Translations under genes and position numbers: made by a program
From: Streptomyces sp. NRRL S-87
GTDB lineage: Bacteria; Actinomycetota; Actinomycetes; Streptomycetales; Streptomycetaceae
Length of the DNA: 64,000 nt
Reading direction: 5' to 3'
NCBI RefSeq assembly: GCF_000719335.1
Contig: NZ_JOGB01000032.1
Coordinates: 1-64,000, forward strand
In this document: positions 1 to 64,000 of the stretch, in pieces
How the letters are laid out: every line of letters begins with the position of its first letter
Numbering within the stretch: position 1 is the first letter of the stretch
Notes under the pieces: model-generated
What the model was told of the DNA's origin: nothing
Databases searched by the model: none
The model's input: only the letters and a program-made list of their open reading frames with translations

Positions 1-134
1 TGGCCGCAGGCCAGGGGCGGAGCCCCCTTGCCCCAGGGGTGGGCCTGCCGCTGGGGGCACCTCCCAGCGGTAGCTGGGGGAGGCCTGCAGGCCATGACGC
101 CTCAAGAGGCGAGGGGACCCACACACCACGGGAC
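1..134. repeat. Partial copy of a dispersed palindromic (MITE-like) element
   Basis: The end at 111-134 is identical over 24 bases to the reverse complement of 13468-13491. Upstream stretches (about 1-60) also match the interior of that second element with a few mismatches. The copy runs off the left edge of the window, so its other terminus is not visible. It has no coding content; bases 135-249 also hold no gene that I can support. Confidence 0.7.
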
Positions 135-249
135 GGCCCCACGAAGCGAGAGCCCACCCCGACACCGGCCCACGAACCGCAGCCCCGGCCAGCCCGGCCC
201 GCCCCGGCCGACCCCGCCCCCCCGCCCACCCCGGAGCGGCCCGCCCCGG

Positions 250-1068
250 TCAGCCCTGGTGGCCGTCGGCCTCCGCGGCGGCGTAGCCGCGGCGGAGGAT
301 GCGCTGGAAGGTGCGTTCGGCCAGGTCGTTGCCGGCCCGGTGCACCTGCTCGTCCTTCTTGGTGGCGTTCTTGTTGCCGGTGAAACCGGTGAGCGTGACG
401 TACAGGTAGCGGCCGTAGGCGTTGGCCGTGCGCCGGCAGACGACCTTGGGGGCGCAGAACGGCTTGCTCTTGGACGCGGGCAGGGCCTTGACCCCGCCGT
501 GCGCGTCGGCCTTGGCCGCGGCGGCCTCGGCGGCCGTGTCGAAGACGGCCACGCCCACGGTGACCTGGACGTCGGAGCGGGTGTAGTTCGCCCGCATGAA
601 GAGCGTGCAGTGGTGTGCCGCGAGCACCTTGCCGAGGGTGGCGTCGGTGTTGCGGGTGCAGTCCTTGGTCGTGTCGCCGTCGCTCAGGGCGTACGTGCGG
701 TCGGCGACCTCCGCGGCCCTGGTGCCGAAGAGCAGCCCGCCCCGCAACGGGGCGGTGTCCTTGCGGGCGTCGGACAGGTACACCAGCGGATCGGACATCG
801 GAGAGGGGTCTCCGAAGGACGGCATGGCGTCGGCCGCCGCGGAGCGGTCGTCGGTCCCGTCCTTCGGCCCGGGGTCCTCCGCGCCGCCGGTGGCGAGCAG
901 GACGGCCACCACGGCGGCCACGGCGGTGGCTCCGGCGGCCCCGCCGCCCCACAGCAGCCGCTTCCTGCGCCGGTGCTCGGCCGCGTTCGCCTCGGCCAGC
1001 GCCTCCCAGTCCGGATGCGGCGGCAGCGGCTCCGGAACCTGTCCCTCCCCATAGGTCATGCGGCGCAT
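250..1068 (-). CDS. Membrane-anchored hypothetical protein
   Basis: The product has about 272 residues. A short cytoplasmic N-terminus contains a basic cluster (HRRRKRLLWG). One hydrophobic segment follows at about residues 40-60, then an acidic linker and an exported domain of about 200 residues with several Cys. This is a single-pass membrane or uncleaved-signal protein. I do not recognise the domain. The start could also be the ATG three codons downstream (1059); neither has a strong ribosome binding site. It is divergent from the ABC-F gene, with under 100 bp between them. Confidence 0.75.
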   Translation of the reverse strand: MRRMTYGEGQVPEPLPPHPDWEALAEANAAEHRRRKRLLWGGGAAGATAVAAVVAVLLATGGAEDPGPKDGTDDRSAAADAMPSFGDPSPMSDPLVYLSDARKDTAPLRGGLLFGTRAAEVADRTYALSDGDTTKDCTRNTDATLGKVLAAHHCTLFMRANYTRSDVQVTVGVAVFDTAAEAAAAKADAHGGVKALPASKSKPFCAPKVVCRRTANAYGRYLYVTLTGFTGNKNATKKDEQVHRAGNDLAERTFQRILRRGYAAAEADGHQG

Positions 1069-1163
1069 CCTAGGCGGCCGTCCGCGGGTGCCGGTACGGG
1101 CGGTGGGGGCCCGGACGGATATCGGGTTGGGCGGGAGCGGGGCGGCCCGTCAGAATGCCGGGC

Positions 1164-2792
1164 ATGGGACATCTGGAAGCCGGCCACCTCGAGTACTACC
1201 TCCCGGACGGGCGCGTGCTGCTGCCGGACGCCTCCTTCCGCGTGGGGGAGGGCTCCGTGGTGGCCCTCGTCGGCGCGAACGGCGCGGGCAAGACGACGCT
1301 GCTCAAGCTGCTCTCGGGCGAGCTGCAGCCGCACGGCGGTTCGGTGACGGTGAGCGGCGGGCTCGGCGTGATGTCGCAGTTCGTGGGCTCGGTGCGGGAC
1401 GAGACGACGGTGCGGGACCTGCTCGTGTCCGTGGCGCAGCCGCGGATCCGGGCGGCGGCGAAGGCCGTGGACGAGGCCGAGCACCTGATCATGACGGTCG
1501 ACGACGAGGCCGCGCAGATGAAGTACGCGCAGGCCCTGTCCGACTGGGCGGACGTCCAGGGGTACGAGGCCGAGACCCTGTGGGACGTGTGCACGACGGC
1601 CGCGCTGGGGGTCCCGTACGACCGGGCCCAGTTCCGCGAGGTGCGCACGCTCTCCGGCGGTGAGCAGAAGCGGTTGGTGCTGGAGGCGCTGCTGCGCGGC
1701 CCGGACGAGGTGCTGCTGCTCGACGAGCCGGACAACTACCTCGACGTGCCGGGCAAGCGGTGGCTGGAGGACCAGCTGCGGGCCACGCGCAAGACGGTGC
1801 TGTTCATCTCGCACGACCGGGAGCTGCTCTCCCGGGCCGCACAGAAGATCATCGCGGTCGAGCCGGGCGTCGACGGGTCGGACGTGTGGGTGCACGGCGG
1901 CGGCTTCGACACCTTCCACGACGCCCGCAAGGAGCGCTTCGCCCGGTTCGAGGAGCTCAAGCGGCGCTGGGAGGAGAAGCACGCCCAGCTGAAGAAGCTG
2001 GTGGTCACGCTGCGGCAGGCGGCCGCGGTGAGCCACGAGATGGCCTCGCGGTACGCGGCCGCCCAGACGCGGCTGAGGAAGTTCGAGGAGGCGGGTCCGC
2101 CGCCGGAGCCGCCGCGCGAGCAGGAGATCACGATGCGGCTGCGCGGCGGACGTACCGGGGTACGGGCGCTGACCTGCGAGAAGCTGGAGCTCACCGGTCT
2201 GATGAAGCCCTTCGACCTGGAGGTCTTCTACGGCGAGCGGGTGGCGGTGCTGGGCTCGAACGGCTCGGGCAAGTCGCACTTCCTGCGGCTGCTGGCCGGG
2301 GACGCCGAGCGGCCGGTGCCGCACGAGGGCGTGTGGAAGCTGGGTGCGCGCGTCGTGCCGGGTCACTTCGCGCAGACCCACGCGCATCCGGAGCTGTTCG
2401 GCCGCACGCTCGTCGACATCCTGTGGACGGAGCACTCCAAGGACCGGGGCGGAGCCATGTCGGCGCTGCGCCGGTACGAGCTGGACCGGCAGGGCGACCA
2501 GCCCTTCGACCGGCTCTCCGGCGGCCAGCAGGCGCGGTTCCAGATCCTGCTCCTGGAGCTGGCGGGCACCACGGCGCTGCTGCTGGACGAGCCGACGGAC
2601 AACCTGGACCTGGAGTCGGCCGAAGCCCTCCAGGACGGGCTGGAGGCGTACGAGGGCACGGTGCTGTGCGTGACGCACGACCGCTGGTTCGCGAAGTCCT
2701 TCGACCGGTACCTGGTCTTCGGCTCGGACGGGGTGGTCAGGGAGACCACCGAGCCCGTCTGGGACGAGCGCCGTGTCGAGCGCAAGCGGTGA
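1164..2792 (+). CDS. ABC-F family ATP-binding protein
   Basis: This is a soluble tandem-ATPase protein of about 542 residues with no membrane segments, which is the hallmark of ABC-F translation factors that act on the ribosome. Walker A motifs are GANGAGKTT (near residue 37) and GSNGSGKS. Signature motifs are LSGGEQKRL and LSGGQQARF. Walker B motifs are VLLLDEPDNYLD and ALLLDEPTDNLD. A charged helical linker joins the halves. Members range from housekeeping factors (EttA, Uup) to macrolide/lincosamide protection proteins; the sequence alone does not decide which this is. The start at 1164 was preferred to an in-frame ATG three codons upstream. Confidence 0.85.
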   Translation: MGHLEAGHLEYYLPDGRVLLPDASFRVGEGSVVALVGANGAGKTTLLKLLSGELQPHGGSVTVSGGLGVMSQFVGSVRDETTVRDLLVSVAQPRIRAAAKAVDEAEHLIMTVDDEAAQMKYAQALSDWADVQGYEAETLWDVCTTAALGVPYDRAQFREVRTLSGGEQKRLVLEALLRGPDEVLLLDEPDNYLDVPGKRWLEDQLRATRKTVLFISHDRELLSRAAQKIIAVEPGVDGSDVWVHGGGFDTFHDARKERFARFEELKRRWEEKHAQLKKLVVTLRQAAAVSHEMASRYAAAQTRLRKFEEAGPPPEPPREQEITMRLRGGRTGVRALTCEKLELTGLMKPFDLEVFYGERVAVLGSNGSGKSHFLRLLAGDAERPVPHEGVWKLGARVVPGHFAQTHAHPELFGRTLVDILWTEHSKDRGGAMSALRRYELDRQGDQPFDRLSGGQQARFQILLLELAGTTALLLDEPTDNLDLESAEALQDGLEAYEGTVLCVTHDRWFAKSFDRYLVFGSDGVVRETTEPVWDERRVERKR

Positions 2793-2817
2793 TTCCGGGG
2801 CGCCCTAGTCTCTGGCC

Positions 2818-4062
2818 ATGCGCTGGGAGAAGAGGGGCGAGGGCGCCTTCGGGGCGTGGCTGCTGAGGCCCGCCCCGCTGATCTGGCAGCTGGCCGGGGC
2901 GGGCGTGCTGGTGGCGGTGGCCGTGTCGGTCTCGGTGCGCACCGCCGACGGGGGCATGGACAACGCCTTCGTCGTCCGGGCGGCTGACGCGCTGCTGGAC
3001 GGCAGGTCCCCGTACGCCGACAAGCGCTTCCTGTACTTCCCGAGTGCGGTCCTCATGGCCGTGCCGGAGGCGCTGGTGCCGGTGGGCGCCCTGCGGGTCC
3101 TGGTTCCGCTGGGGACGTCGGCGCTGCTCGCCGTCGGATGGTGGGGGGCGCTGCGGATCTTCTCGGTGCCGCTGCGCAGCCGGTTCGGGGTGCTGGGCCT
3201 CGCCGTTCTGGCGTCGGCCTACCGGCCGTACGCCAACCTGGTGCTGCTGGGGAACTGGACCTGCCTCGCCGCGGCCGCCCTGCCGCTGGCCCTGCTGGCC
3301 GCGCACCGGGGCCGCTGGGTGCGGGCCGGGCTGGTCGTCGGCGCGGCCGTGGCCGCGAAGCCGATGCTGGTGCCGGTGGGCCTGCTCTTCGTCTTCGCCC
3401 GGCGGTGGCGCGGGCTGGCCGCCGTGGTGCTGGTGCCGCTGGGGGCCTCGCTGCTGGCCGCGGCCCTGATGCCGCGGCCCTCGCTGTTCTTCACCAGGAC
3501 GCTGCCTTTCCTGCTCCGTGGCCAGGACTCCTTCGCGCGGCCCTGGGACGCCTCGCCGGTCGCGGTCCTGCCGCGGCTCGGCGTACCCCAGCCGGCGGCG
3601 GTGGCGGTCGCCGGGCTGCTGGCGGCCACGGGGCTCCTGTGCGCGTGGCGGCGCTGGCGGCGTGCGGACGAGGGGCCCCAGCGGCTGGTGGAGACGGCCT
3701 GCATGGTGATGCTCGCCGCATTCCTGGTCTCGCGACCGTCCTTCGACCACTACCTCCTGGTGGTGCTCCCGCTGCTGCTGGCCTCGGGGGCCCGGGACGG
3801 CTCGCTGCCGCGCTCCCCTTGGTTCTGGCTGGCCCTGGTGCCCCAGACCGCGGGCATTCCGTGGCCCTCGGAGTTCGAGAACAATAAACGGGCATTCCGG
3901 GACATAGCGACCCTCTGTTCACTCGCAGGTCTGCTGGCCGGTCGTGCGCTGCGCGCGCGTCGGGTTACTCTGGAGCCCGTAACAACTGCGGGGTCCCCAC
4001 CCAGGACCGAACCGGAGTGCGCCGCGACGCCAGTTCCATCGGCATCGCGGACCGCGTTTTGA
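2818..4062 (+). CDS. GT87-family polyprenol-phosphate-mannose-type mannosyltransferase
   Basis: This integral membrane protein has about 414 residues and roughly nine hydrophobic segments. It carries a periplasmic-loop pattern (ADALLDGRSPY) typical of GT-C family 87 (DUF2029) enzymes. Family members transfer mannose or arabinose from polyprenyl phosphate to cell-envelope glycans. The C-terminal tail is short and basic. It begins 25 bp after the ABC-F gene, so co-transcription is likely. Its last codons overlap the predicted rplM promoter. The acceptor substrate is unknown. Confidence 0.75.
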   Translation: MRWEKRGEGAFGAWLLRPAPLIWQLAGAGVLVAVAVSVSVRTADGGMDNAFVVRAADALLDGRSPYADKRFLYFPSAVLMAVPEALVPVGALRVLVPLGTSALLAVGWWGALRIFSVPLRSRFGVLGLAVLASAYRPYANLVLLGNWTCLAAAALPLALLAAHRGRWVRAGLVVGAAVAAKPMLVPVGLLFVFARRWRGLAAVVLVPLGASLLAAALMPRPSLFFTRTLPFLLRGQDSFARPWDASPVAVLPRLGVPQPAAVAVAGLLAATGLLCAWRRWRRADEGPQRLVETACMVMLAAFLVSRPSFDHYLLVVLPLLLASGARDGSLPRSPWFWLALVPQTAGIPWPSEFENNKRAFRDIATLCSLAGLLAGRALRARRVTLEPVTTAGSPPRTEPECAATPVPSASRTAF

Positions 4063-4088
4063 CCCGTTTGGGTCCTCATGGGTATCCT
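4059..4088 (+). promoter_or_regulatory. Predicted vegetative promoter of rplM-rpsI
   Basis: TTGACC (4059-4064) and TATCCT (4083-4088) are separated by 18 bases, a good HrdB-type promoter. It would leave a leader of about 210 nucleotides before rplM. I saw no recognised ribosomal-protein leader motif in 4089-4305. Confidence 0.6.
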
Positions 4089-4305
4089 GCTGGTTTGTTA
4101 TGCGTATGGGCTGTCTCATTCTCACGTGATAGGTCCTTACGCCGGTCCACCGGACCGATGACCAGCAGTTCAAGCCGTTCGTACGGGTTGCGTCCCCGAT
4201 GCGAACGAGGGCTGTCGTGATCGTCCGTGGTGACCCTGTCAGGACCCGTCTCGCGGGGCTAGCGCCCCAGGGGCGACCCACCACTGAAGAAGCGAAGGCA
4301 TACGC

Positions 4306-4749
4306 GTGCGTACGTTCAGCCCCAAGCCCGGCGACATCTCGCGCCAGTGGCTCGTCATCGACGCCCAGGACGTCGTCCTCGGCCGTCTGGCGACTCAGGC
4401 CGCCACTCTCCTGCGCGGCAAGCACAAGCCGACCTATGCCCCTCACATGGACATGGGCGACTTCGTGATCATCGTCAACGCCGACAAGGTCCACCTGTCC
4501 GGCAACAAGGCCGCGCAGAAGATGGCCTACCGCCACTCCGGCTACCCGGGCGGTCTCCGCAGCGTCCGCTACGACGACCTGCTCCGGGACAACCCGGAGA
4601 AGGCCGTCGAGAAGGCCGTCAAGGGCATGCTCCCGAAGAACTCGCTGGGCCGCCAGATGCTCTCGAAGCTGAAGGTCTACCGTGGCGCCGAGCACCCCCA
4701 CGCTGCGCAGCAGCCGGTGGCGTTCGAGATCACCCAGGTCGCGCAGTAA
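4306..4749 (+). CDS. rplM: 50S ribosomal protein L13
   Basis: This is a full-length L13 of 147 residues, a large-subunit protein that binds 23S rRNA early in assembly. Conserved stretches are [20 protein letters not shown] at the N-terminus, [12 protein letters not shown] in the middle and [13 protein letters not shown] towards the C-terminus. A GTG start preceded by a GAAG-type ribosome binding site fits. It is 43 bp from rpsI in the usual rplM-rpsI operon. Confidence 0.97.
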
Positions 4750-4792
4750 TCCCGGCCACCACCTAAGACCGTAAAGAATTCTGAGGAGCATC

Positions 4793-5302
4793 GTGGCCGA
4801 GACCACCCCTGAGACCCCCGTTGACGAGTTCGAGGGCGTCGAGGAGTACACCACCGAGACCGTCGTCGAGTCGGAGTACACCTCCGAGTCGCTCGCTTCC
4901 CGCTTCGGCGACCCGCAGCCGGCCGCCGGCCTGGGCCGCCGCAAGAACGCCATCGCCCGCGTCCGGATCGTCCCGGGCACCGGCAAGTGGAAGATCAACG
5001 GTCGCACCCTCGAGGACTACTTCCCGAACAAGGTGCACCAGCAGGAAGTCAACGAGCCCTTCAAGGTGCTCGAGCTCGACAACCGCTACGACGTTGTCGC
5101 CCGCATCGCGGGTGGCGGCGTCTCCGGCCAGGCCGGCGCCCTGCGCCTCGGCGTGGCCCGCGCCCTGAACGAGGCGGACGTGGAGAACAACCGCGGTCCG
5201 CTGAAGAAGGCCGGCTTCCTCTCCCGCGACGACCGTGCGGTCGAGCGCAAGAAGGCCGGTCTCAAGAAGGCCCGCAAGGCCCCGCAGTACAGCAAGCGCT
5301 AA
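4793..5302 (+). CDS. rpsI: 30S ribosomal protein S9
   Basis: This S9 has 169 residues. The first 45 or so are an acidic Glu/Thr-rich extension typical of actinobacterial S9. The conserved core follows, with [12 protein letters not shown] near residue 49. The basic tail ends in the universal KAPQYSKR, which reaches the ribosomal P site. The GTG start at 4793 is preceded by GAGGA. It is the second gene of the rplM operon and is followed by a strong hairpin terminator. Confidence 0.97.
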
Positions 5303-5327
5303 TCTCCGCCTGCTGCTCTGCACGTAT

Positions 5328-5362
5328 CCGCCCCGGCGGCACGCTCTGTGCTGCCGGGGCGG
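5328..5362 (+). terminator. rplM-rpsI terminator hairpin
   Basis: A 15-bp stem (5328-5342 with 5348-5362, one wobble pair) closes on a 5-base loop and is followed by TTCGTTTA. It lies 25 bp after the rpsI stop. Confidence 0.8.
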
Positions 5363-5428
5363 TTCGTTTAGCGCCACAAGCGTCGTATATCTGTTCCAAG
5401 CTCCACAGCGCGAACTCGGAGGACAAAA

Positions 5429-6787
5429 GTGGGACGACTCTTCGGCACCGACGGTGTACGCGGCGTCGCCAACGCGGACCTGACGGCTGAGCTGGCGCTC
5501 GGCCTGTCCGTGGCGGCCGCGCACGTGCTCGGCGAGGCGGGTACGTTCGAGGGCCACCGCCCGACCGCCGTGGTCGGCCGCGACCCGCGCGCCTCCGGCG
5601 AATTCCTGGAAGCCGCCGTCGTCGCGGGCCTGGCCAGCGCCGGCGTGGACGTCCTGCGCGTCGGTGTGCTGCCCACCCCCGCGGTGGCGTATCTCACCGG
5701 TGCGCTGGGTGCCGACCTCGGCGTCATGCTCTCCGCCAGCCACAACGCCATGCCCGACAACGGCATCAAGTTCTTCGCCCGCGGCGGCCACAAGCTGGCC
5801 GACGAGCTGGAGGACAAGATCGAGGCCGTGTACGAGCAGCACCGCACCGGTGCTCCGTGGGAGCGCCCCACCGGCGCCGGCGTCGGCCGCGTCCGCTCGT
5901 ACGACGAGGGCTTCGACCGGTACGTCGCCCACCTGATCGGCGTACTGCCCAACCGCCTCGACGGCCTGAAGATCGTCCTGGACGAGGCGCACGGCGCGGC
6001 CGCCCACGTGTCCCCCGAGGCCTTCGCCCGTGCCGGGGCCGAGATCGTCACCATCGGTGCCGAGCCCGACGGCCTGAACATCAACGACGGCTGCGGCTCC
6101 ACCCACCTCGACCTGCTCAAGCGCGCGGTCGTCGAGCACGGGGCGGACCTGGGCATCGCCCACGACGGCGACGCCGACCGCTGCCTCGCGGTGGACGCCG
6201 ACGGCAACGAGATCGACGGCGACCAGATCCTCGCGGTGCTCGCCCTCGCCATGCGCGAGGCCGGCCACCTGCGCGGGAACACGGTCGTCGCCACCGTCAT
6301 GTCGAACCTGGGCTTCAAGCTGGCCATGGAGGCCGAGGGCGTCGAGCTCGTCCAGACCGCGGTCGGCGACCGGTACGTCCTGGAGTCGATGAAGGAGCAC
6401 GGCTACGCGCTGGGCGGCGAGCAGTCCGGCCACGTGATCGTCCTCGACCACGCCACCACCGGCGACGGCACCCTGACCGGCCTGATGCTGGCCGCCCGGG
6501 TCGCGGCCACCGGCAAGTCGCTGGCCGAGCTGGCCGGGGTCATGTCGCGGCTGCCGCAGGTGCTGGTGAACGTCAAGGACGTCGACAAGTCCCGCGTCGC
6601 CACCTCCGGCGAGCTGGCCGCGGCCGTCGCCGAGGCCGAGCGCGAGCTCGGCTCCACCGGGCGGGTGCTGCTGCGCCCCTCCGGCACCGAGCCGCTCGTC
6701 CGGGTGATGGTGGAGGCAGCCGACATCGAGCAGGCCCGCTCCGTCGCCGGCCGGCTGGCGGACGTGGTGAAGTCGGCGCTGGGTTAG
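5429..6787 (+). CDS. glmM: Phosphoglucosamine mutase
   Basis: This enzyme of 452 residues interconverts glucosamine-6-phosphate and glucosamine-1-phosphate for UDP-GlcNAc and peptidoglycan synthesis. The N-terminus [11 protein letters not shown] and the phosphoserine loop [13 protein letters not shown] (around residue 105) are intact. So are the Mg-binding [13 protein letters not shown] and the phosphate-binding [12 protein letters not shown] near the C-terminus. It starts with GTG after GGAGG. glmS lies 2.6 kb downstream in the same pathway, separated by coaA and a lipoprotein gene. Confidence 0.97.
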
Positions 6788-6881
6788 TCGGCTGGTCGGC
6801 CGGCCGACTGGCCGGCCGGTCGGGTCGGTCGGTCTGGTCGGTCCGGTCGCGTCGTCACGCGGCCACGCGTCCACGCTTCGT

Positions 6882-6917
6882 TCCGGCGCATCCAGCGGCC
6901 CCGCTGGGTGCGCCGGA
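6882..6917. terminator. Bidirectional terminator between glmM and coaA
   Basis: A 17-bp stem (6882-6898 with 6901-6917, one wobble pair) forms in the gap between the convergent glmM and coaA genes. The preceding bases 6788-6850 are a run of imperfect GGTC/GGCC short repeats. Confidence 0.7.
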
Positions 6918-7014
6918 GTCGTTTCCGGGCGTAGAAGGCCGGCCTGTCATCCGAAGGTGCGGCACGGCCGCACCCCCGGTGCTCCGGTGGTGCTCGGCGG
7001 CGCTCCGGTGGTGC

Positions 7015-8004
7015 TCAGAGCTTGCGCAGGCTCAGTCGTTGCACCTTGTGGTCGGGGCCCTTGCGGATGATCAGGTTGGCGCGGCCGCGGGTCGGGGCGA
7101 CGTTCTCCAGCAGGTTGGGGCGGTTGATGGTGCGCCACATCGTGCGGGCGTAGTCCATCGCCTCCTCCTCCGACACCTGGGTGTACTTCCGGAAGTAGGA
7201 GAAAGGATTCTGGAAGGCGGTCTCGCGCAGCTTGCGGAAGCGGTTCAGGTACCAGCGCTCGATGTCCTCAGGACGGGCGTCCACGTACACGCTGAAGTCG
7301 AAGAAGTCGGCGAGCCCGACCCGGGTGCGGCCGTCCTTGCCGGGCAGGGCCGGCTGCAGGACGTTCAGCCCCTCCACGATCAGGATGTCGGGGCGGCGCA
7401 CCACCAGGCGCTCGCCCGGCACGATGTCGTAGATCAGGTGCGAGTAGACGGGCGCGGTGACCTCGTCCTTGCCGGCCTTGATGTCGGCGACGAAGCGGGT
7501 CAGGGCGCGCCGGTCGTAGGACTCGGGGAAGCCCTTGCGGGACAGCAGTCCGCGCTCCGCCAGCTCCTTCATCGGGTACAGGAAGCCGTCGGTGGTGACC
7601 AGCTCCACGCGCGGGTGCTCCGGCCAGCGGGCCAGCAGCGCCTGGAGCAGGCGGGCGACGGTGGACTTGCCGACGGCGACGGAGCCGGCCACCCCTATGA
7701 CGAAGGGGGTGCCCTGCTGGGCGCCGTGGCCGTTGCCGGCGTCACCGAGGAAGGTGTTCAGCGCCCCGCGCAGGTTGCTCGTCGCGCCGACGTAGAGGTT
7801 GAGCAGGCGGGACAGCGGGAGGTAGACGTCCCGGACCTCGTCGAGGTCGATGACGTCGCCGAGGCCGCGCAGCCGCTCGACCTCCTCGGCGGTGAGGGGG
7901 AGCGGGGTGCGCTCGCGCAGGGCGCTCCACTCGGCGCGGGTGAGGTCGACGTAGGGGGAACCCTCTGCCCGGCGCGCGGCGCTTCGTGGCGGCGAAGTGA
8001 TCAC
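7015..8004 (-). CDS. coaA: Pantothenate kinase, type I
   Basis: This 329-residue enzyme phosphorylates pantothenate, the first committed step of coenzyme A synthesis. The P-loop [12 protein letters not shown] lies near residue 104. Family blocks [20 protein letters not shown] and [11 protein letters not shown] are all present. Length is normal. The GTG start at 8004 gives the full N-terminal helix region. It faces glmM across a shared terminator. Confidence 0.95.
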
Positions 8005-8319
8005 ACTCCATTGTCGGCGCTGCGGGGCCCGCGTGGGTGGTGGGCTCGGTCACGTGGGGCGGCTCCCGGGCGTACGGGGGAGCGGGTTTCGCGGGGCTGG
8101 TGGGGGTTCGTGTCACTCCGGGGGCCGGAGGGTTGTACGGGAACGTGTTGCGATCGGGCCCAGGTGCTGTGTCGCGGTGGTCACGATTGGCCGGAGCGGC
8201 CGGAAATCGCGGGCGGACCGGGCGCCGATTGGTGATCATTACGGGGTCCGCGTGGGGGAGCTCCACTCCGAAGCGTCACGCGGGGGGGATTTTTTCAGCA
8301 CTTCTGGAGAGATGCAGCC
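8005..8319. other. Divergent intergenic region, coaA / lipoprotein gene
   Basis: This 315-bp gap must hold promoters for both divergent genes. It is G-rich and I found no convincing -35/-10 pair, inverted repeat or small ORF in it. A GGAGAG ribosome binding site for the lipoprotein gene lies at its right end. Confidence 0.5.
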
Positions 8320-9126
8320 ATGCGCACCGCCATTCGCCGTACCGCCGCGCGCCGTAGCGCCGTTCGTCGCACCGCCGTCGCCGTCACCGTGGCCTCGCTT
8401 GCCCTGGTCGTCACGGCCTGCGGTTCCTCCGGCACGTCGACCGACGAGAAGGCCGAGGCCGGCACCGGCAAGGCGGCGGCCAGCAGCGCGCCGGCCGAGC
8501 CGGCGGCCCGTCCGCTGTCCGCCGCCGAGCTGGAGCAGCTCGCCGTCGCGCAGGCCGACCTGCCGGGTTACAAGGTCGAGGACAAGCTGAAGAACCCGCC
8601 GGCGGAGGCGGGCAAGGCCGTCTCGGACAAGCCGGCCTGCCAGCCGTACGCGGACGCGATCGCGGGCGTCATCGGGAAGCCCGCCGCCAAGGCGCTCCGC
8701 TCGGCCGTGGCCCTGCCCAAGGACGCCGGCACGGCGCAGACGCCGGAGCAGAAGGCCCTGGCAGGCCTGAACGCCCTCAAGTCGCCCGCGACCCGCGTGA
8801 TCCTCGCTTCGTACGAGGGGGACAAGGCGGCCGAGCACGTACTGACCCTGAAGAACTCGGGCGCCGACTGCATGCAGGGCTTCACCGTCACCCAGGACGG
8901 CGAGAAGACCAAGATCAAGTCGATGACGCCGATGACGCTGGACGCCGGTGACGAGGACTCGTCCTGGTCCTTCGTCATGGACATGGACGGCCAGCCCGCC
9001 GAGTTCAACATCGCCCTGATGAGCAAGGGCACCACGCTGGCCAGCTTCTACACCTTCAGCCTCGGTGGCTCGGTCAAGGAGCTGCCGGAGCCGATCATCG
9101 ACGCGCAGGAGAAGAAGCTCGCCTGA
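8320..9126 (+). CDS. Secreted lipoprotein of unknown function
   Basis: The product has 268 residues. A very basic N-region and a hydrophobic stretch end in the lipobox LVVTAC, so Cys near residue 38 should be lipidated and the protein held on the outer face of the membrane. The mature part begins with a Gly/Ala/Ser-rich linker. A soluble domain of about 190 residues follows, with Cys pairs that could form disulfides. I do not recognise the domain. It stands alone between a divergent coaA and a downstream hairpin. Confidence 0.8.
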   Translation: MRTAIRRTAARRSAVRRTAVAVTVASLALVVTACGSSGTSTDEKAEAGTGKAAASSAPAEPAARPLSAAELEQLAVAQADLPGYKVEDKLKNPPAEAGKAVSDKPACQPYADAIAGVIGKPAAKALRSAVALPKDAGTAQTPEQKALAGLNALKSPATRVILASYEGDKAAEHVLTLKNSGADCMQGFTVTQDGEKTKIKSMTPMTLDAGDEDSSWSFVMDMDGQPAEFNIALMSKGTTLASFYTFSLGGSVKELPEPIIDAQEKKLA

Positions 9127-9161
9127 GCGATGCGTCGGATGTGATGCGCCTCATGCGCACG

Positions 9162-9198
9162 GCGCGCCGCGGGCCCACGGGGGTGGCTCGCGGCGCGC
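9162..9198 (+). terminator. Hairpin after the lipoprotein gene
   Basis: A perfect 10-bp stem of GCGCGCCGCG (9162-9171) with its complement (9189-9198) lies 35 bp after the stop. The rest of the gap to glmS (9200-9414) contains imperfect copies of CGGTGGGTGC and no gene. Confidence 0.6.
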
Positions 9199-9414
9199 TT
9201 CGCGCAGGGGGCGCGTTTCGCGTGTGAGACGCGGGGGTCGGTCGGCGGGCGCTCGGGCGGTGGGTGCCCTGTCGGACGGCGCTCGGTTGGTGGGTGCTCG
9301 GGCGGTGGGTGCGCCCCGCGGGGGGGCAGCGAGGAGTGAGGGGCGCGTAACGGCGCACGGCGCGGGTCCGCGCGCTCCCCGGTGACGGCCCGAGCGCGGC
9401 GTAGGCTGCGGCCC

Positions 9415-11262
9415 ATGTGCGGAATCGTCGGTTACGTAGGAGCGCAGTCCGCGCTCGAAGTCGTCATCGCAGGACTCAAGCGGCTCGAATACCGCGGCTA
9501 CGACTCGGCCGGGGTCGCCGTGCTCGCCGACGGCGGACTGGCCGCCGCCAAGAAGGCGGGCAAGCTCGTCAACCTGGAGAAGGAACTGGTCAGCCGTCCG
9601 CTGCCGAGCGGCTCCACCGGCCTCGGGCACACCCGTTGGGCCACGCACGGCGCGCCCAACGACGTCAACGCCCACCCCCACCTCGACAACTCCGGCCGGG
9701 TCGCGGTGGTCCACAACGGCATCATCGAGAACTTCGCCGCCCTGCGCGCCGAACTCGCCGAGCGCGGCCACAAGCTCTCCTCCGACACCGACACCGAGGT
9801 GGTCTCCCACCTGCTGGCCGAGGCCTTCTCCTCCGCGGGCGACCTCGCCGAGGCCATGCGCCAGGTCTGCCGTCGGCTGGAGGGCGCCTTCACCCTGGTC
9901 GCCGTGCACGCGGACGAGCCCGACGTGGTCGTCGGGGCCCGCCGCAACTCCCCGCTGGTGGTCGGCGTCGGCGAGGGCGAGGCGTTCCTCGCCTCCGACG
10001 TGGCGGCCTTCATCGCGCACACCCGGTCCGCGATCGAGCTGGGGCAGGACCAGGTCGTCGAACTGCGCCGCGACGGCGTGGTGGTGACGGACTTCCACGG
10101 CGCGCCGGCCCACGTGCGCGCGTACCACGTGGACTGGGACGCCTCCGCCGCCGAGAAGGGCGGCTACGACTACTTCATGCTCAAGGAGATCGCCGAGCAG
10201 CCGAAGGCGGTGGCCGACACCCTGCTGGGCCGCATCGACGCCGACGGCGTGCTCTCCCTCGACGAGCTGCGGATCCCCGACTCGGTGCTCCGCGAGGTCG
10301 ACAAGGTGGTCATCGTCGCCTGCGGTACCGCGTACCACGCCGGCATGATCGCGAAGCTGGCCATCGAGCACTGGACCCGCATTCCCTGCGAGACCGAGCT
10401 GGCGAGCGAGTTCCGCTACCGCGACCCCATCCTCGACCAGCGCACCCTGGTCATCGCCATCTCGCAGTCCGGCGAGACGATGGACACCCTGATGGCGCTG
10501 CGGCACGCCCGCGAGCAGGGCGCGAAGGTGCTCGCCGTCTGCAACACCAACGGCTCGACCATCCCGCGCGAGTCGGACGCCGTGCTCTACACCCATGCCG
10601 GTCCGGAGGTCGCGGTCGCGTCGACCAAGGCGTTCCTGACGCAGCTGGTGGCCTGCTACCTGGTCGCGCTGTACCTGGGGCAGGTGCGGGGCACCAAGTG
10701 GGGTGACGAGATCCAGGCCGTGATCCGGGAGCTGTCGGCCGTCGAGGGCGCGGTGGAACGGGTCCTGGAGACGATGGAGCCGGTACGGGAACTGGCCCGG
10801 TCGCTCGCGGACAAGGACACGGTGCTGTTCCTGGGGCGGCACGTGGGCTACCCGGTGGCGCTGGAGGGCGCGCTCAAGCTCAAGGAGCTCGCGTACATGC
10901 ACGCCGAGGGGTTCGCGGCGGGCGAGCTCAAGCACGGGCCGATCGCGTTGATCGAGGAGGACCTGCCGGTGGTCGTGGTCGTGCCGTCGCCGCGGGGGCG
11001 GTCGGTGCTGCACGACAAGATCGTCTCGAACATCCAGGAGATCCGGGCCCGCGGTGCCCGTACGATCGTGATCGCGGAGGAGGGCGACGAGGCGGTGGTC
11101 CCGTACGCCGACCACCTCGTCCGGGTCCCGGCGACGCCGACCCTGCTCCAGCCGCTGGTGGCCACGGTGCCGCTGCAGGTGTTCGCGTGCGAGCTGGCGA
11201 CGGCCCGGGGCAACGAGGTGGACCAGCCGCGCAACCTGGCCAAGTCGGTGACGGTGGAGTGA
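9415..11262 (+). CDS. glmS: Glutamine-fructose-6-phosphate aminotransferase (isomerizing)
   Basis: This 615-residue enzyme makes glucosamine-6-phosphate, the entry point to amino-sugar and peptidoglycan synthesis. The start at 9415 places the nucleophilic Cys directly after Met (MCGIVGYVG), as the glutaminase domain requires. Two SIS sugar-isomerase domains follow, with the phosphate-binding SQSGETMDTL. The C-terminus KSVTVE is the conserved end. No glmS ribozyme was seen upstream, as expected outside Firmicutes. Confidence 0.97.
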   Translation: MCGIVGYVGAQSALEVVIAGLKRLEYRGYDSAGVAVLADGGLAAAKKAGKLVNLEKELVSRPLPSGSTGLGHTRWATHGAPNDVNAHPHLDNSGRVAVVHNGIIENFAALRAELAERGHKLSSDTDTEVVSHLLAEAFSSAGDLAEAMRQVCRRLEGAFTLVAVHADEPDVVVGARRNSPLVVGVGEGEAFLASDVAAFIAHTRSAIELGQDQVVELRRDGVVVTDFHGAPAHVRAYHVDWDASAAEKGGYDYFMLKEIAEQPKAVADTLLGRIDADGVLSLDELRIPDSVLREVDKVVIVACGTAYHAGMIAKLAIEHWTRIPCETELASEFRYRDPILDQRTLVIAISQSGETMDTLMALRHAREQGAKVLAVCNTNGSTIPRESDAVLYTHAGPEVAVASTKAFLTQLVACYLVALYLGQVRGTKWGDEIQAVIRELSAVEGAVERVLETMEPVRELARSLADKDTVLFLGRHVGYPVALEGALKLKELAYMHAEGFAAGELKHGPIALIEEDLPVVVVVPSPRGRSVLHDKIVSNIQEIRARGARTIVIAEEGDEAVVPYADHLVRVPATPTLLQPLVATVPLQVFACELATARGNEVDQPRNLAKSVTVE

Positions 11263-11277
11263 TGTTGGCGGGTGGGG

Positions 11278-11337
11278 CTTTCGTGGGTCCGGCTTTTGTG
11301 GGTCGGGCTTTTGTGGGTCGGGCCTTCGTGGGTGGGG
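11278..11337. repeat. Four tandem 15-bp units between glmS and acpS
   Basis: Units start at 11278, 11293, 11308 and 11323. The two central units are identical (CTTTTGTGGGTCGGG) and the outer ones differ at two or three bases. They fill most of the 112-bp gap between glmS and acpS. Confidence 0.85.
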
Positions 11338-11374
11338 CGGGCTCGGGTGGGGTCTGCTCGGGTGGGGTGCGGGG

Positions 11375-11752
11375 GTGCCGCGCGTGATCATCGGCGTGGG
11401 TATCGACGTCGCGGAGATCGACCGGTTCCAGGAGGCGCTGAACCGTCATCCCGGTATGGCCACCCGGCTCTTCCTGGACCGGGAGCTCATGCTGCCCAGC
11501 GGCGAGCGGCGCGGGATCGCGTCGCTCGCCGCCCGGTTCGCGGCGAAGGAGGCCCTGGCGAAGGCCCTGGGCGCACCGCCCGGGCTGCTGTGGACCGATG
11601 CGGAGGTGTTCGTGGAGGACACCGGGCAGCCGCGGCTGCGCGTCTCGGGGACGGTGGCGGCTCGGGCGGAGGCGCTGGGGGTGAAGTCCTGGCACATCTC
11701 GCTCAGCCATGACGCGGGTGTCGCGTCGGCTGTGGTGATTGCGGAGGGGTGA
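11375..11752 (+). CDS. acpS: Holo-[acyl-carrier-protein] synthase
   Basis: This 125-residue AcpS-type phosphopantetheinyl transferase moves 4'-phosphopantetheine from CoA to acyl carrier proteins. The Mg-binding GVGIDVAEIDRF is at the N-terminus and the second signature RFAAKEALAKALG is near residue 50. Length is typical. The GTG start at 11375 is the only one that keeps the N-terminal strand. It probably shares a transcript with nnr, 69 bp downstream; the gap holds two copies of GGGGTGAGGTTCGGGG-like sequence. Confidence 0.95.
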   Translation: MPRVIIGVGIDVAEIDRFQEALNRHPGMATRLFLDRELMLPSGERRGIASLAARFAAKEALAKALGAPPGLLWTDAEVFVEDTGQPRLRVSGTVAARAEALGVKSWHISLSHDAGVASAVVIAEG

Positions 11753-11821
11753 GGTTCGGGGCGGGGTGAGGTTCGGGGTGGGGGCGGTGTGCCCTCCGCC
11801 GTGCGTGGCAGGCTGGCTGCC

Positions 11822-13417
11822 ATGCGTACCGCTTACAGCGTGGAGACCGTACGGGCCGCCGAGCGCGTGCTGATGGACCGGTTGCCGGAGGGGACCCTGA
11901 TGCAGCGGGCGGCCGCGGGCCTGGCCGCCGCCTGTGCCGGCCTGCTGGGACGGGTGTACGGGGCCCGGGTGGCCCTGTTGGTGGGGCCGGGCGACAACGG
12001 TGGGGACGCGCTGTACGCGGGCGCCCGCCTGGCCCGGCGGGGTGCCGGGGTGACGGCCGTTCTCATGGATCCGGAGCGCGTGCACGCGGGCGGGCTCGCG
12101 GCGCTGCGCGCGGCCGGCGGGCGGGTCGCGGAACGGGTGCCCGCGCGGGCGGACCTCGTCGTGGACGGCCTGCTGGGCATCGGCGGCAGGGGCGGACTGC
12201 GGCCGGCGGCCGCGGAGTTGGCCGGTCAGGCAGCCGCGGCCCGGGCGGCCGGGGCGACGGTGGTCGCGGTGGACCTGCCGAGCGGGGTGGACGCGGATAC
12301 CGGCGAGGTGGCCGGGGCTGCGGTGACGGCGGACGCCACGGTCACCTTCGGGGCCTACAAGCCGGGCCTGTTGGTGGACCCCGGGGCCGGGCGCGCGGGC
12401 GCGGTACGGCTGGTGGACATCGGCCTCGTGCTGCCGGCCGCGGCGGCCCTGGAGGCCCTGCAGTACGCGGACGTGGCGGCCCGGCTGCCGGTGCCGGGGG
12501 CGGCCAGCGACAAGTACCGGCGGGGGGTCGTGGGCGTCGTCGCCGGCTCGGCCCGCTACCCGGGCGCGGCCGTCCTGGCCGTCGCGGGCGCGCTGCGCGG
12601 GGGCGCCGGGGCCGTGCGGTACGTCGGCCCGGCCGCGGACGCGGTGCTGGCGCGCTATCCCGAGACCCTCGTCCATGAGGGCCCCCCGTCCAGGGCGGGT
12701 CGGGTGCAGGCCTGGGTGGTCGGGCCGGGGCTCGGCGAGGACCGCTCGGCGGTCGCGGACGTGCTGGGTGCGGCGGACGTGCCGGTGCTGGTGGACGCCG
12801 ACGGACTGCGCGGGCTCGACCCGGCCCTGCTGCGGGCCCGGCCGGCCCCGACCCTGCTGACTCCGCACGCGGGCGAGGCCGCGGCCCTGCTCGGGGTGGC
12901 GCGCGAGGAGGTGGAGGCGGGGAGGGTCCGGGCGGTCCGCGAACTGGCCTCCCGCTTCGGGGTGGTGGCCCTTCTCAAGGGGTCCACCACGCTGGTGTGT
13001 GAGGGCGGGGTGGGTGTGGTCGGTGGTTTGGGTGGTGTGAGGGGCGCATCCGGTTTGGGTGGTGGGGGTGGTGTCCATGGTGCGGGTGCTGAGGCGCGGT
13101 TGCGGGTGAATCCGACGGGGACCGCCTGGCTCGCCACCGCGGGTAGTGGGGACGTCCTGTCCGGGCTGGCCGGCTCGCTGCTGGCCGCGGGGCTGTCCGC
13201 ACTGGACGCGGGATCGGTCGCGGCCCATCTCCACGGGCTCGCGGCGCGGCTGGCCGCGGTGGGGCGGGGGGTTCCGAGCGCTTCGAGTGCCTCGGCCGCC
13301 TCGGGGGGTGTGGCTGCTGGGGGCGCCGTCGGCTCCGTGCCCGGGGGCGGGCCGGTTCTGGCGCATCAGGTCGCGGAGGCGCTCCCGGACGCGTGGCGGG
13401 AGGTCGCGCGGGGCTGA
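11822..13417 (+). CDS. nnr: Bifunctional NAD(P)H-hydrate repair enzyme (epimerase + dehydratase)
   Basis: The product has about 531 residues. The N-terminal YjeF_N epimerase domain (about 1-215) includes VGPGDNGGDALYAGA and VDLPSGVDADTG. The C-terminal ribokinase-like dehydratase domain includes LLTPHAGEAAALLG and the catalytic TAGSGDVLSG. Together they repair hydrated NAD(P)H. Between the strand ending LVCEGG and RVNPTGTAWL there is an extra Gly-rich loop of about 30 residues encoded by GGTGG-type repeats. It is acpS-linked, as in many actinobacteria. Confidence 0.92.
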   Translation: MRTAYSVETVRAAERVLMDRLPEGTLMQRAAAGLAAACAGLLGRVYGARVALLVGPGDNGGDALYAGARLARRGAGVTAVLMDPERVHAGGLAALRAAGGRVAERVPARADLVVDGLLGIGGRGGLRPAAAELAGQAAAARAAGATVVAVDLPSGVDADTGEVAGAAVTADATVTFGAYKPGLLVDPGAGRAGAVRLVDIGLVLPAAAALEALQYADVAARLPVPGAASDKYRRGVVGVVAGSARYPGAAVLAVAGALRGGAGAVRYVGPAADAVLARYPETLVHEGPPSRAGRVQAWVVGPGLGEDRSAVADVLGAADVPVLVDADGLRGLDPALLRARPAPTLLTPHAGEAAALLGVAREEVEAGRVRAVRELASRFGVVALLKGSTTLVCEGGVGVVGGLGGVRGASGLGGGGGVHGAGAEARLRVNPTGTAWLATAGSGDVLSGLAGSLLAAGLSALDAGSVAAHLHGLAARLAAVGRGVPSASSASAASGGVAAGGAVGSVPGGGPVLAHQVAEALPDAWREVARG

Positions 13418-13467
13418 GCCCGGCGCGGGCGGTGCCCCGAGTCGGGGCGGGCTCGCTTCGGGGGCGG

Positions 13468-13645
13468 GTCCCGTGGTGTGTGGGTCCCCTCGGCGCTTGA
13501 CCAGGGGCGGCCTGCAGGTCCAGCGGCACGCCCACCCCAGGGGCAAAAGGGGCTTCGCCCTGGCCTTCGGCCACCCCTGGCCCGGGCCTGCCTCCGGTCC
13601 AGCCTGCCACCCCTGGTCAAGCGCCTCCCCCACACACCCCGGGAC
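13468..13645. repeat. Complete 178-bp palindromic (MITE-like) element
   Basis: Inner terminal arms are a perfect 16-bp inverted repeat, GGCGCTTGACCAGGGG (13492-13507) and its complement (13610-13625). Outer arms (13468-13484 and 13629-13645) match at 16 of 17 bases, joined to the inner arms by a few unpaired bases. The interior has further short inverted segments and no coding potential. A second, inverted copy lies at 1-134. The right arm contains the stop codon of the carotenoid oxygenase gene. Confidence 0.75.
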
Positions 13646-14963
13646 GGCCTGCCGGGGCTGCGCCGGTGTCGGGGAGCCAGTTGCCGTGGAAGCCGAAGGG
13701 GACGCGGGTCGGGAGGTGGACCACGGCGACCGGTGGCGCCCCGAGGTCGTCGGCGGCCAGGATCACGAGGTCGCTGCGGTCGGTGGCGGCGTCGTGGACG
13801 TACGTCATGAGCCAGCCCGTGGAGTCGGTGGACGCGGCGAAGGCGGCCTCGCCCGGGGTGCGGCCGGGGGCGAAGCGGTGGGTCGTGGGGACGCCCGTGC
13901 GGAGGTCGTAGCGGACCAGGGAGTCGCCGCAGGTCACGTGGCCGAAGCGGGACTCGTGGCCGGTCAGGCGGTCGTCGATGCGGGGGAACTCGCCGGGGCG
14001 GTCGTCGACCTGCTCCTCGCGCACGGTTGCGGTGGCCGGGTCGAGGGTCCACTTCCACAGGACGGCCCGGTGGGTGCGGTCGACGGTGCCCTCGGGGGTC
14101 CGGCGCCACAGCTCCGGGTAGCGCATGACGTGCAGGACGATCGTTCCGTCCGGGGCGTCGTACGCGTTGAGGGTGTGGAAGACGTAGCAGGGGAGGACCG
14201 GGAACCAGCGGACCCGGCCGTAGGGGTCGTCGCGGCGGAGCACGCCCAGGCGGGCGCCGTAGGCGTCGTCCCAGCGGTACGGCATCGTGTCGGCCAGGGC
14301 GGGGTCGAGGACGACGGGCAGGTCCATGAAGACCACGTGCCCGGCGGTGAGGCTGACGTCGTGCATCATCGTCGGTCCGGGCACCTCGATCGGGCGGCTG
14401 ACGACCAGTTCGCCGTCCGCGTCGGCCCGGTGGTAGGTGAGGTGCGGGGCCTCGGTGGTGCCGTAGCCGAAGAAGTGCAGTTCCCCGGTGGCCGGGCAGG
14501 CCTTGGGGTGCGCGGTCATCGCCGTGGTCAGGCGGCCGCCGAAGGTGTGGGGGCCGAGGGTCTCCAGGTCGGGCGTGAGCTCGTAGGGCAGGGCCGTCTC
14601 GACGAGGGCGAGGGTGCGGCCCGCGTGCCGGACGACGTGGGTGTTGGCCGGTCCGGCGGTCAGGTCGCGGCGGCCGTGCGCGTCGTGGGCGCGGGCCCCG
14701 TCGGTGAGGGTCCGGGTGCGCACCCAGCGGTTGCGGTACGAGACGGCCCGGCCGCCCTCCAGGCGGACCCCGTGCACCATGCCGTCGCCGAAGAACCAGT
14801 GGCCTGAGGCCGCGGCGGCCGGGTTGGGGCCGTTGCGCAGGTACCAGCCGGTGAGCTCGGGCGGGACCGCGCCGGTGACCGGCAGGTCGTGGGCCGTCAG
14901 TTCCTCGTGCACGGGGGCGTAGTTGCCGGCGAGGTGGCGCGGGGGAGCGGTGCGGGCGGTCAT
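13617..14963 (-). CDS. Carotenoid cleavage oxygenase family protein
   Basis: This 448-residue seven-bladed propeller enzyme belongs to the family that splits carotenoid or stilbene double bonds with a four-His Fe(II) centre. The four ligands are visible as H152 (TAHPK), H201 (MMHDVS), H263 (VFHTLNAY) and H426 (FHGNW). The last ten or so residues (GRPGVCGGGA) are encoded by the right arm of the palindromic element. The start ATG overlaps the stop of the upstream membrane gene by 4 bp, so the two are translationally coupled. Confidence 0.88.
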   Translation of the reverse strand: MTARTAPPRHLAGNYAPVHEELTAHDLPVTGAVPPELTGWYLRNGPNPAAAASGHWFFGDGMVHGVRLEGGRAVSYRNRWVRTRTLTDGARAHDAHGRRDLTAGPANTHVVRHAGRTLALVETALPYELTPDLETLGPHTFGGRLTTAMTAHPKACPATGELHFFGYGTTEAPHLTYHRADADGELVVSRPIEVPGPTMMHDVSLTAGHVVFMDLPVVLDPALADTMPYRWDDAYGARLGVLRRDDPYGRVRWFPVLPCYVFHTLNAYDAPDGTIVLHVMRYPELWRRTPEGTVDRTHRAVLWKWTLDPATATVREEQVDDRPGEFPRIDDRLTGHESRFGHVTCGDSLVRYDLRTGVPTTHRFAPGRTPGEAAFAASTDSTGWLMTYVHDAATDRSDLVILAADDLGAPPVAVVHLPTRVPFGFHGNWLPDTGAAPAGRPGVCGGGA

Positions 14964-15502
14964 CGGGTGGCCGCCGCGGCGACGTAGCGGACGGTGAAGA
15001 GCATCGGCAGGGCGAAGCCGGCCACCTGGACCAGCGTCGCCGTCGTGGAGTGGCCCTGGCCGGCGTGGGCCAGCAGGGCGAGCAGGAGGGCCGTACCGGC
15101 GAAGGCGGCGGTCCAGACGGCCGTGATGACGGCGTTCGCGCGGCGGAACGGCTTGAGTCCCCACACCTCGCGCGGCGTGGTGCGCTTGGCGATGCCCAGC
15201 GTGAACGGGCGGCCGATGAGCAGGGACACTCCCGCGATCAGGGCCAGCACGGCCGAGGACAGGGCCGCCGAGTACGCGTGCACGGCGGAGTGCGGGTCGG
15301 CGAGGGCCACGGCCGCCAGGGCCGCGAAGAAGGCCGCCGAGCCGAGTTCGATGACCAGGGCGTCGAAGCCCGTCCCCGCCCGGCGCTGCTGGGCGACGAG
15401 CGCGACGGCGACCACCAGGGCGGCGAGCGAGGCCGACTGCCACTGGGCGGACGGGAAGACCGCGAAGACGATCCACGGGAGGAAGGTGCGTACGTACGAC
15501 AT
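14960..15502 (-). CDS. Integral membrane protein coupled to the carotenoid oxygenase
   Basis: This protein has 180 residues and about five or six hydrophobic helices; I recognise no named family. A polar stretch (RTTPREVWGLKPFRRAN) lies between helices on the inner side. The start at 15502 (MSYVRTFLPW) is chosen because it begins the first helix; longer frames run into the operator region. It is first in a two-gene unit with the oxygenase and divergent from the PadR gene, so its expression is likely PadR-controlled. Confidence 0.75.
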   Translation of the reverse strand: MSYVRTFLPWIVFAVFPSAQWQSASLAALVVAVALVAQQRRAGTGFDALVIELGSAAFFAALAAVALADPHSAVHAYSAALSSAVLALIAGVSLLIGRPFTLGIAKRTTPREVWGLKPFRRANAVITAVWTAAFAGTALLLALLAHAGQGHSTTATLVQVAGFALPMLFTVRYVAAAATR

Positions 15503-15543
15503 GGCGGGAGCCCCTCGGTTCGGCCTGGCGGATATTCCTGTTG

Positions 15544-15582
15544 TGACATGTCGAAAGTAGAAGCTGTGGGGGTGACATGTCA
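15544..15582. promoter_or_regulatory. Twin palindromic operator for the PadR-type regulator
   Basis: TGACATGTC at 15544-15552 and TGACATGTCA at 15573-15582 are near-perfect palindromes 29 bp apart, in the 103-bp gap between the divergent membrane-protein and padR genes. Paired dyads at this spot are what autoregulating PadR repressors use. Confidence 0.75.
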
Positions 15583-15605
15583 AGACTGGAAGGTAGGGTG
15601 GGGCC

Positions 15606-16118
15606 ATGAGCCTTCGACACGCCCTGCTCGGCCTGCTGTCCGAACGCCCCGCCAGCGGATACGACCTGCTCAAGAGCTTCGAGACCTCGCTGGCCAACGC
15701 CTGGCCGGCCACGCAGAGCCAGATCTACACGGAGCTGACCAAGCTCGCGGACGCCGGACTGATCAGCGTCACCACGGAGGGGCCGCGCGGCCGCAAGGAG
15801 TACGCCCTCACCGAGGAGGGGCTGGCCGAGCTGCGCCACTGGCTGACCGGGACCGCCCCGCAGCGCAACACCCGCAGTGACGTCCTGCTGAGGGTGTTCT
15901 TCCTCGGCGTCCTCACGCCGGAGGAGGCCCGCGGCTACCTCGGCCGGCTGGTCGAGATGTCGGACCAGGGCAGCGAGCACCTGCGCGCGCTGGAGGCGTC
16001 CGTCGACTGGGGCGAGGACGGGTTGTCCGTGTACGGCCGGATCGCGCTGGAGTACGGGCTGCGGTTCAACGCCATGCGGCGCGAGTGGGCCGAGTGGGCC
16101 GCGACGCAGCTCCCGTAG
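15606..16118 (+). CDS. PadR family transcriptional regulator
   Basis: This regulator has 170 residues. The N-terminal winged helix (about 1-80) has the PadR signature LLGLLSERPASGYDLLKSF and the wing RGRKEYALTEEGLAELRHWL. The C-terminal helical Vir_act_alpha-type dimerisation domain (about 95-170) makes it a long-form PadR. The ligand is unknown. It is divergent from the membrane-protein/carotenoid-oxygenase unit, with twin TGACATGTCA dyads between, so it probably represses both itself and that unit. Confidence 0.9.
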   Translation: MSLRHALLGLLSERPASGYDLLKSFETSLANAWPATQSQIYTELTKLADAGLISVTTEGPRGRKEYALTEEGLAELRHWLTGTAPQRNTRSDVLLRVFFLGVLTPEEARGYLGRLVEMSDQGSEHLRALEASVDWGEDGLSVYGRIALEYGLRFNAMRREWAEWAATQLP

Positions 16119-16206
16119 CTGCGGTGACCGTGCCCGCAGGGGGTCGGGCACGCGGGGCGGCGGCCGGAGCCGGGCCCTCCGGTGCCCGGATGAGAGACTG
16201 GGCGCG

Positions 16207-17367
16207 ATGAACGAGACACCGCCGCGCGTACGCGCCGAGATCGACCTGGCCGCCGTACGGGGGAACGTGCGCGCACTGCGCGAGCGGGCTCCCCGGTCCG
16301 AGCTGATGGCCGTCGTCAAGGCGGACGCCTACGGTCACGGGGCCGTCCCCTGTGCCCGCGCCGCCCTCCGGGCGGGCGCGACCTGGCTCGGCACGGCCAC
16401 CCCGCAGGAGGCCCTCGCCCTCCGCGCGGCCGGCATCACCACCCGCACCCTGTGCTGGCTCTGGACCCCCGGCGGCCCCTGGCGCGAGGCGATCGAGGCG
16501 GACGTGGACGTGGCCGTGTCCGGCATGTGGGCCCTCGACGAGGTCCTCGCCGCCGCACGGGCGAGCGGCCGTACCGCCCGCGTCCAGCTCAAGGCCGACA
16601 CCGGACTCGGGCGCAACGGCTGCCAGCCCGCCGACTGGCCCGAGCTCGTCCAGGCGGCGCTCGCCGCCCAGAGCGAGGGCGCGATCAAGGTCACCGGCCT
16701 GTGGTCGCACTTCGCCTGCGCCGACGAGCCCGGCCACCCGTCGATCGCCGCTCAGCTCGCACTCTTCCGCGACATGGTGGGCTACGCGGAGAAGGAAGGC
16801 CTGGAGCCGGAGGTGAGGCACATCGCCAACTCGCCCGCGACCCTCACGCTCCCCGATTCGCACTTCGACCTCGTCCGCACCGGCCTCGCCGTGTACGGCG
16901 TCTCGCCCGCACCCGAACTCGGCACGTCCGCCCAGCTCGGGCTGCGCCCCGCCATGTCCCTCAAGGCCTCGGTCGCCCTGGTCAAGGGCGTCCCGGCCGG
17001 CCACGGGGTGAGCTACGGCCACCACTACGTCACCGGGCACGAGACCAACCTGGCCCTGATCCCCGCCGGTTACGCCGACGGCATCCCGCGGCACGCCTCC
17101 GGACGCGGTCCGGTGCTCGTGGGCGGCAAGGTGCGGACGGCGGCCGGGCGCGTGGCCATGGACCAGTTCGTGGTCGACCTCGGCGCCGACACCGTGCGCA
17201 CCGGCGACGAGGCCGTCCTGTTCGGTCCGGGCGACGCCGGGGAGCCCACCGCCGAGGACTGGGCCCGGGCCGCGGGCACCATCGCGTACGAGATCGTGAC
17301 GCGCATCGGTCCCCGCGTTCCGCGCGTCTACCTGAACGAGGATCCCGGATCCGAAGCGACGTCCTGA
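16207..17367 (+). CDS. alr: Alanine racemase
   Basis: This 386-residue PLP enzyme makes D-alanine for peptidoglycan. The PLP-binding Lys is K38 in AVVKADAYGHG. The C-terminal domain carries the catalytic Tyr in HGVSYGHHY and RVAMDQFVVDLG. Length and domain order (TIM barrel then beta domain) are normal. It leads the alr - alpha/beta hydrolase - tsaE run conserved in Streptomyces. Confidence 0.96.
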   Translation: MNETPPRVRAEIDLAAVRGNVRALRERAPRSELMAVVKADAYGHGAVPCARAALRAGATWLGTATPQEALALRAAGITTRTLCWLWTPGGPWREAIEADVDVAVSGMWALDEVLAAARASGRTARVQLKADTGLGRNGCQPADWPELVQAALAAQSEGAIKVTGLWSHFACADEPGHPSIAAQLALFRDMVGYAEKEGLEPEVRHIANSPATLTLPDSHFDLVRTGLAVYGVSPAPELGTSAQLGLRPAMSLKASVALVKGVPAGHGVSYGHHYVTGHETNLALIPAGYADGIPRHASGRGPVLVGGKVRTAAGRVAMDQFVVDLGADTVRTGDEAVLFGPGDAGEPTAEDWARAAGTIAYEIVTRIGPRVPRVYLNEDPGSEATS

Positions 17368-17521
17368 ACCGCCCGACGACCTGACCCTTCCCTGACGCCT
17401 CCCGGCAGCGGTCCGGTGGTCCAGGGCACGCAGTACCGCGTACCCCCGCACGGGGGCGCGCCGGCACGTGGCAAGGAACGCAGCTAAGCGACCCCCCGCA
17501 GAGGTGGCAGAGGTGAGTGCC

Positions 17522-18676
17522 GTGAGCGAGAACTGGCGCAAGGCCGGCCTGGCCGGCGCCGCGATCGGCGTCATAGCCGCCGGCGCGGCGGCCGGCGTGG
17601 CCGTGGAGCGGCTGACCGTCGGGCGCGGGATGCGCCGGCAGGCGCGGCTGGCGCTCGACGCCGCCGGCCCGTACGGGTCGCTGCGCGGCGCTCCCGGCCG
17701 GGTGCGCGCCGAGGACGGCACCGAGCTGTACTACGAGGTCGACGAGGCGCCGGAGCCCAAGCGCGGCCGGCTGCGCCGCAAGGCCGCGCCGGCGCCGACG
17801 GTGGTGTTCTGCCACGGCTACTGCCTCAGCCAGGACGCCTGGCACTTCCAGCGCGCCGCGCTGCGCGGGCTGGTCCGCACGGTCCACTGGGACCAGCGCA
17901 GCCACGGCCGTTCGGGGCGGGGGCTCGCCCAGGCCGACGGCGTACCCGTCAGCATCGACCAGCTCGGCCGCGACCTGGCGGCCGTCATCGGGGCCGCCGC
18001 GCCCGAGGGGCCGCTGGTGCTCGTGGGGCACTCCATGGGCGGTATGACGATCATGGCCCTGGGGCAGCAGTTCCCGGAGCTGGTGCGCGAGCGCGTGGCG
18101 GGCGTGGCCCTGGTCGGGACCTCCAGCGGGGGGCTGGGGGAGGTCACGTACGGCCTGCCGGCGGCGAGCGTGCCGGTCGTACGGCGCGTCCTGCCGGGGG
18201 TGCTGCGCGCGCTCGGCGCCGAGGTGGACCTGGTGGAGCGGGGGCGGCGGGCGACCGCGGACCTGTTCGCCGGGATGATCAAGAAGTATTCGTTCGCCGG
18301 GAAGGACGTCGATCCGGCGGTGGCGCGGTTCGCCGAGCGGATGATCGAGAACACCCCCATCGACGTGGTCGCCGAGTTCTACCCGGCCTTCCACGCCCAC
18401 GACAAGACGGCGGCGCTGGACGTGTTCGACGGGGTGCCGGTCCTGGTGCTGGCGGGTGAGGGGGACCTGATCACCCCGCTCGCGCACAGCGAGGTCATCG
18501 CGGGCCGGCTCCCGGAGGCCGAGTTGGCCGTCGTCCCCGAAGCCGGGCACCTGGTGATGCTCGAGCACCCGGAGACCGTCACCGGGCGGCTGACGGGGCT
18601 GCTGGCGCGGGCGGGCGTGCTGCCGGCAGCGGCTAACGTTGGCACGTATGGAAGCACCGCACATCCGGCCCGCTGA
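17522..18676 (+). CDS. Alpha/beta hydrolase with N-terminal membrane segment
   Basis: A hydrophobic N-terminal helix (KAGLAGAAIGVIAAGAAAG) is followed by a canonical alpha/beta hydrolase of about 330 residues. It carries the oxyanion region CHGYCLSQDAW, nucleophile elbow GHSMGG and a late His in PEAGHLVMLEHP. The substrate is unknown; membrane tethering suggests a lipid or envelope ester. The GTG at 17522 was chosen for its AGGTGAG site; a longer start at 17468 is possible. It overlaps tsaE by 29 bp. Confidence 0.82.
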   Translation: MSENWRKAGLAGAAIGVIAAGAAAGVAVERLTVGRGMRRQARLALDAAGPYGSLRGAPGRVRAEDGTELYYEVDEAPEPKRGRLRRKAAPAPTVVFCHGYCLSQDAWHFQRAALRGLVRTVHWDQRSHGRSGRGLAQADGVPVSIDQLGRDLAAVIGAAAPEGPLVLVGHSMGGMTIMALGQQFPELVRERVAGVALVGTSSGGLGEVTYGLPAASVPVVRRVLPGVLRALGAEVDLVERGRRATADLFAGMIKKYSFAGKDVDPAVARFAERMIENTPIDVVAEFYPAFHAHDKTAALDVFDGVPVLVLAGEGDLITPLAHSEVIAGRLPEAELAVVPEAGHLVMLEHPETVTGRLTGLLARAGVLPAAANVGTYGSTAHPAR

Positions 18677-19226
18677 GGCCGACGACCCCGTCACCGGGAT
18701 GGAGCCGCTCACCGGGCCCGACCAGGAGCCCGCGCCCGCCGTGCGCGTCACCGTCGACTCCCCCGAGCGGATGCAGCGGCTCGGCCGCGCCCTCGCGGGT
18801 CTGCTGCGCCCCGGCGACCTCGTCCTCCTCACCGGCGAACTGGGGGCCGGCAAGACCACGCTGACCCGGGGTCTGGGCGAGGGGTTGGGCGTGCGCGGGG
18901 CCGTGACCTCGCCGACGTTCGTGATCGCCCGGGTGCACCCGTCGCTGGCCGACGGGCCGCCGCTGGTGCACGTCGACGCCTACCGGCTGGGCGGGGGGCT
19001 CGACGAGATGGAGGACCTGGACCTCGACGTCTCGCTGCCGGACTCGGTGGTCGTGGTGGAGTGGGGCGACGGGAAGGTCGAGGAGCTGTCGGACGACCGG
19101 CTGCACGTCGTCATCGCGCGGGCGGTCGGCCACGAGGAGGTCCTCGACGACGTGCGCGAGGTCCTCGTCACCGGTGTCGGCGCCCGCTGGGACGCGGCCG
19201 AACTGACGCGCCTCAGGGACGCGTAG
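18648..19226 (+). CDS. tsaE: tRNA threonylcarbamoyladenosine biosynthesis ATPase TsaE
   Basis: This P-loop ATPase of about 192 residues works with TsaB and TsaD to form t6A at position 37 of ANN-decoding tRNAs. Walker A is GELGAGKTTLTRGL, followed by the family block VTSPTFVI and the strand HVDAYRL. The N-terminal 35 residues are a poorly conserved extension. A TTG three codons upstream (18639) could also be the start. Its partners tsaB and tsaD lie 1.2-3.6 kb downstream. Confidence 0.93.
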   Translation: MEAPHIRPAEADDPVTGMEPLTGPDQEPAPAVRVTVDSPERMQRLGRALAGLLRPGDLVLLTGELGAGKTTLTRGLGEGLGVRGAVTSPTFVIARVHPSLADGPPLVHVDAYRLGGGLDEMEDLDLDVSLPDSVVVVEWGDGKVEELSDDRLHVVIARAVGHEEVLDDVREVLVTGVGARWDAAELTRLRDA

Positions 19227-19263
19227 GACCCGCCCGCTTCGCTCCGCCCTGCCCCGGCGCGCC

Positions 19264-19485
19264 TTACGCGGCTGCCGCGGGTGGGGCGGGGCGGGCGGTG
19301 CGGGCGGGGTGTCCGGGGGCGTCCGGCGGCCCGGGGCGTACGGCGGGCCCGTCGGACGGCGGCGTCGAGACCGCGGTCGCGGCGGCGCAGGAGGCCAGCA
19401 GGTCCCGCATGGACGGTGCTGACGTCACGGGGCGCGGCGGACGGCGGTGGGGGTCGTCTTCGTGCTCGCGCTGCGGTGCGGGCAT
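19264..19485 (-). CDS. Small hypothetical protein with iron-box-like promoter palindrome
   Basis: The product has 73 residues. The start ATG at 19485 has a perfect AGGAGG (19491-19496) five bases away, the best ribosome binding site in the neighbourhood. The protein is basic and Pro/Arg-rich at the N-terminus (QREHEDDPHRRPPRP). A conserved-looking middle (APSMRDLLASCAAATAVSTP) with one Cys follows, then a low-complexity Pro/Ala tail. There is no membrane segment. I do not know its function. The palindrome 29 bp upstream suggests metal-dependent control. Confidence 0.6.
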   Translation of the reverse strand: MPAPQREHEDDPHRRPPRPVTSAPSMRDLLASCAAATAVSTPPSDGPAVRPGPPDAPGHPARTARPAPPAAAA

Positions 19486-19513
19486 GGTCGCCTCCTGCGC
19501 CCCGGAGAGCCGA

Positions 19514-19531
19514 GGTTAGGTATACCTAACC
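19514..19531. promoter_or_regulatory. Perfect 18-bp palindrome resembling a DmdR/IdeR iron box
   Basis: GGTTAGGTATACCTAACC is perfectly self-complementary and shares TTAGGT...CTAACC with the Streptomyces iron-box consensus TTAGGTTAGGCTAACCTAA, though with altered central spacing. It lies 29 bp upstream of the 73-residue gene, where a promoter would be. Confidence 0.6.
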
Positions 19532-19740
19532 GGGTCGTGGATACCATGTCACCACGGGTGCGGGGCGCTGCGCAATATGTTGCCGACGAGTTGTCGGGAA
19601 AGGGCGCGGGCCGACGGGCCCTGCGGGGCGACCTCCCCGGTGCTCCGCGCCCGGGTGTGCTCGAACGCCCCGCGGGCCGGAGTGGCCTGGGGGCGCGGTT
19701 CGGACGCCGGGGGCGTCGAGGGGGTGGGGCGGTACTCCGT

Positions 19741-19774
19741 ACGGGTGGACGGTGTTTACGGGTGGACAGTGTTT
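19741..19774. repeat. Two tandem 17-bp units
   Basis: ACGGGTGGACGGTGTTT is followed directly by the same sequence with one G-to-A change, overlapping the 3' end of the YkuD-like gene. The remaining bases 19532-19740 hold nothing I can support. Confidence 0.8.
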
Positions 19775-20357
19775 ACGGGACCACGACGACCTTCGACGAG
19801 ACCGTCGCGAAGCTCCACATCGCGTCACCGTCGGGCCGCGTCATGCGGATACCGCCCGTCTTCTGCCCGGCCTTCGGCGCCGGCAGCTTGCCGTCCAGCC
19901 GCGCGCTGAACCCGATCGCCACTCCGCCCACGCTGGTGAACCGCACGACGTGCTCGATCGGCACCCCGTCCGACCCCTGAACCTGCCCGGACCGCGAGGT
20001 CACGGCGTACGTGCCCGGCTTCGGGTGCACCGTCGAGGGCACCACCTCGAAGGTCCTCGGGGCCTTGGCGCCCGGACCGACCAGCCAGACCCGCTTGCCG
20101 CCGACCGAGTAGACGACCCGCACGCCCGTGCCGGAGTCCGCGGGAAGGGCGTCGGAGTGCCGCTTGTCGGTGCCCGCGCCCGTGCCCGCCCCCGTGCCGG
20201 TCGAGGCGTCCGGCTTGGGCTCGGTCTTCCCCGGCTGCTGCGGGGACGCGGCGCGCATGCGGGGGGCGCTGGCCTGGGCCTGGTAGGCGAGGAAACCGAC
20301 GGCGGCGATCGCCGCGGCCGTGAGCCCGGCCACGATTCCCGAGCTGGTCCGTGCCAC
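19773..20357 (-). CDS. Exported YkuD-like protein lacking the catalytic Cys
   Basis: This 194-residue protein has an N-terminal signal or anchor helix (about 8-28) and a Thr/Gly-rich linker. The domain that follows tracks the L,D-transpeptidase (YkuD) fold: RVWLVGP strand, HPKPGTYAV where TPTGTF is usual, and KTGGIRMTRPDGDAMW where SHGCIRM is usual. The active-site His and Cys are both Gly here, so catalysis by the usual mechanism is not possible. It may bind peptidoglycan or be a structural remnant. It is divergent from tsaB. Confidence 0.65.
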   Translation of the reverse strand: MARTSSGIVAGLTAAAIAAVGFLAYQAQASAPRMRAASPQQPGKTEPKPDASTGTGAGTGAGTDKRHSDALPADSGTGVRVVYSVGGKRVWLVGPGAKAPRTFEVVPSTVHPKPGTYAVTSRSGQVQGSDGVPIEHVVRFTSVGGVAIGFSARLDGKLPAPKAGQKTGGIRMTRPDGDAMWSFATVSSKVVVVP

Positions 20358-20469
20358 CCTGTCCCACCTTCGCGTTCACGCTCCGCCAATGCTTGGCCCG
20401 ACGGTAGCAGCAGGGGCGCCGGACAGCGGGCCCGCCATGGCTCCCGCCCCGGAGTCGTAGGCTGTTCGC

Positions 20470-21135
20470 GTGCTCTTGCTCGCTGTGGATACCGCTACTC
20501 CCGCCGTCACCGTCGCCCTCCACGACGGCGAGTCCGTCGTCGCCGAGGCCAACCAGGTCGACGCCCGCCGCCACGGGGAGCTCCTGCTCCCCTCCGTCGA
20601 CCGGGTCCTCGCCGAGGCGGGGCTGAAGCTCGACGCCGTCACCGGCATCGTCGTCGGCCTCGGCCCCGGCCCGTACACGGGCCTGCGGGTCGGCCTCGTG
20701 ACCGCCGCGACCTTCGCGTCCGTGCTCGGCGTGCCGGTGCACGGCCTGTGCACCCTCGACGGCCTGGCGTACGCCGCCGGCCTGGAGGGCGGCATCGAAG
20801 GCCCCTTCGCCGTCGCCACCGACGCGCGCCGCAAGGAGGTCTACTGGGCCCGGTACGAGGACCCGCGCACCCGCGTCGGCGGTCCCGCCGTGGACCGTCC
20901 GGCCGACATCGCCGACCAGGTCGCGGGCCTGCCCGCGGTCGGCGCCGGCGCGCTCCTCTACCCCGAGGTGTTCAAGGACGCGCGCGGCCCCGAGCACCAG
21001 TCCGCCGCCGCCCTGGCGGCGCTGGCGGCCGCGAAGCTCGCCGCCGGGGAGGAGTTCCTGCCCGCGCAGCCGCTGTACCTGCGCCGCCCGGACGCCCAGG
21101 TGCCCAAGAACTACAAGGTGGTCACCCCCAAGTGA
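20470..21135 (+). CDS. tsaB: tRNA threonylcarbamoyladenosine biosynthesis protein TsaB
   Basis: This ASKHA-fold protein of 221 residues is the dimerisation partner that supports TsaD in t6A synthesis. The N-terminus is LAVDTATPAVTVAL and the conserved VVGLGPGPYTGLRVG lies near residue 60. It starts with GTG. Its stop overlaps the GTG of rimI by 4 bp (GTGA), so tsaB-rimI-tsaD is one coupled operon. Confidence 0.95.
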   Translation: MLLLAVDTATPAVTVALHDGESVVAEANQVDARRHGELLLPSVDRVLAEAGLKLDAVTGIVVGLGPGPYTGLRVGLVTAATFASVLGVPVHGLCTLDGLAYAAGLEGGIEGPFAVATDARRKEVYWARYEDPRTRVGGPAVDRPADIADQVAGLPAVGAGALLYPEVFKDARGPEHQSAAALAALAAAKLAAGEEFLPAQPLYLRRPDAQVPKNYKVVTPK

Positions 21136-21701
21136 CCGGCGCACCGGAAGCACCGCACGCACCGGATGCGCCGGGCGCCCCGGACGCACCGGGAACGGCC
21201 GTGCTGCGCGAGATGCGCTGGTGGGACATCGCGCCGGTGCTGGAGCTGGAGCACGACCTCTTCCCGGAGGACTCGTGGTCCGCCGGGATGTTCTGGTCCG
21301 AGCTCGCCCACGCGCGCGGCCCGCACGCCACCCGCCGCTACCTGGTCGCGGAGGACGGCGGCCGCATCGTCGGGTACGCGGGCCTGGCCGCCGCCGGCGA
21401 CCTGGCCGACGTCCAGACCATCGCCGCGGCCCGCGACCAGTGGGGCACCGGCCTGGGCGCCCGGCTGCTCACCGAACTGCTGCGCGCCGCGACCGCCTTC
21501 GAGTGCGCCGAGGTGCTGCTGGAGGTACGGGTGGACAACACCCGCGCCCAACGCCTCTACGAGCGCTTCGGCTTCGAGCCCATCGGCTTCCGGCGCGGCT
21601 ACTACCAGCCCGGCAACGTCGACGCCCTCGTGATGCGCCTGTCCGACCCCGCCCGATCCGTAAGTTCCGCTAGCTCCGTACGAAGTGAGACCCATGGCTG
21701 A
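21132..21701 (+). CDS. rimI: Ribosomal-protein-alanine N-acetyltransferase RimI-type
   Basis: This GNAT acetyltransferase has 189 residues. The acetyl-CoA loop is [12 protein letters not shown] and the RimI-type C-terminal motif is [21 protein letters not shown]. RimI acetylates S18 and other N-termini. In actinobacteria the gene is routinely embedded between tsaB and tsaD. The first 20 residues are a Pro/Ala/Asp repeat extension. Its 3' end overlaps the tsaD start by 8 bp. Confidence 0.92.
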
Positions 21702-22824
21702 CGAACCGCTCGTCCTCGGCATCGAGACCTCCTGCGACGAGACCGGCGTCGGCATCGTCCGCGGCCACACCCTGCTCGCCGACGCCGTCGCCTCCAGCGT
21801 CGACGAGCACGCGCGCTTCGGCGGTGTCGTGCCCGAGGTCGCCTCCCGCGCGCACCTGGAGGCGATGGTCCCGACCATCGAGCGCGCCCTGAAGGAGGCC
21901 GGCGTCAGCGCCCGCGACCTCGACGGCGTCGCGGTCACCGCCGGCCCGGGCCTCGCGGGGGCGCTGCTGGTCGGCACCTCGGCGGCGAAGGCCTACGCGT
22001 ACGCGCTCGGCAAGCCGCTGTACGGCGTGAACCACCTCGCCTCGCACATCTGCGTGGACCAGCTGGAGCACGGCGCGCTGCCCGAGCCGACGATGGCCCT
22101 GCTGGTCTCCGGCGGGCACTCCTCGCTGCTGCTGGCCCCCGACATCACCTCCGACGTACGGCCGCTCGGCGCGACCATCGACGACGCGGCGGGCGAGGCC
22201 TTCGACAAGATCGCCCGCGTGCTGAACCTCGGCTTCCCCGGCGGCCCGGTCATCGACCGGCTCGCCAAGGAGGGCGACCCGTCGGCGATCGCGTTCCCGC
22301 GCGGGCTGACCGGGCCCCGCGACCCGGCGTACGACTTCTCCTTCTCCGGCCTCAAGACGGCGGTGGCCCGCTGGATCGAGGCCAAGCGCAACGCGGGCGA
22401 GGACGTGCCGGTCCGGGACGTGGCCGCGTCGTTCCAGGAGGCCGTGGTGGACGTGCTCACCCGCAAGGCGATCCGGGCGTGCAAGGACGAGGGCGTCGAC
22501 CACCTGATGATCGGCGGTGGCGTGGCCGCCAACTCCCGGCTGCGGTCGCTGGCGCAGGAGCGCTGCGACGACGCCGGGATCGTGCTGCGCGTACCGCGGC
22601 CCAAGCTGTGCACCGACAACGGCGCGATGGTCGCCGCCCTCGGGGCGGAGATGGTCGCGCGCGGCCGCCCGGCGTCCGACTGGGACCTGTCGGCGGACTC
22701 GTCCCTGCCGGTCACCGACCCGCACGTGCCGGGCACGGGCGGCCACGGCCACTCCCACGGTCACGGCCACTCCCATGACCACGACCACGTCCACGAGATG
22801 AGCAAGGACAACCTGTACTCGTGA
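21694..22824 (+). CDS. tsaD: tRNA N6-threonylcarbamoyladenosine transferase TsaD
   Basis: This catalytic subunit of 376 residues transfers threonylcarbamoyl to A37. The N-terminus is [14 protein letters not shown]. Metal ligands lie in [21 protein letters not shown] and a final [10 protein letters not shown] block complete the ASKHA fold. The C-terminus carries an unusual tail with nine His in alternate positions (from about residue 347), absent from standard TsaD. The ATG at 21694 is used because AAGTGAG precedes it. Confidence 0.95.
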
Positions 22825-23114
22825 GTGAGCCGGAGGCGGGCCGCACGACGACGCTGGCCCTGATGTGGGAGGCCCGGGCCACCGCCGGCCGGGGCGCCGA
22901 ACTCCTGGAGTGGGCCCGGGCCCGCGCGGCGGAGCTGGCCGAACGCCCGTTGCACTGCGAGCTGTTCCGCGCCCCCCAGGACAGGGTGCTGGTCATCACC
23001 TGGTGGCCCGCCGCGGACTTCGCCGCGCCGCTGCCCGAACTGCCGGAACCGGCAGCGGACCTGATCACCCGTCCGGTGCACCGCTGGCGCTTCGAGTCGG
23101 TGGGCCGGGAGTGA
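22821..23114 (+). CDS. Small hypothetical protein downstream of tsaD
   Basis: This 97-residue soluble protein overlaps tsaD by 4 bp (GTGA) and is therefore probably co-translated. It is predicted alpha/beta with an internal [16 protein letters not shown] strand region, resembling a small ferredoxin-like (ABM-type) fold. I recognise no named family. Confidence 0.7.
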
Positions 23115-23137
23115 TCACCTCCCGCTAGGGTCGGGGC

Positions 23138-23986
23138 ATGTTCCGCCGAGACCTGCCGCACCCGCCGCCGCCCGCGCACATACGGCCCCGGCCCGCCGCG
23201 CGCACGGCGGGCGGCGCGGGCGGCGCCGGTGGCGCGGGCGGTGCCGGTGGCCACGACGGCCACGGCGGCCCGGGCGGTACGGCCGCCGCGGTCGTCGCGC
23301 GGGAGGAGCGGGCCCGCGTCCTGGCGGAGCTGGTGCGGTGCAGCCTCGGCTACGGGCGGCTGCTCCTGATGTGGTGCGTGTCCGCGATCTCCGCGCTGGG
23401 CTGGTCGTTCCTCGGCATGGCGGGGATGTCCTTCGGGCGCGGCGGGGCCGAGGACGTCCTCGGGCTGTTCTTCGCCGCCCTCGGCGCCGGCGTCCTGGTG
23501 CCGGCCGGGTTCGGGCTGGCCGCGGCCGTCCGGCTGGATCGGGAGGCGCGCCGGCTGCTGTGCGCCTGGGCGGCGTCGGGGAGCGACCCGGCGGGCGACC
23601 CCCGGCACCGGGCGCCGGGGCGCAGCCTGGTGTGGCTGCTCTCCTCGCTCGCGGTGTGCGCGCTCGGGCTGTGGGTGTCCTTCGGGGTGGCGGTCCGGCC
23701 CCGGCCGGGCGGGACCTCGTACGGCGAGGTCGCGTACTTCATGGGGCTGGCGGTGATCCTGTGGACCACGGGACTGGCAGGCGTGGCGAAGGCCGCCGTG
23801 CACTACCGCTGGGCGGTACGGGCCTTCACCGGCCCGGGCCCGGGATGTGCCGGCGCCGGGCGCGCGGCGGCCACGGCGGACCGGCCGGCGGCGTACCCGG
23901 CGCTCGGCGCGCCTCCCCTCACGCGGGTGCCGGAGCAGGGTGACCGATCAGCATGGAGGGAGCACCCGCCACCCGGGTCAGGATGA
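23138..23986 (+). CDS. Membrane protein with Gly-rich N-terminus
   Basis: The product has about 282 residues. An N-terminal Pro and Gly-Gly-Ala repeat region (about 30-50) is encoded by a GGCGGTGCC-type microsatellite. Four hydrophobic helices then span about 75-235, and the C-terminus is polar and probably disordered. No family is recognised. Its 3' end overlaps the convergent methyltransferase gene by 68 bp, so the C-terminal tail is the least certain part. Confidence 0.65.
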   Translation: MFRRDLPHPPPPAHIRPRPAARTAGGAGGAGGAGGAGGHDGHGGPGGTAAAVVAREERARVLAELVRCSLGYGRLLLMWCVSAISALGWSFLGMAGMSFGRGGAEDVLGLFFAALGAGVLVPAGFGLAAAVRLDREARRLLCAWAASGSDPAGDPRHRAPGRSLVWLLSSLAVCALGLWVSFGVAVRPRPGGTSYGEVAYFMGLAVILWTTGLAGVAKAAVHYRWAVRAFTGPGPGCAGAGRAAATADRPAAYPALGAPPLTRVPEQGDRSAWREHPPPGSG

Positions 23987-25103
23987 CGGTGGCCGCGTTC
24001 GGCCCCTGCGGCTTGACCTTCCGGCGCAGTTCCTCGGGCTCGATCGCGGAGCCGCGCTTCTTGACGGTCAGGTTCCCGACCCCGCGCTCGCGCAGCAGTG
24101 CCTTGAGCTTCTTGAGGTTGAAGGGCAGCACGTCGGTGATCTCGTACGCCGTGGCGTACGGCGTCGCGCGCAGCGCGTCGGCCGTGACGTACGCGATGGT
24201 GGGGTCGATCAGCCGTCCGTCCAGCTCCGCCGCGACCTCCGCGACCAGGTGGGCCCGGATCACGGCGCCGTCCGGCTCGTACAGGTAGCGTCCGACCGGG
24301 CCGGCCTCCGGGTCGGGCAGCGGGGCGGCCGTCACCAGCGAGGCACCCCGCGGCAGCAGCGTCGCGCGCACCGCGCCCGGTGCGGTGCCGAACCAGAGCA
24401 CGGCCTCCTTCACGTCCCCCGCGTCGGAGATCCACTCGGCCTCGGCCTCGGTCGGCACCGCCTCGTGCGGGATGCCGGGGGCGATCTTGATGGCCGCGTG
24501 CTTCGCCGTACGGGCCGCCTCGACGGCCCAGGACAGCGGCGGGGAGTACGCCTCGGGGTCGAAGGTCCGGCCCCGCCCGCCCCGGCGCGCCGGGTCCAGG
24601 AACACCGCGTCGTACCCGTCGGTGTCCACCTCCGTCACGTCCGCCTCGCGGACCTCGACGAGCTCCGCCAGTCCCAGCGCCTCGGCGTTGGCCCGCGCCA
24701 CGGCGGCCGTCAGGGGGTCGCGGTCCACGGCCAGCACCCGGATCCCGGCCCGGGCCAGGGCGAGCGCGTCGCCACCGATGCCGCAGCACAGGTCGGCGAG
24801 GCTGCGCACGCCCAGGGCGGCCAGCCGCTCGGCGCGGTAGGCGGCGACGGAGGCGCGGGTGGCCATCTCGACCCCGGCCGGCGTGAAGAACATCCGGAAG
24901 GCGTCCTCGGCCCCGAACTTGGGCACCGCGCGCTGGCGCAGCCGGGCCTGTCCGAGGGCGGCGGAGACCAGCTCGGCGGGGTGCTCGCGGCGCAGCCGGG
25001 TGGCGGTGGCGAGCTCCTGGGCCGGGTCGTAGTCGCGCAGGGCGTCGAGCAGGGCGCGGCCCTCGGGGGTGAGCAGGGCGGCGAAGGCGGCGAGGTCGTT
25101 CAC
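23919..25103 (-). CDS. Class I SAM-dependent methyltransferase, THUMP-like
   Basis: This protein has 394 residues. An N-terminal helical region leads to a Rossmann methyltransferase core with ADLCCGIGGDALALA (SAM loop), VLAVDRDP and AVFLDPARR. The C-terminal part (about 300-394) resembles the THUMP-like domain found in this actinobacterial family, implying an RNA target. The GTG start at 25103 was chosen as the point where conserved-looking sequence (NDLAAFAALLTPEG) begins. Confidence 0.82.
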   Translation of the reverse strand: MNDLAAFAALLTPEGRALLDALRDYDPAQELATATRLRREHPAELVSAALGQARLRQRAVPKFGAEDAFRMFFTPAGVEMATRASVAAYRAERLAALGVRSLADLCCGIGGDALALARAGIRVLAVDRDPLTAAVARANAEALGLAELVEVREADVTEVDTDGYDAVFLDPARRGGRGRTFDPEAYSPPLSWAVEAARTAKHAAIKIAPGIPHEAVPTEAEAEWISDAGDVKEAVLWFGTAPGAVRATLLPRGASLVTAAPLPDPEAGPVGRYLYEPDGAVIRAHLVAEVAAELDGRLIDPTIAYVTADALRATPYATAYEITDVLPFNLKKLKALLRERGVGNLTVKKRGSAIEPEELRRKVKPQGPNAATVILTRVAGAPSMLIGHPAPAPA

Positions 25104-25221
25104 GGGTTCATTGTCCTGCCCGCCGGTGCGGCCCCCGGTGTCGGCCAGGCGAAGGAACGTATCGCCGCGCGCCGCGGTGTCGGCCGGGGGCCGGGGGCCC
25201 GGGGTGACAAGATCCGGCGCC

Positions 25222-26181
25222 ATGCAGCTAGTAGGAAAAACGGAACAAAACACGCACGCGTCGGGCCGTCGGCGGCGCCTCGGCATCGCCGTGGCCGCGC
25301 TCCTCGTCGCCGCTCTCGGCACCGCCTGCGGCTCGTCCGCACCGCACGGCGCGGCCCCGCACCCGAAGACGGCCAAGGAGCGGGAGAAGGGGAAGCCCGA
25401 GGCCCTCGGCGCCCCGGCCGCCCTGCCGGGCTCGTACGCCTACCGCGTCCAGCAGCCCCAGCAGGCCCGCGTCGCCGCCGCGCGGAAGTGGGGCCTGGCG
25501 GGCACGCCGCTGCTGCCGCCCGCTCCGCCGAAGGAGAAGCCGGAGATCTCCCCGCGCGAGGGGTTCGAGGTGGAGGACCAGCAGAGCCTCCAGCTGCCGC
25601 CGGTCTTCACCACCGTCCCCACCACGCAGAAGGTCGTCTTCCTGACGATCGACGACGGCGCCGAGAAGGACCCGGAGTTCCTCAGGATGATGGAGGAGCT
25701 GCGGATCCCGTACACGGCCTTCCTCAGCGACTACCTCGTGCGCGACGACTACCCGTACTTCCGCAAGATGCAGGACCTCGGCGTCACGCTGAACAACCAC
25801 ACCCTCAACCACCGCTACCTGCCCGCGCTCTCGTACGAGAAGCAGCGCGAGGAGATCTGCGGCCAGCAGGACACCATCGAGAAGCAGTTCGGCAGGCGCC
25901 CGAGCGTCTTCCGCCCGCCGTACGGGAACTACAACCAGGACACCCTGCGCGCTGCCAAGTCCTGCGGCATCAAGGCGGTCCCGCTGTGGAACTCCGAGGC
26001 CTTCGTCGACCACATGGAGTGGCGGGAGTACGACCAGGACCTGCACCCCGGCGACATCATCCTCACGCACTTCCGGGGGCGCGAGGACTGGAAGGGCACC
26101 ATGCCTGACATGATCCGTCGCGTCATGAAGACCGTCACGGACAAGGGGTACGCCGTGGCCAAGCTGGAGGACTATCTGTGA
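25222..26181 (+). CDS. Polysaccharide deacetylase lipoprotein, copy 1
   Basis: This 319-residue protein has a basic N-region, a hydrophobic segment and the lipobox LGTAC. A Pro/Lys-rich linker leads to a NodB-type domain (about 130-319). Catalytic motifs are TIDDGAE (metal Asp), NNHTLNH (metal His pair), RPPYGNYN and ILTHFRG. Such enzymes remove acetyl groups from peptidoglycan or surface glycans outside the membrane. Its stop overlaps the next gene by 4 bp (GTGA). Confidence 0.88.
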   Translation: MQLVGKTEQNTHASGRRRRLGIAVAALLVAALGTACGSSAPHGAAPHPKTAKEREKGKPEALGAPAALPGSYAYRVQQPQQARVAAARKWGLAGTPLLPPAPPKEKPEISPREGFEVEDQQSLQLPPVFTTVPTTQKVVFLTIDDGAEKDPEFLRMMEELRIPYTAFLSDYLVRDDYPYFRKMQDLGVTLNNHTLNHRYLPALSYEKQREEICGQQDTIEKQFGRRPSVFRPPYGNYNQDTLRAAKSCGIKAVPLWNSEAFVDHMEWREYDQDLHPGDIILTHFRGREDWKGTMPDMIRRVMKTVTDKGYAVAKLEDYL

Positions 26182-27107
26182 TCAAGGCGCGCCGGCCGGG
26201 GGCCGGGACGGCGAAGGCCGGTGCGCTCGCGCTCACGCTCGTGCTCGCGCTCTCGGGCGCCCTGGCGGGCTGCGCGAACAGCGTGGACCCGATCGAGCGG
26301 CTCGGACGCAAGGCCACGGCGGGAGTGCAGGACGGGCGGAACGGCCGGCCGGGCCGCCCGGCCGCCACCGCCACCCCGACGCCGTCGCCCGGCGGCTCGG
26401 CCGGGGCCGCCGCGTCGACCGCGTACCGCCGGTGGGGGCTGGCCCGGCCGCTGCGGTTCGCGCCGCGGCCGGCGCGGAAGGCCCAGCTGCCGCCGGCGGA
26501 GCCCGGGCGGATACCCGTCGTGGACCGAATACCCGTGCCCGCCGGGCAGAAGACCGTCTTCCTGACGTACGACGACGGCGCCGAGAAGGACCCGGCGTTC
26601 CTGCGGATGGTCGCCGACCTGAAGCTGCCGATCAGCATGTTCCTCACGGACGGCGTCGCCTCGTCGGACTACGGGCACTTCGCGGAGATCAAGAAGCTCG
26701 GACCGGGCAGCGAGATCAACAACCACACCCTCACCCATCCCAACCTCCGCACCCTCCCGTACGAGCGGCAGCGGGCCGAGATATGCGGGCAGCAGGAGCG
26801 CCTCGAGAAGCGGTTCGGAACGGCCCCGAGGCTCTTCCGCCCGCCCTACGGCAACTACAACGACGCCACGCTGCGCGCGGCCGCGGACTGCGGCCTCGAG
26901 AAGCTCGTGCTGTGGCGGGTCTCGATGCAGATCCACGACTTCCAGTACGCGGAGGGCGACGCCCTCCGGCCCGGCGACATCGTCCTCGCCCACTTCCGCG
27001 GCCCGAGCGAGCTCAAGGGCTCGACCATCACGCAGATGACCGCGCGCATGCTGCGGCGCATCCAGGACCAGGGCTACGCCATAGGCCGTCTGGAGGACTA
27101 CCTCTGA
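26178..27107 (+). CDS. Polysaccharide deacetylase lipoprotein, copy 2
   Basis: This 309-residue paralogue of the preceding gene has the same architecture: lipobox LAGC, low-complexity Ala/Pro linker and NodB domain. Motifs are TYDDGAEKDP, NNHTLTH, RPPYGNYN and LAHFRGP. Residues between the motifs differ considerably, so the duplication is old. It is translationally coupled to copy 1 and overlaps the convergent ftsW/rodA-type gene by 10 bp. Confidence 0.88.
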   Translation: MIKARRPGAGTAKAGALALTLVLALSGALAGCANSVDPIERLGRKATAGVQDGRNGRPGRPAATATPTPSPGGSAGAAASTAYRRWGLARPLRFAPRPARKAQLPPAEPGRIPVVDRIPVPAGQKTVFLTYDDGAEKDPAFLRMVADLKLPISMFLTDGVASSDYGHFAEIKKLGPGSEINNHTLTHPNLRTLPYERQRAEICGQQERLEKRFGTAPRLFRPPYGNYNDATLRAAADCGLEKLVLWRVSMQIHDFQYAEGDALRPGDIVLAHFRGPSELKGSTITQMTARMLRRIQDQGYAIGRLEDYL

Positions 27108-28525
27108 GCCCCTGACGCGGACGCGGCGGCGACCACCGGGGTGATCGTGGTCTCGACCGGCCCCCGGGCGTCGGCCTCCCGCTGGCGTTCGGCGCTGTCC
27201 GAGATGCGCAGCAGGAGCGCCACCATGATCCAGTTGGCCACCAGGGACGAGCCGCCCTTCGCGAGGAACGGCAGCGCCTTGCCGGTCAGCGGGATCAGCC
27301 CGGTGACGCCGCCCGCGACGACGAAGACCTGCAGCGCCAGGGCCGCCGAGAGTCCGACCGCCAGCAGCTTGCCGAACGGGTCGCGGGCTCCCAGCGCCAT
27401 CCGCAGCCCCCGCTGCACGAGCAGCGCGTACAGCACGAGGACGACCATCACCCCGGCCAGGCCCAGCTCCTCGCCGACGGTCGTCAGGATGAAGTCGCTG
27501 CGCCCGGCGAAGCCGATCAGCTCGGGGTGGCCCTGGCCGAGTCCGGTGCCGGTGATCCCGCCGCTGCCGAAGCTGAACAGCGCCTGCGCCGACTGGTCGG
27601 AGACCATGCCGGGCGGCCGCTGCTCCGGCGGCAGGTAGATGGCGAGCGGGTCCAGCCAGGCGGCCACGCGCCCCTTGACGTGGGGTTCGGTCGAGCCGAC
27701 GACGAAGGCGCCGAGGGCGGCCATGAGCAGGCCGCAGACGATCCAGCTGGTGCGCTCGGTGGCGACGTACAGCATGACGACGAAGACGCCGAAGAAGATC
27801 AGCGAGGTGCCGAGGTCGCGTTCGAAGACCAGCACCAGCAACGAGATGATCCAGACGGTGATGATGGGGCCGAGCTGACGCATCGGCGGCAGCCGCATCC
27901 CCAGGAGCTTCCGCCCGGTCAGCGACAGCGAGTCGCGGTGGACCACGAGGTAGCCGGCGAAGAACACCGAGATCATGATCTTGACGAACTCGCCCGGCTG
28001 GAGCGACTGCCCGCCGATGATGATCCACCGCTTGGCGCCGTACATGTCCGCGCCGAAGAACACGGGCGCGGTCAGGAGGGCGAGGGCCACCAGCATCGTG
28101 ATGTAGATGAACCGCTGGAGGTGCCGGTGGTCGCGCAGCAGCATCAGGATGCCGATGCAGGCGGCGGTGCCGACGACGGTCCACAGGAGCTGGTTCGGCG
28201 CGGTGGTGCCGGCCTTGGGCCAGCGCTCCAGGTACGTCGGGTCCAGTCGCGCGAGCAGCACCAGGCCGATCCCGGACAGCAGGAACGTCAGCGGGAGGAC
28301 CAGCGGGTCGGCGTACGCGGCGAACCGGCGCACCGCCAGGTGTCCCACCAGCGCCAGCAGGGTCATGCTGATCGCGAACTTCGGCAGCTCCGCAGGCAGC
28401 TCGCCCGTCATGGACAGGCCCACGCAGGCGTGCCCGCCTACCGTGATCAGGACGACGAACGCCAGCAGCAGCGCCTCGGTCCGGCGCCGGGCGCCCGCCG
28501 CCGTCAGCGGCCTCAGTCCCCGCAC
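27098..28525 (-). CDS. FtsW/RodA/SpoVE family SEDS protein
   Basis: This protein has about 475 residues and ten or more membrane helices. Family marks are RWIIIGGQSLQPGEFVKI, VFERDLGTSLIFFGV and VGEELGLAGVMVV. SEDS proteins polymerise lipid II with a partner class B PBP; no PBP gene is adjacent here, so whether it acts in division, tip growth or sporulation is open. The GTG at 28525 is the first possible start and lacks a clear ribosome binding site. Bases 28526-28725 upstream hold no gene. Confidence 0.85.
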   Translation of the reverse strand: MRGLRPLTAAGARRRTEALLLAFVVLITVGGHACVGLSMTGELPAELPKFAISMTLLALVGHLAVRRFAAYADPLVLPLTFLLSGIGLVLLARLDPTYLERWPKAGTTAPNQLLWTVVGTAACIGILMLLRDHRHLQRFIYITMLVALALLTAPVFFGADMYGAKRWIIIGGQSLQPGEFVKIMISVFFAGYLVVHRDSLSLTGRKLLGMRLPPMRQLGPIITVWIISLLVLVFERDLGTSLIFFGVFVVMLYVATERTSWIVCGLLMAALGAFVVGSTEPHVKGRVAAWLDPLAIYLPPEQRPPGMVSDQSAQALFSFGSGGITGTGLGQGHPELIGFAGRSDFILTTVGEELGLAGVMVVLVLYALLVQRGLRMALGARDPFGKLLAVGLSAALALQVFVVAGGVTGLIPLTGKALPFLAKGGSSLVANWIMVALLLRISDSAERQREADARGPVETTITPVVAAASASGAQR

Positions 28526-28725
28526 GGGAGCCCGCTGCCGTCGGCGTAGGTGGAGGCAGTCCGTCCGTTCTGCTCGCCTATGAGGCGCTTTATCTTCATG
28601 TCTTCAACGACGTCGGGGTCCGCCGCGAGGTTCCTCCGGGGGGTGGCGAGGGGAAGTCTCACACCGGCGGGACGCCCGCACCGGGCTCCCGGAGGCGCCT
28701 CCGGCCGACACCGCCGCGCTGTGAA

Positions 28726-28752
28726 TTGGCACTCCGCTTGACCGAGTGCTAA
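28726..28752. promoter_or_regulatory. CIRCE operator 1 (HrcA)
   Basis: TTGGCACTC - 9 bases - GAGTGCTAA differs at one base from the CIRCE consensus TTAGCACTC-N9-GAGTGCTAA. It overlaps the -35 region of the groES promoter. Confidence 0.92.
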
Positions 28753-28767
28753 TCGCCGGAATAGTCT
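28738..28767 (+). promoter_or_regulatory. groES-groEL1 promoter
   Basis: TTGACC (28738-28743) and TAGTCT (28762-28767) are 18 bases apart. The -35 lies inside CIRCE 1, and CIRCE 2 begins just after the expected transcription start. Confidence 0.75.
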
Positions 28768-28772
28768 CGGCC

Positions 28773-28799
28773 CTGGCACTCGCCACTGGGGAGTGCCAA
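28773..28799. promoter_or_regulatory. CIRCE operator 2 (HrcA)
   Basis: CTGGCACTC - 9 bases - GAGTGCCAA is a second CIRCE dyad centred 47 bp after the first, near or just past the transcription start. Confidence 0.88.
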
Positions 28800-28898
28800 C
28801 ACAGCGACGGGCAGGTCCGGCACCCGCGACGACGGATCCACCTGGTCGCCACCTCAGACAGTTAACCCCGTGAGATCTCCGAAGGGGGAGGTCGGATC

Positions 28899-29207
28899 GT
28901 GACGACCGCCAGCTCCAAGGTTGCCATCAAGCCGCTCGAGGACCGCATCGTGGTCCAGCCGCTGGACGCCGAGCAGACCACGGCTTCTGGCCTGGTCATC
29001 CCGGACACCGCGAAGGAGAAGCCCCAGGAGGGCGTCGTCCTCGCCGTGGGCCCGGGCCGCTTCGAGGACGGCCAGCGCCTTCCGCTCGACGTGACCGTCG
29101 GCGACATCGTGCTGTACAGCAAGTACGGCGGCACCGAGGTGAAGTACAACGGCGAGGAGTACCTCGTCCTCTCGGCTCGCGACGTGCTCGCGATCGTCGA
29201 GAAGTAA
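28899..29207 (+). CDS. groES: Co-chaperonin GroES
   Basis: This 102-residue lid protein of the GroEL chamber has [21 protein letters not shown] at the start of the fold, the mobile loop and [10 protein letters not shown]. It begins with GTG after GGGGGAGG. It is transcribed with groEL from a promoter flanked by two CIRCE sites, so it is under HrcA heat-shock repression. Confidence 0.97.
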
Positions 29208-29245
29208 TCACCCCGCAGCTCGCGAGTACGCGAAGCAGATGCTGT

Positions 29246-29297
29246 GAACGCGCCCTGGGCTCCCTGACCTTCATATCCGGGTGCCCGGGGCGCGTTC
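29246..29297 (+). promoter_or_regulatory. Stable hairpin in the groES-groEL intergenic region
   Basis: GAACGCGCCCTGGGC (29246-29260) pairs with 29283-29297 over 15 bp with one wobble, leaving a 22-base loop. It could be a partial terminator or an RNA-processing or stabilising structure. Confidence 0.65.
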
Positions 29298-29309
29298 CGT
29301 TCTACGTAG

Positions 29310-30959
<1,650 letters not shown>

Positions 30960-31020
30960 CCTTCGCGCCCGCCGCGCCCCACGGCGCGGACGCGGACGCC
31001 GAGGCCGACGCTGACGCGCG

Positions 31021-31053
31021 AGGCCCCCGTCGCATCCTGTGCGGCGGGGGCCT
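31021..31053 (+). terminator. groEL1 terminator
   Basis: AGGCCCCCGTCGC (31021-31033) pairs with 31041-31053 over 13 bp with one wobble and a 7-base loop, followed by TTCCC. Confidence 0.8.
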
Positions 31054-31113
31054 TCCCGTGCGCGCCGACCGCCGGACACCGCCGCGCACGGCGGCCGGTG
31101 GCGGTCCGTCAGT

Positions 31114-31809
31114 TCAGCCGGTCATGCCCATCTGGCGCATCAGGCCCATGGCGTCGTAGTGCCACCAGCCCTCGGCGATCTTCCCGTTCTCGCAGCGGAA
31201 GGTGGTGGTGCCGGTCATCGTGCAGGTCTTGCCGGTGGCCGCCATCCCCATGAACTCGCCCTTGTGGACGCCCTTCCAGCTCCACACCGTGGTGACGCAG
31301 TCGTTCTGGGCCAGCTGCACGTCGACGGTGAACTCCATGTCGAAGGCGCCGCGCCACATCTCCACGTCCTTGCGGATCTCCTCGCGCCCGACCACGGTCT
31401 GCTGCTCCTTGCCGATGTCGTGGTCGATGTAGTTGGGGGCGTAACACTCCTCCAGGAGGCTCATGTTGCCCTGCTGGATGAGCCCCTCGAACATGCGGTT
31501 CACCAGCATGGTGTTGAGGGACTCGTCGCGGATCACGTCGAGGTTGGTGAACGTCGGCATGCCGTCGCACAACGCCACCATCTCGTTGAACATCCGGTCC
31601 GTCTCGGGGAGGTTGGAGTTCTTCATCGCCTCCTCGTAGGACGGGAACTCGACCACGTCGACGTAGTGCTCGGAGTTGTCGCGGTCCTTGCCCACGACGG
31701 TGTGCGTCACCGTGCGCCGGCCCTGGCTCTGCGAGACGTACTTGTCGAGCAGGCTGTTCATGGCCTCGGGCTGGTGCGTCGTGTAATCGACCAGTTGTAC
31801 GAATGTCAT
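31114..31809 (-). CDS. Ester cyclase / SnoaL-like domain protein
   Basis: This 231-residue protein appears to have two parts. Residues 1-90 (FVQLVDYTTHQPEAMNSLL...) look like a dimeric alpha/beta-barrel-type monooxygenase domain. Residues 95-231 form a SnoaL-like cone fold with NYIDHDIG near its entrance and a late GWWHYDAMGLMRQMG. SnoaL relatives cyclise polyketide esters, but most members are uncharacterised. It is third in a same-strand run with the SDR and MOSC genes. The start is at 31809. Confidence 0.75.
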   Translation of the reverse strand: MTFVQLVDYTTHQPEAMNSLLDKYVSQSQGRRTVTHTVVGKDRDNSEHYVDVVEFPSYEEAMKNSNLPETDRMFNEMVALCDGMPTFTNLDVIRDESLNTMLVNRMFEGLIQQGNMSLLEECYAPNYIDHDIGKEQQTVVGREEIRKDVEMWRGAFDMEFTVDVQLAQNDCVTTVWSWKGVHKGEFMGMAATGKTCTMTGTTTFRCENGKIAEGWWHYDAMGLMRQMGMTG

Positions 31810-31917
31810 GGCGGTCTCCCGGGCTGGAAGGAACAGTCCCAATTTTAGTGAGAAACCACCCGTTCAGCGGCTTTTCGGGCATTGGTTGACGGTTGACCCA
31901 CCCGCCCCGCCGAGGGG

Positions 31918-32691
31918 CTACTGGGGCCCGTACTTGCGGCCCGTCCGCGACGACACGCCGCCCAGCACACCGCGCGGCATCATCTTCACGATGCCCATCA
32001 GCGCCTTGTAGCGGGGGTCCGGCACGGAGACCGTACGCCCCCGGGCCAGGTCGTCCAGGGCGGCCGCCACCAGCTTGTCCGCGTCCAACCACATCCAGTT
32101 CGGGATGTTGTCGGTGCCCATCCCGGCCCGCTCGTGGAACTCCGTCCGCACGAAGCCGGGGCACAGCGCCATCATCCGCACGCCCGAGCCGGCCAGGTCC
32201 TTGGCCGCGCCCTGGGTGAACTGCACGACCCACGCCTTGCTCGCCCCGTACGTACCGCGCGGTAGGAACGCCGCCACCGAGGCGACGTTGACGATCCCGC
32301 CGCGCCCGCGCGAGCGCATGGACTCCGCGGCCGCCGAGGTCAGCCGCAGCACCGCCTCGACGTGCACCTTGAGCATGGTGAGCTCGTCGGCCATGGGCAC
32401 GTCGAGGTACCGGCCCTTGTTGCCGAACCCGGCGTTGTTGACCAGCAGGTCGACCGGGTCCCGACGGTCGCGCAGCCGCTCCTCGACCACCGTGATGCCC
32501 TCCTCCGTCGACAGGTCGGCGGTCAGCACCTCCGCCTCGATGCCGTGCCGGTCGTGCAGCTCGGTGGCCTGTTCGCGCAGCCGTCCGGTGTCGCGGGCCA
32601 CCAGCACGAGGTTGTGTCCCTGGGCGGCCAGCTTGCGCGCGAAGGCGGCACCGATGCCCGCCGTGGATCCGGTGATCAGAGCAGTCGTCAT
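31918..32691 (-). CDS. Short-chain dehydrogenase/reductase
   Basis: This classical SDR has 257 residues. The cofactor site is TGSTAGIG, the structural motif NNAG, and the catalytic Ser and Tyr-x3-Lys lie in VASVAAF and YGASKAW. An Arg after the second strand (ARDTGRL) suggests NADP(H). The C-terminal MGIVKMMPRGVLG resembles the membrane-associating tail of ketoacyl/steroid SDRs. The substrate is unknown. Confidence 0.88.
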   Translation of the reverse strand: MTTALITGSTAGIGAAFARKLAAQGHNLVLVARDTGRLREQATELHDRHGIEAEVLTADLSTEEGITVVEERLRDRRDPVDLLVNNAGFGNKGRYLDVPMADELTMLKVHVEAVLRLTSAAAESMRSRGRGGIVNVASVAAFLPRGTYGASKAWVVQFTQGAAKDLAGSGVRMMALCPGFVRTEFHERAGMGTDNIPNWMWLDADKLVAAALDDLARGRTVSVPDPRYKALMGIVKMMPRGVLGGVSSRTGRKYGPQ

Positions 32692-32749
32692 ACGCGCAAC
32701 CTAGCCGCCGTGGGTTTCGTCCCGCGCCCGTGTCCCCGCCGCGGGTCCG

Positions 32750-33421
32750 TCAGGCGTCCCCGTACGCGTCCGCGTAGGCCTGCGCCTTGGCCCGGGCCTG
32801 CGGGTCCAGGGCGTTCCCGGCGGCCAGGGTGCGCGGCAGGAGCGACCGCTCCGTGGTGAAGGCGCGGAACCAGAACGCCACCGTGACCTCGTGGTCCGGG
32901 CGGTGCACGATCTCGACGGGGTCGCCGGGGGAGACCTCGCCCGGTTCCACCACCCGCAGGTACGCCCCCGGCCGGCGCTCCCGGGTGAACCGGCGGACCC
33001 AACCCTGCTCGTCCAGGTGCCCGGCGAAGGTGCGGCACGGGATGCGCGCCGAGGACACCTCCAGGACCAGGTCCCGGCCCACCCGCCAGCGCTCGCCGAG
33101 CCGCGCGCCGTTGACGTCGATCCCCGTGGTGGTGAGGTTCTCGCCGAAGATCCCGCCCGGCAGTTCCCGCCCCAGCTCGCGCTCCCAGTGGTCGAGGTCC
33201 TCGCGCGCGTACGCGTAGACGGCCTGGTGGTCGCCGCCGTGGTGGCGGAGGTCGCCGACGGCGTCGCCGGCCAGGCCGCTGCCCGCGACGCCCTTGGCGC
33301 CCGGGGCGGTGACCTTCACCGGGCCGGGGACGGGCTGCTTGCCGATGCCGGTCCAGCCGTCGGGCGCGTCCGTGTACGGGACGGGGACGGGACGGCCGAG
33401 GTTCACGGAGATGAGCTGCAT
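32750..33421 (-). CDS. MOSC domain protein (YiiM-like)
   Basis: This MOSC protein has 223 residues and resembles those that bind molybdenum cofactor or act in detoxification of N-hydroxylated bases. Visible blocks are GDAVGDLRHHGGDHQAVYAYA, GIFGENLTTTGID and the conserved Cys in ARIPCRTFAGHL. It is divergent from the LysR regulator with only 80 bp between, so it is the likely target. Confidence 0.88.
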   Translation of the reverse strand: MQLISVNLGRPVPVPYTDAPDGWTGIGKQPVPGPVKVTAPGAKGVAGSGLAGDAVGDLRHHGGDHQAVYAYAREDLDHWERELGRELPGGIFGENLTTTGIDVNGARLGERWRVGRDLVLEVSSARIPCRTFAGHLDEQGWVRRFTRERRPGAYLRVVEPGEVSPGDPVEIVHRPDHEVTVAFWFRAFTTERSLLPRTLAAGNALDPQARAKAQAYADAYGDA

Positions 33422-33465
33422 GGCCGCCACGCTAACCCAGCACTCCCAAAGTGGGCTCGGGAATA

Positions 33466-33495
33466 TTGGCTGGGGCTCAAAGGGGGGCTTATGCT
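33466..33495 (+). promoter_or_regulatory. Promoter for a leaderless lysR-type transcript
   Basis: TTGGCT (33466-33471) and TATGCT (33490-33495) have an 18-base spacer. The GTG start at 33502 is only six bases after the -10, so the mRNA would begin at or next to the start codon. Confidence 0.55.
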
Positions 33496-33501
33496 CGAAA
33501 G

Positions 33502-34404
33502 GTGATCGAGGCACGTCATCTGAGAGTCCTGCGCGCGGTGGCCGCGACCGGATCCTTCTCCGCCGCGGCCCGCGAGCTGGGCTGCACGCAGCCCGCCGTG
33601 AGCCAGCAGATGAAGGCGCTGGAGCAGTCCGCCGGCACCCCGCTGCTGATCCGCACCGGCCGCGAGATGCGGCTGACCCAGGCGGGCGGGGCGCTGGTCC
33701 GGCACGCCGTCGGCATCCTGGCCGGGCTCACCGCGGCCGAGGAGGAGGTGGCCGCCATCGCCGGGCTGCGCGCCGGGCGGGTGCGGCTGGTGTCCTTCCC
33801 CAGCGGCAGTTCGACGCTGGTGCCCACCGCGCTCGCCGCGATGCGGAAGGCGAACCCGGGCACGCGCGTCTCACTGGTGGAGGCGGAGCCGCCGCGCTCG
33901 GTGGAGATGCTGCGAGAGGGCGACTGCGACGTGGCGCTGGCCTTCCGCTACACCGGCGCGGGCGGCGCCGACCCGGCGGAGTGGGCGGACCTGGTGGTGC
34001 GGCCGCTGCTGACCGACCGGCTGATCGGGCTGGTCCCCGAGGGGCACCGGCTGGCCGGGGCGGCGAAGGTGGAGATGGCGGAGCTCGCCGGCGAGCCGTG
34101 GATCGCGGGTTGCCCGCGCTGCCGCCGGCACCTGGTGGAGGTGTGCGAGGCGGCCGGGTTCACCCCGCGCATCGACTTCGCCACCGACGACTACCCGGCC
34201 GTGGTCGGACTCGTCGGGGCCGGGCTGGGCGTGGCGGTGCTGCCGCAGCTCGCCGTGGAGTCCGTACGGACCAAGGCGGCGCGCACCGTCACCGTGGAGC
34301 CGGCCGTCGAGCGCGAGGTGGTGGCGCTGACGCTGCCGGACCTCGCGCGCGTGCCCGCGGTGGCGGCCACGCTCGACCAGCTGGAGCGGGCCGCGGCACG
34401 CTGA
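33502..34404 (+). CDS. LysR family transcriptional regulator
   Basis: This regulator has 300 residues. The N-terminal winged helix (HLRVLRAVAATGSFSAAARE, CTQPAVSQQMKALE) is followed by a periplasmic-binding-type effector domain. The region WIAGCPRCRRHLVEVCEAAGF has several Cys that might sense metal or redox state; this is only inference. It is divergent from the MOSC gene. The GTG start has no ribosome binding site, consistent with a leaderless message. Confidence 0.9.
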   Translation: MIEARHLRVLRAVAATGSFSAAARELGCTQPAVSQQMKALEQSAGTPLLIRTGREMRLTQAGGALVRHAVGILAGLTAAEEEVAAIAGLRAGRVRLVSFPSGSSTLVPTALAAMRKANPGTRVSLVEAEPPRSVEMLREGDCDVALAFRYTGAGGADPAEWADLVVRPLLTDRLIGLVPEGHRLAGAAKVEMAELAGEPWIAGCPRCRRHLVEVCEAAGFTPRIDFATDDYPAVVGLVGAGLGVAVLPQLAVESVRTKAARTVTVEPAVEREVVALTLPDLARVPAVAATLDQLERAAAR

Positions 34405-34419
34405 CCGGCCTGCCGGGCG

Positions 34420-34445
34420 CGCCGCACGCCGTCCGGCGTGCGGCG
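34420..34445. terminator. Terminator between convergent lysR and whiD
   Basis: CGCCGCACGCC (34420-34430) pairs perfectly with GGCGTGCGGCG (34435-34445) on a 4-base loop in the short gap between the convergent genes. Confidence 0.75.
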
Positions 34446-34527
34446 GCCCGTGGGACACGCCCGGGCGGGGTCATGTCCCCAATGAGTAGAGAAAACGTTT
34501 CTTCCAGTGCCCTTCGCGCACTGGTGT

Positions 34528-34851
34528 TCAGTGCGCGGCAGTGCCGCCCACGCCGGAGGCGGAGATGAGGCGGTGGCGGGCGCGACCCATGAGCTCCTCG
34601 CGCTCGTCCTCGGTCAGGCCTCCCCACACGCCGTAGGGCTCGCGTACGGCCAGCGCGTGCGCGGCGCACTCCGAGCGCACCGGGCATCGCATGCAGACCT
34701 CTTTAGCCGAGGCCTCGCGCGCGCTCCGGGCCGCGCCCCGCTCGCCCTCCGGGTGGAAGAAGAGGGAGCTGTCGACTCCCCGGCAGGCGGCCAGCAGCTG
34801 CCAGTCCCAGAGGTCGGCGTTCGGTCCGGGGAGGCGGGAGAAATCTGCCAT
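34528..34851 (-). CDS. whiD: WhiB-like sporulation regulator WhiD
   Basis: This 107-residue WhiB-family iron-sulfur protein has cluster ligands C23, C53, C56 and C62 (CMRCPVRSEC) and the turn GVWGGLTEDER. It matches what I recall of S. coelicolor WhiD closely, including the N-terminus MADFSRLPGP. WhiD is needed late in sporulation for spore-wall maturation and septum placement. It acts with region 4 of HrdB-type sigma factors. It is divergent from bldM, as in S. coelicolor. Confidence 0.95.
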   Translation of the reverse strand: MADFSRLPGPNADLWDWQLLAACRGVDSSLFFHPEGERGAARSAREASAKEVCMRCPVRSECAAHALAVREPYGVWGGLTEDEREELMGRARHRLISASGVGGTAAH

Positions 34852-34900
34852 TGCTAGTCCTCTTCAAGCCGGTACTGAAGCGGATACGGTCCGTGTCTCC

Positions 34901-34923
34901 ACATCTACTATCCGAGTAGATGT
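34901..34923. promoter_or_regulatory. Perfect 9-5-9 inverted repeat upstream of whiD
   Basis: ACATCTACT - ATCCG - AGTAGATGT lies 50-72 bp upstream of the whiD start. It could be an operator or a leader hairpin. Confidence 0.7.
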
Positions 34924-35076
34924 AAATATGACTCATTGGGAATCTAGCCTCAGACACGTGCCAGATGGAAGGAAAGCCGCCAAATAGGGCATAGCTCCAG
35001 ACGGAGGACAGTTGGGTTGTGGCTCCAGCGCTGTGTTCGCTTCCTCACGTAGAGTGCCGAAGGTGTCCGTCCGACC

Positions 35077-35104
35077 CGTAACTCTTTCGAGTGACCATCG
35101 TTGA
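35077..35104 (+). promoter_or_regulatory. SigBldN-type promoter of bldM
   Basis: CGTAAC (35077-35082) and CGTTGA (35099-35104) with a 16-base spacer match the promoter class used by sigma BldN, known to drive bldM. The start would be near 35111, giving a leader of about 120 nucleotides. The rest of the 379-bp whiD-bldM gap shows no ORF. Confidence 0.75.
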
Positions 35105-35230
35105 GAGAGCGAAGGCGGTTGAAAGAACAAGTTCCCGGACAGGTGTCCGAGAGCATCGACCGCACAGGTGACGATACGTACCAGCCTGGAGGCTCAAGGT
35201 GACGCGCATCAGCAGCTGCGGAGGGCGGTC

Positions 35231-35842
35231 ATGACTTCCGTCCTCGTCTGCGACGACTCCCCGCTTGCCCGAGAGGCGCTCCGTCGCGCGGTTGCCACCG
35301 TGCCCGGCGTCGAGCGTGTGACGACGGCGGCCAACGGCGAGGAAGTCCTCCGCCGCTGGGGTGCCGACCGCTCCGACCTGATTCTGATGGACGTACGGAT
35401 GCCGGGCCTCGGCGGCGTGGAGACCGTGCGCCGACTGCTCTCGGCCGACCCCGGCGCCCGCATCATCATGCTCACGGTGGCCGAGGACCTCGACGGGGTC
35501 GCTCTCGCGGTCGCCGCCGGCGCCCGCGGCTACCTCCACAAGGACGCCTCGCGCGCCGAACTGCGGGCCACCGTGACGCAGGCGCTGGCCGACCCGACCT
35601 GGCGGCTCGCCCCGCGGCGGCTGCGCTCGGCCGAGATGGGCGCCGCACCCACCCTCACCGCGCGCGAGATCCAGGTGCTGGAGGGCATGAGTCACGGCCG
35701 CTCCAACGCGGAGATCGGCCGTGAGCTCTTCCTCTCCGAGGACACGGTCAAGACGCACGCGCGCCGGCTCTTCAAGAAGCTGGGTGCCTCCGACCGGGCG
35801 CACGCCGTGGCGCTCGGGTTCCGCTGGGGACTGGTCCGCTGA
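35231..35842 (+). CDS. bldM: Atypical response regulator BldM
   Basis: This 203-residue protein has an N-terminal receiver domain (Asp54 in LILMDVRMPG, Lys in GYLHKDAS) and a C-terminal LuxR/FixJ helix-turn-helix (LTAREIQVLEGMSHGRSNAEIG). BldM is essential for aerial hyphae and acts as a homodimer or as a heterodimer with WhiI. It does not need phosphorylation. The ATG at 35231 gives the published length; a longer frame from 35168 adds nothing conserved. It is preceded by a sigma-BldN-type promoter. Confidence 0.96.
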   Translation: MTSVLVCDDSPLAREALRRAVATVPGVERVTTAANGEEVLRRWGADRSDLILMDVRMPGLGGVETVRRLLSADPGARIIMLTVAEDLDGVALAVAAGARGYLHKDASRAELRATVTQALADPTWRLAPRRLRSAEMGAAPTLTAREIQVLEGMSHGRSNAEIGRELFLSEDTVKTHARRLFKKLGASDRAHAVALGFRWGLVR

Positions 35843-36064
35843 CCTTCAGGGTGCCGGTCCACCGACGGGTCCGCCGTATCCGAACCTGACCACAGCCCCC
35901 TCGACTCGGCCGGATCCGGTGTGCGCGAGGGGGTTGGCGGGGCAGAATCCGGGGGACGTGTCGCTTCGTGCGCGATGCCGCATCCTTGAAGGTGTGCCGC
36001 ATTCTGGAGATGTGGCGGTTCCTCGGGGACTGATTCGGCCGAGCGGGAGGGGAGGGCGACGACG

Positions 36065-36784
36065 ATGACTTCCGGCGCGCCCGCTCATAACGCTTCGATG
36101 CACAACCCGGCCCGTGGTGCGGCATCACCCACCGAGCCGGGGCACCATGGACCGATGCGCGACGACGAGGCCCTGGGGTCCCCCACGGCCACCGGCCCTG
36201 CAGGGCCCCCGAAGGACGGCGGCCAGGGGGCCGTCGGCGCGCTGGTACGCCGGGCCGTCGAGGGCGACGAACAGGCCACGCACGACCTGCTCGCCCACGT
36301 CCATCCGCTCGCGCTCCGCTACTGCCGCACCCGCCTCTCCCGGTTGCCCGGGGACGCGCGGCATTTCGTCGAGGACCTCGCGCAGGAGGTCTGCGTCGCC
36401 GTCCTGATGGCCCTGCCGCGGTACCGGGACACCGGGCGCCCCTTCGAGGCCTTCGTCTTCGCCATCGCCGCGCACAAGGTCGCCGACCTCCAGCGCGCGG
36501 CGATGCGCCATCCGGGCAGCACGGCCGTACCGAGCGACGAGATGCCGGAGCGTCCGGACGACTCGCTCGGCCCGGAGGAGCGGGCGCTGCTGAGCAGCGA
36601 CGCCGCCTGGGCCCGCAAGCTCCTCGCCAACCTGCCCGAGACCCAGCGCGAACTGCTGGTGCTCCGGGTGGCCGTCGGGCTCACCGCCGAGGAGACCGGG
36701 CAGATGCTGGGGATGTCCCCGGGTGCGGTGCGGGTGGCACAGCACCGCGCGCTCAGCCGGCTCCGCGCGCTCGCCGAGCAGTGA
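36065..36784 (+). CDS. shbA: ECF-type sigma factor, probable ShbA
   Basis: This sigma-70 family protein has 239 residues. A Pro/Gly-rich extension of about 50 residues precedes region 2 ([33 protein letters not shown]). Region 4 is [20 protein letters not shown] with a helix-turn-helix ending [13 protein letters not shown]. No anti-sigma gene is adjacent. Position between bldM and guaB fits ShbA, the sigma factor reported to transcribe hrdB in Streptomyces. The name rests on recalled synteny. The start follows GGAGGGGAGGG. Confidence 0.8.
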
Positions 36785-36817
36785 CGGGCGTCCGTCGGAC
36801 CCCTCCGCCCGGCCGTC

Positions 36818-36859
36818 GGGCCGTTCCGCCTGCGCGCCGGGCCGTTCCGCCTGTGCGTC
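36818..36859. repeat. Two tandem 21-bp units upstream of guaB
   Basis: GGGCCGTTCCGCCTG followed by GCGCC or TGCGTC is repeated head to tail (36818-36838, 36839-36859). I could not place a confident guaB promoter in 36860-37046. Confidence 0.75.
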
Positions 36860-36944
36860 GGGGCGTTCACCAGGATTTCCCGGCCGTGGCGTGTTCGTCG
36901 AACAGTAATTCCGGACGCGGTAATTCTTACGTTCAAACTTGTAG

Positions 36945-38552
<1,608 letters not shown>

Positions 38553-38701
38553 GTACGGCCTCGAGAACGACCGCGAGGGGCGGGTCCGCACGGCGGGCCC
38601 GCCCCTCCGCCGTGCGTCCGTACAGCGGTCACGGGAACGCGGCCGTCCGCCCTTCGGGGATACTGGACGGGCAGTAGCCGAGTAGGGAAAGGCCACCACA
38701 C

Positions 38702-39826
38702 GTGACTGAGATCGAGATCGGGCGCGGCAAGCGCGGCCGCCGGGCGTACGCGTTCGACGACATCGCCATCGTCCCGAGCCGCCGGACGCGGGACCCGAAG
38801 GAGGTCTCGATCGCCTGGCAGATCGACGCCTACCGCTTCGAGCTGCCCTTCCTGGCCGCCCCCATGGACTCCGTCGTCTCCCCGCAGACGGCCATCCGCA
38901 TCGGCGAGCTGGGCGGCCTCGGCGTCCTGAACCTCGAGGGCCTGTGGACCCGGTACGAGGACCCGCAGCCGCTGCTGGACGAGATCGCCGAGCTCCCGGA
39001 GGAGGCCGCCACCCGCCGCCTCCAGGAGATCTACGCCGCCCCGATCCAGGCCGACCTCATCGGCCAGCGGATCAAGGAGGTGCGCGACTCCGGCGTCGTG
39101 ACCGCCGCCGCGCTCTCCCCGCAGCGCACCGCCCAGTTCTCCAAGGCCGTCGTGGACGCCGGCGTGGACATCTTCGTCATCCGAGGCACCACGGTCTCGG
39201 CCGAGCACGTCTCCGGCGCCTTCGAGCCGCTGAACCTGAAGCAGTTCATCTACGAGCTCGACGTCCCGGTGATCGTCGGTGGCTGCGCCACCTACACCGC
39301 GGCCCTGCACCTGATGCGCACCGGCGCGGCGGGCGTCCTGGTGGGCTTCGGCGGCGGCGCCGCGCACACCACCCGCAACGTGCTGGGCATCCAGGTCCCG
39401 ATGGCCACCGCCGTCGCGGACGTGGCCGCCGCCCGCCGCGACTACATGGACGAGTCCGGCGGCCGGTACGTGCACGTGATCGCCGACGGCGGCGTGGGCT
39501 GGTCCGGTGACCTGCCCAAGGCCATCGCCTGCGGTGCCGACGCCGTGATGATGGGCTCCCCGCTGGCCCGCGCCACCGACGCGCCCGGCCGCGGCCACCA
39601 CTGGGGCATGGAGGCCGTCCACGAGGACGTGCCGCGCGGCAAGAAGGTCCACCTCGGCACGGTCGGCACCACCGAGGAGATCCTCACCGGTCCGTCCCAC
39701 ACCCCCGACGGCTCGATGAACCTCTTCGGTGCGCTGCGCCGCTCGATGGCCACCACCGGCTACAGCGAGCTGAAGGAGTTCCAGCGCGTCGAGGTCACGG
39801 TCGCCGACTCCCAGCACCGCCGCTGA
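38702..39826 (+). CDS. guaB3: GuaB3-family IMP dehydrogenase-related protein
   Basis: This 374-residue IMPDH/GMPR-fold barrel has no CBS domains. The loop that holds the catalytic Cys in GuaB reads FGGGAAHTTRNVLGI, so the nucleophile is missing. Actinobacteria keep this paralogue next to guaB. A cyanobacterial GuaB3 has been described as a GMP reductase, but it retains the Cys, so that role cannot be assumed here. It starts with GTG and lies 149 bp after guaB. Confidence 0.88.
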   Translation: MTEIEIGRGKRGRRAYAFDDIAIVPSRRTRDPKEVSIAWQIDAYRFELPFLAAPMDSVVSPQTAIRIGELGGLGVLNLEGLWTRYEDPQPLLDEIAELPEEAATRRLQEIYAAPIQADLIGQRIKEVRDSGVVTAAALSPQRTAQFSKAVVDAGVDIFVIRGTTVSAEHVSGAFEPLNLKQFIYELDVPVIVGGCATYTAALHLMRTGAAGVLVGFGGGAAHTTRNVLGIQVPMATAVADVAAARRDYMDESGGRYVHVIADGGVGWSGDLPKAIACGADAVMMGSPLARATDAPGRGHHWGMEAVHEDVPRGKKVHLGTVGTTEEILTGPSHTPDGSMNLFGALRRSMATTGYSELKEFQRVEVTVADSQHRR

Positions 39827-39851
39827 CCCCCGCGTACGGGTCCCGTACGCA

Positions 39852-39895
39852 CCGACGGCCCGGCTCCCGCGCGATCGCGGGGGCCGGGCCGTCGG
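39852..39895. terminator. Bidirectional terminator after guaB3
   Basis: CCGACGGCCCGGC (39852-39864) pairs perfectly with 39883-39895, and an inner CCCGCG/CGCGGG stem extends it to nearly 20 bp. It lies between convergent genes; a smaller palindrome, GCGTACGGGTCCCGTACGC, precedes it. Confidence 0.85.
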
Positions 39896-39976
39896 CGTAC
39901 CGGGCTCTCGGGGCACCGGCCGGGGGCCTGCGGCGGCCGCCGGGCCGGGTCGGCGGGCGCGGGCGGCGCCCCCGGG

Positions 39977-40543
39977 TCAGCGGGCGGACTTCTGCGCGGT
40001 GCGGAAGGCCGTGTAGGCGCCGAGGGCGAAGAACAGGAGGTCCATGCCGCCCAGGGACTCCTTCCAGGCCTCGTTCAGGTGGCCGAAGCCGATGGTGGAG
40101 AAGGCCTCGGAGGCGGTGGTGTGCAGTTCGTCGGCGACGAGCATCGTGACACCGAGCAGCTGGCCGGCGTACACGGCGCCGAGCGCGAGGAGCGCGCCGA
40201 CGACCGGGGCGACCGGGTTGGCGGCGCCGCCGAGGCGGCCCGCGGCGAGGCCGATCAGGAGGCCGACGCCGACGGCCGCGTAGCCGACCTGGTAGCCGGT
40301 CTTGCCGATGATCACGCCGTAGACCACGGCGGTGACCAGCGCGGCGACCGCGGCGGCGGCCAGGCCGAGCCCGAGGTTGCCGGGGCGGGCGGCGGGCGCC
40401 GGGACGACCGGGGCCTGCGGCAGGGCGAAGCCCTCCGGGGCCGGCGCGGCCGGGGCTTCGGGCGTGGCCGGGACCTGGCCGGATACCGACGGGTCGGCGG
40501 TGGGCGGCTGCGTGTCGGCAGGCTGCGGAGCGGGCTGGCTCAT
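39977..40543 (-). CDS. Hypothetical membrane protein
   Basis: This protein has 188 residues. The N-terminal 55 are Pro/Ala/Gln-rich and disordered. Four hydrophobic helices then occupy about 57-145 and 170-185, some Gly/Ala-rich (GLGLAAAAVAALVTAVVYG). The start at 40543 was chosen over a longer frame. It lies 129 bp downstream of the nucleotide-sugar dehydrogenase on the same strand. Function unknown. Confidence 0.75.
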   Translation of the reverse strand: MSQPAPQPADTQPPTADPSVSGQVPATPEAPAAPAPEGFALPQAPVVPAPAARPGNLGLGLAAAAVAALVTAVVYGVIIGKTGYQVGYAAVGVGLLIGLAAGRLGGAANPVAPVVGALLALGAVYAGQLLGVTMLVADELHTTASEAFSTIGFGHLNEAWKESLGGMDLLFFALGAYTAFRTAQKSAR

Positions 40544-40672
40544 GGGTGAAATCCCCCCCCAGGGATGTGTGGGCACGGCAGTTTTCAGACATCCGTGCGA
40601 AGAAATGTCGCCGAAGGCTAGCAGCCTCCGGCGACAGCGGAAGAGGGGATTTCGCAGCCGCGGGAGCGGCCC

Positions 40673-41902
40673 TCAGAGGCGGTGTGCGGAGCCGGCCGGG
40701 GTGGCGCCCCGGGTGTCGAGGAGCAACTGGGCCTTGACCGCGAGGCCTTGGAGGTCGTACGTGCGGTGGTGCTGGAGCAGGATCGTCAGGTCGGCGTTGG
40801 CGGCGGCCTCGTAGAGGGAGTCGGCCTTGGGCACCGGCCGGTCGCGGACGCGCCAGCCGGCCACGTACGGGTCGTGGTAGCTGATGAGCGCGCCGAGGTC
40901 GAGCAGCCGGGAGGCGATCTCGCGGGCCGGGGCGCCCTCCTGGTCGGCGAGGTCGGGCTTGTAGGTGACGCCCAGCAGCAGGATGCGCGCGCCGCGGGCG
41001 GACTTGCCGTGCTCGTTCAGCAGGGTGGTGCAGCGCTGGACGACGTACTGCGGCATGCGGCCGTTGACCTCCTGCGCCAGGCCCGCCATGCGCAGCGGGG
41101 GGCCTGGGGTGCGGGTGGGCAGCGGCAGGTGGCCGGGGTCCACCGCGACGCCGTGGCCGCCGACGCCGGGGCCGGGCCGGAAGGCCTGGAAGCCGTACGG
41201 CTTGGTCTCGGCGCAGCGGATGACGTCCCACAGGTCGACCCCGAGGTCGTGGCAGAACACCGCCATCTCGTTGACCAGGGCGATGTTGACGTGCCGGTAG
41301 GTGGTCTCCAGCAGTTGCACCGTCTCGGCCTCGCGCAGACCGCGGGCCCGGACGACCTTGTCGGTGAGCCGGGCGTAGAAGGCCGCGGCGGACTCGGTGC
41401 AGGCGGGGGTGAGGCCGCCGATGACCTTGGGGGTGTTGGCGAGGGCGTGGGTGCGGTTGCCCGGGTCGTGGCGGCTGGGGGAGTAGGCGAGGTGGAAGTC
41501 CCGGCCGGCGCGCAGCCGGGAGCCGGCCTCCAGGATCGGGCGCAGGTAGTCCTCGGTGGCGCCGGGGTAGGCCGGGGACTCCAGGACGACGGTGGTGTGC
41601 GGGCGCAGCCGGGCGGCCAGGGCGCGGGCGGCCTCGCCGACGGCCGACAGGTCGGGGGTGCGGTCGGCGCCGAGGGTGGTGGGTGCGCAGATGACGGCGG
41701 TGCGGACCCGGCCGAGTTCGGCCGGATCGGTGGCGACGCGGAAGCCGGCCGCCGACATCCGGCGGATCTCCGCGGCCGTGAGGGAGCTGTCCGTGGCGGG
41801 ACCGGTGTCGTATCCGACGGTCTCGATCCCGGCGGCGACGGCGGCCTGGGCGAGCGGCAGGCCGAGGTGGCCGAGGCCGATGACGGCGAGATCTGCGGGC
41901 AT
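40673..41902 (-). CDS. Nucleotide-sugar (UDP-glucose/GDP-mannose) dehydrogenase-like, catalytic residues lost
   Basis: This 409-residue protein has both Rossmann domains and the central domain of the WecC/UGDH family, including IGLGHLGLPLA, NIALVNEMAVF and LLGVTYKPDLADQEG. The catalytic loop reads GPGVGGHGVAVDP where the family has GHC, so the thiol needed for aldehyde oxidation is Gly (codon GGC). The active-site Lys before LLENTYR is Gln (VQLLETTYR). NAD and sugar binding may persist but four-electron oxidation should not. It is divergent from glpD. Confidence 0.85.
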   Translation of the reverse strand: MPADLAVIGLGHLGLPLAQAAVAAGIETVGYDTGPATDSSLTAAEIRRMSAAGFRVATDPAELGRVRTAVICAPTTLGADRTPDLSAVGEAARALAARLRPHTTVVLESPAYPGATEDYLRPILEAGSRLRAGRDFHLAYSPSRHDPGNRTHALANTPKVIGGLTPACTESAAAFYARLTDKVVRARGLREAETVQLLETTYRHVNIALVNEMAVFCHDLGVDLWDVIRCAETKPYGFQAFRPGPGVGGHGVAVDPGHLPLPTRTPGPPLRMAGLAQEVNGRMPQYVVQRCTTLLNEHGKSARGARILLLGVTYKPDLADQEGAPAREIASRLLDLGALISYHDPYVAGWRVRDRPVPKADSLYEAAANADLTILLQHHRTYDLQGLAVKAQLLLDTRGATPAGSAHRL

Positions 41903-42086
41903 GGGGGTGGCCGTCCTTCCCTAACCGGAGGTGGCGGGACGCGCAAGTCCTGTGGACAGGGCGAGCTGGCGCTATGTCAGACTAGGCGTATATATGACCG
42001 ATCTGCGGCATTGTGATGTGGCGGCCACCTTTGTGTTGTCCACAGCCGGTGGCCGGGTGGGGAGGACCCGGTCAGAATCGATGCGG

Positions 42087-42140
42087 CGGACACGGACGTC
42101 ACGGACGGACACGGACGTACGGGCGTACGGACACGGACGT
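42087..42140. repeat. Three direct repeats of CGGACACGGACGT upstream of glpD
   Basis: Copies at 42087-42099, 42106-42118 and 42128-42140 sit directly before the glpD ribosome binding site in the 261-bp divergent gap. They may be regulator half-sites or simple expansion. Confidence 0.75.
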
Positions 42141-42163
42141 GGTGCGACCGACGGGAGGCAGCG

Positions 42164-43870
42164 GTGAGGACAGCGACACTCGGACCCGCCCAGCGCACCG
42201 AGGACCTCGCTCGGATGGCCGAGCGGGAACTCGACGTGCTGGTGGTGGGCGCGGGCGTGGTGGGGGCCGGCACGGCGCTCGACGCGGTCACCAGAGGGCT
42301 CTCGACCGGCCTCGTCGAGGCACGGGACTGGGCCTCGGGCACCTCCAGCCGGTCCAGCAAGCTCATCCACGGCGGCCTGCGCTACCTGGAGATGCTCGAC
42401 TTCGCGCTGGTCCGCGAGGCCCTCAAGGAGCGCGGCCTCCTCCTGGAGCGGCTGGCGCCCCACCTGGTCAAGCCCGTGCCGTTCCTGTACCCCCTCCAGC
42501 ACCGGGGCTGGGAGCGGCTGTACGCGGGCTCCGGCGTGGCGCTGTACGACGCCATGTCCGTCTCCAGCGGGCACGGCCGCGGACTGCCCGTCCACCGGCA
42601 CCTCACCCGCCGCCGCGCCCTGCAGGTGGCCCCCTGCCTGCGCAAGGACGCCCTGGTGGGCGCGCTGCAGTACTACGACGCCCAGATGGACGACGCGCGG
42701 TACGTCGCGACGCTCGTGCGCACGGCCGCCGCGTACGGGGCGCTGGCCGCGAACCGGGCGCGGGTGACGGGCTTCCTGCGCGAGGGCGAGCGGGTGGTCG
42801 GCGCCCGGGTGCAGGACGTGGAGGCCGGTGGCGAGTACGAGATCCGGGCCAAGCAGATCGTCAACGCCACCGGGGTGTGGACGGACGACACCCAGGCGCT
42901 GATCGGGGAGCGCGGACAGTTCCACGTCCGGGCGAGCAAGGGCATCCATCTGGTCGTACCGAAGGACCGGATCCACTCCGGCACCGGGCTGATCCTGCGG
43001 ACCGAGAAGTCCGTGCTGTTCGTCATCCCCTGGGGCCGCCACTGGATCGTGGGCACCACCGACACCGACTGGGACCTGGACAAGGCCCACCCGGCCGCCT
43101 CCAGCGCCGACATCGACTACCTCCTGCAGCACGTCAACTCGGTGCTCGCCGTCCCGCTCACGCGCGAGGACGTCCAGGGCGTGTACGCCGGCCTGCGGCC
43201 GCTGCTGGCGGGCGAGTCGGACGCGACGAGCAAGCTGTCGCGCGAGCACACGGTCGCCCACCCGGCGCCGGGGCTGGTGGTGATCGCGGGCGGCAAGTAC
43301 ACGACGTACCGGGTGATGGCGAAGGACGCCGTGGACGAGGCGGTGCACGGCCTCGACCAGCGGGTGGCGGCGTGCGTCACCGAGGACGTCCCGCTGGTGG
43401 GCGCCGAGGGCTACCGGGCCCTGTGGAACGCCCGGGCCCGGATCGCGGCCCGGGCGGGGCTGCACGTGGCCCGGGTCGAGCATCTCCTCAACCGGTACGG
43501 GGCCCTGACGGAGGAACTGCTCGAGATGATCGCGGATGATCCCGGACTCGCGCAGCCGCTGGGCGGTGCGGACGACTACCTGCGCGCGGAGGTGGTCTAC
43601 GCGGCCTCGCACGAAGGCGCGCGGCACCTGGACGACGTCCTGACCCGGCGGACCCGGATCTCGATCGAGACCTTCGACCGCGGGACGCGCAGCGCGCGGG
43701 AGTGCGCGGAGTTGATGGCACCGGTGCTGGGGTGGGACCAGGGGCAGGTGGACCGGGAGGTGGAGCACTACGAGAAGCGGGTGCAGGCGGAGCGGGAGTC
43801 GCAGCGCCAGCCGGACGACCAGACGGCCGATGCGGCGCGGCTCGGCGCGCCGGACATCGTCCCCCTGTAG
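42164..43870 (+). CDS. glpD: Aerobic glycerol-3-phosphate dehydrogenase
   Basis: This FAD enzyme has 568 residues and oxidises glycerol-3-phosphate to dihydroxyacetone phosphate, feeding electrons to menaquinone at the membrane. The FAD-binding VVGAGVVGAGTALDAVTRG lies near residue 28. The signature SSRSSKLIHGGLRYLE and the later GGKYTTYRVMA are intact, as is the C-terminal helical domain. It begins with GTG after GGGAGG. Confidence 0.95.
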   Translation: MRTATLGPAQRTEDLARMAERELDVLVVGAGVVGAGTALDAVTRGLSTGLVEARDWASGTSSRSSKLIHGGLRYLEMLDFALVREALKERGLLLERLAPHLVKPVPFLYPLQHRGWERLYAGSGVALYDAMSVSSGHGRGLPVHRHLTRRRALQVAPCLRKDALVGALQYYDAQMDDARYVATLVRTAAAYGALAANRARVTGFLREGERVVGARVQDVEAGGEYEIRAKQIVNATGVWTDDTQALIGERGQFHVRASKGIHLVVPKDRIHSGTGLILRTEKSVLFVIPWGRHWIVGTTDTDWDLDKAHPAASSADIDYLLQHVNSVLAVPLTREDVQGVYAGLRPLLAGESDATSKLSREHTVAHPAPGLVVIAGGKYTTYRVMAKDAVDEAVHGLDQRVAACVTEDVPLVGAEGYRALWNARARIAARAGLHVARVEHLLNRYGALTEELLEMIADDPGLAQPLGGADDYLRAEVVYAASHEGARHLDDVLTRRTRISIETFDRGTRSARECAELMAPVLGWDQGQVDREVEHYEKRVQAERESQRQPDDQTADAARLGAPDIVPL

Positions 43871-44188
43871 TCCGGCTGTAGTACGGAGGGGGTGTCTTAC
43901 GGTCGGTCAGGAGCGCGTGCCGCGGCCCTCGTGCTGCCCGGGTACGGGCACGACACGGGCCTCCGGAGCCCGGAACGCGGGGCATGGGAGCGGGATGTGA
44001 CGTGAGGTGAACCAGGGGTAAGGGGTGCGCCATGGGTTGGCGGGAACCGCGGACCCGGGACACCCGTCCGTGCCGGAGTGAGGAACAATAAGGTTCCTGC
44101 CGGGGCGGGTTGCCGAGCGCCCCGGAGACCACGCCGGGCCCCGCCGGGGGAGGCCCGGGAGCAGGCGGCACGATCGTTGAGGGGACGC
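43871..44188. other. Intergenic region upstream of the kinase cluster
   Basis: This 318-bp gap has an imperfect hairpin at 43930-43952 (CCCGGGTACGGGCACG) that may end glpD transcription. I saw no convincing promoter or small gene in the rest. Confidence 0.45.
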
Positions 44189-46912
44189 ATGTCGAAGCCG
44201 GAGCACACCCAGGACTCCCTCGCGGGCGGTGCCGGCTCCGCCGGTGCGGCCCCCGAGGCGAAGCCGGCCCCGACGGAGACCGAACGTGCGGCGAAGCCGG
44301 CGTCGGCCGGGCCGGTGCGTTTCGCCAAGAGCGACGCCGTCAGGGCCGAGGCGGCCCGGGCCAAGGCCGAGCCGGTCGAGCCGGCAGCGCCCGCTGCGCC
44401 CGCCAGGGGCGGGGCCGAGGCCGACGCGGCCGCACCGGGCAGCACCGGGGCCGCGGAGGACGCGCCCGCCGGGGACGCGCCCGCCGGGGCCGAAGCCGCG
44501 AAGACGGAGCTCGCGAAGACGGAGCTCGCGAAGACGGAGCCCGTGAAGACGGAGCCTGCGAAGACGGAGCCCGCCAAGGCGGTCCCCGCCAAGGCGGAGC
44601 CGGCCAAGGCGGAGCCGGCCAAGGCCGAGGCGGCACCGGCCGAACCGGTCGCCGCGCCCACGAAGGCGGAGGCCACCCGCGTCGAGGCCACGAAGATCGA
44701 CGCCACGAAGGTCGACGCCGTGAAGGACGAGCCGTCCCGGGCCCCGGAGGCCAAGGGCGGCGCGACCGACAGGGCGCCGCGCACCGGCCGCGGCTCGTCC
44801 GCCGCGGGCACGGCCGCCCGCAAGGCGCGCGAGCGGGGCGAGGGCGACCTCGAAGGGCACCTGCTCGCCGGCCGCTACCGCCTGGAACGCGTCCTCGGCA
44901 AGGGCGGCATGGGCACGGTCTGGCGGGCCGTCGACGAGACCCTCGGCCGCACCGTCGCCATCAAGGAGCTCCGCTTCACCTCCGGGGTCGACGAGGACGA
45001 GAAGCGCCGCCTGGTCACCCGCACCCTGCGCGAGGCCAAGGCCATCGCCCGGATCCGCGGTACCGGAGCCGTCACCGTGTTCGACGTCGTCGACGACGAC
45101 GGCCGCCCCTGGATCGTCATGGAGCTCATCGAGGGCGCCTCCCTCGCCGAAGTCATCCGCGAGAAGGGCACCCTGACGCCCCGCCGGGCCGCCGAGGTCG
45201 GACTCGCCGTGCTCGACGTGCTGCGCGCCGCGCACAGCCAGGGCATCCTGCACCGCGACGTGAAGCCCTCCAACGTCCTCATCGCCGACACCGGCCGCGT
45301 CGTCCTCACGGACTTCGGCATCGCACAGGTCGAGGGCGACCCCTCGGTCACCTCCACCGGCATGCTCGTCGGCGCCCCCTCGTACATCTCGCCCGAGCGC
45401 GCCCGCGGCCAGAAGCCCGGCCCGCCCGCCGACATGTGGTCGCTGGGCGGCCTCCTCTACGCGGCCGTCGAGGGCACGCCCCCGTACGACAAGGGCTCCG
45501 CCCTGGCCACCCTCACCGCCGTGATGACCGAGCAGGTGGACCCGCCCAAGAACGCGGGCCCCCTCACCGACGTCATCTACGGCCTGCTGGTCAAGGACCC
45601 CGCGCACCGCCTCGACGACCAGGGCGCCCGCGCGCTGCTGAGCGCCGTCGTCGACATGCCCGAACCCGAGCCGGAGCCGCCGGCGGACGAGACCCGCGTG
45701 ATCGCGCTGCCGCCCGTACCCGAGCTCGCCGACCTCGCGTCGGTCGCGGCGGCGCCCGCCACCGCGAAGCCCAAGGGGCGGCCGAAGGGCAAGCCCCAGG
45801 AGGGACCCGCGGCCGTCGCCCAGCCGACCGCCAAGGCGAAGGCCAAGGGCAAGGGCAAGGCAAAGGAGCGCCCGCAGGCCGTGCTCGCCGCTGCCGCTGC
45901 CGCTGCCGGGACCGCGGCCGCGCCCGCCGTACCGGGCACCCGCCAGGGCGCGGTGCAGCCGAAGGGCCAGGCCCAGGAGCCGGTCCAGCCCGCGTCCAAG
46001 CCGCGGCCGGTGGCCGCGCCGCTCACCGACGTGATGTCCCGCCAGACGATCGCCCTCGCGATCGCTGCGGTGGTCGCCGCGCTGGCGCTCCTCGGCGGTG
46101 CGATCGTGTGGGCGATGAGCGGTGACGACGAGCCGCACGACAACAAGAACAACAGCAAGGGCCCGGGCTCGAGCGCCGCCCCCGCGACGGGCGGCACCGG
46201 CGGGACCCCCGCGACCGGCAAGCCCGGCACGGCCGCCGGCGGCACCGAGACCGGGACCGCCGGCAAGGGCGCGACCGCGGGCACGGGCACCGAGCAGAAC
46301 GACGGCGGCGCCAACGGCACGAACGGCAACGGCGCGGGCGACGGCGGAGCGAACGGCGCTGCCGGGGCCAACGGCTCGAACGGGTCCAACGGGTCGGGCG
46401 GCACGGCCGGCAGCGCCGGCCAGGGCGGCACCGGCCCCGGCACCATCGGCGCCCTGCCGGCCGGCTACGTCATGGTCACCGACGCCCACTTCCACTTCTC
46501 CATGGCCATGCCCTCGGACTTCAAGCGCAACGCCATAGCGGGCGACGACTCCGGCGGGATATACAACCGCGACGGCGGCTACCCGCGCGTCCAGGTCGAC
46601 TACAACGACAGCCCGAGCGACGACGCCCGCCTCGCCTGGGCCCAGCTCGCCGGCGCCGTGTCCAGCTCCAGCAACGGCTACAAGCTGCTCGGCCTCTCCG
46701 AGGTCGAGTACCGCGGCTACCCGACCGTCGCCGACTGGCAGTTCGAGCGCACCGAGAAGGGGCAGCGGGTCCGGGTCCTCAACCGCGGTTTCAAGGTGGA
46801 CGCCACCCACGGCTACGCCATCATGATCACGTGCCCGGTGGACGGATGGGACGGCGCGGAGTGCAAGACCCTGCGTGACACCGCGTTCGCCACCTTCAAG
46901 GTCCGCGACTGA
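44189..46912 (+). CDS. Membrane Ser/Thr protein kinase 1 of 3
   Basis: This kinase has 907 residues. Residues 1-225 are Ala/Lys/Pro-rich, with degenerate KTEPAKAEPAK repeats. The kinase domain (about 228-490) is complete: glycine loop LGKGGMGTVW, Lys in VAIKELRF, HRDVKPSNVLI, TDFGIAQ and APSYISPERA. A Lys-rich juxtamembrane stretch, one transmembrane helix (about 618-643) and an Asn/Gly linker follow. The ectodomain of about 150 residues (VTDAHFHFSMAMPSDF) resembles those of the next two kinases. Confidence 0.88.
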   Translation: MSKPEHTQDSLAGGAGSAGAAPEAKPAPTETERAAKPASAGPVRFAKSDAVRAEAARAKAEPVEPAAPAAPARGGAEADAAAPGSTGAAEDAPAGDAPAGAEAAKTELAKTELAKTEPVKTEPAKTEPAKAVPAKAEPAKAEPAKAEAAPAEPVAAPTKAEATRVEATKIDATKVDAVKDEPSRAPEAKGGATDRAPRTGRGSSAAGTAARKARERGEGDLEGHLLAGRYRLERVLGKGGMGTVWRAVDETLGRTVAIKELRFTSGVDEDEKRRLVTRTLREAKAIARIRGTGAVTVFDVVDDDGRPWIVMELIEGASLAEVIREKGTLTPRRAAEVGLAVLDVLRAAHSQGILHRDVKPSNVLIADTGRVVLTDFGIAQVEGDPSVTSTGMLVGAPSYISPERARGQKPGPPADMWSLGGLLYAAVEGTPPYDKGSALATLTAVMTEQVDPPKNAGPLTDVIYGLLVKDPAHRLDDQGARALLSAVVDMPEPEPEPPADETRVIALPPVPELADLASVAAAPATAKPKGRPKGKPQEGPAAVAQPTAKAKAKGKGKAKERPQAVLAAAAAAAGTAAAPAVPGTRQGAVQPKGQAQEPVQPASKPRPVAAPLTDVMSRQTIALAIAAVVAALALLGGAIVWAMSGDDEPHDNKNNSKGPGSSAAPATGGTGGTPATGKPGTAAGGTETGTAGKGATAGTGTEQNDGGANGTNGNGAGDGGANGAAGANGSNGSNGSGGTAGSAGQGGTGPGTIGALPAGYVMVTDAHFHFSMAMPSDFKRNAIAGDDSGGIYNRDGGYPRVQVDYNDSPSDDARLAWAQLAGAVSSSSNGYKLLGLSEVEYRGYPTVADWQFERTEKGQRVRVLNRGFKVDATHGYAIMITCPVDGWDGAECKTLRDTAFATFKVRD

Positions 46913-47081
46913 CGTCAGGTCAGGCCCGCCCGGGCCGCCGGCCCGTCCCCGGCGGCCCGCCGACCGGCCAACTCCGTGGCCGATAAGGCGGCTGACCTCG
47001 CCCGACCCGGCGACGCGCGTGCGCCCCTCGACGTATCGTGAGGGAGCGGTGACGGGGGAACGGCACTAGGGGGTAAGGGTC

Positions 47082-50000
47082 GTGCAGGAGTACGCGGGCA
47101 GGGTGTTGGCCGACCGCTACCGCCTGCCGCTGCCACCCTCCGACGAGTACGACCTGGTCGAGACCCGCGCCTTCGACACCTACAGCGGCCAGGAAGTCCT
47201 GGTCAGGCAGGTGCCGTTGCCCGAGGTGGTGGACGCCGAGCTGCTCGACGGCGAGACGGCCGCCGACGGTCCGGCGCACACCGGCCACGGGCGGACGGCC
47301 ACGCCCGCGCCCCGCGGCGGATCCGCCGGCGGCGCGACCCGGCGCCCCGTCGACCCCGTCGTGCGGCGGGCGCTGGAGGCGGCCCAGGCCGCGGCCCGGA
47401 TCCCCGACCACCCGCGGCTGGACCAGGTCTTCGACGTCTTCGCCGAGGGCGGCTCGCTGTGGATAGTGAGCGAACTCGTCGTCGCCCGGCCGCTGGCGGC
47501 CCTGCTCGCGGACCGGCCGCTGAGCCCGTACCGCGCGGCGGAGGTGGCCGCCGACGTGCTCACCGCGCTGCGCGCGCTGCACGCGCACGGGTGGGTGCAC
47601 CGGAACATCACGATGCGGACCGTGCTGGTCTGCGAGGACGGCCGCGTGGTCCTCACCGGCCTCGCCGCCGGCGCCGCGGAAGAGGCCCTGTGCGGCTACG
47701 ACCCGGTCCCGCCCCCCGATCCGGACGGCGCCGCGCACGAGGGCTCCGGACCGGACCCGGGCCCCGCGGACCCGCCCGCCGGTCGTGCGACGACGCAGGC
47801 GCCCCGGCCCCGCTACGCGGACGAGCCCGGGCACCTGCCCTCCGCCACGGCCGGCAGTGGCCGGCCGACGGCGAGCCCGGGCGCGGCCGACGAAGCGGTC
47901 CGCCGCGCCGCGGCGACCGGAGGGGCCGGCCGGCCCCCGCTCCCGGCCCCCGCCGACCCGGCGGGTGCGCCGGCGAGCACCGCGCCGCCGTACGCCGGCG
48001 GCCCCGCGGGCGCGGCCCCGCCCGGCGGCTCGGACCCGTCCGGTGCCGCCGCAGCGTACGGGGCGGGCCCGGCCGCGACCGGGGACCTGCAGGCCGCGCA
48101 CCGGCCGCCGGTGGCACCCGGGTACGGGACGCCCGGCGGGGCCGACCTCAAGGCCGCCGCCCGGGCCGGGGCCGTCGCCGCGTACCGGGCCGGGAGCCGG
48201 GCCGCCGTCACCCAGCGCCTCGCCGGGACCGAGCCCGTCCGCGCGCAGGGCTCCAACGTGCCCGAGGGGTACGCGTATCCGTACGGCGGCGGCCCGGACA
48301 CCGCCCGTCCCCGCACCCCCGGAACCCCGGACGCCCTCGACGCCCCGGCCCGGCCCGCCCTGCCGAGCGGTGACGACGCCCTGCCGAGCGGTGCCGACGC
48401 CCCGCCGGACCCCGCCGCCTCCGGCCCGGCCGACGCCCTTCCGGGCGCTCCGACCCCCGCCGCCGCTCTTCCGGGCGCTCCGACCCCCGCCGCCGCCCCG
48501 CCGGACGGCTCGACCGGCGACGCCGCACCGGGCTCCGACGGCCGGGCCGCCACCTGGCACGGGGCCACGCCCCGGAACCATCCGCCCACCGGGGGCCGGC
48601 CCGCACTGCCGGCGCGGCCCCCGCTGCCCGAGGGCTACGCCCCCGCCGTCCCGGACGGGGCGGACCCCGCCCCGCAGCCACCGCACCCGGCCCACCCCGC
48701 CCCGGGCGCTCCCGCCCCGCAGGGCGGCACCCCGCGGGCTCCGCACCACCCGGCCGCTCCGGTCCCGCACCACCCCGCCCCGCGAGCCCCGCACCACCCC
48801 GCCCCGCCGCCCGGCGGGCCGCAGCCCGGTGCCTCCCGGACCCCGGCGGTACCCGCCCGGCCCGGACCCGAGCGGTCCACGTCCGCCCCCCGGTCCCCGC
48901 AGCAGCCCGCGGGCCCCGTGCCGCCGTCCCCGCAAGGCGGTTGGGACCGGCCCGGCGGGCCGGGCCGGGCCGGACGCGGCGGGCCCGGTACCCCGCTGGC
49001 CGCGGAGCGGGCGCGGCAGACCCGGATCCAGGTCGTCGGTGCCGTCACCGAGCGGTGGGCCCCCGAACAGGCCCACCCCGTCCACGAGAACTGGCAGCTC
49101 GCCGCACCCGTCGGCCCGGCCACCGACCTGTGGGCCCTCGGCGCGCTGCTCTACCGCGCCGTCCAGGGCCACGCCCCCTACCCCGAGGACAGCGCCGCCG
49201 AACTGGTCGAGATGGTCTGCTCCGAGCCGCCCGCCTTCGCCGAGGAGTGCGGCCCGCTGCGCCCGGTGGTGGAGTCGCTGCTGCGCCAGGACCCCACCGA
49301 GCGCCCCGAGTTCGAGGAGCTCCGCGGCTGGCTCCGGTCGCTCGTACGGTCGGCCCCCGAGCCGGACGGGGCCGGCCGGACCCTCCCCGAGCCGCCCCCG
49401 GACGCGGCCAGACTGCCCATCGTGCGCCGCCGCGGCGAGCTCGTGCGCCGGCGGCGCGCCGCGCGTGAGCGGGCGAAGCGCGAGCAGCAGCAGGCCAAGG
49501 CCCGGGCCCGGTCCGAGGCCCGGTCCGAGGCCCGGGAGGAGGCCCGGGCGGAGGTCCGGGAGGAGGCGCTGGCCAGGTCCCGGGCCCAGGAGGAGGCCCT
49601 GGCCCGGGCCGAGGCCGAGGTCCGCACGCACGCCCCACCGCCGTCCTCCGCGCGGCACGGCCGGCACCGCCAGCCGCCCCCGCCGAAGGCCAAGCGCCAG
49701 GCACGTCCCGCCGGTTCGAGCCGTCCGGCCGGACCGCGCGCGCCCGCGCGCGCCCCCGGGACCGGCCGGCCCGCCCGGGCGCTGGGCCGGACCCTGCTGC
49801 TGGTCGTACTCGTCGGGCTGGCCGGCTTCGTGGCGTACGCGATGGTGTTCATGCCGGAGGCCGAACCCACGGCCAAGGACATCGAGTCGCCGGGCCCCGC
49901 CCCGACCGCAACGGCCCCGTCGACCGCCGCGCCCACCACCCCGGGGCGCACCACGTCGCCCACCGCGTCTCCGTCCCGGTCCCCCGCGCGCCCCACCACC

Positions 50001-50471
50001 GCCCCCGCCACGGACGTCGGCCCCGGCTACACCCTCGACCGGGACCGCGAGGGCTTCCAGGTGGCCGTCCCGCAGGGTTGGCAGCGGCGCTCGCTCAACG
50101 ACGCCGGCCAGGTCCGCTTCTCCGACGGTGACTACGAGCTGATCGTCGTGCCGGGCCGTGATCCGGCCTCCGGAGGCGCCGGCGACCCGCTCGGCTACCA
50201 GCGCGACAAGGAGCGGGAGCTGGAGCCCGTACGGACCAGCAGTTGGAGCACCCAGACCGGGGTCCGCGAGATCACCGTCGGTCAGCGCAAGACGGCCGAG
50301 GGGCAGTACACGTGGACCGACGGCAGCGGCCGCTCCGTGTACGTGCGCAACCGGGTCTACGTACTGTCCGGCCGGTATCACATCCTGATGGTCATCGGTC
50401 CGGATTCCGGACGCGACAAGGTCACCGAGATCTATGAGCACGCCACTGCCAGTTACAAGTTCGCGCTCTAG
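47082..50471 (+). CDS. Split membrane pseudokinase 2 of 3
   Basis: This protein has 1129 residues. The N-lobe and start of the C-lobe (about 8-205) have lost catalytic residues: VAIK is VLVRQ, HRD is HRN (WVHRNITMRTVLV) and DFG is TGL. About 440 Pro/Ala/Gly-rich residues then interrupt the fold. The C-lobe resumes near residue 655 with TERWAPEQ and DLWALGALLYRAVQGHAPY. A charged Arg/Glu coiled-coil-like stretch, one transmembrane helix (about 902-925) and an ectodomain (FQVAVPQGWQRRS) complete it. It probably signals by binding. Confidence 0.85.
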   Translation: MQEYAGRVLADRYRLPLPPSDEYDLVETRAFDTYSGQEVLVRQVPLPEVVDAELLDGETAADGPAHTGHGRTATPAPRGGSAGGATRRPVDPVVRRALEAAQAAARIPDHPRLDQVFDVFAEGGSLWIVSELVVARPLAALLADRPLSPYRAAEVAADVLTALRALHAHGWVHRNITMRTVLVCEDGRVVLTGLAAGAAEEALCGYDPVPPPDPDGAAHEGSGPDPGPADPPAGRATTQAPRPRYADEPGHLPSATAGSGRPTASPGAADEAVRRAAATGGAGRPPLPAPADPAGAPASTAPPYAGGPAGAAPPGGSDPSGAAAAYGAGPAATGDLQAAHRPPVAPGYGTPGGADLKAAARAGAVAAYRAGSRAAVTQRLAGTEPVRAQGSNVPEGYAYPYGGGPDTARPRTPGTPDALDAPARPALPSGDDALPSGADAPPDPAASGPADALPGAPTPAAALPGAPTPAAAPPDGSTGDAAPGSDGRAATWHGATPRNHPPTGGRPALPARPPLPEGYAPAVPDGADPAPQPPHPAHPAPGAPAPQGGTPRAPHHPAAPVPHHPAPRAPHHPAPPPGGPQPGASRTPAVPARPGPERSTSAPRSPQQPAGPVPPSPQGGWDRPGGPGRAGRGGPGTPLAAERARQTRIQVVGAVTERWAPEQAHPVHENWQLAAPVGPATDLWALGALLYRAVQGHAPYPEDSAAELVEMVCSEPPAFAEECGPLRPVVESLLRQDPTERPEFEELRGWLRSLVRSAPEPDGAGRTLPEPPPDAARLPIVRRRGELVRRRRAARERAKREQQQAKARARSEARSEAREEARAEVREEALARSRAQEEALARAEAEVRTHAPPPSSARHGRHRQPPPPKAKRQARPAGSSRPAGPRAPARAPGTGRPARALGRTLLLVVLVGLAGFVAYAMVFMPEAEPTAKDIESPGPAPTATAPSTAAPTTPGRTTSPTASPSRSPARPTTAPATDVGPGYTLDRDREGFQVAVPQGWQRRSLNDAGQVRFSDGDYELIVVPGRDPASGGAGDPLGYQRDKERELEPVRTSSWSTQTGVREITVGQRKTAEGQYTWTDGSGRSVYVRNRVYVLSGRYHILMVIGPDSGRDKVTEIYEHATASYKFAL

Positions 50472-50574
50472 CCCCACAGTTCCGTCACAGTGCGGTCTCA
50501 CCGGGCCCTCGCGGTACACGGAGAGCTACTTCGCTCCGTAATCTTTCCCCGAAAGTACAGAGCGGCGGGATTTT

Positions 50575-52284
50575 GTGGAACACAGGACAGGCGCGGGCTC
50601 GGTGCTCGCGGGCCGGTACCGGCTCGGAGAGCCCATCGGCAGCGGCGGCATGGGCAAGGTGTGGCGCGCGCACGACGAGCTGCTGCACAGGACCGTCGCG
50701 GTCAAGGAACTGACGGCGGGTCTGTACGTCGCCGAGGCCGACCGGGCGGTGCTCGTCGAGCGGACGCGCAAGGAGGCCCGGGCCGCCGCCCGGATCCAGC
50801 ACCCGGCCGTGGTCACGGTCCACGACGTCCTCGAGCACGACGACCGGCCCTGGATCGTCATGGAGTACGTCGACGGCCCCTCGCTCGCCGACGCGGCCAA
50901 GGCCGCCGGGCGCATCGAGCCCCGCGAAGCCGCCCGCATCGGACTGCACGTCCTGGGCGCGCTGCGCGCCGCGCACGCGGTGGGCGTGCTGCACCGCGAC
51001 GTGAAGCCCGGCAACGTGCTGCTGGCCAAGGACGGCCGGGTGCTGCTCACGGACTTCGGTATCGCGGCCATCGAGGGCGACTCCTCCATCACGCGCACCG
51101 GCGAACTCGTGGGCTCCATCGACTACCTGGCGCCCGAGCGCGTCACCGGCGGTGCCCCGGACCCGGCCTCCGACCTGTGGGCGCTGGGCGCGACGCTGTA
51201 CACGGCCGTCGAGGCGCGCTCGCCGTTCCGCCGTACCTCGCCGATCTCCAGCCTGGCGGCCGTGGTCAACGACGAGCTCCCGCCGCCGCGCCAGGCCGGT
51301 GCGCTGGGGCCGGTCATCACGGCGCTGCTGCACAAGGACCCGTCGAAGCGGCCGTCCGCGGCCGAGGCCGAGCGGATGCTGCTGGAGGCGATGGAGGGCC
51401 GCGAGCCGCGGGCCGCCCACGCGTACGTGCCCACGCAGCGCATCACGGGACCCGCGCCGGCCGACCTCGTCGCGCAGGCCCCGCACGGCCCCACCGGCCA
51501 CTCGAACCACCCAGGTCATCCGGGTCATCCGGGCCACCCCGGTCACGCCGGCGCCACCGGCCCCTCCGGTACGGCCCCGCTCCCCGAGCAGCACCAGTTC
51601 GTCCGCTCCGACGCCGGGCCGGCCGGTCCCGGTCCCCGCGGGCGCGCGGGGCGCCGCCGTGACGGTGACGGCGGCCGGACCCGCCGCGTGGCGATCGTGG
51701 CCCTGGTCGCGGCGCTGCTCGGCGGCGGGCTCGCGTTCGGGGCGCTGAAGTACATGAACACGCAGGACGACGACCGCTCGGGCGCCGGCGGCACCACCGG
51801 CGGCCCGGTGTCCCGGTCGACCAAGGACACCCTCCCCGCCGGCTGGGTGCGGGTCACCGACCCGGCCGGCTTCACGCTCGCGGTGCCGAAGGGCTGGAAG
51901 CGCCGTACGGACGGCGACCAGATCGACTACACGCCGGACGAGGGCAAGCACCGCATCCGGATCAGCCGCGACACCACGCCCGACTTCGAGAACCCGTACA
52001 TGCACCTGCTGGACGTGGAGAAGTCGGTCAGCAGCCGCCTGCCGAAGTACCACCGCGAGACGCTGCACGCGAACACCTACCGCGGCCAGACCCAGGCGGG
52101 CGTCTGGGAGTTCACGTGGACGGAGAAGAAGGACCACCCGGGCGCCAAGCGCGCCATCGACCAGATGTACGTCACGCCCGGCGGCACCGAGTACGCGATC
52201 TACATGTCCAGCCCGGCCAAGGACTGGGACACCACGCGGGAGCAGTTCGACATCGTGCTCAGCCACTGGCAGCCCGCCCCCTGA
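50575..52284 (+). CDS. Membrane Ser/Thr protein kinase 3 of 3
   Basis: This kinase has 569 residues. The kinase domain (about 13-270) is intact: IGSGGMGKVW, VAVKEL, HRDVKPGNVLL, TDFGIAAIEG and GSIDYLAPERV. A linker with Gly-His-Pro repeats leads to a transmembrane helix (about 362-388). The ectodomain of about 165 residues (FTLAVPKGWKRRTDGDQ) is clearly related to that of the pseudokinase. The GTG start has no strong ribosome binding site. Confidence 0.88.
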   Translation: MEHRTGAGSVLAGRYRLGEPIGSGGMGKVWRAHDELLHRTVAVKELTAGLYVAEADRAVLVERTRKEARAAARIQHPAVVTVHDVLEHDDRPWIVMEYVDGPSLADAAKAAGRIEPREAARIGLHVLGALRAAHAVGVLHRDVKPGNVLLAKDGRVLLTDFGIAAIEGDSSITRTGELVGSIDYLAPERVTGGAPDPASDLWALGATLYTAVEARSPFRRTSPISSLAAVVNDELPPPRQAGALGPVITALLHKDPSKRPSAAEAERMLLEAMEGREPRAAHAYVPTQRITGPAPADLVAQAPHGPTGHSNHPGHPGHPGHPGHAGATGPSGTAPLPEQHQFVRSDAGPAGPGPRGRAGRRRDGDGGRTRRVAIVALVAALLGGGLAFGALKYMNTQDDDRSGAGGTTGGPVSRSTKDTLPAGWVRVTDPAGFTLAVPKGWKRRTDGDQIDYTPDEGKHRIRISRDTTPDFENPYMHLLDVEKSVSSRLPKYHRETLHANTYRGQTQAGVWEFTWTEKKDHPGAKRAIDQMYVTPGGTEYAIYMSSPAKDWDTTREQFDIVLSHWQPAP

Positions 52285-52378
52285 CCGGCTCCGCCCGCCC
52301 CCGGGCGGCCGGCCGCGCGAGCGGCGCGGAGGCGGCCCGGAGGGGGTCTGCAGGCCCCTGATCAGGCACCTTCCGGAC

Positions 52379-52404
52379 ATCGCGCCAGTGAACGCTGGCG
52401 CGAT
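52379..52404. promoter_or_regulatory. Perfect 10-6-10 inverted repeat upstream of the aldehyde dehydrogenase gene
   Basis: ATCGCGCCAG - TGAACG - CTGGCGCGAT ends 60 bp before the start codon, a typical operator position. No regulator gene is adjacent. Confidence 0.65.
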
Positions 52405-52464
52405 TGGCAAAATCTGGTTACCGGCGGGTACCCAAAGGTGCCCGATCGGCATACCCTCACCGCC

Positions 52465-54072
52465 ATGACGGACTCGCAGGCCCCCGCCCCCACCAATCCC
52501 GTGGCACCGACCCCGGCCGGCGTACGCACCGCAGCCGACGTCGTCACCCCCGAACTGGTCGCCCGCCTCACCCGCGGGGTGGCCGGCTCCGGCCGCACCG
52601 CCAACCACACCCCGTTCACCGGCGAGAAGCTCGCCGACCTGCCCGAGTCCACCCCCGAGGACGTGGCCGAGGCCTTCGGCCGCGCCCGCGCCGCGCAGCC
52701 GGCCTGGGCCGCCCTGCCGGTCCGGCAGCGCGCCGGGGTCCTGCTGCGCTTCCACGACCTGGTCCTGGCCCGCCAGGCCGAGGTGCTCGACCTCATCCAG
52801 CTGGAGACCGGCAAGGCCCGCCTGCACGCCCACGAGGAGGTCCAGGCCGTCGCGGTCGGCGCCCGCCACTACGGCCGCAAGGCGCCCGCCTACCTGCGCC
52901 CCAAGCGGCACGGCGGCGCCATGCCGACCCTCACCAAGGTCACCGAACTGCGCCAGCCCCGCGGCGTGGTCGGCCAGATCGCCCCGTGGAACTACCCGCT
53001 GGAGCTGTCCGTCGGCGACGCCCTGCCCGCCTTCGTCGCCGGCAACGCGGTCGTCATGAAGCCCGACACCGAGACCGCGCTGACCGCCCTGTGGGCCCGC
53101 GACCTGCTCATCGAGGCGGGCCTGCCGGCCGAGGTCTTCCAGGTCGTGCTGGGCGAGGGCCCGGTCGTCGGCCCCGAGGTCGTCCGGCACGCCGACTACG
53201 TCTCCTTCACCGGCTCCACCCGCACCGGGCGCGAGGTCGCCCAGGGCGCGGCCGCCCGCCTGGTCGGCGTCTCCCTCGAGCTCGGCGGCAAGAACGCGAT
53301 GCTCGTGCTGCACGACGCCGACGTCGAGAAGGCCGCCGCCGGAGCCGTACGGGCCTGCTTCTCCTCCGCCGGCCAGCTGTGCATATCCATCGAGCGGCTG
53401 TACGTGCACGAGGCGGTCGCCGACGAGTTCGTCGCCCGGTTCGCCGCCCGCACGAAGGCGATGCGGCTCGGCAGCGCCCTCGCGTACGGCGCGGACATGG
53501 GCTCGCTGGTGGGCGAGCGCCAGCTGGAGACCGTACGCCGGCACGTCGAGGAGGCCGTCGAGAAGGGCGCCAAGCTCGTCGCGGGCGGCGCCCACCGGCC
53601 CGACATCGGCCCGCTCTTCTACGAGCCGACCATCCTCGACGGCGTCGAGGCCCCCATGGCCGTCTGCGCCGAGGAGACCTTCGGCCCGGTCGTCTCGATC
53701 TACCGCTTCACCGACGAGGACGAGGCGATCGCCCAGGCCAACGCCACCCCGTACGGCCTGAACGCCAGCGTGTGGACCAAGGACGCCCGGCGCGGCCACC
53801 GGGTCGCGGCCCGGCTGCGCACCGGCACGGTCAACATCAACGAGGGGTACGCGCCCGCGTACGGCAGCGCCCAGTCGCCCATGGGCGGCATGAAGGACTC
53901 CGGCCTCGGCCGCCGGCACGGCTCGGAGGGCATCCTCAAGTACACCGAGGCCCAGACCGTGGCGCACCAGCGGCTGCTGCCGATGGCGCCCTCGCTGGGC
54001 ATGGACGACGACGCGTACGCGGCCTTCATGACCCGCAGCCTGCGGATCATGAAGGCGCTGCGGATGCGCTGA
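52465..54072 (+). CDS. Succinate-semialdehyde dehydrogenase-type aldehyde dehydrogenase
   Basis: This 535-residue NAD(P)-dependent aldehyde dehydrogenase is of the actinobacterial succinic-semialdehyde group. The cofactor loop is APWNYPLELS and FTGSTRTG, the general-base Glu is in SLELGGKNAM and the nucleophile is Cys in SAGQLCISIERLYV. It would feed succinate from 4-aminobutyrate or a truncated TCA route. The start at 52465 matches the family N-terminus. It is 12 bp from the GMC oxidoreductase, so the two form an operon. Confidence 0.88.
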   Translation: MTDSQAPAPTNPVAPTPAGVRTAADVVTPELVARLTRGVAGSGRTANHTPFTGEKLADLPESTPEDVAEAFGRARAAQPAWAALPVRQRAGVLLRFHDLVLARQAEVLDLIQLETGKARLHAHEEVQAVAVGARHYGRKAPAYLRPKRHGGAMPTLTKVTELRQPRGVVGQIAPWNYPLELSVGDALPAFVAGNAVVMKPDTETALTALWARDLLIEAGLPAEVFQVVLGEGPVVGPEVVRHADYVSFTGSTRTGREVAQGAAARLVGVSLELGGKNAMLVLHDADVEKAAAGAVRACFSSAGQLCISIERLYVHEAVADEFVARFAARTKAMRLGSALAYGADMGSLVGERQLETVRRHVEEAVEKGAKLVAGGAHRPDIGPLFYEPTILDGVEAPMAVCAEETFGPVVSIYRFTDEDEAIAQANATPYGLNASVWTKDARRGHRVAARLRTGTVNINEGYAPAYGSAQSPMGGMKDSGLGRRHGSEGILKYTEAQTVAHQRLLPMAPSLGMDDDAYAAFMTRSLRIMKALRMR

Positions 54073-54084
54073 GGGGTCCGCCCG

Positions 54085-55950
54085 ATGTCCGACGACCGCG
54101 CGTACGACAAGAAGGAAGCCGCCCCCGACATGACCGAGACCCCCGCCGACGCGACCGGGACCCCCGCCGACGAGGCGTACGACTACGACGTGCTCGTCAT
54201 CGGCTCCGGCTTCGGCGGCTCCGTCTCCGCCCTGCGCCTGACCGAGAAGGGCTACCGGGTCGGCGTCCTGGAGGCCGGCCGCCGCTTCACCCGCGACAGC
54301 CTCCCGCGGAACTCCTGGGACCTGCGCAACTACCTGTGGGCCCCGGCCCTCGGCCTGTACGGCATCCAGCGCATCCACCTGCTCGGCAACGTCATGGTGC
54401 TGGCCGGCGCCGGCGTCGGGGGCGGCTCGCTCAACTACGCGAACACCCTCTACGTCCCGCCGGAGGCCTTCTTCAAGGACCGGCAGTGGGCCGCCATCAC
54501 CGACTGGCGCGAGGAGCTCGCCCCCTACTACGACCAGGCCAAGCGCATGCTCGGGGTGCGGCTCAACCCGACCATGACCCCCTCCGACGTCCACCTGCGG
54601 GCCGCCGCCGAGAAGATGGGCGTGGGCGACACGTTCCACATGGCCCCCGTCGGGGTCTTCTTCGGTGACGGCGACGACGCCGAGGGCGCCTCGCGGGCCC
54701 GGCCCGGCGAGGAGGTCGCCGACCCGTACTTCGGCGGGGCCGGCCCCGCCCGCAAGGCCTGCACCGAGTGCGGCGAGTGCATGACCGGCTGCCGGCACGG
54801 CGCCAAGAACACCCTCAACGAGAACTACCTCCACCTCGCCGAGCGGGCCGGGGCCGTCATCCACCCCATGACCACCGTCACCGCGCTCGCCGAGCACCCG
54901 GACGGCGGCTACCGGGTGCGCACCGTGCCCACCGACCGCCGCCGCAAGGGCAGGGCGAAGGTGCTGCGCTCCCGGTACGTGGTCGTGGCGGCCGGCACGT
55001 ACGGCACCCAGACCCTCCTCCACACCATGAAGGACCGCGGCGAACTGCCCCGGATCTCGGCCCGGCTCGGCGACCTGACCCGGACCAACTCCGAGGGCAT
55101 CGTCGGCGCCCAGACCGACGACCGCCGCTACCGCAGGAAGTACGGGCAGCACGCGCGCGCCGACTTCACCAAGGGCGTGGCCATCACCTCGTCCGTGCAC
55201 CCCAACGCGGACACCCACATCGAACCCGTCCGCTACGGCAAGGGCTCGAACGCGATGGGCGCCATGACGGTCCTCCAGGTGCCCTACCACCGGCACCGGG
55301 TGGCGGCCTGGTTCGGGCGCACCGTCCGGCACCCGGTCCAGGCGGTCCGCTCGCTGTCCAACCGGCGCTGGTCGGAGCGGACGATCATCGGGCTGGTGAT
55401 GCAGTCCCTCGACAACTCCCTGACCACGTACCGCAAGCCCGGCGGCATCGGGAAGGGCCTGCTCACGGCCCGGCAGGGCCACGGCGCGCCCAACCCGACC
55501 CAGATCGCGGAGGCCACGCAGGCCGCGACCCTGCTGGCCGAGGAGATCAACGGCTTCGCCGGCAGCAACGTCGGCGAGCTGATGGGCACCCCGCTGACGG
55601 CCCACTTCCTCGGCGGCTGCCCGATCGGCGGCTCGCCGGAGGAGGGCGTGGTCGACCCCTACCACCGGCTCTACGGCCACCCGGGGATCCTCGTCGTCGA
55701 CGGCGCGGCCGTCTCGGCGAACCTGGGCGTCAACCCGTCCCTGACCATCACGGCGCAGGCGGAGCGGGCGATGTCGTTCTGGCCCAACAAGGGGGAGGCG
55801 GACCCGCGTCCGGAGCAGGGCGCGGCGTACGTGCGGCTGGCGGCGGTCGAGCCGGTGCGGCCCGCGGTGCCGAAGGACGCCTTCGGGGCGCTGCGGCTGC
55901 CGTTCCTCGCGGTGCCGGAGGTGCCGAAGCGGGCCGCGGCCACGGACTGA
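54085..55950 (+). CDS. GMC family oxidoreductase (cholesterol-oxidase-like) with Cys cluster motif
   Basis: This FAD protein has 621 residues. The ADP-binding site is VLVIGSGFGGSVSALRL and the GMC signature is AGAGVGGGSLNYANT. The C-terminal active-site region contains HFLGGCPIGGSPEEGVVD and VNPSLTITAQAERA. Around residue 230, CTECGECMTGC has ferredoxin-type spacing (C-x2-C-x2-C-x3-C), which suggests a [4Fe-4S] cluster or a zinc site in addition to FAD. Relatives are annotated as sterol oxidases; the substrate is unproven. Confidence 0.85.
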   Translation: MSDDRAYDKKEAAPDMTETPADATGTPADEAYDYDVLVIGSGFGGSVSALRLTEKGYRVGVLEAGRRFTRDSLPRNSWDLRNYLWAPALGLYGIQRIHLLGNVMVLAGAGVGGGSLNYANTLYVPPEAFFKDRQWAAITDWREELAPYYDQAKRMLGVRLNPTMTPSDVHLRAAAEKMGVGDTFHMAPVGVFFGDGDDAEGASRARPGEEVADPYFGGAGPARKACTECGECMTGCRHGAKNTLNENYLHLAERAGAVIHPMTTVTALAEHPDGGYRVRTVPTDRRRKGRAKVLRSRYVVVAAGTYGTQTLLHTMKDRGELPRISARLGDLTRTNSEGIVGAQTDDRRYRRKYGQHARADFTKGVAITSSVHPNADTHIEPVRYGKGSNAMGAMTVLQVPYHRHRVAAWFGRTVRHPVQAVRSLSNRRWSERTIIGLVMQSLDNSLTTYRKPGGIGKGLLTARQGHGAPNPTQIAEATQAATLLAEEINGFAGSNVGELMGTPLTAHFLGGCPIGGSPEEGVVDPYHRLYGHPGILVVDGAAVSANLGVNPSLTITAQAERAMSFWPNKGEADPRPEQGAAYVRLAAVEPVRPAVPKDAFGALRLPFLAVPEVPKRAAATD

Positions 55951-55960
55951 GTGATGCGTA

Positions 55961-55992
55961 AGGGGCTGCACCCCCCTCCTGGTGCAGCCCCT
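55961..55992 (+). terminator. Terminator of the dehydrogenase-GMC operon
   Basis: AGGGGCTGCACC (55961-55972) pairs perfectly with GGTGCAGCCCCT (55981-55992) on an 8-base loop, 10 bp after the stop. Confidence 0.88.
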
Positions 55993-56177
55993 CGCGCATG
56001 CGTGGCGTCCACGCCGGAGCGTGGGTTCCGCACAAGGTGACCCGCGGCCCCGGCGGATGGTTGCACCCCGGTGAACGTGACCTGCGTCACAGGCTCTCGG
56101 TGCGGCGCCGGGCATCGTCGTCAATTCGTGATCCACGAGGAGGCAACTCCGTTCGGCTTTCGCAAGTCGAAGCGGAC

Positions 56178-57806
56178 ATGAGACGAATCTCCCTGCTGGC
56201 CGCGGCGGGCCTGATGGCCCTTGGGCTGACCACCCCCGCACACGCCGCCGGTCCCGACTACGCCGTGAGCGGCCCCACCGAGGTCGGCCTGAACCCGTAC
56301 CCGGCGAAGGGCAGCCCGAAGAAGACCACCGTCGACATCGGGATCACCAATCCCACGTCGAGGGACTTCCACGGCACGTACACGCTCACGCTGGACCTGG
56401 CCGGGCTGAAGGGAGTCGCCGACGTCGCGCTCGGCGAGGTCGGCGACGACTGCGAGCGCACCGCGGACACGCTGGTCTGCGAGGGCTCGTCCCTCTGGGC
56501 CGGCGGGCGGACCGTCGTACAGCTGCGGCTGACCGCCGCCAAGGGGGCGGAGGACGGCGCGCACGGCACGGTCGCGGTCACCGGCAAGGCCGCGGGCATC
56601 CGCATCAGCCCGCGCACCACCACGGTCACGGTCGGCGGCCCCGACCTGGTCATGCAGCGCCTGCACCTGAAGAACCGCATGGAGGTCGGCGACCGGCAGG
56701 CCACCCCGATCTCCTTCGTGAACAAGGGCACCCGCCCCGCCGACGGCGTGGTGCTGGAGCTCCTGCACACCCGGGGCCTGGAGTTCGTCGAGAAGTACGA
56801 CAACTGCACGTTCCACCCGAACGGCCCGCAGCAGCGCGGCTGGGGCACCACCGTGTGCACCTTCGAGGGCTCCTTCGAGCCCAAGTACGTCTACGAGCTC
56901 GACGCGCCGCTGCACCTGAAGGCCACCCAGCGGGCCTGGTACGACTCGTTCATCTACCGGATCAAGGAGACGGGCGCGGCCTCCACCGCCCTGAACGACT
57001 CCAAGGCGGGCCCGAAGTCCGGGGTCAGGATCGGTGCGAAGCGGGTCCTCGCGCAGCCGTACTCGTCGGACCTGAATCCCTGGGACAACCAGCAGGAGTT
57101 CGACTTCCAGACCACCAACACCGCCGACTTCGCCGCCACCCCGCTCGCGTTCGACGGCACGGCGGGCGAGACGGTGAAGGCCCGCTTCGGGTTCCGCAAC
57201 CAGGGCCCGGCCTGGATCGGCAACATCCGCTCCGGCGAGCCCGTCGCCACCGTCGACGTCCGCGTCCCGGCCGGCGCCTCGGTCACCCGCAAGCCCAAGG
57301 CCTGCGCCGCGCTCAGCGCCGACGGCACGCCGCGCGAGCGGCAGCTGGGCGCCCCGCGCTACCGCTGCCAGAGCGGGTACGCCGTGCTCGACGGCGCGAC
57401 CGTCACCTTCCCGTTCGAGCTGCGGGTCGACCGGGTCGTCCCCGACGCCAAGGGTTCCGTCGCGGTCGGCACCTGGGCCCCCGACGGCCGCCTGGGCCGG
57501 CTCGCCTTCGACCCCAAGCACGCCAACGACACCGCCGCCCTGGTCCTGAACCCCACCCGGGTGCCGACGCAGCCGACCCCGGGGGCCACGGCGTCGCCCA
57601 CCACGGGCGCCACGCCGGCCGCCACCCCCTCGGCCACCGGCGGCGCGACCCCGTCCGCCACGGCCCCGACGACCGCCGGGCCCGGCGGCAACCTGGCCTC
57701 CACCGGCAGCTCCGCCGCGCTCCTCGCGGGGGCCGCGGCGATCGCCCTCGTCGGCGGCACCGGCCTCTTCCTGGCGACCCGCCGCAGGACGGGCCGGCAC
57801 ACCTGA
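56178..57806 (+). CDS. Sortase-anchored surface protein (LAxTG)
   Basis: This 542-residue protein has a cleavable signal peptide (MRRISLLAAAGLMALGL, cut near AHAA) and several beta-rich repeats of about 100-130 residues that look Ig-like. A Thr/Pro/Ala stalk precedes a C-terminal sorting signal: LASTG, hydrophobic helix, then RRRTGRH. LAxTG is the motif recognised by class E sortases in Streptomyces, so the protein should be linked to peptidoglycan. Adhesive or structural roles are possible; no ligand is known. Confidence 0.85.
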   Translation: MRRISLLAAAGLMALGLTTPAHAAGPDYAVSGPTEVGLNPYPAKGSPKKTTVDIGITNPTSRDFHGTYTLTLDLAGLKGVADVALGEVGDDCERTADTLVCEGSSLWAGGRTVVQLRLTAAKGAEDGAHGTVAVTGKAAGIRISPRTTTVTVGGPDLVMQRLHLKNRMEVGDRQATPISFVNKGTRPADGVVLELLHTRGLEFVEKYDNCTFHPNGPQQRGWGTTVCTFEGSFEPKYVYELDAPLHLKATQRAWYDSFIYRIKETGAASTALNDSKAGPKSGVRIGAKRVLAQPYSSDLNPWDNQQEFDFQTTNTADFAATPLAFDGTAGETVKARFGFRNQGPAWIGNIRSGEPVATVDVRVPAGASVTRKPKACAALSADGTPRERQLGAPRYRCQSGYAVLDGATVTFPFELRVDRVVPDAKGSVAVGTWAPDGRLGRLAFDPKHANDTAALVLNPTRVPTQPTPGATASPTTGATPAATPSATGGATPSATAPTTAGPGGNLASTGSSAALLAGAAAIALVGGTGLFLATRRRTGRHT

Positions 57807-57897
57807 CGCGCGGGCGCGCCCGGACCGGGGGGTACGGGCGCGCCGGCGCTGAGGGGGGGGCGCTGCCCGTGCGCACGGGGGGGGTGCGGGCGTGAGA

Positions 57898-57929
57898 AGG
57901 GCCCCGCGGACTGCTGTCCGCGGGGCCCT
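57898..57929 (+). terminator. Terminator of the surface-protein gene
   Basis: AGGGCCCCGCGGAC (57898-57911) pairs perfectly with 57916-57929 (14 bp, loop TGCT), about 90 bp after the stop. Confidence 0.85.
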
Positions 57930-58071
57930 CCCCATGTCGTCCGGCGTCAGGGCAGCGCCGGAACCGCTCCGCGGCGCCGGGGGGACGCGCCGCGTGGCCA
58001 GTGAATGCATCGTGCTCGACGGGCCGCCGACCCGCAACCATTTCGGCCAAGGTGACCGTTTCCGGCCAGAT

Positions 58072-58117
58072 GGGTCCCGGGGTGGGTCCCGGACACGGGT
58101 CCCGGGGTGGGTCCCGG
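58072..58117. repeat. Perfect 21-bp direct repeat, period 25
   Basis: GGGTCCCGGGGTGGGTCCC-GG occurs at 58072-58092 and 58097-58117, separated by ACAC. Each unit is itself built of two GGGTCCCGG copies. Confidence 0.8.
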
Positions 58118-58128
58118 GAGGATCGGAC

Positions 58129-58160
58129 CGGCCGGCCCCGGGCGTCCCCGGGGCCGGCCG
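58129..58160 (-). terminator. Strong hairpin, probable chorismate mutase terminator
   Basis: CGGCCGGCCCCGGG (58129-58142) pairs perfectly with 58147-58160 (14 bp, loop CGTC). It lies about 230 bp beyond the chorismate mutase stop in a gene-free stretch (57930-58393). Confidence 0.65.
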
Positions 58161-58393
58161 TCCTTTGGGGTGACCGGGCTGCTGTCCCCTGCCGACCGGT
58201 CACGCGCTGGGGCGAGGTCCCACGACGTACGCTCCACGGGCCGTACGTCTCATCGCTCCAGCGGAGCCACGCGTGGTGTGTGCGGGCCCGCGCCTGGCTG
58301 GCGCGGACTATCCACACCAACGAAGCCCCACGGGGCCGGTCACGGTCCGGACGGGTGACAAACGCACGCCCGCACGGCGGTCGCCGGCAGCGG

Positions 58394-58717
58394 TCAGACC
58401 CGGCCGCGGCACAGCTCCAGCAGCGTCATCGCCAGCGCGGTGCCGGGCTTGCCGAGGGCCTCGTTGTAGTGCGCGAGGACCTCCATCTCGCGCGAGAGGT
58501 TCACGCGGCGCCCGCCCGAGGTGATCCGGGCGTCCTGGATCACGGCCGAGACGGCCATCCGTTCCTGGATCAGGCCGATGATCCGGTCGTCGAGGGCGTC
58601 GATCCGCTCGCGGGCGCCGCCGATCAGCTCGGCCGCGTCGGCGGTGCGGGCACCGGTGGTCTCGGCGGCGGTCCCGGCGGTGCGGGCGGCGGGCGCGGTG
58701 GCGGCGGTGGTGGTCAC
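58394..58717 (-). CDS. Chorismate mutase (AroQ class)
   Basis: This all-helical AroQ-type mutase of 107 residues converts chorismate to prephenate, the branch to Phe and Tyr. The core begins at about residue 32 (GARERIDALDDRIIGLIQER) and continues with AVSAVIQDARI, RREMEV-like NLSREMEVLAHY and a final helix ending CRGRV. The first 30 residues are an Ala/Thr-rich extension. It is divergent from guaA. Its leader carries a candidate aromatic attenuator. Confidence 0.9.
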   Translation of the reverse strand: MTTTAATAPAARTAGTAAETTGARTADAAELIGGARERIDALDDRIIGLIQERMAVSAVIQDARITSGGRRVNLSREMEVLAHYNEALGKPGTALAMTLLELCRGRV

Positions 58718-58759
58718 GGGCTTCTCCTGTCGGTGGTGGCCGACGACCCGTACGACGAC

Positions 58760-58793
58760 AGAGCGCCCCGGGCCTGTCGGCCGGGGGCGCTCT
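58760..58793 (-). terminator. Attenuator-type hairpin in the chorismate mutase leader
   Basis: AGAGCGCCCC (58760-58769) pairs perfectly with 58784-58793; an inner GGCC/GGCC pair (58771-58774, 58779-58782) extends the stem. On the minus strand it lies between the leader peptide and the mutase gene, about 30 bases after the leader stop. There is no U-tract, which is common in Streptomyces terminators. Confidence 0.65.
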
Positions 58794-58824
58794 GGGTGGT
58801 CTGTTCAGTGGCTCGGAGCGAGCA

Positions 58825-58893
58825 TCACGAGGACCCATGGCGACCGGACCGACCGGTGCCATAGGTAAAGAGGAAGCTCAGCTGCTTGCGCAC
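58825..58893 (-). CDS. Candidate leader peptide of chorismate mutase (22 residues)
   Basis: A GTG-initiated ORF of 22 codons encodes MRKQLSFLFTYG at its start. It has two Phe and one Tyr within five residues, the end products of the pathway opened by chorismate mutase. The GTG lies seven bases after the predicted -10, so the transcript would be leaderless and no ribosome binding site is needed. The hairpin at 58760-58793 follows. It is too short to judge by coding statistics. Confidence 0.5.
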   Translation of the reverse strand: MRKQLSFLFTYGTGRSGRHGSS

Positions 58894-58900
58894 GGCACGG

Positions 58901-58930
58901 AATCTAGCCGTCCCGCGGGCCCATCACCAA
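58901..58930 (-). promoter_or_regulatory. Promoter of the chorismate mutase leader transcript
   Basis: On the minus strand TTGGTG (58930-58925) and TAGATT (58906-58901) are 18 bases apart. The expected start is at or next to the leader GTG at 58893. Confidence 0.6.
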
Positions 58931-58985
58931 CCGGGTTCGGATGGTGAGACAGGACCGGCCGGGGCCCGGGTTCGGATGGTGAGAC
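58931..58985. repeat. Two perfect 20-bp direct repeats upstream of guaA
   Basis: CCGGGTTCGGATGGTGAGAC occurs at 58931-58950 and 58966-58985, 35 bp apart. They lie between the chorismate mutase promoter and a guaA -10-like TAGAAT at 59009-59014. Confidence 0.85.
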
Positions 58986-59053
58986 GAAGACGGGCGTGCG
59001 AGCGCCGTTAGAATCGACAAAACAACACCCTCTTTCCCGCCGGAAGGCCCGCC

Positions 59054-60634
59054 GTGCCAGAAGCACCCTCCGCCGCCCCGGACGTCGTCCTCGTTGTCGA
59101 CTTCGGCGCGCAGTACGCCCAGCTCATCGCCCGCCGCGTCCGTGAGGCCCGGGTCTACAGCGAGATCGTGCCGAGCACGATGCCCGTGGCCGAGATGCTG
59201 GCCAAGAACCCCAAGGCGATCATCCTCTCCGGCGGCCCGTCCTCCGTGTACGAGGAGGGTGCCCCCACGATCGACCGCGCCCTGTTCGAGGCCGGCGTCC
59301 CCGTCTTCGGCATGTGCTACGGCTTCCAGCTGATGGCCACCACCCTGGGCGGCACGGTCGACAACACCGGTGCGCGCGAGTACGGCCGTACCCCGCTGAC
59401 CGTCACCAGGACCGGCTCCACCCTCTTCGAGGGCACCCCCGAGCACCAGTCGGTGTGGATGTCGCACGGCGACGCCTGCTCCGCCGCTCCCGAGGGCTTC
59501 ACCGTGACCGCCTCCACCAACGTGGTGCCGGTCGCCGCCTTCGAGAACGACGAGAAGAAGCTGTACGGCGTGCAGTACCACCCCGAGGTGATGCACTCCA
59601 CGCACGGCCAGCAGATCCTCGAGCACTTCCTCTACCGGGGCGCGGGCCTGAAGCCCGACTGGACCACCGGCAACGTCATCGAGGAGCAGATCGCCGCCAT
59701 CCGCGCGCAGGTCGGCGACAAGCGCGCCATCTGCGGCCTGTCCGGCGGCGTGGACTCCGCCGTGGCCGCGGCCCTCGTGCAGAAGGCCATCGGTGACCAG
59801 CTGACCTGCGTGTACGTCGACCACGGCCTGATGCGCAAGGGCGAGACCGAGCAGGTCGAGAAGGACTTCGTCGCCGCGACCGGCGTCAAGCTGAAGGTCG
59901 TCGACGCCCAGGAGCGCTTCCTGACCGCCCTCGCCGGGGTCTCCGACCCCGAGGAGAAGCGGAAGATCATCGGTCGCGAGTTCATCCGCGTCTTCGAGCA
60001 GGCCCAGGCCGAGATCATCGCCGAGGCCCCCGACGACCAGCCCGTCGAGTTCCTGGTCCAGGGCACGCTGTACCCGGACATCGTCGAGTCCGGCGGCGGC
60101 ACCGGCACCGCGAACATCAAGTCGCACCACAACGTCGGCGGCCTGCCCGAGGACCTGGAGTTCAAGCTCGTCGAGCCGCTGCGCCAGCTGTTCAAGGACG
60201 AGGTCCGCATGGTCGGCCAGGACCTCGGCCTCCCCGAGGAGATCGTCCAGCGCCAGCCCTTCCCGGGCCCGGGCCTGGGCATCCGCATCGTCGGCGAGGT
60301 CACCAAGGAGCGCCTGGACCTGCTGCGCGAGGCCGACGCCATCGCCCGCCACGAGCTGACCGCGGCCGGCCTGGACCGCGAGATCTGGCAGTGCCCGGTC
60401 GTGCTGCTCGCCGACGTCCGCAGCGTGGGCGTGCAGGGCGACGGCCGCACCTACGGCCACCCGATCGTGCTGCGCCCGGTCTCCTCCGAGGACGCCATGA
60501 CGGCCGACTGGACCCGCATGCCGTACGAGGTGCTGGCCCGCATCTCGACCCGGATCACCAACGAGGTGCCGGACGTGAACCGCGTGGTCCTGGACTGCAC
60601 CAGCAAGCCGCCGGGCACCATCGAGTGGGAGTAG
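59054..60634 (+). CDS. guaA: GMP synthase (glutamine-hydrolysing)
   Basis: This 526-residue enzyme converts XMP to GMP. The N-terminal class I glutaminase carries the nucleophile in [10 protein letters not shown] and a His/Glu pair in QYHPEV. The ATP-pyrophosphatase domain has the P-loop [15 protein letters not shown]. The C-terminal dimerisation domain ends [10 protein letters not shown]. It begins with GTG. It completes the guanine branch with guaB in this window. Confidence 0.97.
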
Positions 60635-60784
60635 TCCCTCCCGTACGCCGCCGAGGCCGTCGTCCGCCCCTTTCCGGGAGCGGGCGGCGGCCTCGCCGTT
60701 TCCGCGGCCGCCCGCCTCTGGCCCCTTGCGCGGGGCGCGGGTACGGTGCGCCGCGACCCGAGCCGTACGTGAGGAGCGCCGACG

Positions 60785-61600
60785 ATGTCCGAGCAGCCCC
60801 AGCCCGTGCCCGCGGAGCACCTCCGGTTCGCGATGCCGCCGCGGCACGGGACGCCGGCCGAGGAGCGGGCGCACCGGAAGGAGCGGCTGGCCGGGGCGCT
60901 GCGGCTGTTCGCCGCCCTCGGGTACGAGGACGGGGTCTCGGGTCACGTCACCGCCCGCGACCCGGAGTTCCCCGACTGCTACTGGGTCAACCCCTTCGGC
61001 CGGGCACTGGCCGGGATCGGGCCCGAGGACCTGGTCCTGGCCGACGGCGACGGGCGCGTCCTGCAGGGCGACCAGCACGTCAACCAGGCCGCCTTGGAAG
61101 TGCACGCGGCCGTCCACCGGGCCCGCCCCGACGTGGTGGCCGTGGCACACGCCCACTCCGACCACGGCCGGGCCTTCGCCGCCCTCGGCGAGCTGCTCGA
61201 CCCCATCACCCAGGAGGCCTGCGCCTTCTACCAGGACCACGCCCTGCTGGACCGCTACACCGGGCCGGCCGCCGGGACCGGCGACGCCCGCCTGATCGCG
61301 GCGGCCCTCGGCCCCCACAAGGCGCTCGTCCTGCGCAACCACGGGCTGCTGACCGTCGGGGACTCGGTCGACGCGGCCGCGTGGTGGTTCGTCTCCCTCG
61401 ACCGCTCGTGCGGGATCCAGCTGGCCGCGCGGGCCGCCGGGAAGCCCGTACCGATCGACCACAAGAGCGCCGTCCTGACCCGGGAGCAGCTGGGAACGGA
61501 CCTGGTCGCGTGGATCAGCTTCCAGCCGCTGTGGCAGCGCGTCGCCGGGGAACCGGGGCCGGCGGGGTCAACATCACGTACGGGAACTCACCCCCTCTGA
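60785..61600 (+). CDS. Class II aldolase/adducin family protein
   Basis: This protein has 271 residues and the fold of fuculose-phosphate aldolase. The block GYEDGVSGHVTARDP is at the N-terminus. Metal-binding His lie in VAVAHAHSDHGRAF and LRNHGLLTVG. Family members are aldolases, epimerases or, in adducin-like forms, of unknown activity. The C-terminus is short and basic. It stands alone between guaA and a membrane protein gene. Substrate unknown. Confidence 0.85.
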   Translation: MSEQPQPVPAEHLRFAMPPRHGTPAEERAHRKERLAGALRLFAALGYEDGVSGHVTARDPEFPDCYWVNPFGRALAGIGPEDLVLADGDGRVLQGDQHVNQAALEVHAAVHRARPDVVAVAHAHSDHGRAFAALGELLDPITQEACAFYQDHALLDRYTGPAAGTGDARLIAAALGPHKALVLRNHGLLTVGDSVDAAAWWFVSLDRSCGIQLAARAAGKPVPIDHKSAVLTREQLGTDLVAWISFQPLWQRVAGEPGPAGSTSRTGTHPL

Positions 61601-61680
61601 CGTCGGCGGCGGCCGGGAGCACTGCCGGGGTGGTGCACAATTCGCTGGCACTGCACGGTAGTTAGAGAGGCGGCACGTAC

Positions 61681-62949
61681 GTGGCTGTCCAAGAGATCAT
61701 CCACCGGAGTACCCACGGCGGCGGCTGCACCTGCGACGACTGCCCGCACGGTGCCCGCGAGGGCCACCGCAGGGCCGTCGCCGCCTTCGTCGAGCGCCGC
61801 GACGAGTACGCCGCCGGCCAGGGGCTGCCGGCCGCCGTCGCCCGCTCGGCCGGGGCCTCGCGCCAGTGGGTGTCCGACGAGCTCACGCAGGCCGCCCGGA
61901 CGGTCGCCGACCGCGGCCGGGAGGCCGGTCACTCCTGGCTGTACCTGCTGTCCCGGCGCGCCGTACTGGCCGTCTGGATCGCGGCCGGCGTGCTGCTCGT
62001 CGTGCAGGTCGGCACCGCCCTGGGTACCGGCTGGTCCGCCGCGCGCACCGCCGGGCTGCTGGCCGCGGTGCTGCTGGCGGGGCTCCTGACGGTGGCAGCC
62101 CGCGCGCAGACCCTGCGCGGCGGCCTGCTGGCGCCGCTGGTGGGCGAGGACAACCGGCTCTCGACCTCGAAGGCCGTGCCGTGCGCATGGCTGCTGCTGG
62201 CGGCCTTCGCGGCGCTGCTGCCCGCGCTGCGGCTGGCCGCGAACCCGCCGGGGCAGGAGCGCGAGGGCCTGTACGCCGGGCTGGAGCTGGACCGGGCGCT
62301 GCCCCTGCTGACCGTGCTCGCGATCACCTCCGCGGTGGCGGTGGTGGTGCGGCGCGTGGTGGCCGTACGGATCCTGGGCCAGCGGCTGCAGAAGCTGCCG
62401 GCCGACCGGCCGCGCGGCGCGGACCTGCTCACCGACGACGCGGGGCGGGGCAGCTTCCCCGACGCGCAGTACGTGCTGGTCTCGACCGTCACCCTCGCCT
62501 TCGCGGCGGTGGCGCTGGCCCGCTTCCCCGACCGGCTGCCACACCTGCCGTGGTCGCTCGCGGTGCTGACCGGGCTCTCGGCGGCGGTCTACCTGGCCGC
62601 GAAGTACGCCGAGGGGACCCGGCCGCTGGTCCTGTCGGTCGTGCGGGCCCGGGAGCCGGGAGACCTCGACGCGGCGATCCGCACCGGGGACGACATCGAG
62701 ATCCGCGGCGTGGGCTTCGTACCGCCCGGGGCGCAGACGCCCGAGATGCTGGCCCGGCTGGTGGTGCGGATCGGGACGGTGCACGTCCACGTGCCCCTGG
62801 TGCCGGTCGCCGGCGGCTTCTCCAACCCGTCCGACCAGGTCCTCACCGTCCCGGTGCCGGCGGACGTCGAGCCCGGCCGGGTGGAGGTCCAGGTCGTCAC
62901 GGCCGCGGGCGTGGAGTCCAACCGCTGCTCCATCGACGTGGCGGACTGA
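61681..62949 (+). CDS. Membrane protein with N-terminal Cys cluster and C-terminal Ig-like domain
   Basis: The product has 422 residues. The N-terminal HGGGCTCDDCPHG could bind one metal ion. A helical stretch (about 30-80) precedes five or so membrane helices (about 95-315). The last 100 residues (VVRAREPGDLDAAIRTGDD, then repeated beta strands) look like an IPT/TIG or Ig-like domain. I recognise no named family. It starts with GTG directly after GAGAGG. Confidence 0.75.
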   Translation: MAVQEIIHRSTHGGGCTCDDCPHGAREGHRRAVAAFVERRDEYAAGQGLPAAVARSAGASRQWVSDELTQAARTVADRGREAGHSWLYLLSRRAVLAVWIAAGVLLVVQVGTALGTGWSAARTAGLLAAVLLAGLLTVAARAQTLRGGLLAPLVGEDNRLSTSKAVPCAWLLLAAFAALLPALRLAANPPGQEREGLYAGLELDRALPLLTVLAITSAVAVVVRRVVAVRILGQRLQKLPADRPRGADLLTDDAGRGSFPDAQYVLVSTVTLAFAAVALARFPDRLPHLPWSLAVLTGLSAAVYLAAKYAEGTRPLVLSVVRAREPGDLDAAIRTGDDIEIRGVGFVPPGAQTPEMLARLVVRIGTVHVHVPLVPVAGGFSNPSDQVLTVPVPADVEPGRVEVQVVTAAGVESNRCSIDVAD

Positions 62950-63083
62950 CCCGCGGCGCCGGGGCGCGGTGCCCCGACCCGCCCGTCCGGCGGCGTCCTT
63001 CGGTCCACGGGGCGCGGCCTGGCCGTCGACGGGTCGCGTCCCAGCCGTCGACGGGACGGGGCCGAGCAGGTAGACATGGGGGC

Positions 63084-63608
63084 GTGACCGGATTCGCTCG
63101 CTCCGACCTCGCCGCGCTGCGCGCGCGGGCCACCCGCCACGCGCTGCTCCCGCTGCGCGTGTTCCTGGGCGTGACGTTCGTCTACGCCGGGCTGGACAAG
63201 CTGACCGACCCGGCGTTCCTCAAGGACTCCGGTACCGGCTCCATCGGGGAGCTGATGCACGCCGTGCGCGACAGTTCCGCGATCCCCGCGCTGGTGGACC
63301 TCGCCCTGAAGGGGCCCGTCACCTTCGCGGTCCTCCTCGCGGTCGGGGAGATCCTCGTCGGCCTCGGCACGCTGGTCGGGCTCTTCGGCCGCGTCGCGGC
63401 CACCGGCGGGGCCCTGATCTCGCTGAGCCTGTGGCTGACCGTCAGCTGGCAGACCACGCCGTACTACTACGGCAACGACCTGGTCTACCTGATCTCCTGG
63501 CTGCCCCTCGTCCTCGCCGGGGCCCCCACCTTCTCCCTCGATGCCCTCCTCGCCACCCGCCGCCGCGACGCCCTGCCGTCGCACCGCGGGCGGGACCTCG
63601 TGTCCTAG
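63084..63608 (+). CDS. DoxX family membrane protein
   Basis: This DoxX-type protein has 174 residues and four hydrophobic helices. The family block LRVFLGVTFVYAGLDKLTDP is near the N-terminus, with GEILVGLGTLVGLFGR and a late WLPLVLAGAPTFSLDALL. DoxX proteins are linked to quinone or thiol redox reactions. The GTG at 63084 places the first helix correctly. Confidence 0.85.
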   Translation: MTGFARSDLAALRARATRHALLPLRVFLGVTFVYAGLDKLTDPAFLKDSGTGSIGELMHAVRDSSAIPALVDLALKGPVTFAVLLAVGEILVGLGTLVGLFGRVAATGGALISLSLWLTVSWQTTPYYYGNDLVYLISWLPLVLAGAPTFSLDALLATRRRDALPSHRGRDLVS

Positions 63609-63627
63609 CTCTCGTCCGGCCCGGTCG

Positions 63628-63852
63628 TCAGCCCCGGTCCCGGTTGCCGGTCGGCTCGGCGCGGTCGCCGCGCCGGACGATGTAGGCGACCGTGCCGGCC
63701 AGTGCGGCCAGGGCGAGGCCGCCGGCCACAAGGGGGAGGAGGACCCACACGGAGACGGCGAGGCGGTCGCGGGCGTCGAGGGCGAAGAGCACCCCGGCCA
63801 CCAGCTGCACCACGCCGGCGATCAGCCGGCCCGGCTGGAACTCATGACGCAC
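63628..63852 (-). CDS. Small membrane protein
   Basis: This protein has 74 residues and two hydrophobic helices (about 9-26 and 33-58) with a basic C-terminus. It overlaps the end of the upstream PspC-like gene by 11 bp, so the pair is translationally coupled. It is probably an accessory of an envelope-stress protein. No family name is offered. Confidence 0.75.
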   Translation of the reverse strand: MRHEFQPGRLIAGVVQLVAGVLFALDARDRLAVSVWVLLPLVAGGLALAALAGTVAYIVRRGDRAEPTGNRDRG

Positions 63853-64000
63853 GGGTCACCTCCACCTGTCCCACTCCCGCCTTCAGCCGCAGTTCCAGGG
63901 TGCCGCCGGACGCGGCCCCCGGGGCCGGCCGGAGGGTCACCCGCTCGTCGTTGTCCGTCCGCACCCGGATGTCGTCCGGCTTGTCGCCGGGCAGCTGGAT
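63842..64000 (-). CDS. C-terminal end of a PspC / LiaF-like envelope protein (partial)
   Basis: Only the last 52 residues are in the window; the rest lies beyond base 64000. The sequence is beta-rich and ends TLELRLKAGVGQVEVTRAS, the pattern of the repeated-strand (toast-rack) C-terminal domain in actinobacterial PspC and cell-wall-stress proteins. It is the upstream partner of the small membrane protein. Confidence 0.6.
   Translation of the reverse strand: MQLPGDKPDDIRVRTDNDERVTLRPAPGAASGGTLELRLKAGVGQVEVTRAS

Follow-up and report, generated by a model that had tools for sequence, protein, structure and literature searches.

A leaderless Phe/Tyr leader peptide as probable attenuator of a chorismate mutase gene in Streptomyces and other Actinomycetes

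A chorismate mutase (CM) gene of Streptomyces sp. NRRL S-87 is preceded by a short open reading frame with clustered Phe and Tyr codons and by a GC-rich terminator-like hairpin, and is likely to be controlled by a ribosome-mediated transcription attenuator that would sense the charging of tRNA-Phe and tRNA-Tyr through a leader peptide encoded on a leaderless mRNA. The elements lie within the window, by which the whole analysed stretch of 64,000 nucleotides is meant, and are arranged as follows:

58930-58901, minus strand: promoter-like sequence, a weak match to the consensus, with -35-like TTGGTG (58930-58925), an 18-nt spacer and -10-like TAGATT (58906-58901).
58893-58825, minus strand: putatively leaderless leader ORF with GTG at 58893-58891, 22 codons (MRKQLSFLFTYGTGRSGRHGSS) and TGA at 58827-58825.
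58875-58861, minus strand: sensor codons TTC CTC TTT ACC TAT, encoding F7 L8 F9 T10 Y11.
58866-58833, minus strand: hairpin 1:2 with the Tyr codon in its 5' arm, from the fold of the window copy.
58854-58779, minus strand: predicted antiterminator 2:3, composed of segment 2 (58854-58833) and segment 3 (58797-58779).
58830-58805, minus strand: small capping hairpin from the fold, containing the leader stop codon and lying within the antiterminator loop.
58794-58759, minus strand: terminator-like hairpin 3:4 with the tail UCGUCGUAC, a U-tract being almost absent.
58728-58724, minus strand: Shine-Dalgarno (SD)-like AGGAG of the CM gene.
58717-58394, minus strand: CM gene of the AroQ type (PF01817), 107 aa, the presumed regulated target.

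Much of this layout had been put forward in the initial annotation and stands on closer inspection. The promoter TTGGTG-18-TAGATT could be re-read base for base at 58930-58901, the GTG ORF starts 7 nt after the -10 box and encodes 22 residues with FLFTY at positions 7-11, the GC hairpin that had been placed some 30 bases past the stop begins 30 nt behind the TGA, and the downstream gene is indeed a chorismate mutase, its product matching Pfam CM_2 (PF01817) with an E value of 1.3e-07. Hairpin 3:4 consists of 11 outer pairs, one mismatch and four further pairs, and the GTG start codon of CM at 58717 follows 41 nt 3' of it. A putatively leaderless Phe/Tyr ORF, hairpin 1:2, a possible pairing 2:3, hairpin 3:4 and CM 41 nt behind make up the anatomy of classical attenuation. 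Chorismate mutase is the first enzyme devoted to the synthesis of Phe and Tyr. At 59054 begins, on the plus strand, a gene identified by its Pfam domains as guaA, encoding GMP synthase; guaA and CM are thus transcribed divergently from a shared promoter region. The stretch that separates guaA from the leader promoter contains GTCTCACCATCCGAA twice (58936-58950 and 58971-58985, minus strand), and with one mismatch allowed no further occurrence exists in the genome of 8.15 Mb. Of the 110 same-genus copies, 45 have a similar motif (up to two mismatches) ahead of the leader, the usual distance to its start being about 55 nt. This repeat may serve as an operator, either for the leader or for guaA.

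How well is the leaderless start supported? A scan of 58650-59060 returned no sigma-70-type promoter. Among 295 unique leaders the -10 box is mainly CATACT (149) or CACACT (68), and 179 of them have a TTG spaced like a -35 element (16-19 nt), which is the case for 1.3% of random window positions. The start codon, ATG in 200 and GTG in 95 of these leaders, is located 6 nt (188), 7 nt (101) or 8 nt (6) from the -10-like box, in a count for which a box 5-8 nt from the start codon was itself a search criterion. This spacing, on which the leaderless layout originally proposed is based, is kept across relatives, and with transcription starting at the usual distance a start codon 6-8 nt past the box would leave no room for a SD sequence. 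The window contains 14 leaderless-type ORFs of 12-35 codons, two of which have at least three Phe or Tyr codons within five codons; the second of these besides the leader, at 9019-9126 on the plus strand, looks like part of a coding region. That the ORF in front of CM arose as a chance reading is removed by its conservation in relatives.

A 301-base query had matches in 37 of 61 genomes, of which 36, counting the own genome, belong to the genus, and a 147-base query matched 145 of 150 same-genus genomes, again including the own genome and with a few partial or off-target matches such as L062. The leader is found in 118 of the loci L001-L119, only L062 being without it, and these yield 110 distinct copies as detected by a finder that permits up to three mismatches in a 13-base core, or fewer if the downstream arm is also changed. 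A comparison across Streptomyces had been proposed at the outset, and the loss of the FLFTY codons or of the hairpin in relatives that was then named as evidence against the reading was not observed: UUU and UAU are invariant (110/110 each) and hairpin 3:4 covaries, as detailed below. Both sensor codons remain constant while neighbouring codons vary; at the second codon ahead of TTT, 99 copies have TTC, four TAC and seven another codon. Moreover, both are rare in the window, where 39 ORFs picked by length and GC3 and not by annotation contain 357 Phe codons, five of them TTT, and 339 Tyr codons, ten of them TAT. In the further loci read, described below, an ACC-to-TTT change gives FFFY in L198, and the Tyr codon is gone in two copies (L192 and L199). 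In diverged leaders of the same genus (L061, L063, L067, L075, L222, L227 and L228) Trp is found beside Phe, as in FWFTYG, QWFTYG and WFSYG, and these leaders might therefore sense Trp as well.

Is it the RNA or the peptide that is conserved? The peptide cores F-x-F-T-Y-G and RRFFYGYR are kept over long distances, which would suit an arrest peptide, the nascent chain of which stalls the ribosome upon sensing of a ligand, such as an aromatic metabolite, and not of tRNA charging. Such a reading appears very improbable, as the residues between the aromatic ones vary (T, S, F; V, L, A, W, S) and as the frame past FTYG can shift, which is the case in four of the 110 copies (L011, L054, L071, L119). 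The nucleotides of these four are nearly unchanged, indicating that the downstream part is held as RNA. In addition, the conserved Gly codon sits in the 1:2 stem, so that RNA pairing can explain its conservation.

The terminator-like hairpin is the best supported of the pairings. In 107 aligned same-genus copies 3:4 is paired in 95.3% of cells, and six of its 15 pairs contain double changes, with 51 such cells compared to 16.2 in shuffles (0/500). The capping hairpin in the relatives is 96.4% paired, with five double-change cells compared to 0.6 in shuffles. The GC stem of 3:4 is outdone by only 4 of 180 shuffles of 60 copies. A second terminator finder reported a hairpin in 298 of 299 cases, a count that says little by itself since the finder is permissive (it reports a hairpin in 156 of 180 shuffles) and errs in some mycobacterial copies (L252). 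A constitutive terminator or a small-RNA gene in front of an independently promoted CM, with the ORF as a by-product, would likewise present a GC hairpin and a short transcript. It would leave unexplained the invariant rare Phe and Tyr codons, the spacing of the start and the linkage to CM, and is hardly credible.

Few U residues follow the 3:4 stem across the copies, as in the window tail UCGUCGUAC, and a scan of 58650-59060 for U-tract terminators yielded none. The missing U-tract is one of the two chief doubts on the attenuation reading, the other one being the mixed outcome of the tests for 2:3 described below. A hairpin of this kind would be compatible with attenuation at the level of translation, whereby stalling on the leader alters access to the ribosome-binding site of CM instead of or besides termination. 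In 52 of 70 copies shuffling of the upstream stretch makes the SD sequence of CM less paired (median unpaired 0.22 in the native context versus 0.36), copies that are related and hence do not constitute independent evidence. Against this alternative speaks the open SD of the window (0.82; more than 0.5 open in only 7 of 110 copies). Furthermore, the pairing that segment 4 could form with the sequence behind the hairpin barely beats shuffles (the median z is 0.12 for the 13 copies of the window clade, -0.65 for 125 and -0.52 for 52 others), and a link from stalling to the SD through segment 4 was rejected for this reason. Control at the level of translation, in place of termination or besides it, is unlikely as the explanation of the leader; according to the folding models, a paired ribosome-binding site of CM in related copies is a possible second layer of control, though the corresponding stretch of the window (58724-58758) has it open.

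Ribosome-mediated attenuation, as suggested by the initial annotation, gains support from folding, which finds an antiterminator and a hairpin 1:2 at the Tyr codon, the comparative support for 2:3 being mixed. Folding models suggest that the leader can adopt three mutually exclusive pairings, 1:2, 2:3 and 3:4, with the regulatory codons in segment 1, each of them predicted for the window copy and for the majority of the folded copies. In the genus alignment 1:2 is paired in 92.8% and 2:3 in 86.4% of cells, and the 2:3 duplex of the window copy has an energy of -25.9 kcal/mol. Column counting over the 107 aligned genus copies yielded no covariation beyond shuffles for 1:2 or 2:3; within the genus their arms are nearly invariant, and bulges displace the register.

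How could the alternatives compete? When the whole leader was folded with no ribosome, 3:4 formed in five of five copies and 1:2 in four of five, and in equilibrium folds with a ribosome at UAU 3:4 persisted in five of five. In RNA extending to the 5' arm of the terminator, 2:3 was predicted with a ribosome at UUU or UAU in nine of the ten copies shown, with differing arms, and already won with no ribosome in seven of ten, the hairpin being misplaced in one of these partial-length folds (L003) and, less harmfully, in three more (L043, L064, L098). Since 3:4 survives the stalled ribosome and 2:3 wins without any ribosome, the switch must rest on the order of folding. Partial-length folds of diverse leaders contained 2:3 in L348, L244 and L176, part of it in L323 and L259 and none in L245, a count from which L252, L243, L241 and L212 were left out as a downstream hairpin had been taken in.

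Comparison to shuffled sequences also gave divided answers. Relative to shuffled segment 3, the 2:3 duplex has a median z of -2.38 in 13 window-clade copies and of -2.22 in the 129 remaining FTYG..CHG copies, of about -1 for the 72 copies that make up three more groups and of -0.66 in 84 RRFFYGYR copies; over 298 copies the mean is -1.45, with 62% below -1. For 1:2, scored by the same script, medians range from -4.21 to -1.76, except for +0.28 in the RRFFYGYR group, a value that came with a badly placed arm boundary. When arms were swapped between seven lineages, segment 3 paired best with its cognate segment 2 in two (the window clade and family f3), the cognate being beaten in five by 0.1-3.2 kcal/mol or more; for 1:2 the cognate arm was best in one of seven, so that the swaps came out largely neutral. 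More uniform is the hairpin at the Tyr codon. The whole set was thinned to less than 80% ungapped identity, and in the 37 class-wide representatives left, folded singly, this hairpin has a mean z of -2.14, with 31 below -1, 36 below 0 and L205 as the weakest (z 0.1). In all 37 the first pair lies -3 to +5 nt from the first base of the Tyr codon. The pairs of this stem differ by lineage; examples are GGCACCGG/CCGGUCGCC for the window copy, GGGUACCG/CGGUGCCC for L252, GGCUACCGG/CCGGUAGCC for L241 and GGGGACCG/CGGUCCCC for L255.

How would such a leader operate? From the sequence we infer the start of transcription, translation of the leader, stalling and the response to starvation in the following manner. 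RNA polymerase would start at the G of the GTG and a 70S ribosome would initiate at the very 5' end of the transcript. With ample Phe-tRNA and Tyr-tRNA the ribosome would reach the UGA and mask segment 2, allowing 3:4 to form and to halt transcription. If either tRNA is short, the ribosome would stall at UUC, UUU or UAU in segment 1 and leave segment 2 free, which according to the predicted pairings could engage segment 3 ahead of the synthesis of segment 4, and the polymerase would enter CM. This antitermination step needs 2:3 to be formed first and to persist. In the absence of translation 1:2 would form first, 3:4 would be possible and expression would be low. The rare, wobble-read UUU and UAU probably sharpen the sensitivity of stalling.

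The leader is linked to one type of chorismate mutase. Of 25 chosen genomes with no, weak or misplaced matches to the element, 15 are without a CM of this type at a cut-off of E <= 1e-15; ten have the gene, with a diverged leader in seven, a contig end in two (L441, L449) and a decayed leader in one (L445). As a control served the best 30 PF01817 matches, mainly other CM genes, 28 of which are without an upstream aromatic short ORF, the remaining two (L265, L266) having short ORFs unlike the leader; 12 of these 30 loci come from the genus of the window and occupy other places than the leader-bearing CM. This control and the absences indicate that the leader is tied to this CM in particular and not to chorismate mutases at large. 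The genome of the window encodes two more CM-like genes (C47:31802-32047, L262, and C44:53506-53742, L288), and neither is preceded by an aromatic leader. Leader copies in front of other genes of the same genome were considered and dismissed, the covariance model giving three matches at E <= 0.1 and, among the matches listed, only the window locus. Genus g27 of the same family was likewise dismissed as a carrier, the weak model matches that were fetched (L203, L204, L217, L218) not lying beside a CM gene. The leader-type CM is found in none of the seven g27 genomes searched (G186, G198, G206, G219, G222, G226, G234), and synthesis of Phe and Tyr in this genus would therefore need another chorismate mutase.

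How far does the arrangement extend beyond the genus? At E <= 0.1, a cut-off that admits weak matches, the covariance model detected the element in 99 of 101 genomes of the family (17 of 17 genera) and in 117 of 119 genomes of the order. Of 90 loci read, 83 contain CM and all 83 have the leader core upstream, including L209, for which the script located no start codon; the seven without CM are L203, L204, L210, L214, L217, L218 and L226. Searches with CM across the class gave matches in 29 of 118 genomes and then in 92 of 246, the latter including weak ones that concern other CM genes. In 22 loci from these searches the script listed leaders in nine, for example MLNAQRRFFYGYRPAVPVV, MSDRRSYFYYGTGSPAAVGRA and MTRSAFFFYGSGRVR, further leaders were recognised by eye in L242, L253, L254 and L256, and neither script nor eye found a leader upstream of CM in L246, L248, L250, L251 and L262; L249 is situated at a contig end, and CM was missed by the query in L255, L259 and L261. 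Altogether 439 loci, many of them overlapping, were collected, 367 of which hold the leader-type CM and 355 of these a leader by a loose criterion (at least two Phe or Tyr within six codons) that picked the wrong ORF in at least L024, L078 and L148, which are still counted. By this criterion 12 of the 367 are without a leader (L192, L246, L248, L249, L250, L251, L254, L262, L279, L286, L294, L319).

A blind scan of the genome collection for DNA encoding RRFFYGYR, in which the context was ignored, gave at least 118 stretches. Among the 118 matches listed, 85 sit 107-268 bp upstream of a CM gene on the same strand, in Mycobacterium, Mycolicibacterium, Mycolicibacter, Rhodococcus, Pseudonocardia, Actinomycetospora and Nakamurella and, for the remainder, in actinobacterial metagenome bins. 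Of the 33 other listed matches 30 come from outside Actinobacteria and one from an unclassified bin (L406); in L341 (Mycobacterium) and L433 (Actinomycetospora) the sequence ends less than 150 bases past the match. All 85 CM-linked matches have TTT as their first Phe codon though the pattern permitted TTC. As judged by sequence, a similar putative leader arrangement precedes CM in other genera, families and orders. We lean, with some reserve, towards the view that one ancestral leaderless attenuator, an RNA family not in Rfam, governs CM and thereby the Phe/Tyr branch in a large part of the class Actinomycetes, with UUU and UAU as tuned sensors, in Streptomyces-like genera as well as in Mycobacterium, Mycolicibacterium, Mycolicibacter, Pseudonocardia, Actinomycetospora, Rhodococcus and Nakamurella.

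Chorismate mutase stands at the branch point between Trp and Phe/Tyr and supplies many aromatic natural products of actinomycetes. If class-wide, the leader switch would be a main control on this branch, and if true it would offer a ready target for strain engineering in Streptomyces. The leader would also constitute a good natural test of whether leaderless initiation sustains fast coupling of ribosome and polymerase, and its invariant rare UUU and UAU provide a testable case for codon choice tuned to sensing. Its interest lies in the breadth, the leaderless start, the rare sensor codons and the position at a metabolic branch point; that it appears widespread over much of the class and is not a Streptomyces curiosity adds to the initial annotation.

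Has such a leader been described before? According to the initial annotation the arrangement is not known to have been described for this locus, in agreement with what Rfam and the searched literature returned. Rfam 15, including the T-box, gave no match up to E 1 in 58300-59200 and up to E 0.1 in eight related loci. No description of a CM leader was found in Rfam or in the available parts of a 2005 actinobacterial survey and of a S. lividans RNA-seq survey, the table of the latter, as far as available, containing eight leader peptides and none for Phe, Tyr or CM (PMC8079986). A full-text search that covered the main texts of mostly open-access papers returned no title or abstract describing it, and the searched passages of eight papers contain no mention of it (PMC4833913, PMC6892785, PMC13236596, PMC4633059, PMC10219788, PMC9094748, PMC11550727, PMC1173090). 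Taken together, the CM leader is real and conserved very strongly, and it is probably an attenuator of a familiar kind that has so far gone undescribed.

Which known systems does it resemble? The pheL leader of E. coli has a ribosome-binding site and is not known to use Tyr codons as sensors. Unlike this SD-dependent start, the window leader begins 7 nt past a -10-like box (6-8 nt in relatives) and would have no room for a SD sequence if transcription starts there. Both have in common a leader peptide in front of a gene with chorismate mutase activity, that of pheL-pheA sensing Phe-tRNA according to the available passages of PMC11802643, and in both stalling would choose between terminator and antiterminator, here as a prediction. 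E. coli pheA encodes a bifunctional CM-prephenate dehydratase, unlike the CM gene of the window. Together with pheL-pheA, the nearest system in function is aroR-aroF of C. glutamicum, an actinobacterial leader with aromatic codons before a gene of the aromatic pathway, with a Phe-Tyr-Phe leader that, in the parts available, is described as responding to Phe limitation, Tyr availability being without effect (PMC11802643, PMC4046766). The aroR leader precedes the DAHP synthase gene aroF, whereas the leader here precedes CM. For mycobacteria, cysteine-responsive leaderless short ORFs were reportedly described by Canestrari in 2020. In the passages available Cys-rich uORFs of mycobacteria are treated in PMC4633059, and the leaderless Cys ORFs are described as translation attenuation in PMC13236596. 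As far as these passages go, they share with the CM leader a leaderless short ORF before amino-acid biosynthesis genes in an actinobacterium and differ in carrying Cys codons instead of Phe and Tyr codons. Changes of codons in the ilvB leader of S. coelicolor were reported to be without effect (PMC1262725), which counts against the attenuation reading. Further parallels are LeuL1/2, TrpL1/2, IlvL, ThrL and MetL of S. lividans, which the available parts of PMC8079986 describe as leaderless leader peptides and several of which have hairpins likewise without a U-run. To the extent that these parts cover them, they concern other amino acids and targets than the CM leader and share with it the leaderless start, a short peptide with regulatory codons and, in several cases, a hairpin without a U-run.
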